Part shown: one piece after another, positions 1 through 17,239 of the stretch
How positions within the stretch are numbered: the stretch's first letter is position 1
How the letters are laid out: each line of letters starts with the position of its first letter
Assembly: GCA_900542565.1 (NCBI GenBank)
Contig: UQOC01000050.1
Span: forward strand, 1-17,239
Direction: 5' to 3'
From: an uncultured Eubacteriales bacterium
GTDB lineage: Bacteria > Bacillota > Clostridia > Peptostreptococcales > Anaerovoracaceae
DNA: 17,239 nucleotides
Program-made: the position numbers and the translations under genes
The notes under the pieces: model-generated
What the model was told of the DNA's origin: nothing
What the model saw: the letters and a program-made list of their open reading frames with translations, nothing else
Database searches by the model: none

Positions 1-88
1 AAACGAACTTCGTTAAAGGAAGGTACATCTGGAAGTTAGTTTTTCATTTCAAGAGGCTGTAAAAGAAGCTCCATGACACGAATCTGTA

Positions 89-118
89 TTGACCATAGAG
101 GGGGTCATATAATATAAT
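89..118 (+). promoter_or_regulatory. Sigma-A-type promoter of the LtaS-like gene
   Basis: TTGACC at 89-94 and TATAAT at 113-118 are separated by 18 nt, a near-consensus vegetative promoter. Transcription should begin near 125, leaving about 45 nt of leader before the start codon at 170. A second overlapping TATAAT at 108-113 is spaced too closely (13 nt) to pair with this -35. An inverted repeat TGACC-N8-GGTCA at 90-107 lies across the -35 and spacer and could be an operator. The rest of 1-88 shows only a short palindrome, AACGAA-c-TTCGTT, near the left edge and no recognisable gene. Confidence 0.75.
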
Positions 119-169
119 AGATATATTCAGATCAATCATTAAGCAATAAAAGGGGCAAAAAACGAGATT

Positions 170-2155
170 ATGTCACAGAAAGGGATCGGGTCCAAAATGA
201 AAGTCAGAGCTAAAGACTTTGCTTTGCTTGCGGTAATTTTCGCCGGACTTGTCATGATGGAAGTTGTTTTCAGGGGAGCGACCATCGGATTTGAGGCGAC
301 TGATTATCTTTTTACGGAAATTCTTTTGATAACATTGATGTCGCTGTCATGCGCATCCTTGATCTTTTTTTTCAGAACAGCAATACCCGGAAGAGGCGGA
401 AAGATAATTTACGGGGCTCTTATTGCAGCTGTTACGGTTCTATTTTTATCTCAGACTGTATACTATACGATATTTGATACTTACTACACAGTGTATTCCT
501 TTATGAACGGCGCACAGGTAGTGGAATTTATGAGCGTCATCATAAATGCCATATTCAGATGCATCATACCATTTCTGATGATAACTGCAGTCGGCGTGCT
601 CATAGGGATCATAGGGTGCAGAAAAAATTTTGCACATGACATGCAGCAGGAGAGACGAAAAACAAGGGTCTTTTTTGTGGTATTGTCTTTGCTCCTGTGT
701 GCAGGCACATTGAGCGGGAGCATACTTTTCAGCTCGGTAAAGGACGATGACCCCAAGTCCCCTTATCAGGCTCTTTACGGTACAGGAGAGATACAAAATT
801 CGGTACGGTGCACAGGCCTCATCGGGGCCATGGGTATAGACGGCTGGAAACTGCTGGTAGGATTTGAACCCGATGTCGAAGTTGATGAACCATATGTGGA
901 GCCGGAACCGGAGGATAATATCATTGAGAGCCTTGACTTTGCCCAGCTGGCAGAAAATGAAGATGACAAGACGATAAAAGTCATCCATGAATATTTCGGC
1001 AGCATAACACCGACCAAACAAAATGACAAGACAGGCATCTTCCAGGGGAAAAATCTCATATTCATTACAGCGGAGAGTTTTTCGGATATGGCTGTCGACC
1101 CGGTCCATACGCCTACACTTTACAAACTGATGACAGAAGGCTATCATTTTACTAACTTTTATAATCCGATATGGGGAGTGAGCACTCTGGATGGTGAGTA
1201 TGTGAATCTGCTGAGCCTGGTGCCGAAACCAGGTGTCTGGTCCATGAAAGAATCCCATGACAACGCCCTGCCGTTCACCCTCGGACATCAGTTTGGCAAT
1301 CTGGGATATGAGACCAAAGCGTATCACGATCACAGCGTATTTTACTATAACAGGGATATTTCCCATCCAAATCTTGGTTATGACTTTAAGGGCCAGGATC
1401 AGGGATACAGCTTTACGGATCAATGGCCTGAATCAGACCTTGAAATGGTCGACAAGACCACACCGGACTTTCTTACGCCTGACGAAAACGGACAGATACA
1501 GCCTTTCCATGTGTATTACCTGACAGTCAGCGGACATCTTGGCTATACTTTCCTTGGGAATGCCATGGCGCACAAGCATCAGGATGAAGTGGCAGACATG
1601 GATATGTCCGAAGGATGCAGGGCCTATGTAGCATGCAATATGGAGCTGGATCAGGCAGTGGAGCTGCTGATACAGAGGCTGGACGAAGCCGGGGTGCTCC
1701 AGGATACGGTCATAGCCATTGCAGGAGACCACTATCCTTACGGGCTGACCGTGGACGAGATCAGCGAATTCAGAGGACACGATATAGATACGGAATATGA
1801 GATGTATCAGAGCACATTCCTTCTGTGGACTCCGGGAATGGAACCGGAGACAGTGGATAAGCTGTGCGGAAATATGGATATCTTGCCGACTTTGTCCAAC
1901 ATGTTTGGTCTGGAATATGATTCCAGGCTGTTTATGGGCAAGGATATATTCTCAGACAGCGAAGGGTTTGTGGTATTTAAGGATAAGAACTGGATAAGTG
2001 AGAAAGGAACAAGAGAAGAGCTGCTGGAGACAGATCCGGAGTATGTTGAAAAGATAGATTCCAAAGTGGCAGATATGTTCAATTTTTCAGCCCTGGTGCT
2101 GGATGAGGATTATTATTCATATCTGCTTCCATATATGCAAAAAAGGTCCGGCTGA
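170..2155 (+). CDS. LtaS-like membrane sulfatase-fold enzyme (phosphoglycerol transferase family)
   Basis: This 661-residue protein is probably a polyglycerol-phosphate or phosphoglycerol transferase of the LtaS/MdoB superfamily, which uses phosphatidylglycerol to build or modify envelope polymers outside the membrane. What I see: five hydrophobic segments (about residues 12-35, 46-69, 78-102, 117-149, 163-188), an acidic linker (about 233-265), then a sulfatase-fold domain. Family landmarks are FITAESF with metal-ligand Glu302, a candidate nucleophile Thr339 in GVSTLDGEY where LtaS has a TSDAE-like motif, YLTVSGH, and AGDHYPYG with Asp520 and His521. The start is uncertain: ATG 170 has AAAAGGGG about 14 nt upstream, while ATG 197 (residue 10) is the alternative and leaves the first membrane segment intact. 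The gene is preceded by its own promoter and converges on the next gene. The exact polymer made (lipoteichoic acid or another glycan modification) is inference. Confidence 0.85.
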   Translation: MSQKGIGSKMKVRAKDFALLAVIFAGLVMMEVVFRGATIGFEATDYLFTEILLITLMSLSCASLIFFFRTAIPGRGGKIIYGALIAAVTVLFLSQTVYYTIFDTYYTVYSFMNGAQVVEFMSVIINAIFRCIIPFLMITAVGVLIGIIGCRKNFAHDMQQERRKTRVFFVVLSLLLCAGTLSGSILFSSVKDDDPKSPYQALYGTGEIQNSVRCTGLIGAMGIDGWKLLVGFEPDVEVDEPYVEPEPEDNIIESLDFAQLAENEDDKTIKVIHEYFGSITPTKQNDKTGIFQGKNLIFITAESFSDMAVDPVHTPTLYKLMTEGYHFTNFYNPIWGVSTLDGEYVNLLSLVPKPGVWSMKESHDNALPFTLGHQFGNLGYETKAYHDHSVFYYNRDISHPNLGYDFKGQDQGYSFTDQWPESDLEMVDKTTPDFLTPDENGQIQPFHVYYLTVSGHLGYTFLGNAMAHKHQDEVADMDMSEGCRAYVACNMELDQAVELLIQRLDEAGVLQDTVIAIAGDHYPYGLTVDEISEFRGHDIDTEYEMYQSTFLLWTPGMEPETVDKLCGNMDILPTLSNMFGLEYDSRLFMGKDIFSDSEGFVVFKDKNWISEKGTREELLETDPEYVEKIDSKVADMFNFSALVLDEDYYSYLLPYMQKRSG

Positions 2156-2173
2156 TCCGGACCTTTGATTTTT
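2142..2173 (+). terminator. Bidirectional intrinsic terminator at the stop codon of the LtaS-like gene
   Basis: A perfect 10-bp stem, AAAGGTCCGG (2142-2151) with CCGGACCTTT (2157-2166), has a 5-nt loop and is followed by T5 at 2169-2173. The TGA stop codon (2153-2155) lies inside the loop, so the left arm is coding sequence. On the minus strand the same hairpin is followed by a run of six T (complement of 2139-2144), so it can also end transcripts of the convergent gene. Confidence 0.85.
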
Positions 2174-2180
2174 AAGGAGC

Positions 2181-2202
2181 AGATCCGGACTCAGCCGGAT
2201 CT
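2181..2202. terminator. Second convergent terminator hairpin
   Basis: AGATCCGG (2181-2188) pairs with CCGGATCT (2195-2202) around a 6-nt loop. On the plus strand it is followed by TTTCAGTTTTC, giving a backup terminator for the LtaS-like gene. On the minus strand it begins two bases after the stop codon of the convergent gene but lacks a T-run of its own. Read on the minus strand, it resembles the hairpin at 2142-2166. Confidence 0.6.
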
Positions 2203-2204
2203 TT

Positions 2205-3287
2205 TCAGTTTTCAAGGATAAAATCCATATATACCGGGTTATGATCGGAGCATACGAACTGCAGATCGACTACATCAGAACTCACCAGCCGTACATTATC
2301 TGAGATTATGAACCCGTCTATGGTAAGCTGGAAATTTGTTTCCGGATCCCACGGCTTATCTGCGTTGCGGCAGCTTGGGACAGGGTTTTCCTCATCAAAA
2401 GGAGCGACGACCGTGAAACCTTCCGGAACCGAATCATACGGGAAAGGCTGGGCCCAGCTGTAATCTTCTCCTGATACTCCAAAAACTTCTGAAGAATCAT
2501 CCAGCAGATCTTTATTAAAATCTCCTCCGCATATTACATAATTCCCGGCTTCGTATTCGGCAGTCATATCCTCATACATCATGGCAAGCTGTGCTTCGGC
2601 CACGGTGGGATCTGTGGTGTAGGCTGAAAGATGGAAATTTATCAGCACCAGTTCTTTTCCGTCAGCGGCAGGAAGCCGGCTGATACTGTAGCATCTGTCC
2701 AGGTCAAAGAACTTGGCCAGTCCGCTCTGGATAGGAAGGCTGCGCCTAACAGATGAGGTGACTGGATAGTCTGACATGGTGGCTATGCCTGCCTGGGATT
2801 TGCCGTGAGGTTCAAGTATAGGATAGAACAGATAGGACGAATCGTAGTTCTGGGCAAAGATTTTGTATTTTTCGTCAAATCTTGAGGCTATCATTCCATA
2901 TTCGTTAAGGTGATAGCTCCTGGTGGCGTCTGTATCCACTTCCTGAAGAAAATAAAAATCGGAGTCAAAGGAAACAAGGTCATCAGATATCTGTTTCACT
3001 GTTTTTTCAACGATCTCTTTGGAAAATCCCCTTGAATATTCTCCGCCGTCCATGAAAAATGAATATTGGTCAGTATAGGCACCGAAGCCTATGTTCCATG
3101 ATGTTATGCTGAGAGTTTCTCCTGTTGGGACTGCCCCGGCCTGAACGCCGGAAGCCGGCACGGTCACTTCAAGGGGCAGGTTGTCCTCTTCTCTGTGATA
3201 GTCGATTAACAGGTAGGCCACATATGCCAGGACGATCAGTAAGAGAACGCCTATGATGATCCCTGATATTTTTAAAGCCTTTTTCAT
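2205..3287 (-). CDS. Membrane-anchored endonuclease/exonuclease/phosphatase-fold protein
   Basis: This 360-residue protein carries one N-terminal hydrophobic anchor (about residues 8-29), a short linker, then an endonuclease/exonuclease/phosphatase (EEP, DNase I-like) domain facing outside. Family residues are visible in order: Asn65 (SWNIGFG), Glu116 (LQEVD), His219 (NFHLSAY), Asp256 and Asn258 (GGDFNKD), Asp324 (TIDGF), and Asp348-His349 (CSDHNP). The full catalytic set is present, so a metal-dependent phosphodiesterase or phosphatase is expected. The substrate (nucleic acid, phospholipid or inositol phosphate) cannot be told from the sequence. The start at 3287 is chosen because AAGGAG lies 10 nt upstream and the anchor begins at once. 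A longer in-frame start at 3383 would run through the promoter. It is transcribed alone, convergent with the LtaS-like gene. Confidence 0.85.
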   Translation of the reverse strand: MKKALKISGIIIGVLLLIVLAYVAYLLIDYHREEDNLPLEVTVPASGVQAGAVPTGETLSITSWNIGFGAYTDQYSFFMDGGEYSRGFSKEIVEKTVKQISDDLVSFDSDFYFLQEVDTDATRSYHLNEYGMIASRFDEKYKIFAQNYDSSYLFYPILEPHGKSQAGIATMSDYPVTSSVRRSLPIQSGLAKFFDLDRCYSISRLPAADGKELVLINFHLSAYTTDPTVAEAQLAMMYEDMTAEYEAGNYVICGGDFNKDLLDDSSEVFGVSGEDYSWAQPFPYDSVPEGFTVVAPFDEENPVPSCRNADKPWDPETNFQLTIDGFIISDNVRLVSSDVVDLQFVCSDHNPVYMDFILEN

Positions 3288-3318
3288 GTCGATATTTCTC
3301 CTTGGTGCTTTTGGAAAA

Positions 3319-3347
3319 ACTTTAACATAAGAGTATGTTTTTTTCAA
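3319..3347 (-). promoter_or_regulatory. Promoter of the EEP-fold gene
   Basis: On the minus strand TTGAAA (3347-3342) and TAAAGT (3324-3319) are separated by 17 nt. The -10 is preceded by TGT, giving an extended -10 (TGnTAAAGT). Transcription would start near 3312, giving a leader of about 25 nt with the AAGGAG binding site. Confidence 0.6.
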
Positions 3348-3365
3348 CTTTATCGACAGGGCTGA

Positions 3366-3408
3366 TATAATAACCGCCGTCAAATCTGCGGAAAACTGCT
3401 GGTATGAT
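3366..3408 (+). promoter_or_regulatory. Candidate promoter(s) of the structured RNA
   Basis: Two -10-like sites precede the structured RNA on the plus strand. TATAAT at 3366-3371 is a perfect hexamer but has no clear -35. TATGAT at 3403-3408 carries an extended TGG immediately upstream, with only a weak -35 (GTCAAA, 3379-3384). They predict transcript starts near 3378 or 3416. The second fits better with a transcript whose 5' end lies just outside the closing helix. Confidence 0.4.
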
Positions 3409-3415
3409 ACTGCCC

Positions 3416-3632
3416 GCCAGAGACCAGAGATAAGTTCTCTTTTTAGCTGTGACCGCCCAGCACAAGAACCGAAAGCCCGTAAAAGGTTCTCTTAATGCGC
3501 ACAGGTACACATAGCAAGAACCGCAAGGTTCTTGGTCGCTGCGTAAAACGGAAATAAGAGGATCGGAAAGCATATATAACAGGCATTTAGGTTCTCAGGA
3601 ACATCATCCGCAGCGGAAAGGAGAACTTTTTT
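3416..3632 (+). ncRNA. Unassigned structured RNA, about 200 nt, rod-shaped with closing helix and T6 terminator
   Basis: No credible protein fits here, but the plus strand folds well. P1: 3432-3450 pairs with 3610-3628 (19 positions, three G-U, one mismatch, plus G3451-C3609), directly followed by T6 (3627-3632). P2: GGTTCTCTTA (3485-3494) with TAAGAGGATC (3555-3564), 10 bp. P3: TGCGCA (3496-3501) with TGCGTA (3540-3545). P4: CAAGAACC (3515-3522), GCAA loop, GGTTCTTG (3527-3534). An extra helix, AGAACC (3465-3470) with GGTTCT (3590-3595), would complete one long rod. Size, single-rod shape and terminal closing helix are like 6S RNA, but I cannot match conserved 6S bases by eye. Alternatives are an attenuating leader of dnaE, whose start codon is 142 nt beyond the T-run, or an undescribed RNA. 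The 5' end is approximate. I saw no T-box, tmRNA, RNase P or SRP hallmark. Confidence 0.6.
3590..3632 (+). terminator. Intrinsic terminator or attenuator before dnaE
   Basis: GTTCTC (3591-3596) can pair with GAGAAC (3621-3626), enclosing a small CCG-CAG-CGG hairpin, and T6 follows at 3627-3632. The same GAGAAC arm is also the 3' strand of the long-range closing helix P1, so local and long-range partners compete. Either pairing places a stable stem directly before the T-run. Confidence 0.55.
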
Positions 3633-3774
3633 ATGGCGAAGGGGCTGAACACATCTGCCGGTCAACTTTGCGGCCATAGTCAGCTCATTAAACTATGCGG
3701 TAAATGCCATAATCTTAAATCGCCCTTTAAATACCCATCTGTCTGTGCTAAAATGGAACAAAAGGAGGCAGACT
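3633..3774 (+). other. Leader of dnaE, no gene seen
   Basis: This 142-nt stretch lies between the T6 terminator and the dnaE start. I see no strong promoter: CATAAT (3708-3713) and TAAAAT (3749-3754) lack good -35 partners. The strong ribosome binding site AAAGGAGG (3761-3768) is 6 nt before ATG 3775. An ATG at 3633 opens a reading frame that runs into dnaE out of frame and looks spurious. How dnaE is transcribed (readthrough of the upstream terminator or a weak local promoter) is therefore open. Confidence 0.4.
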
Positions 3775-6700
3775 ATGGCATTTACCCATTTACATGTTCA
3801 TACCGAATACAGTTTGCTGGACGGAGCGGCCAGGATACCCGATCTGGTGGCCCACGCCAAAGAGCTGGGCATGGAAAGCCTTGCCATAACCGACCACGGG
3901 GCAATGTTCGGAGTCATAGATTTCTATAAGGAATGCAAAAAAGCCGGTATCAAACCGATCATTGGCTGCGAGGTATATACCGCCGCCAGAAAGATGACCG
4001 ACAAAGACCCCAACAAGGACAAGCATCAGGGACATCTGGTGCTGCTGGCCAAGGACAACGACGGATACAGGAACCTCATAAAGATCGTTTCTGCCGGTTA
4101 CATAACGGGATACTATTATAAGCCCCGTATAGATAAAGATGTGCTCAGAGAGCATAGCGAGGGGATAATAGCCCTTTCCGCCTGCCTGGCAGGAAATGTC
4201 CAGCATAAGCTCCTGATGGGAGATTATGAGGGAGCCAAGGCAGAGGCCGCCGAGCTTCTGGAGATTTTCGGCAAGGGCAATTTCTACATAGAAATGCAGG
4301 ACCAGGGCCTTGAAGAAGAGGCCAGGATCAACCCTCAGCTTTTGGAGATAAGCCGCCAGCTGGATATACCCGTTGTGGCCACCAACGATGTCCACTATGT
4401 GAGAAAGTCCGACGCCGTCACCCACGATGTGCTGCTGGCCATCCAGACGGCTACCAGCATCAATGACGAAAACAGGATGCGCTTCCCCAACGACGAGTTC
4501 TATCTCAAGAGCGAAGCCGAGATGAGAAAGATCTTTGCCGCAGTGCCGGAAGCTGTCGACAACACTCAGATGGTGGCTGACGCCTGCAATGTGGAGTTTG
4601 AGTTTGGCAAATATCATCTGCCTGAGTTCAAGGCGCCGGAAGGCTTCACCAACAGAGAATATCTCAGGCACCTCTGCGACGAGGGTCTCAAAGTCCGCTA
4701 CGGCGACGAGCCTTCGCAGGAGCTGCGGGACAGGCTGGAATACGAACTGGGCGTCATCGAGTCCATGGGCTATGTGGAATATTTTCTGATAGTGTGGGAC
4801 TTTATCAATTTCGCCAGAGAAAACGGCATAGCCGTTGGGCCGGGCAGAGGCTCTGCGGACGGTTCTCTCGTAGCCTACTGCCTGCACATAACAGATGTGG
4901 ACCCGATAAAATACAACCTCATATTTGAGCGGTTCCTCAATCCGGAGAGGGTCAGCATGCCCGATATAGATGTGGATTTCTGCTACGAAAGACGGCAGGA
5001 AGTCATCGACTATGTTACGGAAAAATACGGCAAAGACCGGGTATGCCAGATCATAACCTTCGGTACCATGAAAGCCCGACAGGCTGTCCGTGATGTGGGC
5101 AGGGCTCTTGATGTCAGCTATGCCGAAACCGATGTGATAGCCAAGGCCATACCCATGGGCAAGGGTATGAACATCAAGGCTGCACTCAAGACCAATCCGG
5201 AGCTGCAGCAGATGTACGACGAAAATCCCAAAGCCAGGCAGGTGCTTGATACGGCCATGGCCCTTGAGGGCATGCCGCGCCATGCGTCAACCCATGCGGC
5301 AGGAGTGGTGATCTCCAAAGACCCGCTGGACGAATATGTACCCCTTTACCTTTCAGATAAGGGACCGGCGACCCAGTTCACCATGACCACCATCGAAGAG
5401 CTGGGGCTGCTGAAGATGGACTTTCTGGGGCTGAGGAACCTGACAGTCATCAGGGACGCTCTGGAAATGATAGAGCAGGATCACGGTGTAAAGATAGATT
5501 TTTCCAAGATGGACTACGATGATCCGGCCGTATACGAGATGATCTCACAGGGCAACACCCAGGGAGTTTTCCAGCTGGAAAGCCAGGGCATGACCCAGTT
5601 TATGAAATCTCTCAAGCCAAACTGCTTTGAGGACATAGTTGCGGGAGTGTCCCTCTACAGACCGGGACCTATGGATTCCATCCCCAAATATATCGAAAAC
5701 AAGAAAAATCCGGAAAAGGTAAGATACCTCCATCCGGCCCTCGAACCGATACTCAGCGTGACTTACGGCTGCCTGGTATATCAGGAGCAGGTAATGCAGA
5801 TCGTAAGGGATCTGGGCGGCTACAGCTACGGCCGTTCCGACCTGGTGCGCCGGGCCATGTCCAAGAAAAAGATGGATGTCATGCTGGAAGAAAAAGAATA
5901 TTTCATCCACGGCAAGACCGACAAGGACGGCAATGTGGAGATAGCAGGCTGCATACGCAACGGCATACCTGAGCCGGTAGCCGAGGAAATATTCAACGAT
6001 ATGGTCAGCTTTGCCGAATACGCTTTCAACAAGAGCCACGCCGCCGCATATGCGGTGCTGGCCTACGAGACGGGATACCTCAAATGCCACTATCCGGTGG
6101 AATTTATGGCAGCCCTGATGACCAGCGTAATGGGAGATGCGGGGCAGATTTCCAAATATATCAGGAACTGTGCTGAGATGGGCATAGAGGTACTGCCTCC
6201 CTGCGTAAATAAAAGTAAAAAAAAGTTCAGCGTTGACAACGGCAAGATACGCTTCGGCCTGCTGGGAGTCAAAAATGTAGGCGAAAACGCCATCGACGCA
6301 ATGATCAAGGCCAGAGAGGAAAAAGGCGAGCCGAAGGACATCTTCACATTTATCCAGCAGCTGGACATAAGCCAGGTAAACAAGAAAGCCCTGGAAAGCC
6401 TCATCAAATCAGGCGCCTGCAGATGTCTTTCCGAAAACAAGGCCGCCCTGATGAGCGTTTATGAAGGTGCCCTTGAATCAGCCCAGAACAGCAGTAAAAA
6501 GAATCTGGCCGGCCAGATGTCCCTTTTCGACCTGAGCGGACAGATGGGAGATGAGGATCTGGGAGTGGGTACCATGGAAGGCGCCATGCCGGATGTGGCC
6601 GATTTCCCTGAGGATATTTCTCTTGCCATGGAAAAGGAAATGCTGGGCGTGTATATAACCGGACATCCCCTCAGGAACTACGCAGATAAGATCAAAGCCA

Positions 6701-7398
6701 TCTCAACAGTCACTTCCGAAGAGCTGAATCACAAAGATGGCGAAGATGATGATGCCATGGGGTCGGAAACATCCGGCGATGACGGTATAAAGGACGGGAT
6801 GAGGGTCATCATGGCCGGAATGGTGGCCTCCAAGCGGACTCTCATCACCAAGAGCAGCAAGATGATGGCTTTTGTAGCGCTTGAAGATCTTTATGGCGTT
6901 TCAGAACTGGTGGTGTTCCCCAATGTATATGAAAAATGTTCCCACTACCTGCAGGGAGATGATGTCATAGCAGTCAGAGGGACACTGAACTTCAAAGAAG
7001 GAGAAGCGCCTTCTGTGCTTGCCGATGAGATACTGCCCATAGATCAGGCCATGGAGGCTTTCAGCAACGGCTCTGGGGCAGGCAGGAGCAGCCGGCAGAG
7101 CGGCGGATGGCAAAAGGCAGACCGGCGAAGTGAGGCAAGACCTTCGGAGCCGCAGAAAAAAGTCCAGCCGCAGGGTATGATAAAGGTAAAGATGCCCGCC
7201 GGTGATGATATGAACATAGAGCTCGAACAGATAAAGACAACGCTCAAGCGTCATAGGGGCAGAGCCCAGGTGCTCATTTATCTGCCTGACGGCAAGATAC
7301 TCAAGACTGACAGCGATCTGTGGGCAGAGCCGTCAGATGCGCTGCGCAGGCAGCTCATGGCGCTGGTAGGCGCCGAAAATGTTAAAGTGCAGCAATAG
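3775..7398 (+). CDS. dnaE: DNA polymerase III subunit alpha, DnaE type
   Basis: This C-family replicative polymerase has 1,207 residues, normal for DnaE1. Domains in order: an N-terminal PHP domain opening with HLHVHTEYSLLDG (residues 5-17) and retaining its histidines; the polymerase core with GPGRGS (about 356-360), catalytic Asp397 and Asp399 in MPDIDVDF and Asp549 in MDFLGLRN; helix-hairpin-helix region QVNKKALESLI; clamp-binding-like QMSLF (914-918); OB domain (about 1008-1085); and a C-terminal tail domain. Low-complexity inserts are an acidic stretch (about 987-1007) and a Gly/Ser/Arg linker (about 1096-1133). Residue 362 is Asp next to Gly363-Ser364, where the family usually has Ala. 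The start ATG 3775 has AAAGGAGG at 6 nt; an upstream GTG (3745) lacks a binding site. In low-GC Gram-positives DnaE normally works beside PolC, extending RNA primers on the lagging strand. It heads an operon with pfkA. Confidence 0.97.
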   Translation: MAFTHLHVHTEYSLLDGAARIPDLVAHAKELGMESLAITDHGAMFGVIDFYKECKKAGIKPIIGCEVYTAARKMTDKDPNKDKHQGHLVLLAKDNDGYRNLIKIVSAGYITGYYYKPRIDKDVLREHSEGIIALSACLAGNVQHKLLMGDYEGAKAEAAELLEIFGKGNFYIEMQDQGLEEEARINPQLLEISRQLDIPVVATNDVHYVRKSDAVTHDVLLAIQTATSINDENRMRFPNDEFYLKSEAEMRKIFAAVPEAVDNTQMVADACNVEFEFGKYHLPEFKAPEGFTNREYLRHLCDEGLKVRYGDEPSQELRDRLEYELGVIESMGYVEYFLIVWDFINFARENGIAVGPGRGSADGSLVAYCLHITDVDPIKYNLIFERFLNPERVSMPDIDVDFCYERRQEVIDYVTEKYGKDRVCQIITFGTMKARQAVRDVGRALDVSYAETDVIAKAIPMGKGMNIKAALKTNPELQQMYDENPKARQVLDTAMALEGMPRHASTHAAGVVISKDPLDEYVPLYLSDKGPATQFTMTTIEELGLLKMDFLGLRNLTVIRDALEMIEQDHGVKIDFSKMDYDDPAVYEMISQGNTQGVFQLESQGMTQFMKSLKPNCFEDIVAGVSLYRPGPMDSIPKYIENKKNPEKVRYLHPALEPILSVTYGCLVYQEQVMQIVRDLGGYSYGRSDLVRRAMSKKKMDVMLEEKEYFIHGKTDKDGNVEIAGCIRNGIPEPVAEEIFNDMVSFAEYAFNKSHAAAYAVLAYETGYLKCHYPVEFMAALMTSVMGDAGQISKYIRNCAEMGIEVLPPCVNKSKKKFSVDNGKIRFGLLGVKNVGENAIDAMIKAREEKGEPKDIFTFIQQLDISQVNKKALESLIKSGACRCLSENKAALMSVYEGALESAQNSSKKNLAGQMSLFDLSGQMGDEDLGVGTMEGAMPDVADFPEDISLAMEKEMLGVYITGHPLRNYADKIKAISTVTSEELNHKDGEDDDAMGSETSGDDGIKDGMRVIMAGMVASKRTLITKSSKMMAFVALEDLYGVSELVVFPNVYEKCSHYLQGDDVIAVRGTLNFKEGEAPSVLADEILPIDQAMEAFSNGSGAGRSSRQSGGWQKADRRSEARPSEPQKKVQPQGMIKVKMPAGDDMNIELEQIKTTLKRHRGRAQVLIYLPDGKILKTDSDLWAEPSDALRRQLMALVGAENVKVQQ

Positions 7399-7408
7399 GA
7401 GAGGAAAA

Positions 7409-8395
7409 ATGAAAAGGATAGGAGTACTCACCAGCGGCGGCGATGCGCCGGGCATGAATGCCGCCATAAGATCGGTAGTAAGATGCGGCATAGACGCGAG
7501 GATGGAGGTCTGGGGCATACACAGAGGATATGAGGGCCTGCTGGACGGCGAGATAATGCCCATGGACAGAAGCTCTGTAGGGGATATCCTCCACAGAGGC
7601 GGGACCATCCTCAAGACTGCCAGGAGCGAAAGATTCATGGAAGCTTCCTGGATAGACAAGGCAGCGGAGATACTCAAGACATTTGCCATAGAAGGACTGG
7701 TGGTCATAGGCGGCGACGGTTCCCTTCGCGGCGGACTGGAACTGTCAAAACGAGGGATGACCGTAATGGGACTGCCGGGGACCATCGACAATGATCTGAA
7801 TTATACTGATTTCACCATAGGCTTTGATACGGCGGTCAGCACTGTGCTGGACGCTGTGAGCAAGATCCGCGATACTTCTTCTGCTCACGACAGGACCAGC
7901 GTCATAGAAGTAATGGGCCGCAGGCGAGGCGATATAGCTCTGTATTCGGCCGTGGCCGGAGGTGCAGAGTTCGTGCTTCTGCCAGAAAAAGAAGAGGACA
8001 TAAACGGCCTCTGCCGCAAGATCATCGAAGGCAGCAACCGGGGGAAACTCCACAGCATAATCATCAAAGCCGAGGGTACCAGGATCGGCGGCCAGGAGCT
8101 GGTGGACACCATACAGAGGAAAACAGGCAAGGATACCAAGCTCATAGTCCTTTCGTATCTGCAAAGAGGCGGAAGCCCAACTCTCGGTGACAGGATGCTG
8201 GCCACTCTGTGCGGAGCCAAGGCAGTGGAACTGCTGGCAGAGACAGCCGCAGATCCTTTGGGCAGCGGTACCGGCAGCAAGGCCATAGGCATAGTTGACG
8301 GACATATAACAGCTTTCGATCTGGCAGACGCCCTTGCGGCAGAAAGCAGTTTCAACGAAGAGCTTTATGAGCTCATCAATGTTCTGAGTAAGTAG
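7409..8395 (+). CDS. pfkA: ATP-dependent 6-phosphofructokinase
   Basis: This cytoplasmic glycolytic enzyme phosphorylates fructose 6-phosphate to fructose 1,6-bisphosphate. The protein has 328 residues, slightly longer than the usual 319-320. Motifs: TSGGDAPGMNA (8-18), GGDGS (101-105), PGTIDND with Asp127 and Asp129, RDTSSAHDR, VMGRRRGD, AGGAEFVLLPE and LQRGGSP. Gly104 (not Asp) and Gly124 (not Lys) indicate ATP rather than pyrophosphate as phosphoryl donor. The start ATG 7409 follows AGGAGAGG at 5 nt. A frame opening at 7379 overlaps the dnaE end and is not needed. It lies 10 nt after dnaE and 9 nt before the flavodoxin gene, so the three are almost certainly co-transcribed. A dnaE-pfkA neighbourhood is shared with other Bacillota (in Bacillus subtilis pfkA lies a few genes downstream of dnaE). 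Confidence 0.97.
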   Translation: MKRIGVLTSGGDAPGMNAAIRSVVRCGIDARMEVWGIHRGYEGLLDGEIMPMDRSSVGDILHRGGTILKTARSERFMEASWIDKAAEILKTFAIEGLVVIGGDGSLRGGLELSKRGMTVMGLPGTIDNDLNYTDFTIGFDTAVSTVLDAVSKIRDTSSAHDRTSVIEVMGRRRGDIALYSAVAGGAEFVLLPEKEEDINGLCRKIIEGSNRGKLHSIIIKAEGTRIGGQELVDTIQRKTGKDTKLIVLSYLQRGGSPTLGDRMLATLCGAKAVELLAETAADPLGSGTGSKAIGIVDGHITAFDLADALAAESSFNEELYELINVLSK

Positions 8396-8404
8396 GAGTA
8401 AGTG

Positions 8405-8938
8405 ATGGACAGGACCATAGTCATATATAAGAGCAAATATGGTGCAACTGAAAAATACGCACAGTGGATAGGCCAGGAACTTGATTGTACGGTGGTCAGC
8501 GCTGATGATTTCAATAAAAAAGATTTTGAAAAGTACGACAACATCATCTTCGGAGGTGGTGTTCATGCCGGCGGGGTAACGGGCTTCGATCTGATCAGAA
8601 AGAGCATGAGAAAGCTTGCCGGCAAGAAAGTAGTGGTCTTTGCCGTCGGCCTCAATGTCATGCAGCCGGAGACACGGCAGCAGCTCCGGGACATCAATTT
8701 CAGCAAGAAGAAAGTCAGAGGTATCACCTGCTACTATTGTCCGGGCGCCTACGACCCGTCAAAAGTAAAAGGTATGGACGCCATGATAATGAACATGATG
8801 AAAAAGATGCTGGAAGACAAAAAAGAATCGGAAGTCACAGAGGACGACCGGCTGCTCCTTGCCCGTGTGACCGAGGGAGCCGATCTGATAGACAGAAAGT
8901 ATATTGAGCCGATAGTCAGAGAGTTTAAAGGAGAGTAG
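8405..8938 (+). CDS. Flavodoxin-domain protein (Flavodoxin_5/HemG-like)
   Basis: This 177-residue single-domain protein is predicted to bind FMN and carry electrons in the cytoplasm. The phosphate-binding loop is seen as YKSKYGATEKYA (from residue 8), followed by the second flavin-loop region IFGGGVHAGGVTG (about 48-60) and a central strand KKVVVFAVGLN. The middle holds CYYCPGAYD with two cysteines, common in this flavodoxin subgroup. HemG-type protoporphyrinogen oxidase is a relative, but nothing nearby concerns haem, so that role is not assigned. GTG 8402 and ATG 8405 are adjacent. ATG is preferred because AGGAG (8394-8398), which overlaps the pfkA stop codon, is then 6 nt away, which suggests translational coupling. 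It is the last gene of the dnaE operon. Confidence 0.85.
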   Translation: MDRTIVIYKSKYGATEKYAQWIGQELDCTVVSADDFNKKDFEKYDNIIFGGGVHAGGVTGFDLIRKSMRKLAGKKVVVFAVGLNVMQPETRQQLRDINFSKKKVRGITCYYCPGAYDPSKVKGMDAMIMNMMKKMLEDKKESEVTEDDRLLLARVTEGADLIDRKYIEPIVREFKGE

Positions 8939-8958
8939 CCGGCGGACCGGCCGAGCCG
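8938..8958. other. GC-rich hairpin between convergent flavodoxin gene and dinB
   Basis: Only 26 nt separate the two stop codons. GCCGG (8938-8942) can pair with CCGGC (8947-8951), and an overlapping alternative pairs GGACCGGC with GCCGTCC with one bulge. There is no T-run on either strand, so it is at best a weak or factor-dependent terminator. Confidence 0.3.
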
Positions 8959-8964
8959 TCCCCC

Positions 8965-10212
8965 TCACTCTTCCCCGTCATCCTCCCTGTCTGCGGAAAA
9001 GCCGATCCCCATATCGTTTTTTACTACGGAAGCATAGCCTATGGCTTGGTTTCCGTATTTTTTTCGCACTTCGTCCATTGTCATCTCGAATTTTTCCGAT
9101 TTTTTCTTGGAGGCCTCGTCCCTGCCGAAAAGACTCAGCTGTTCCTCGTCCACATCGCCGGTCAGATTGATGGCGGTGACCGTGATCATCCTGATGGGAG
9201 AGCCGGATTTCCAGGAGGCGCGCAGCAGATCCATGGCGGCTGCTGCGATTTCTTCGGCCAGCCATGTGGGAGCGTAGAGCTGGGTCTGCCGGGAGATGAC
9301 TTTGAAAAAAGGATCCTTTATGTCGATCTTTACGCCATAGGCCTTGAGGCACTGCTTGCGCAGACGGCCGGCCACATTGTCCGACAGGGCCTTGACCGCT
9401 GTTGAGATGTCGCTGTCGGACACCAGGTTGCGGCTGAAAGTGATGCCGTTGCCGATGGATTTTACGGGCTCTTTGCTGTCGTAGCGGGCAACGGGGCTTT
9501 CATCCAGCCCGTTGGCGTGATCCCACATGAGGCCGCCGGTCTTGCCGAATATGGAAGTCAGATAATCCCTGCTTGAGGCGGCGATATCGCCAATGGTCTT
9601 TATGCCCAGCCTGTAGAGTTTTTCTGAAGTGGCCCGCCCTACTCCAAACAGTTCCCCGGCCGCAAGAGGCCAGAGGATCTCTCTGAAATTTTCACGGGAG
9701 ATGACCGTGGTGGCGTCAGGCTTTTTGTACTCGCTGCCCATCTTGGCAAAGATCTTGTTGAAAGATACGCCGGCGGAAAGGGTCATGTTAAGTTCCTCCT
9801 TTACGGTTTCCCGGATGGTGTCTGCGATCTGCTTTCCGCTGCCGAAAAGGCTCTGGCTGGCGGTCACATCCAGCCAGGATTCATCTATGCTGAAAGGCTC
9901 TACCAGATCGGTGAACCGCTGATAGATGGCGTTGATCTTTCCGCAGTAATATCTGTACTTTTCCATGTGAGGACGGACCAGACAGAGGTCCGGACATTTC
10001 TTCTTTGCCTGCCAGATGGTCTCGGCGGTGACTACGCCCTTTTCCTTGGCCAGCTGATTTTTGGCCAGGATTATGCCGTGACGGTTGTCGGGGTCGCCGC
10101 TGACTGCCATGGGCCTGTCGCGAAGCTCCGGATGGGTCAGCAGCTCCACGGAAGCGTAAAACCCGTTCATGTCGCAGTGGAGTATGACCCGGTCATTCTT
10201 TTTCTGAGCCAT
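8965..10212 (-). CDS. dinB: DNA polymerase IV (Y-family translesion polymerase)
   Basis: This 415-residue Y-family polymerase bypasses damaged template bases. Catalytic residues are Asp14 (HCDMNGFYASVE) and Asp110-Glu111 (FSIDESWLD). Tyr19 is the expected steric gate against ribonucleotides. Next come the helix-hairpin-helix thumb (ELFGVGRATSEKLYRLGIKTIGDI, quoted as two parts: ELFGVGRATSEKL and YRLGIKTIGDI, about 187-210) and a little-finger domain. A beta-clamp-binding motif QLSLF (358-362) is followed by a charged tail of about 50 residues ending in DREDDGEE. ATG 10212 has AAAGGAGG 10 nt upstream. It is a single-gene unit with its own promoter. I saw no clear LexA (SOS) box in that promoter, so damage inducibility is not supported by what I can see. 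Confidence 0.95.
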   Translation of the reverse strand: MAQKKNDRVILHCDMNGFYASVELLTHPELRDRPMAVSGDPDNRHGIILAKNQLAKEKGVVTAETIWQAKKKCPDLCLVRPHMEKYRYYCGKINAIYQRFTDLVEPFSIDESWLDVTASQSLFGSGKQIADTIRETVKEELNMTLSAGVSFNKIFAKMGSEYKKPDATTVISRENFREILWPLAAGELFGVGRATSEKLYRLGIKTIGDIAASSRDYLTSIFGKTGGLMWDHANGLDESPVARYDSKEPVKSIGNGITFSRNLVSDSDISTAVKALSDNVAGRLRKQCLKAYGVKIDIKDPFFKVISRQTQLYAPTWLAEEIAAAAMDLLRASWKSGSPIRMITVTAINLTGDVDEEQLSLFGRDEASKKKSEKFEMTMDEVRKKYGNQAIGYASVVKNDMGIGFSADREDDGEE

Positions 10213-10240
10213 GTTTTCCGAACCTCCTTTCCTGACTTTG

Positions 10241-10270
10241 AGTATAACACGGAATGGCAGAAAGAGGCAA
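10241..10270 (-). promoter_or_regulatory. Promoter of dinB
   Basis: On the minus strand TTGCCT (10270-10265) and TATACT (10246-10241) are separated by 18 nt. Transcription should start near 10234, close to the AAAGGAGG binding site, so the leader is short. Confidence 0.65.
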
Positions 10271-10306
10271 ATATATGTGTTTTTTGTGAAGTAATTATCG
10301 GCTTTC

Positions 10307-10336
10307 TTGACTTAAAAGCGATTCACAAGTTATAAT
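10307..10336 (+). promoter_or_regulatory. Strong promoter of the DUF308 gene
   Basis: TTGACT (10307-10312) and a perfect TATAAT (10331-10336) are separated by 18 nt. Transcription should start near 10343, about 20 nt before the GTG start. It is divergent from the dinB promoter, with only about 36 nt between the two -35 elements and no obvious operator between them. Confidence 0.8.
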
Positions 10337-10362
10337 GATTAAGATATCAGGAGGAAAGAATA

Positions 10363-11160
10363 GTGAGAACTGTAAATATGATAATAGGCGCTCTCTTTGT
10401 GATCGCCGGAGTAGTGATGATAGCAGGGTTCAGCGGGATTACATTCTTATCCGTTGCTTTCGTACTTGGCATACTGTTCATGGCCGCCGGTATATTCGGC
10501 TGTCTCTCATACAGGAGCTACAGAGAAGACTCGGTGGACAAGACATGGGTCCTTGTTGACGGGATGACCACTTTTGTCCTTGGATTTCTGATAATCTCCA
10601 ACAGACTGGCATCTGATGCCGCAGTACCTCTGGTACTTGGACTGTGGACAGCCATAACCGGAATAAGGAATCTGGTGCGCGCATGGGAAAAGCTCGATGT
10701 AAAGGACAGCTATTTTTACGGTCATCTTGCCATAGGGCTTCTCAATGTCGTAGTGGGCCTTTATATGTTTTTCAACAACGATCTGTTCGCATTGCCTACG
10801 GGCATGCTGGTCGGGATCTGCGTGCTTACCGAGGGACTCAGCGTATTTATGGTAGCTGTGACCATATTGATACAAAAATCCGAATTCCTTATGACCAAGG
10901 AGGAAATGCTCGCCAAAGCCAACGAGGAAGTCGAGAGAGCCCATGAGGCTGCAAAGGAAGCCATAAAGGTGTTTAAAGAAGCACGGACTACGGCCGAGAC
11001 CATTGAACAGACACCTGAGGAAGAACTGGATGCTTCCCTTGCACCTAAGCCTGAAGTGCCGCCTATACAAGAGGAAAATACAAACAGCGGCGATGAGCAG
11101 GAAAACGGGGAGCAGTCTCAGGACGGACAGATGTCCGGGACAGGTACAGACGGAAAATAG
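10363..11160 (+). CDS. DUF308 (HdeD-like) membrane protein with long charged C-terminal tail
   Basis: This 265-residue integral membrane protein has six hydrophobic segments (about residues 4-24, 26-47, 65-82, 86-106, 121-141, 147-171) in the repeated short-helix-pair pattern of DUF308/HdeD-like proteins. The segments are rich in Gly, and lines such as GLWTAITGIRNLVRAWE are typical of the family. The last 90 residues are cytoplasmic-looking: a Glu/Lys/Ala-rich helix or coiled coil (about 177-210), then a Pro/Glu/Gln/Gly/Ser-rich disordered end. The molecular function of this family is unknown, and acid-stress roles are known only for enterobacterial HdeD. The start is GTG 10363, with AGGAGG 8 nt upstream; the next ATG is at 10378. 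The HI0933-like gene follows after 28 nt, so they probably share a transcript. Confidence 0.8.
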   Translation: MRTVNMIIGALFVIAGVVMIAGFSGITFLSVAFVLGILFMAAGIFGCLSYRSYREDSVDKTWVLVDGMTTFVLGFLIISNRLASDAAVPLVLGLWTAITGIRNLVRAWEKLDVKDSYFYGHLAIGLLNVVVGLYMFFNNDLFALPTGMLVGICVLTEGLSVFMVAVTILIQKSEFLMTKEEMLAKANEEVERAHEAAKEAIKVFKEARTTAETIEQTPEEELDASLAPKPEVPPIQEENTNSGDEQENGEQSQDGQMSGTGTDGK

Positions 11161-11188
11161 AAAGAAAACAGAAATACAGAGAAAGAGT

Positions 11189-12481
11189 ATGGGAAAATAT
11201 AGTGATACAGGATGCTATGATGCGGTTATGATCGGTGCCGGACCTGCCGGTCTGGCCGCAGCCATCACCCTCAAAAGGACGGCTCCGGACGCCAGGGTGC
11301 TGCTGTTGGAAAAAATGCACGGACCGGCCAGAAAACTCAGTGCATCCGGAAACGGACGGGGTAATCTGTCCAATGTGAAATGTGAAGATCTGGAAGAAGT
11401 ATTGAAGTTTTTTTCGGAAACAGGAATAGCATTGAGGACCGATGATGAAGGAAGGATATATCCATACTCGGAAGATGCCAGGACTGTGACGGAAACTCTG
11501 ATAAAAAGAGCGGAAACAGAAGGCGTTGTGATATTAAACGATACGCAGGTTGTCAATGTGGAGGCTTGTTCCGGAAAGGGAACAGGCTTCCGTGTTTTTG
11601 TTTCCGGCAAAAATGGAGACGGCAGACATGCCGGCGGCAGCTGTCCAAAGGGACAGGAGCTCCTGCGGGCAGCAAATGTGCTGATCGCCACTGGCGGAAA
11701 GTCTTATGGGGTATATGGATCCACAGGGGATGGCTATAAGATGGCTAAAGCGCTGGGACATACAGTCGTACCTCCGGTCCCCGGCCTTACGGCCATAGAA
11801 ACAGCAGAACCTCTCGCCTCTGCTGCCGGAACCAGAGTCAAAGGAGAAGTTTCTCTGTTTAAAGACGGGGATCTGATATTTAAAGAAAGAGGCGAGATCC
11901 AGTTCCGTGATGACAGCATTTCGGGCATATGTGTGATGAACATGTCCTCAATGCTGCCGGCTGGAGTTTCATGTCCTGATGGCGCCGGCAGATTTGAAGG
12001 ATATATGATAAGGATAAATCTGGTGCCGGATTTTTCTGCTGCAGCCTTGATAGGCTTTCTCAGGGAAAATAACCTGCAAACTGCGGATGACTGCAGTGAT
12101 GGCGGAGGATGCGTGAGATCCGCCGCCGTCAGGATACCTGCTACTTTGGTCAAAAAGGCCATTGCCGAAGAGGTCCTAAGACGCGCGGCAAAGGCAGGCC
12201 GGACTTCTTTGGTGGATATGGCAAATCTGCTTCGCGGATTTACCTTGACGCCTGTCGGACGAAAAGGCTGGAAAGAGGCACAGGTAACAAGAGGCGGGGT
12301 AGCTCTGGAAGAAATAAATATGCTTACGATGGAGTCAGGACTGGTTCCAGGACTGTATTTTGCAGGAGAAGTGATAGACTATGACGGCCCGTGCGGAGGA
12401 TTTAACCTGAACAATGCGTTTTCAACGGGCGTAAGAGCCGGAAAAGCCATGGGTGAGAGGATAACTGCTGCCTCACGGTGA
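11189..12481 (+). CDS. HI0933-like (YhiN/BaiN family) FAD-dependent oxidoreductase
   Basis: This 430-residue flavoprotein matches the HI0933/COG2081 family in length. Motifs: N-terminal FAD dinucleotide fold MIGAGPAGLAAAI (from residue 14), KLSASGNGRGNLSN (49-62), ATGGKSYGVYGSTGDGY, a VTRGGVALEEIN segment, and C-terminal GEVIDYDGPCGGFNLNNAF with a second FAD contact. The family's usual GRCN is GRGN here, so the conserved cysteine is missing. The substrate is unknown. BaiN of gut clostridia reduces bile-acid intermediates, but no bile-acid genes are nearby, so that is not assigned. The start ATG 11189 is chosen because the FAD motif follows at once. Its binding site is weak (GAAAGAG). The frame is open upstream to 11003 but overlaps the DUF308 gene. 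A strong terminator follows. Confidence 0.85.
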   Translation: MGKYSDTGCYDAVMIGAGPAGLAAAITLKRTAPDARVLLLEKMHGPARKLSASGNGRGNLSNVKCEDLEEVLKFFSETGIALRTDDEGRIYPYSEDARTVTETLIKRAETEGVVILNDTQVVNVEACSGKGTGFRVFVSGKNGDGRHAGGSCPKGQELLRAANVLIATGGKSYGVYGSTGDGYKMAKALGHTVVPPVPGLTAIETAEPLASAAGTRVKGEVSLFKDGDLIFKERGEIQFRDDSISGICVMNMSSMLPAGVSCPDGAGRFEGYMIRINLVPDFSAAALIGFLRENNLQTADDCSDGGGCVRSAAVRIPATLVKKAIAEEVLRRAAKAGRTSLVDMANLLRGFTLTPVGRKGWKEAQVTRGGVALEEINMLTMESGLVPGLYFAGEVIDYDGPCGGFNLNNAFSTGVRAGKAMGERITAASR

Positions 12482-12496
12482 TAAGGCACTGACGGA

Positions 12497-12525
12497 CCCG
12501 GCTGTGACAAAGCCGGGGCTTTTTT
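12497..12525 (+). terminator. Intrinsic terminator after the HI0933-like gene
   Basis: CCCGGCT (12497-12503) pairs with AGCCGGG (12511-12517) around a 7-nt loop, followed by GC and T6 (12520-12525). It begins 16 nt after the stop codon. Confidence 0.85.
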
Positions 12526-12526
12526 G

Positions 12527-12549
12527 CGGCAGAAACAGACTGCCGTTTT
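12527..12549 (+). terminator. Second hairpin with short T-run
   Basis: CGGCAG (12527-12532) pairs with CTGCCG (12540-12545) around a 7-nt loop and is followed by TTTT. It comes one base after the first terminator and may act as backup. A further short inverted repeat, CCTGT/ACAGG, at 12556-12579 overlaps the ribosome binding site of the next gene. Confidence 0.5.
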
Positions 12550-12588
12550 GCCGATCCTGTCAATGAAGTCAGGAACAGGAGGAAAACC

Positions 12589-14364
12589 ATGTACAGGATA
12601 CATCAGATAAAACTTGAGATAAATGAGCCGAAGGAAAACATCCCACAGAAGATAATCAGAAAAACGGGTCTTACAGGAGCGGAGATAACTGACTGGAAAA
12701 TCGTCAGGGAGTCTCTGGACTCCCGTGATAAATCACGGATCATGTGGGTATATTCTGTGGATTTCAATATAAGGTACGCAGGCACAGAGGAAAAAAGCCT
12801 GCCTGCCAAGGTTGTCAAACGACTTGAAGCGGCAGGAGTATCACATGTCAAAAAATATGAATATAAAGTCCCATGCCCGGATCCGGGCACATATGATCCG
12901 CAGAAGAACGGCAGGCCTGTGGTGGTGGGCTTTGGCCCCTGCGGTATATTTTGCGCTCTGATACTTGCCCAGGCCGGGCTCAGGCCTGTGGTCATAGAAC
13001 GGGGCCGGGATTCCAGGAACAGGACCGAGGATGTGGAAAGATTCTGGAACGAGGGCATACTGGACTGCGAATCAAATGTACAGTTCGGCGAAGGCGGCGC
13101 CGGGGCGTTCTCAGACGGAAAGCTGACCACAGGCATAAAGGATATGAGGATAGGCAAAGTGCTTAACGAACTGGTCCTTCATGGAGCGCCGGAAGAGATC
13201 CTGTATAAGCAGAAGCCCCACATAGGGACTGATCTGCTCAAGGGTGTGGTCAGGAACATCAGAAAGGAGATAATCCGCCTGGGAGGCACCGTTTTGTTTG
13301 ATACAAAACTTACGGGATTCATAAGCGAAAACGGAAGGATTTCGGGGATAGAGGTTACCAGAAGGCCACGGGCAACAGGTGTGCCGTATAATGCCGGGGA
13401 TCCGGCGTGCGCTGCGGATCACGCCGATGCAGGCGATCCTGCAGAAGCGAGGGAACAGCTGCACTTGAGGGATACATCATATCAGATAAAATGCAGCCAG
13501 GTTGTCCTTGCCCTGGGACACAGCGCCCGTGACACATTTGAACTGCTCAGGGATGCCGGTATAGCCATGGAACAGAAGCCGTTTTCCATAGGGGTCAGGA
13601 TAGAACATTCCCAGGATATCATAGACAGGGCTCAATACGGAAAAACCGCAAGAGAGCTGGGATTGCCGCCGGCAGAGTATAAGGTGAGCTTCAGATGCAA
13701 GGAAGGCCCTGCGGCCGGCAGGGGGGTCTACAGCTTTTGTATGTGTCCGGGAGGCCAGGTGATATTGGCTTCTTCTGAGGCGGAAGGTACTGTGGTGAAC
13801 GGTATGAGTCTCCATGCCAGGGACAGCGGAAAAGCAAACAGCGCTTTGCTCTGCGATGTGCGTACAGAGGATTTCGGGAGCGACGATGTGCTTGCAGGCG
13901 TAAGGCTGCAGCAATATTATGAACACCTGGCCTGGCGCAACAGCGGCAGGCGCCGCAGCCAGACGACAGAGGCGGAGATGTCAGGCAAGCCGTCGGCCCT
14001 GCCCGAAAAAAAGCCGGCGGCTGCCCCCGCATGCACCTGGGGCGCATTTAGAGACGGTATGGCGCCACAGGTGGAAGGCTGCCTGCCTGAGTTTGCTGTG
14101 GCAGCCTTGCGCCAGGCTGTGCCTGAATTTGGAAAAAAACTGCGGGGCTTTGACAATGAAGATGCAAAAATGTATGCGGTGGAGACCAGGAGTTCATCCC
14201 CTGTCAGGATCCTCCGGGGGAAAGACAGGCAGAGCCTGACATTGAGAGGCCTTTATCCTGCCGGTGAAGGCGCAGGATATGCAGGAGGGATAACTTCTGC
14301 GGCGGTAGACGGGATCAGAACAGCTGAAGCGGTGATAAGTCAGATGGGAGATCTCACAAAATAA
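12589..14364 (+). CDS. FAD-dependent dehydrogenase, COG2509-like, with two low-complexity inserts
   Basis: This 591-residue cytoplasmic flavoprotein belongs to the large uncharacterised family related to COG2509. It opens with an N-terminal RNA-binding-like or ferredoxin-like domain (about 1-95). The FAD Rossmann motif is VVVGFGPCGIFCALILAQAG (111-130), followed by IERGRDSRNR. The family block SNVQFGEGGAGAFSDGKLTT lies at 162-181. Further on are VLALGHSARDTFELL, KPFSIGVRIEHSQ, and a C-terminal LYPAGEGAGYAGGITSAAVDG. The substrate is unknown. Two Ala/Pro/Arg-rich stretches, about 258-297 (with AGDPA twice) and 451-487, look like insertions beyond the family's usual length of roughly 530. They interrupt no frame, so the gene appears intact. 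ATG 12589 has AGGAGG at 6 nt. It is separated from the upstream flavoprotein by tandem terminators, yet no clear promoter is visible between them. Confidence 0.85.
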   Translation: MYRIHQIKLEINEPKENIPQKIIRKTGLTGAEITDWKIVRESLDSRDKSRIMWVYSVDFNIRYAGTEEKSLPAKVVKRLEAAGVSHVKKYEYKVPCPDPGTYDPQKNGRPVVVGFGPCGIFCALILAQAGLRPVVIERGRDSRNRTEDVERFWNEGILDCESNVQFGEGGAGAFSDGKLTTGIKDMRIGKVLNELVLHGAPEEILYKQKPHIGTDLLKGVVRNIRKEIIRLGGTVLFDTKLTGFISENGRISGIEVTRRPRATGVPYNAGDPACAADHADAGDPAEAREQLHLRDTSYQIKCSQVVLALGHSARDTFELLRDAGIAMEQKPFSIGVRIEHSQDIIDRAQYGKTARELGLPPAEYKVSFRCKEGPAAGRGVYSFCMCPGGQVILASSEAEGTVVNGMSLHARDSGKANSALLCDVRTEDFGSDDVLAGVRLQQYYEHLAWRNSGRRRSQTTEAEMSGKPSALPEKKPAAAPACTWGAFRDGMAPQVEGCLPEFAVAALRQAVPEFGKKLRGFDNEDAKMYAVETRSSSPVRILRGKDRQSLTLRGLYPAGEGAGYAGGITSAAVDGIRTAEAVISQMGDLTK

Positions 14365-14377
14365 AAGATAACAAGCA

Positions 14378-14396
14378 AAAGTCAAGATCCGACTTT
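14378..14396 (+). other. Short hairpin downstream of the COG2509-like gene
   Basis: AAAGTC (14378-14383) pairs with GACTTT (14391-14396) around 7 nt. No T-run follows, so it is probably only an accessory to the stronger terminator 20 nt further on. Confidence 0.3.
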
Positions 14397-14415
14397 GATA
14401 TTGCATGGATATGAC

Positions 14416-14464
14416 AAAGTCTCATTACTTCCCGTCAGACAGGAAGTAATGAGACTTTTCTTTT
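14416..14464. terminator. Bidirectional terminator with 17-bp perfect stem
   Basis: A perfect 17-bp stem, 14416-14432 with 14442-14458, encloses a 9-nt loop. On the plus strand the stem ends in TTT and continues T-C-TTTT, ending transcripts of the COG2509-like gene. On the minus strand it lies about 50 nt after the gpmI stop and ends in GACTTTG. It sits at the convergence point and probably serves both genes. Confidence 0.85.
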
Positions 14465-14507
14465 GGACGGAAGATGACACAGCTTAGACCGGCAAATACG
14501 GCATCGC

Positions 14508-16034
14508 TCATACAAGAGGGCGCCCGGTCATTTGTGCAGGTATGGCAAGTCCCATCAGCTTAAGCATGGTAGGAGCTATGTCACACAGGCTTCCGCCGCT
14601 CTGGATACAGGCGGCCGGCTCTTGTGCAATATGGACAAGGGGTACAGGATTGACGGAGTGGGAAGTAACAGGGTTCCCCTCTTCATCGATCATATCATCA
14701 GCATTTCCATGGTCGGCAGTCAACAGGATCTGACCGCCGTATTCAAGGATCACGGGAACTATCTTACCTACGCAGCGATCCACTGCTTCAACAGCTTTCA
14801 CTGCGGCGTCAAACACACCTGTATGCCCTACCATATCAGCGTTGGCAAAATTAAGGATGATGCAGTCATAAGAGCCGGAACGGATCTTTTCGATGACTGC
14901 GTCGGTGACTTCATAGGCGCTCATTTCCGGTTTAAGGTCATAGGTGGCTACTTTGGGAGATGGTATGAGAAGCCTGTCCTCCGACGGATTGGGCTCTTCA
15001 ACGCCGCCGTTGAAGAAAAATGTAACATGGGCATATTTTTCTGTCTCTGCTATGCGCAGCTGTGAAAGCCCTTTTGACGCCAGATATTCACCAAGGGTGT
15101 TTTTTATCTTTCCAGGAGGATAGGCGACTGAAACATTGGGCATTGAGGCATCGTACTGAGTCATGCAGACATAGTTGAGATCTTGCGGGGATGAGGTTAT
15201 TGGAAATCCGTCAAAATCAGGATCGACAAAGCAGCGGGTCAGTTCCCTTGCCCTGTCCGGCCTGAAATTGCAGAAGATCATGCTGTCGCCGTCTTTTACA
15301 CCGGGATAGCCGCTGCATACCGACGGTATGATAAATTCATCTGTTTCCCCGCGGTCATATGCTTTTCTGACTGCATCTGACGGAGAACTGGCGGACAGGC
15401 CTTTGGCGCAGGCAATGGCATCATATGCCAGATGCACCCGTTCCCAGCGTTTATCCCTGTCCATGGCGTAATATCTGCCTGAAACCGTGGCAAAGTGTAC
15501 ATGAGACAGATCGCCAAGACCGGCAGCAAAACTTTCCATATCACTGATATGATCTATTCCCGAAGTGGGCGGCACATCCCGCCCGTCTGTAAAGCAATGC
15601 ACATATATTTCCGGGACTCCAGCGGATACCGCAAGGGAGATCACAGCCTTGATGTGATCCGTGTGGCTGTGGACGCCGCCGTCGGAAATCAGCCCCAGCA
15701 CATGAAGAGCCTTTCTGTGCTTTACCGCATTTTCCATGGCAGAGCACAGTACAGGATTTTTCTGGAATCCGCCATCTTGGATATCTTTTGTTATCCGTGT
15801 CAGATCCTGATAGACTACCCGTCCGGCGCCTATGTTCAGATGTCCGACTTCTGAATTGCCCATCTGCCCTTCCGGAAGACCGACGGCAAGACCGCTTGCC
15901 TTTAGTGTGGCGGAGGGATAGGTTCTGAATATATGGTCAAGATTGGGCGTATCGGCAGCGGCGATGGCGTTGCCGTATGTCTTGCTGCTGAGCCCAAACC
16001 CGTCCAGGATCATAAGCATAAAAGGTTTTTTCAT
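14508..16034 (-). CDS. gpmI: 2,3-bisphosphoglycerate-independent phosphoglycerate mutase
   Basis: This cytoplasmic glycolytic enzyme interconverts 3-phosphoglycerate and 2-phosphoglycerate using two metal ions. The protein has 508 residues, normal for the family. All active-site elements are present: Asp11 (ILDGFG), nucleophile Ser61 (QMGNSEVGH), SDGGVHSH, FTDGRDVPP, GRYYAMDRD, NFRPDRARE, Asp400 and His404 (NADMVGHTG), Asp441-His442 (TADHGNADD), and His459 (TSHSVNP). The start ATG 16034 has AGGAGG 5 nt upstream; a GTG immediately before it and a longer in-frame start at 16061 are less likely. It stands alone rather than in the gapA-pgk-tpiA-gpmI-eno cluster common in Bacillota, and is divergent from addA. 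Confidence 0.97.
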   Translation of the reverse strand: MKKPFMLMILDGFGLSSKTYGNAIAAADTPNLDHIFRTYPSATLKASGLAVGLPEGQMGNSEVGHLNIGAGRVVYQDLTRITKDIQDGGFQKNPVLCSAMENAVKHRKALHVLGLISDGGVHSHTDHIKAVISLAVSAGVPEIYVHCFTDGRDVPPTSGIDHISDMESFAAGLGDLSHVHFATVSGRYYAMDRDKRWERVHLAYDAIACAKGLSASSPSDAVRKAYDRGETDEFIIPSVCSGYPGVKDGDSMIFCNFRPDRARELTRCFVDPDFDGFPITSSPQDLNYVCMTQYDASMPNVSVAYPPGKIKNTLGEYLASKGLSQLRIAETEKYAHVTFFFNGGVEEPNPSEDRLLIPSPKVATYDLKPEMSAYEVTDAVIEKIRSGSYDCIILNFANADMVGHTGVFDAAVKAVEAVDRCVGKIVPVILEYGGQILLTADHGNADDMIDEEGNPVTSHSVNPVPLVHIAQEPAACIQSGGSLCDIAPTMLKLMGLAIPAQMTGRPLV

Positions 16035-16059
16035 CACGACCTCCTTTATTCTATGTAAC

Positions 16060-16068
16060 AATATACCA
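16060..16068 (-). promoter_or_regulatory. Extended -10 promoter of gpmI
   Basis: On the minus strand TGGTATATT (16068-16060) is an extended -10. The -35 position (about 16088-16083) reads TTTTAA, a poor match. Transcription would start near 16053, leaving a leader of about 19 nt. Confidence 0.5.
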
Positions 16069-16113
16069 CAGTTTCGGTTCCATTAAAATACCGTCTTTCC
16101 GGAGAAAAAAACA

Positions 16114-16153
16114 AACAGGCCCAAGGAGGCCGGAACAGACCCATGGAGGCCGA
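16114..16153 (+). repeat. 20-nt tandem direct repeat (two copies)
   Basis: 16114-16133 and 16134-16153 are adjacent direct copies matching at 17 of 20 positions (differences at copy positions 6, 11 and 20). Each carries an AGGCC-rich core. They lie between the gpmI and addA promoters, outside both predicted transcripts, so they may be a protein-binding site or simply a local duplication. Confidence 0.7.
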
Positions 16154-16180
16154 AAGGGCTGGAAAAGGGACATGGGTGTG

Positions 16181-16189
16181 TGATAAAAT
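16181..16189 (+). promoter_or_regulatory. Candidate extended -10 promoter of addA
   Basis: TGATAAAAT (16181-16189) fits an extended -10 (TGn plus TAAAAT). The -35 region is not recognisable. The leader of about 60 nt holds a small hairpin, CCTGC (16199-16204 region) with GCAGG (16212-16216). Confidence 0.4.
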
Positions 16190-16255
16190 ATAAAAAGACC
16201 TGCCGGGGATCGCAGGCAGTATGAAGAAAAAGGCTAAAGGCCAGGCGAGGGTATC

Positions 16256-17239
16256 ATGAAGTGGACTAAAGAACAGCAGGAAGCCATAGAGCTCAGAAAT
16301 AAAAACATACTTGTAGCCGCAGCGGCTGGGTCGGGCAAGACAGCCGTACTCGTAGAGCGTATCAAACGGCTGATACTGGAAGAGGGTACATCCATAGACC
16401 GCATGCTGGTCGTTACTTTCACCAACGCTGCAGCGGCTGAGATGAAAGAAAAGATAAGGACAGCTATTTTACAGACTGTTACGGAAATGCTGGAGGAAAG
16501 CGGACATGAGGGCGCTGATCCTTCCGATGGTGAAAAGGTGAGATTTCTCAAAGGACAGCTGGACCTGCTTTCATCGGCAAACATAAGCACCTTTCATGCT
16601 TTTGCCCTTGAAGTTATAAGGAGATTTTTCTATCTCATAAATATTGAACCGGATTTTAAGATCTGTGACAGCACCCAGGAGACTCTCCTGAGAGAAGATG
16701 CGATGGACCAGCTCCTTGACGGGCTTTTTGAAGAAGGAGAGCCGGAGCTCTACCATTTTCTCAAATGCTACAGCGGCGACCGTGACGAAAAACGGTTCAG
16801 AGAGACGGTACAGAAGGCGTACGATACGATAAGGAGCCTGCCTGAGCCTTTTGGATGGATGAGAGAGAACATCATGGCCCTTAAAGACGGCTCCGGCCTT
16901 GACGGGGCTGTTGGAGAACATATATTCCGTTCAGCAGGGGAGATGCTCAAATGCAGTGTGGACGGTCTTGCTGCAAACATGCGGATCGCAGAAGAAAAAG
17001 AACTCGGACTGCTCAGAAAACTCACCGAAGATGATATGGCCATTGGGGAAACTTTGCTGGAGGCAGCCGCGGCAAGGAACTACGGGATAATGAAAGATGC
17101 CCTTTCCGCATTTAAGCTGGCAAGCCTGAACAAAAAAACCTACGGGGGAGATGAGGATATAAAAGCTGCTGTGGCGCCTGCCAGGGATGCCTTGAAAAAG
17201 ACAGTAAAAAAACTCAAAGAGTCATATTTCTACGGATCG
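16256..17239 (+). CDS. addA: ATP-dependent helicase/nuclease subunit A (AddA), N-terminal part, cut by window end
   Basis: The first 328 codons are present, in frame up to the last base of the window; full AddA proteins have about 1,200 residues. It is the helicase-nuclease partner that, with AddB, resects double-strand breaks for recombination. Seen here: the UvrD-type N-terminus KWTKEQQEAIELRNKNILVA (residues 2-21), Walker A AGSGKT (24-29), motif Ia TFTNAAAAEMKEKI (54-67), and the AddA-type segment STFHAFALEVIRRFFYLINI. The start ATG 16256 is supported by the immediate motif; its binding site (GAGG, 5 nt upstream) is weak. In most Bacillota addB lies directly upstream of addA. Here the upstream neighbour is divergent gpmI, so addB must be downstream or elsewhere. 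The C-terminal nuclease domain is outside the window. Confidence 0.92.
   Translation, partial: MKWTKEQQEAIELRNKNILVAAAAGSGKTAVLVERIKRLILEEGTSIDRMLVVTFTNAAAAEMKEKIRTAILQTVTEMLEESGHEGADPSDGEKVRFLKGQLDLLSSANISTFHAFALEVIRRFFYLINIEPDFKICDSTQETLLREDAMDQLLDGLFEEGEPELYHFLKCYSGDRDEKRFRETVQKAYDTIRSLPEPFGWMRENIMALKDGSGLDGAVGEHIFRSAGEMLKCSVDGLAANMRIAEEKELGLLRKLTEDDMAIGETLLEAAAARNYGIMKDALSAFKLASLNKKTYGGDEDIKAAVAPARDALKKTVKKLKESYFYGS

Follow-up and report, generated by a model that had tools for sequence, protein, structure and literature searches.

A candidate small-RNA gene and a predicted start-hiding hairpin upstream of dnaE in an uncultured Eubacteriales bacterium

Upstream of dnaE in an uncultured Eubacteriales bacterium lies an unannotated stretch of about 200 nt, for which an earlier note on the 17,239-nt window (the whole stretch of DNA analysed) had proposed a structured RNA, either a divergent 6S RNA or a new class. 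The question is whether this stretch is an RNA gene, of what kind, and how it relates to the dnaE start downstream. We tentatively read positions 3428-3634 as a lineage-restricted small-RNA gene on the plus strand, contained in extra sequence between dnaE and its divergent neighbour, with a probability of roughly 0.45, just short of even odds.

Fold, ends and coding potential of the region

The region folds beyond chance. On the plus strand, 3428-3634 has an MFE of -64.6 kcal/mol (z -5.07) and the overlapping 3416-3632 one of -64.3 kcal/mol (z -3.83), and in neither case was any of 200 shuffles as good, which bears out the claim of a structured RNA before dnaE and answers the comparison with shuffled sequence that the earlier note had called for. 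The minus strand reached z -1.88 for 3416-3632 (9/200 shuffles as good) and still z -3.70 for 3428-3634 (30 shuffles), so that the difference between the strands is only moderate. When the two strands were scanned as 216 stretches of 207 nt in 160-nt steps, with 3428 placed by hand and 30 shuffles for each stretch, 3428 on the plus strand ranked first (z -6.5), narrowly ahead of 2081 and 14401 on the minus strand (z -6.2 each), which both sit between convergent genes and are probably terminators. The z of -5.07 with 0/200 shuffles, the rank of 1/216 and the stronger plus strand favour a small-RNA gene, and the good folding of the minus strand counts against it. The features of the region, all on the plus strand, are as follows.

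3363..3371, plus strand: candidate extended -10 site TGATATAAT, TSS about 3378
3400..3408, plus strand: candidate extended -10 site TGGTATGAT, TSS about 3415
3428..3634, plus strand: candidate structured RNA of about 207 nt, z -5.07, top of 216 stretches
3432..3444, plus strand: closing helix, 5' arm, 13 pairs with 3616-3628, mean probability 0.96
3465..3490, plus strand: 6-bp AGAACC/GGTTCT hairpin of the branched fold, 0.70 against about 0.28 for the rod
3515..3534, plus strand: 8-bp hairpin with a GCAA loop (3515-3522/3527-3534), mean probability 0.97
3616..3628, plus strand: closing helix, 3' arm, overlapping the T6 run 3627-3632

The architecture described in the earlier note could be retained in part. 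Its closing helix of 19-20 positions has 13 continuous pairs, but the inner six positions (3446-3451/3609-3614, past one mismatch) have a pair probability of about 0.23-0.30 and mostly pair elsewhere, in competition with 3537-3542/3610-3615 (probability 0.70). The T6 run at which the helix was said to end exactly is present, but the last two pairs overlap its first two T. The nested helices of 10, 6 and 8 bp, the last with the GCAA loop, all exist, although the first two, 3485-3494/3555-3564 (10 pairs) and 3465-3470/3590-3595 (6 pairs), belong to the rod and have a probability of only about 0.28. Instead of one long rod, which accounts for about 28% of the ensemble, the favoured MFE fold is branched (about 70%). 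It consists of the 8-bp GCAA hairpin, the 6-bp AGAACC/GGTTCT hairpin (in the rod, the 5' arm of the latter has 3590-3595 as its partner) and, inside 3537-3542/3610-3615, a stem of 7 bp.

One place on the plus strand of the window has a helix of 12 or more pairs (no more than two G-U) with arms 100-260 apart at a run of five or more T. Such a helix arose in 4/100 whole-window shuffles, and a long-range helix of 13 pairs arose in 0/300 shuffles of the region, the criteria having been set post hoc in both cases. This long closing helix at T6 also favours a small-RNA gene. Inside the RNA, the blocks 3434-3441/3486-3493 and 3463-3475/3515-3527 are repeated, both at a 52-nt offset, and are possibly the remains of an old tandem duplication.

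The earlier note had placed candidate -10 sites before the RNA, and two perfect extended -10 sites lie just upstream. The site at 3363 is the window's sole TGNTATAAT, both strands included; TGNTATNAT is found in the 17 kb four times on the plus strand and five times on the minus strand, and the sites at 3400 and 3363, which start 28 and 65 nt before 3428, are two of the four on the plus strand. Neither has a good -35. A two-hexamer promoter scan reported nothing on the plus strand before the RNA, and a search of 3200-3850 for a local terminator hairpin gave none; the candidate 3' end is the T6 run with its long-range closing stem, and a terminator with arms about 170 nt apart would be unusual. 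These results of the scans and the far-apart arms weigh against a small-RNA gene, while the two nearby -10 sites weigh in its favour. For such a gene we infer the promoter, end point, transcription and action as follows: one or other of the extended -10 sites would start transcription (TSS about 3378 or 3415), the T6 run 3627-3632 or its vicinity would end it, the product of about 220-260 nt would be closed and multi-branched, and this RNA would most likely act in trans, or as a stable decoy, via its GGTTCT/AGAACC hairpins.

The view that no convincing protein covers the RNA also stood, with no family over its cut-off and no named relatives. In a Pfam scan of the small ORFs over the region, no family passed its cut-off: the 83-aa minus-strand ORF had one match below it (DUF6943, E 0.034, 14.7 bits against 27), and the other three had no match. 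The relatives of the 83-aa ORF and of a 61-aa ORF are only unnamed ORFs of the same length, and at most one of the two is likely to be real because they overlap in different frames; ORFs that stay open in the close variants of the region may be coding. The absence of a convincing protein is a further point for a small-RNA gene.

The ORF 3633-3929 begins at ATG 3633 and runs across the dnaE start in another frame. The sequence AAAGGAG, which makes a good SD, lies 9 nt before this ATG, inside the 3' arm of the closing helix, and could make the region a cis-acting leader, in which the closing helix buries the SD and the RNA tunes the ORF and dnaE in a long transcript. A downstream hairpin that would hide the SD and start of dnaE in read-through transcripts only (see below) would suit such a leader. 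Against it, no homologue of the ORF turned up at E<=0.001, the ORF has no Pfam match and a frame other than that of dnaE, dnaE has its own promoter-like site downstream, and no riboswitch was matched in Rfam, all of which makes a leader distinctly improbable.

Setting and distribution of the region

Ten proteins of the window were scanned, including a sulfatase-type protein, an exo/endonuclease/phosphatase (exo), DnaE, a phosphofructokinase, a flavodoxin and a Y-family polymerase. The exo gene is located on the minus strand, divergent from dnaE, and the gap between them is about 470 nt. The nearest dnaE relatives found (L001, L002, L003, L006, L007, and L009) come from genomes of six members of one genus and have DnaE proteins with 76-82% identity to that of the window; the window would appear to belong to the same genus, and the six are called congeners in this sense. 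The exo-dnaE pair is retained in L001, L002, L004, L006, L007, and L009. In L001, L002, L007, and L009, the gap measures 34-259 nt between ORFs, and the promoter-like sequences of both genes seem, by eye, to be conserved on either side of it, so that, relative to the syntenic congeners, the middle of the gap with the RNA region is extra. In L006, the place of the RNA is taken by a different insert; it carries a plus-strand ORF of 423 codons (1481-2752 of that locus), which by eye resembles a repeat protein, proline-rich in one stretch and with a membrane segment at the C-terminus. In L003 (L152 in a second set of loci), a plus-strand ORF lies immediately 5' of dnaE.

Extra sequence of this kind, with a different insert at the same place in L006, might also be a small mobile or palindromic MITE-like element, the folding of which would be a by-product of terminal inverted repeats at 3424-3449/3611-3636. 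These 26-nt repeats are 77% complementary, the GGTTCT/AGAACC arms are iterated, and a 12-nt direct repeat (83%) occurs at 3354-3365 and 3637-3648, the second copy adjoining the right arm. As a target-site duplication, however, the direct repeat is poor, being imperfect and having its first copy 59 nt before the left arm. The window contains no second copy of the element (best match 12 bases), 296 genomes of the family gave no convincing one, and plasmids and phages gave none. We regard a mobile element as unlikely on balance, and return to the small-RNA gene as the preferred reading.

Searches for homologues of the region gave no convincing result. BLAST of the gap against ten related genomes produced matches at E<=1 in nine of them (best 0.027), and 12/296 family genomes had matches at E<=0.01, the best of which (5.5e-4 over 34 bases) lies at the dnaE promoter/SD end; all matches in relatives are short and were taken as chance. 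No match was found in plasmids and phages. A single-sequence model of the RNA (R1), which finds the window itself at 265 bits, had no match at E<=10 in the six congeners, matched 6/296 family genomes at E<=1 (best 0.015), and matched 1/393 order genomes at E<=0.05, this being the same weak match as the family best. That match (G182; 19.3 bits over 53 positions) has no neighbouring similarity and was rejected. With filters off, R1 gave 82 matches at E<=10 in seven loci, which were ignored; the best (18.9 bits) is a 36-base stem in L006 that skips the middle of the model. The family and order samples, each taken from a larger group, have genomes in common, and these null results are no proof of absence because a one-sequence model is limited in reach and the large searches here were more strictly filtered. 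A pattern of the GCAA hairpin and its flank with up to three mismatches occurred in 0/296 genomes.

Other candidates were likewise set aside. A 20-base near-palindrome is all that one viral contig has in common with the region, and neither dnaE nor exo has a relative in viral contigs. Local alignment of the gap with the gaps of relatives gave a best p of 0.013 (L009) in seven tests and was not accepted. At E<=10, Rfam matched Alpha_RBS (19.2 bits, where the gathering score is 38), snoZ17 and mir-3927; all three matches are on the minus strand, far below their gathering scores, and were taken as chance. The suggestion of a new class thus lacks a convincing homologue beyond close variants, and the absence of one in the six congeners, 296 family genomes and 393 order genomes counts against a small-RNA gene. 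In Firmicutes, narrowly distributed intergenic RNA motifs have been judged on alignments of homologues (PMC6429828). The window RNA is similar to those motifs in being intergenic, structured and narrowly distributed, but it is represented by three translated variants here instead of alignments of homologues there. If it is transcribed, it would be an orphan small RNA in an apparently uncultured clostridial genus that is known here mostly from metagenome-assembled genomes.

The close variants come from two minus-strand ORFs over the region, which match P0001 and P0002 (92% identity) and P0003 (97%; 13 member sequences), showing that the RNA region exists in close relatives; its retention in all three is a point for a small-RNA gene. 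The variants are visible as translated ORFs only, and nucleotide changes were read back as the smallest codon changes, with silent changes unseen. Read in this way, the TG of the 3363 site seems to be altered in P0001 (3364 G>C), and the three minus-strand residues over the 3400 site are the same in P0001 and P0002. Nine sites within the RNA were inferred to differ among the variants. In the branched fold, five of the nine are unpaired and four paired; the change at 3462 keeps its pair as G-U, that at 3599 breaks a weak 3-bp stem, and 3468 A>T in P0002, again as the smallest codon change, breaks one pair of the 6-bp hairpin and goes uncompensated, since the unchanged residue E29 bars a compensating change at 3487. 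P0002 also has 3437 C>G within the closing helix, the partner of which (3623) is out of view. In the rod, the paired sites are again 4/9 (3437, 3468, 3476, and 3555), and 3555, which differs in P0001, P0002, and P0003, costs the 10-bp helix its end pair. Of all positions, 52-60% are paired when the fold is branched and 39-41% when it is the rod, so that the changes show no bias and no sign of constraint, at very little power. As read back from protein, the close variants appear neither to support nor to exclude constraint on the helices.

The missing sign of constraint, together with the broken pair of the 6-bp hairpin, speaks against a small-RNA gene and might instead indicate intergenic sequence that drifts without function, its good folding being due to chance or to local duplications. 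The block repeats noted above, each shifted by 52 nt, hint at such a local duplication, and no conservation was seen beyond the close variants. The z of -5.07 (0/200 shuffles; rank 1/216) and the rarity in shuffles of a long helix at T6 count against incidental folding, which, like a mobile element, we consider unlikely but a serious alternative.

Relation to 6S RNA

6S RNA is a rod with a closing stem and a large central bubble, which binds the RNA polymerase holoenzyme and templates product RNAs. The window RNA is similar to 6S RNA (SsrS, RF00013) in its length of about 200 nt, its long closing stem and its minor rod-like fold (about 28% of the ensemble), but differs from it in having no model match and a branched main fold, and in that 6S is found at another locus in 5/6 congeners. 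The 6S/SsrS scan that the earlier note had recommended gave no RF00013 match at the gathering score, nor at E<=10 on 3300-3800. In five of the six congeners, RF00013 matched over its cut-off with 59-75 bits (none in G007), and these five 6S genes sit in a common gene neighbourhood and lie on contigs other than those of dnaE. A model built from the five sequences (R2) was run on the window at E<=10 without filters, and none among the 50 matches listed fell in 3300-3770. The window RNA is, therefore, not the known 6S of the genus. The proposal of a divergent 6S, for instance a second paralogue, retains the length, the closing stem and the alternative rod in its favour; with neither the Rfam model nor that of the congeners matching, a branched fold, and canonical 6S elsewhere in a shared neighbourhood in 5/6 congeners, it is scarcely credible.

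Hairpin over the dnaE start

Downstream of the RNA, the start of dnaE itself is predicted to fold into a hairpin with the following parts.

3699..3715, plus strand: 5' arm of the start-hiding hairpin, a 17-nt inverted repeat, 94% complementary to 3770-3786
3722..3728, plus strand: arm pairing with the dnaE SD region (3762-3769) in the MFE fold
3726..3754, plus strand: promoter-like site of dnaE's own, from the two-hexamer scan, mostly in the hairpin loop
3770..3786, plus strand: 3' arm including the dnaE start codon (ATG 3775), from the inverted repeat and the fold

The fold of 3690-3800 has a z of -3.79 (shuffles as good, 0/200), the start codon is paired with a probability of 1.0, and the SD is partly paired with 3722-3728. 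TGTGNTAAAAT also precedes dnaE, by eye, in L001, L002, L006, L007, and L009. Transcripts from the dnaE promoter would be without the 5' arm, so the hairpin could form in read-through transcripts only, and a start-hiding hairpin would make sense if plus-strand transcripts arrive from upstream, which is one more point for a small-RNA gene.

Complementarity between the start and its upstream sequence was surveyed in the window plus 80 dnaE loci, of which 71 were usable and nine lacked the motif or enough upstream sequence, and it equals the background overall (mean z -0.05). Five of the 72 loci have p<=0.05, namely the window, L006, L029, L007, and L076, the first two of which stand out as the strongest by z. 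A second set of 30 loci plus the window, which again includes the window and the six congeners, allowed 29 to be used (L170 has no motif and L173 a short upstream sequence) and gave 5/29 at p<=0.05, in the same order. L007, L160, and L163 have p values of 0.02-0.04; L007 and L160 were not counted as start-hiding hairpins, since by eye the arm falls in the start of the divergent gene, and L163 was likewise not counted. Among the other congeners, p was 0.02 in L007 (arm in the exo start), 0.12-0.15 in L002 and L009, 0.91 in L001, and 0.46 in L003, which has another upstream gene; such a hairpin is not clearly present in L001, L002, L007, and L009. Single-strand folds pair the start codon of L004, L007, and L008 as well, and the cases of L004 and L008 were rejected because their folds are no better than shuffles.

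The arm of L006 is GAAAGCCATA against TATGGCTTTT, and that of the window AAATGCCATA against TATGGCATTT, the two hairpins differing by one swapped pair, from U-A to A-U. Besides the window, L006 is the congener that has a plus-strand unit separating exo from dnaE. On a selective reading, it is possible that the predicted hairpin shields dnaE from read-through, as an insulator. On a neutral one, a local template switch may have copied each start into its own arm, and two cases do not tell these readings apart. A comparable arrangement has been described for T4 gene e: the start region of lysozyme is hidden in long transcripts initiated upstream and is freed in short transcripts, the promoter of which sits inside the structure (PMC3014915). 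By sequence and predicted fold, the dnaE hairpin resembles the gene e hairpin in the pairing of SD and start codon and in a promoter within the structure; it differs in concerning a bacterial housekeeping gene, in having one clear congener with a similar hairpin, and in being known here from sequence.

Taken together with the preferred small-RNA gene, it may be imagined, as a doubtful extension, that the lineage gained such a gene before dnaE, that the hairpin with the promoter in its loop lets only short, properly started dnaE mRNA be translated, and that the same insulator arose or stayed in L006 beside an inserted plus-strand protein gene. If true, the dnaE hairpin would represent a simple translational insulator, through which genomes can take in new transcription units next to essential genes.

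Finally, residue 362 of the window DnaE (4858-4860) is Asp (GAC) in the motif GPGRGSAAGS. In 71 related loci with GPGRGSAxGS, the same position is Ala in 70 and Pro in one, and the Asp could be either a real change or a sequencing error.
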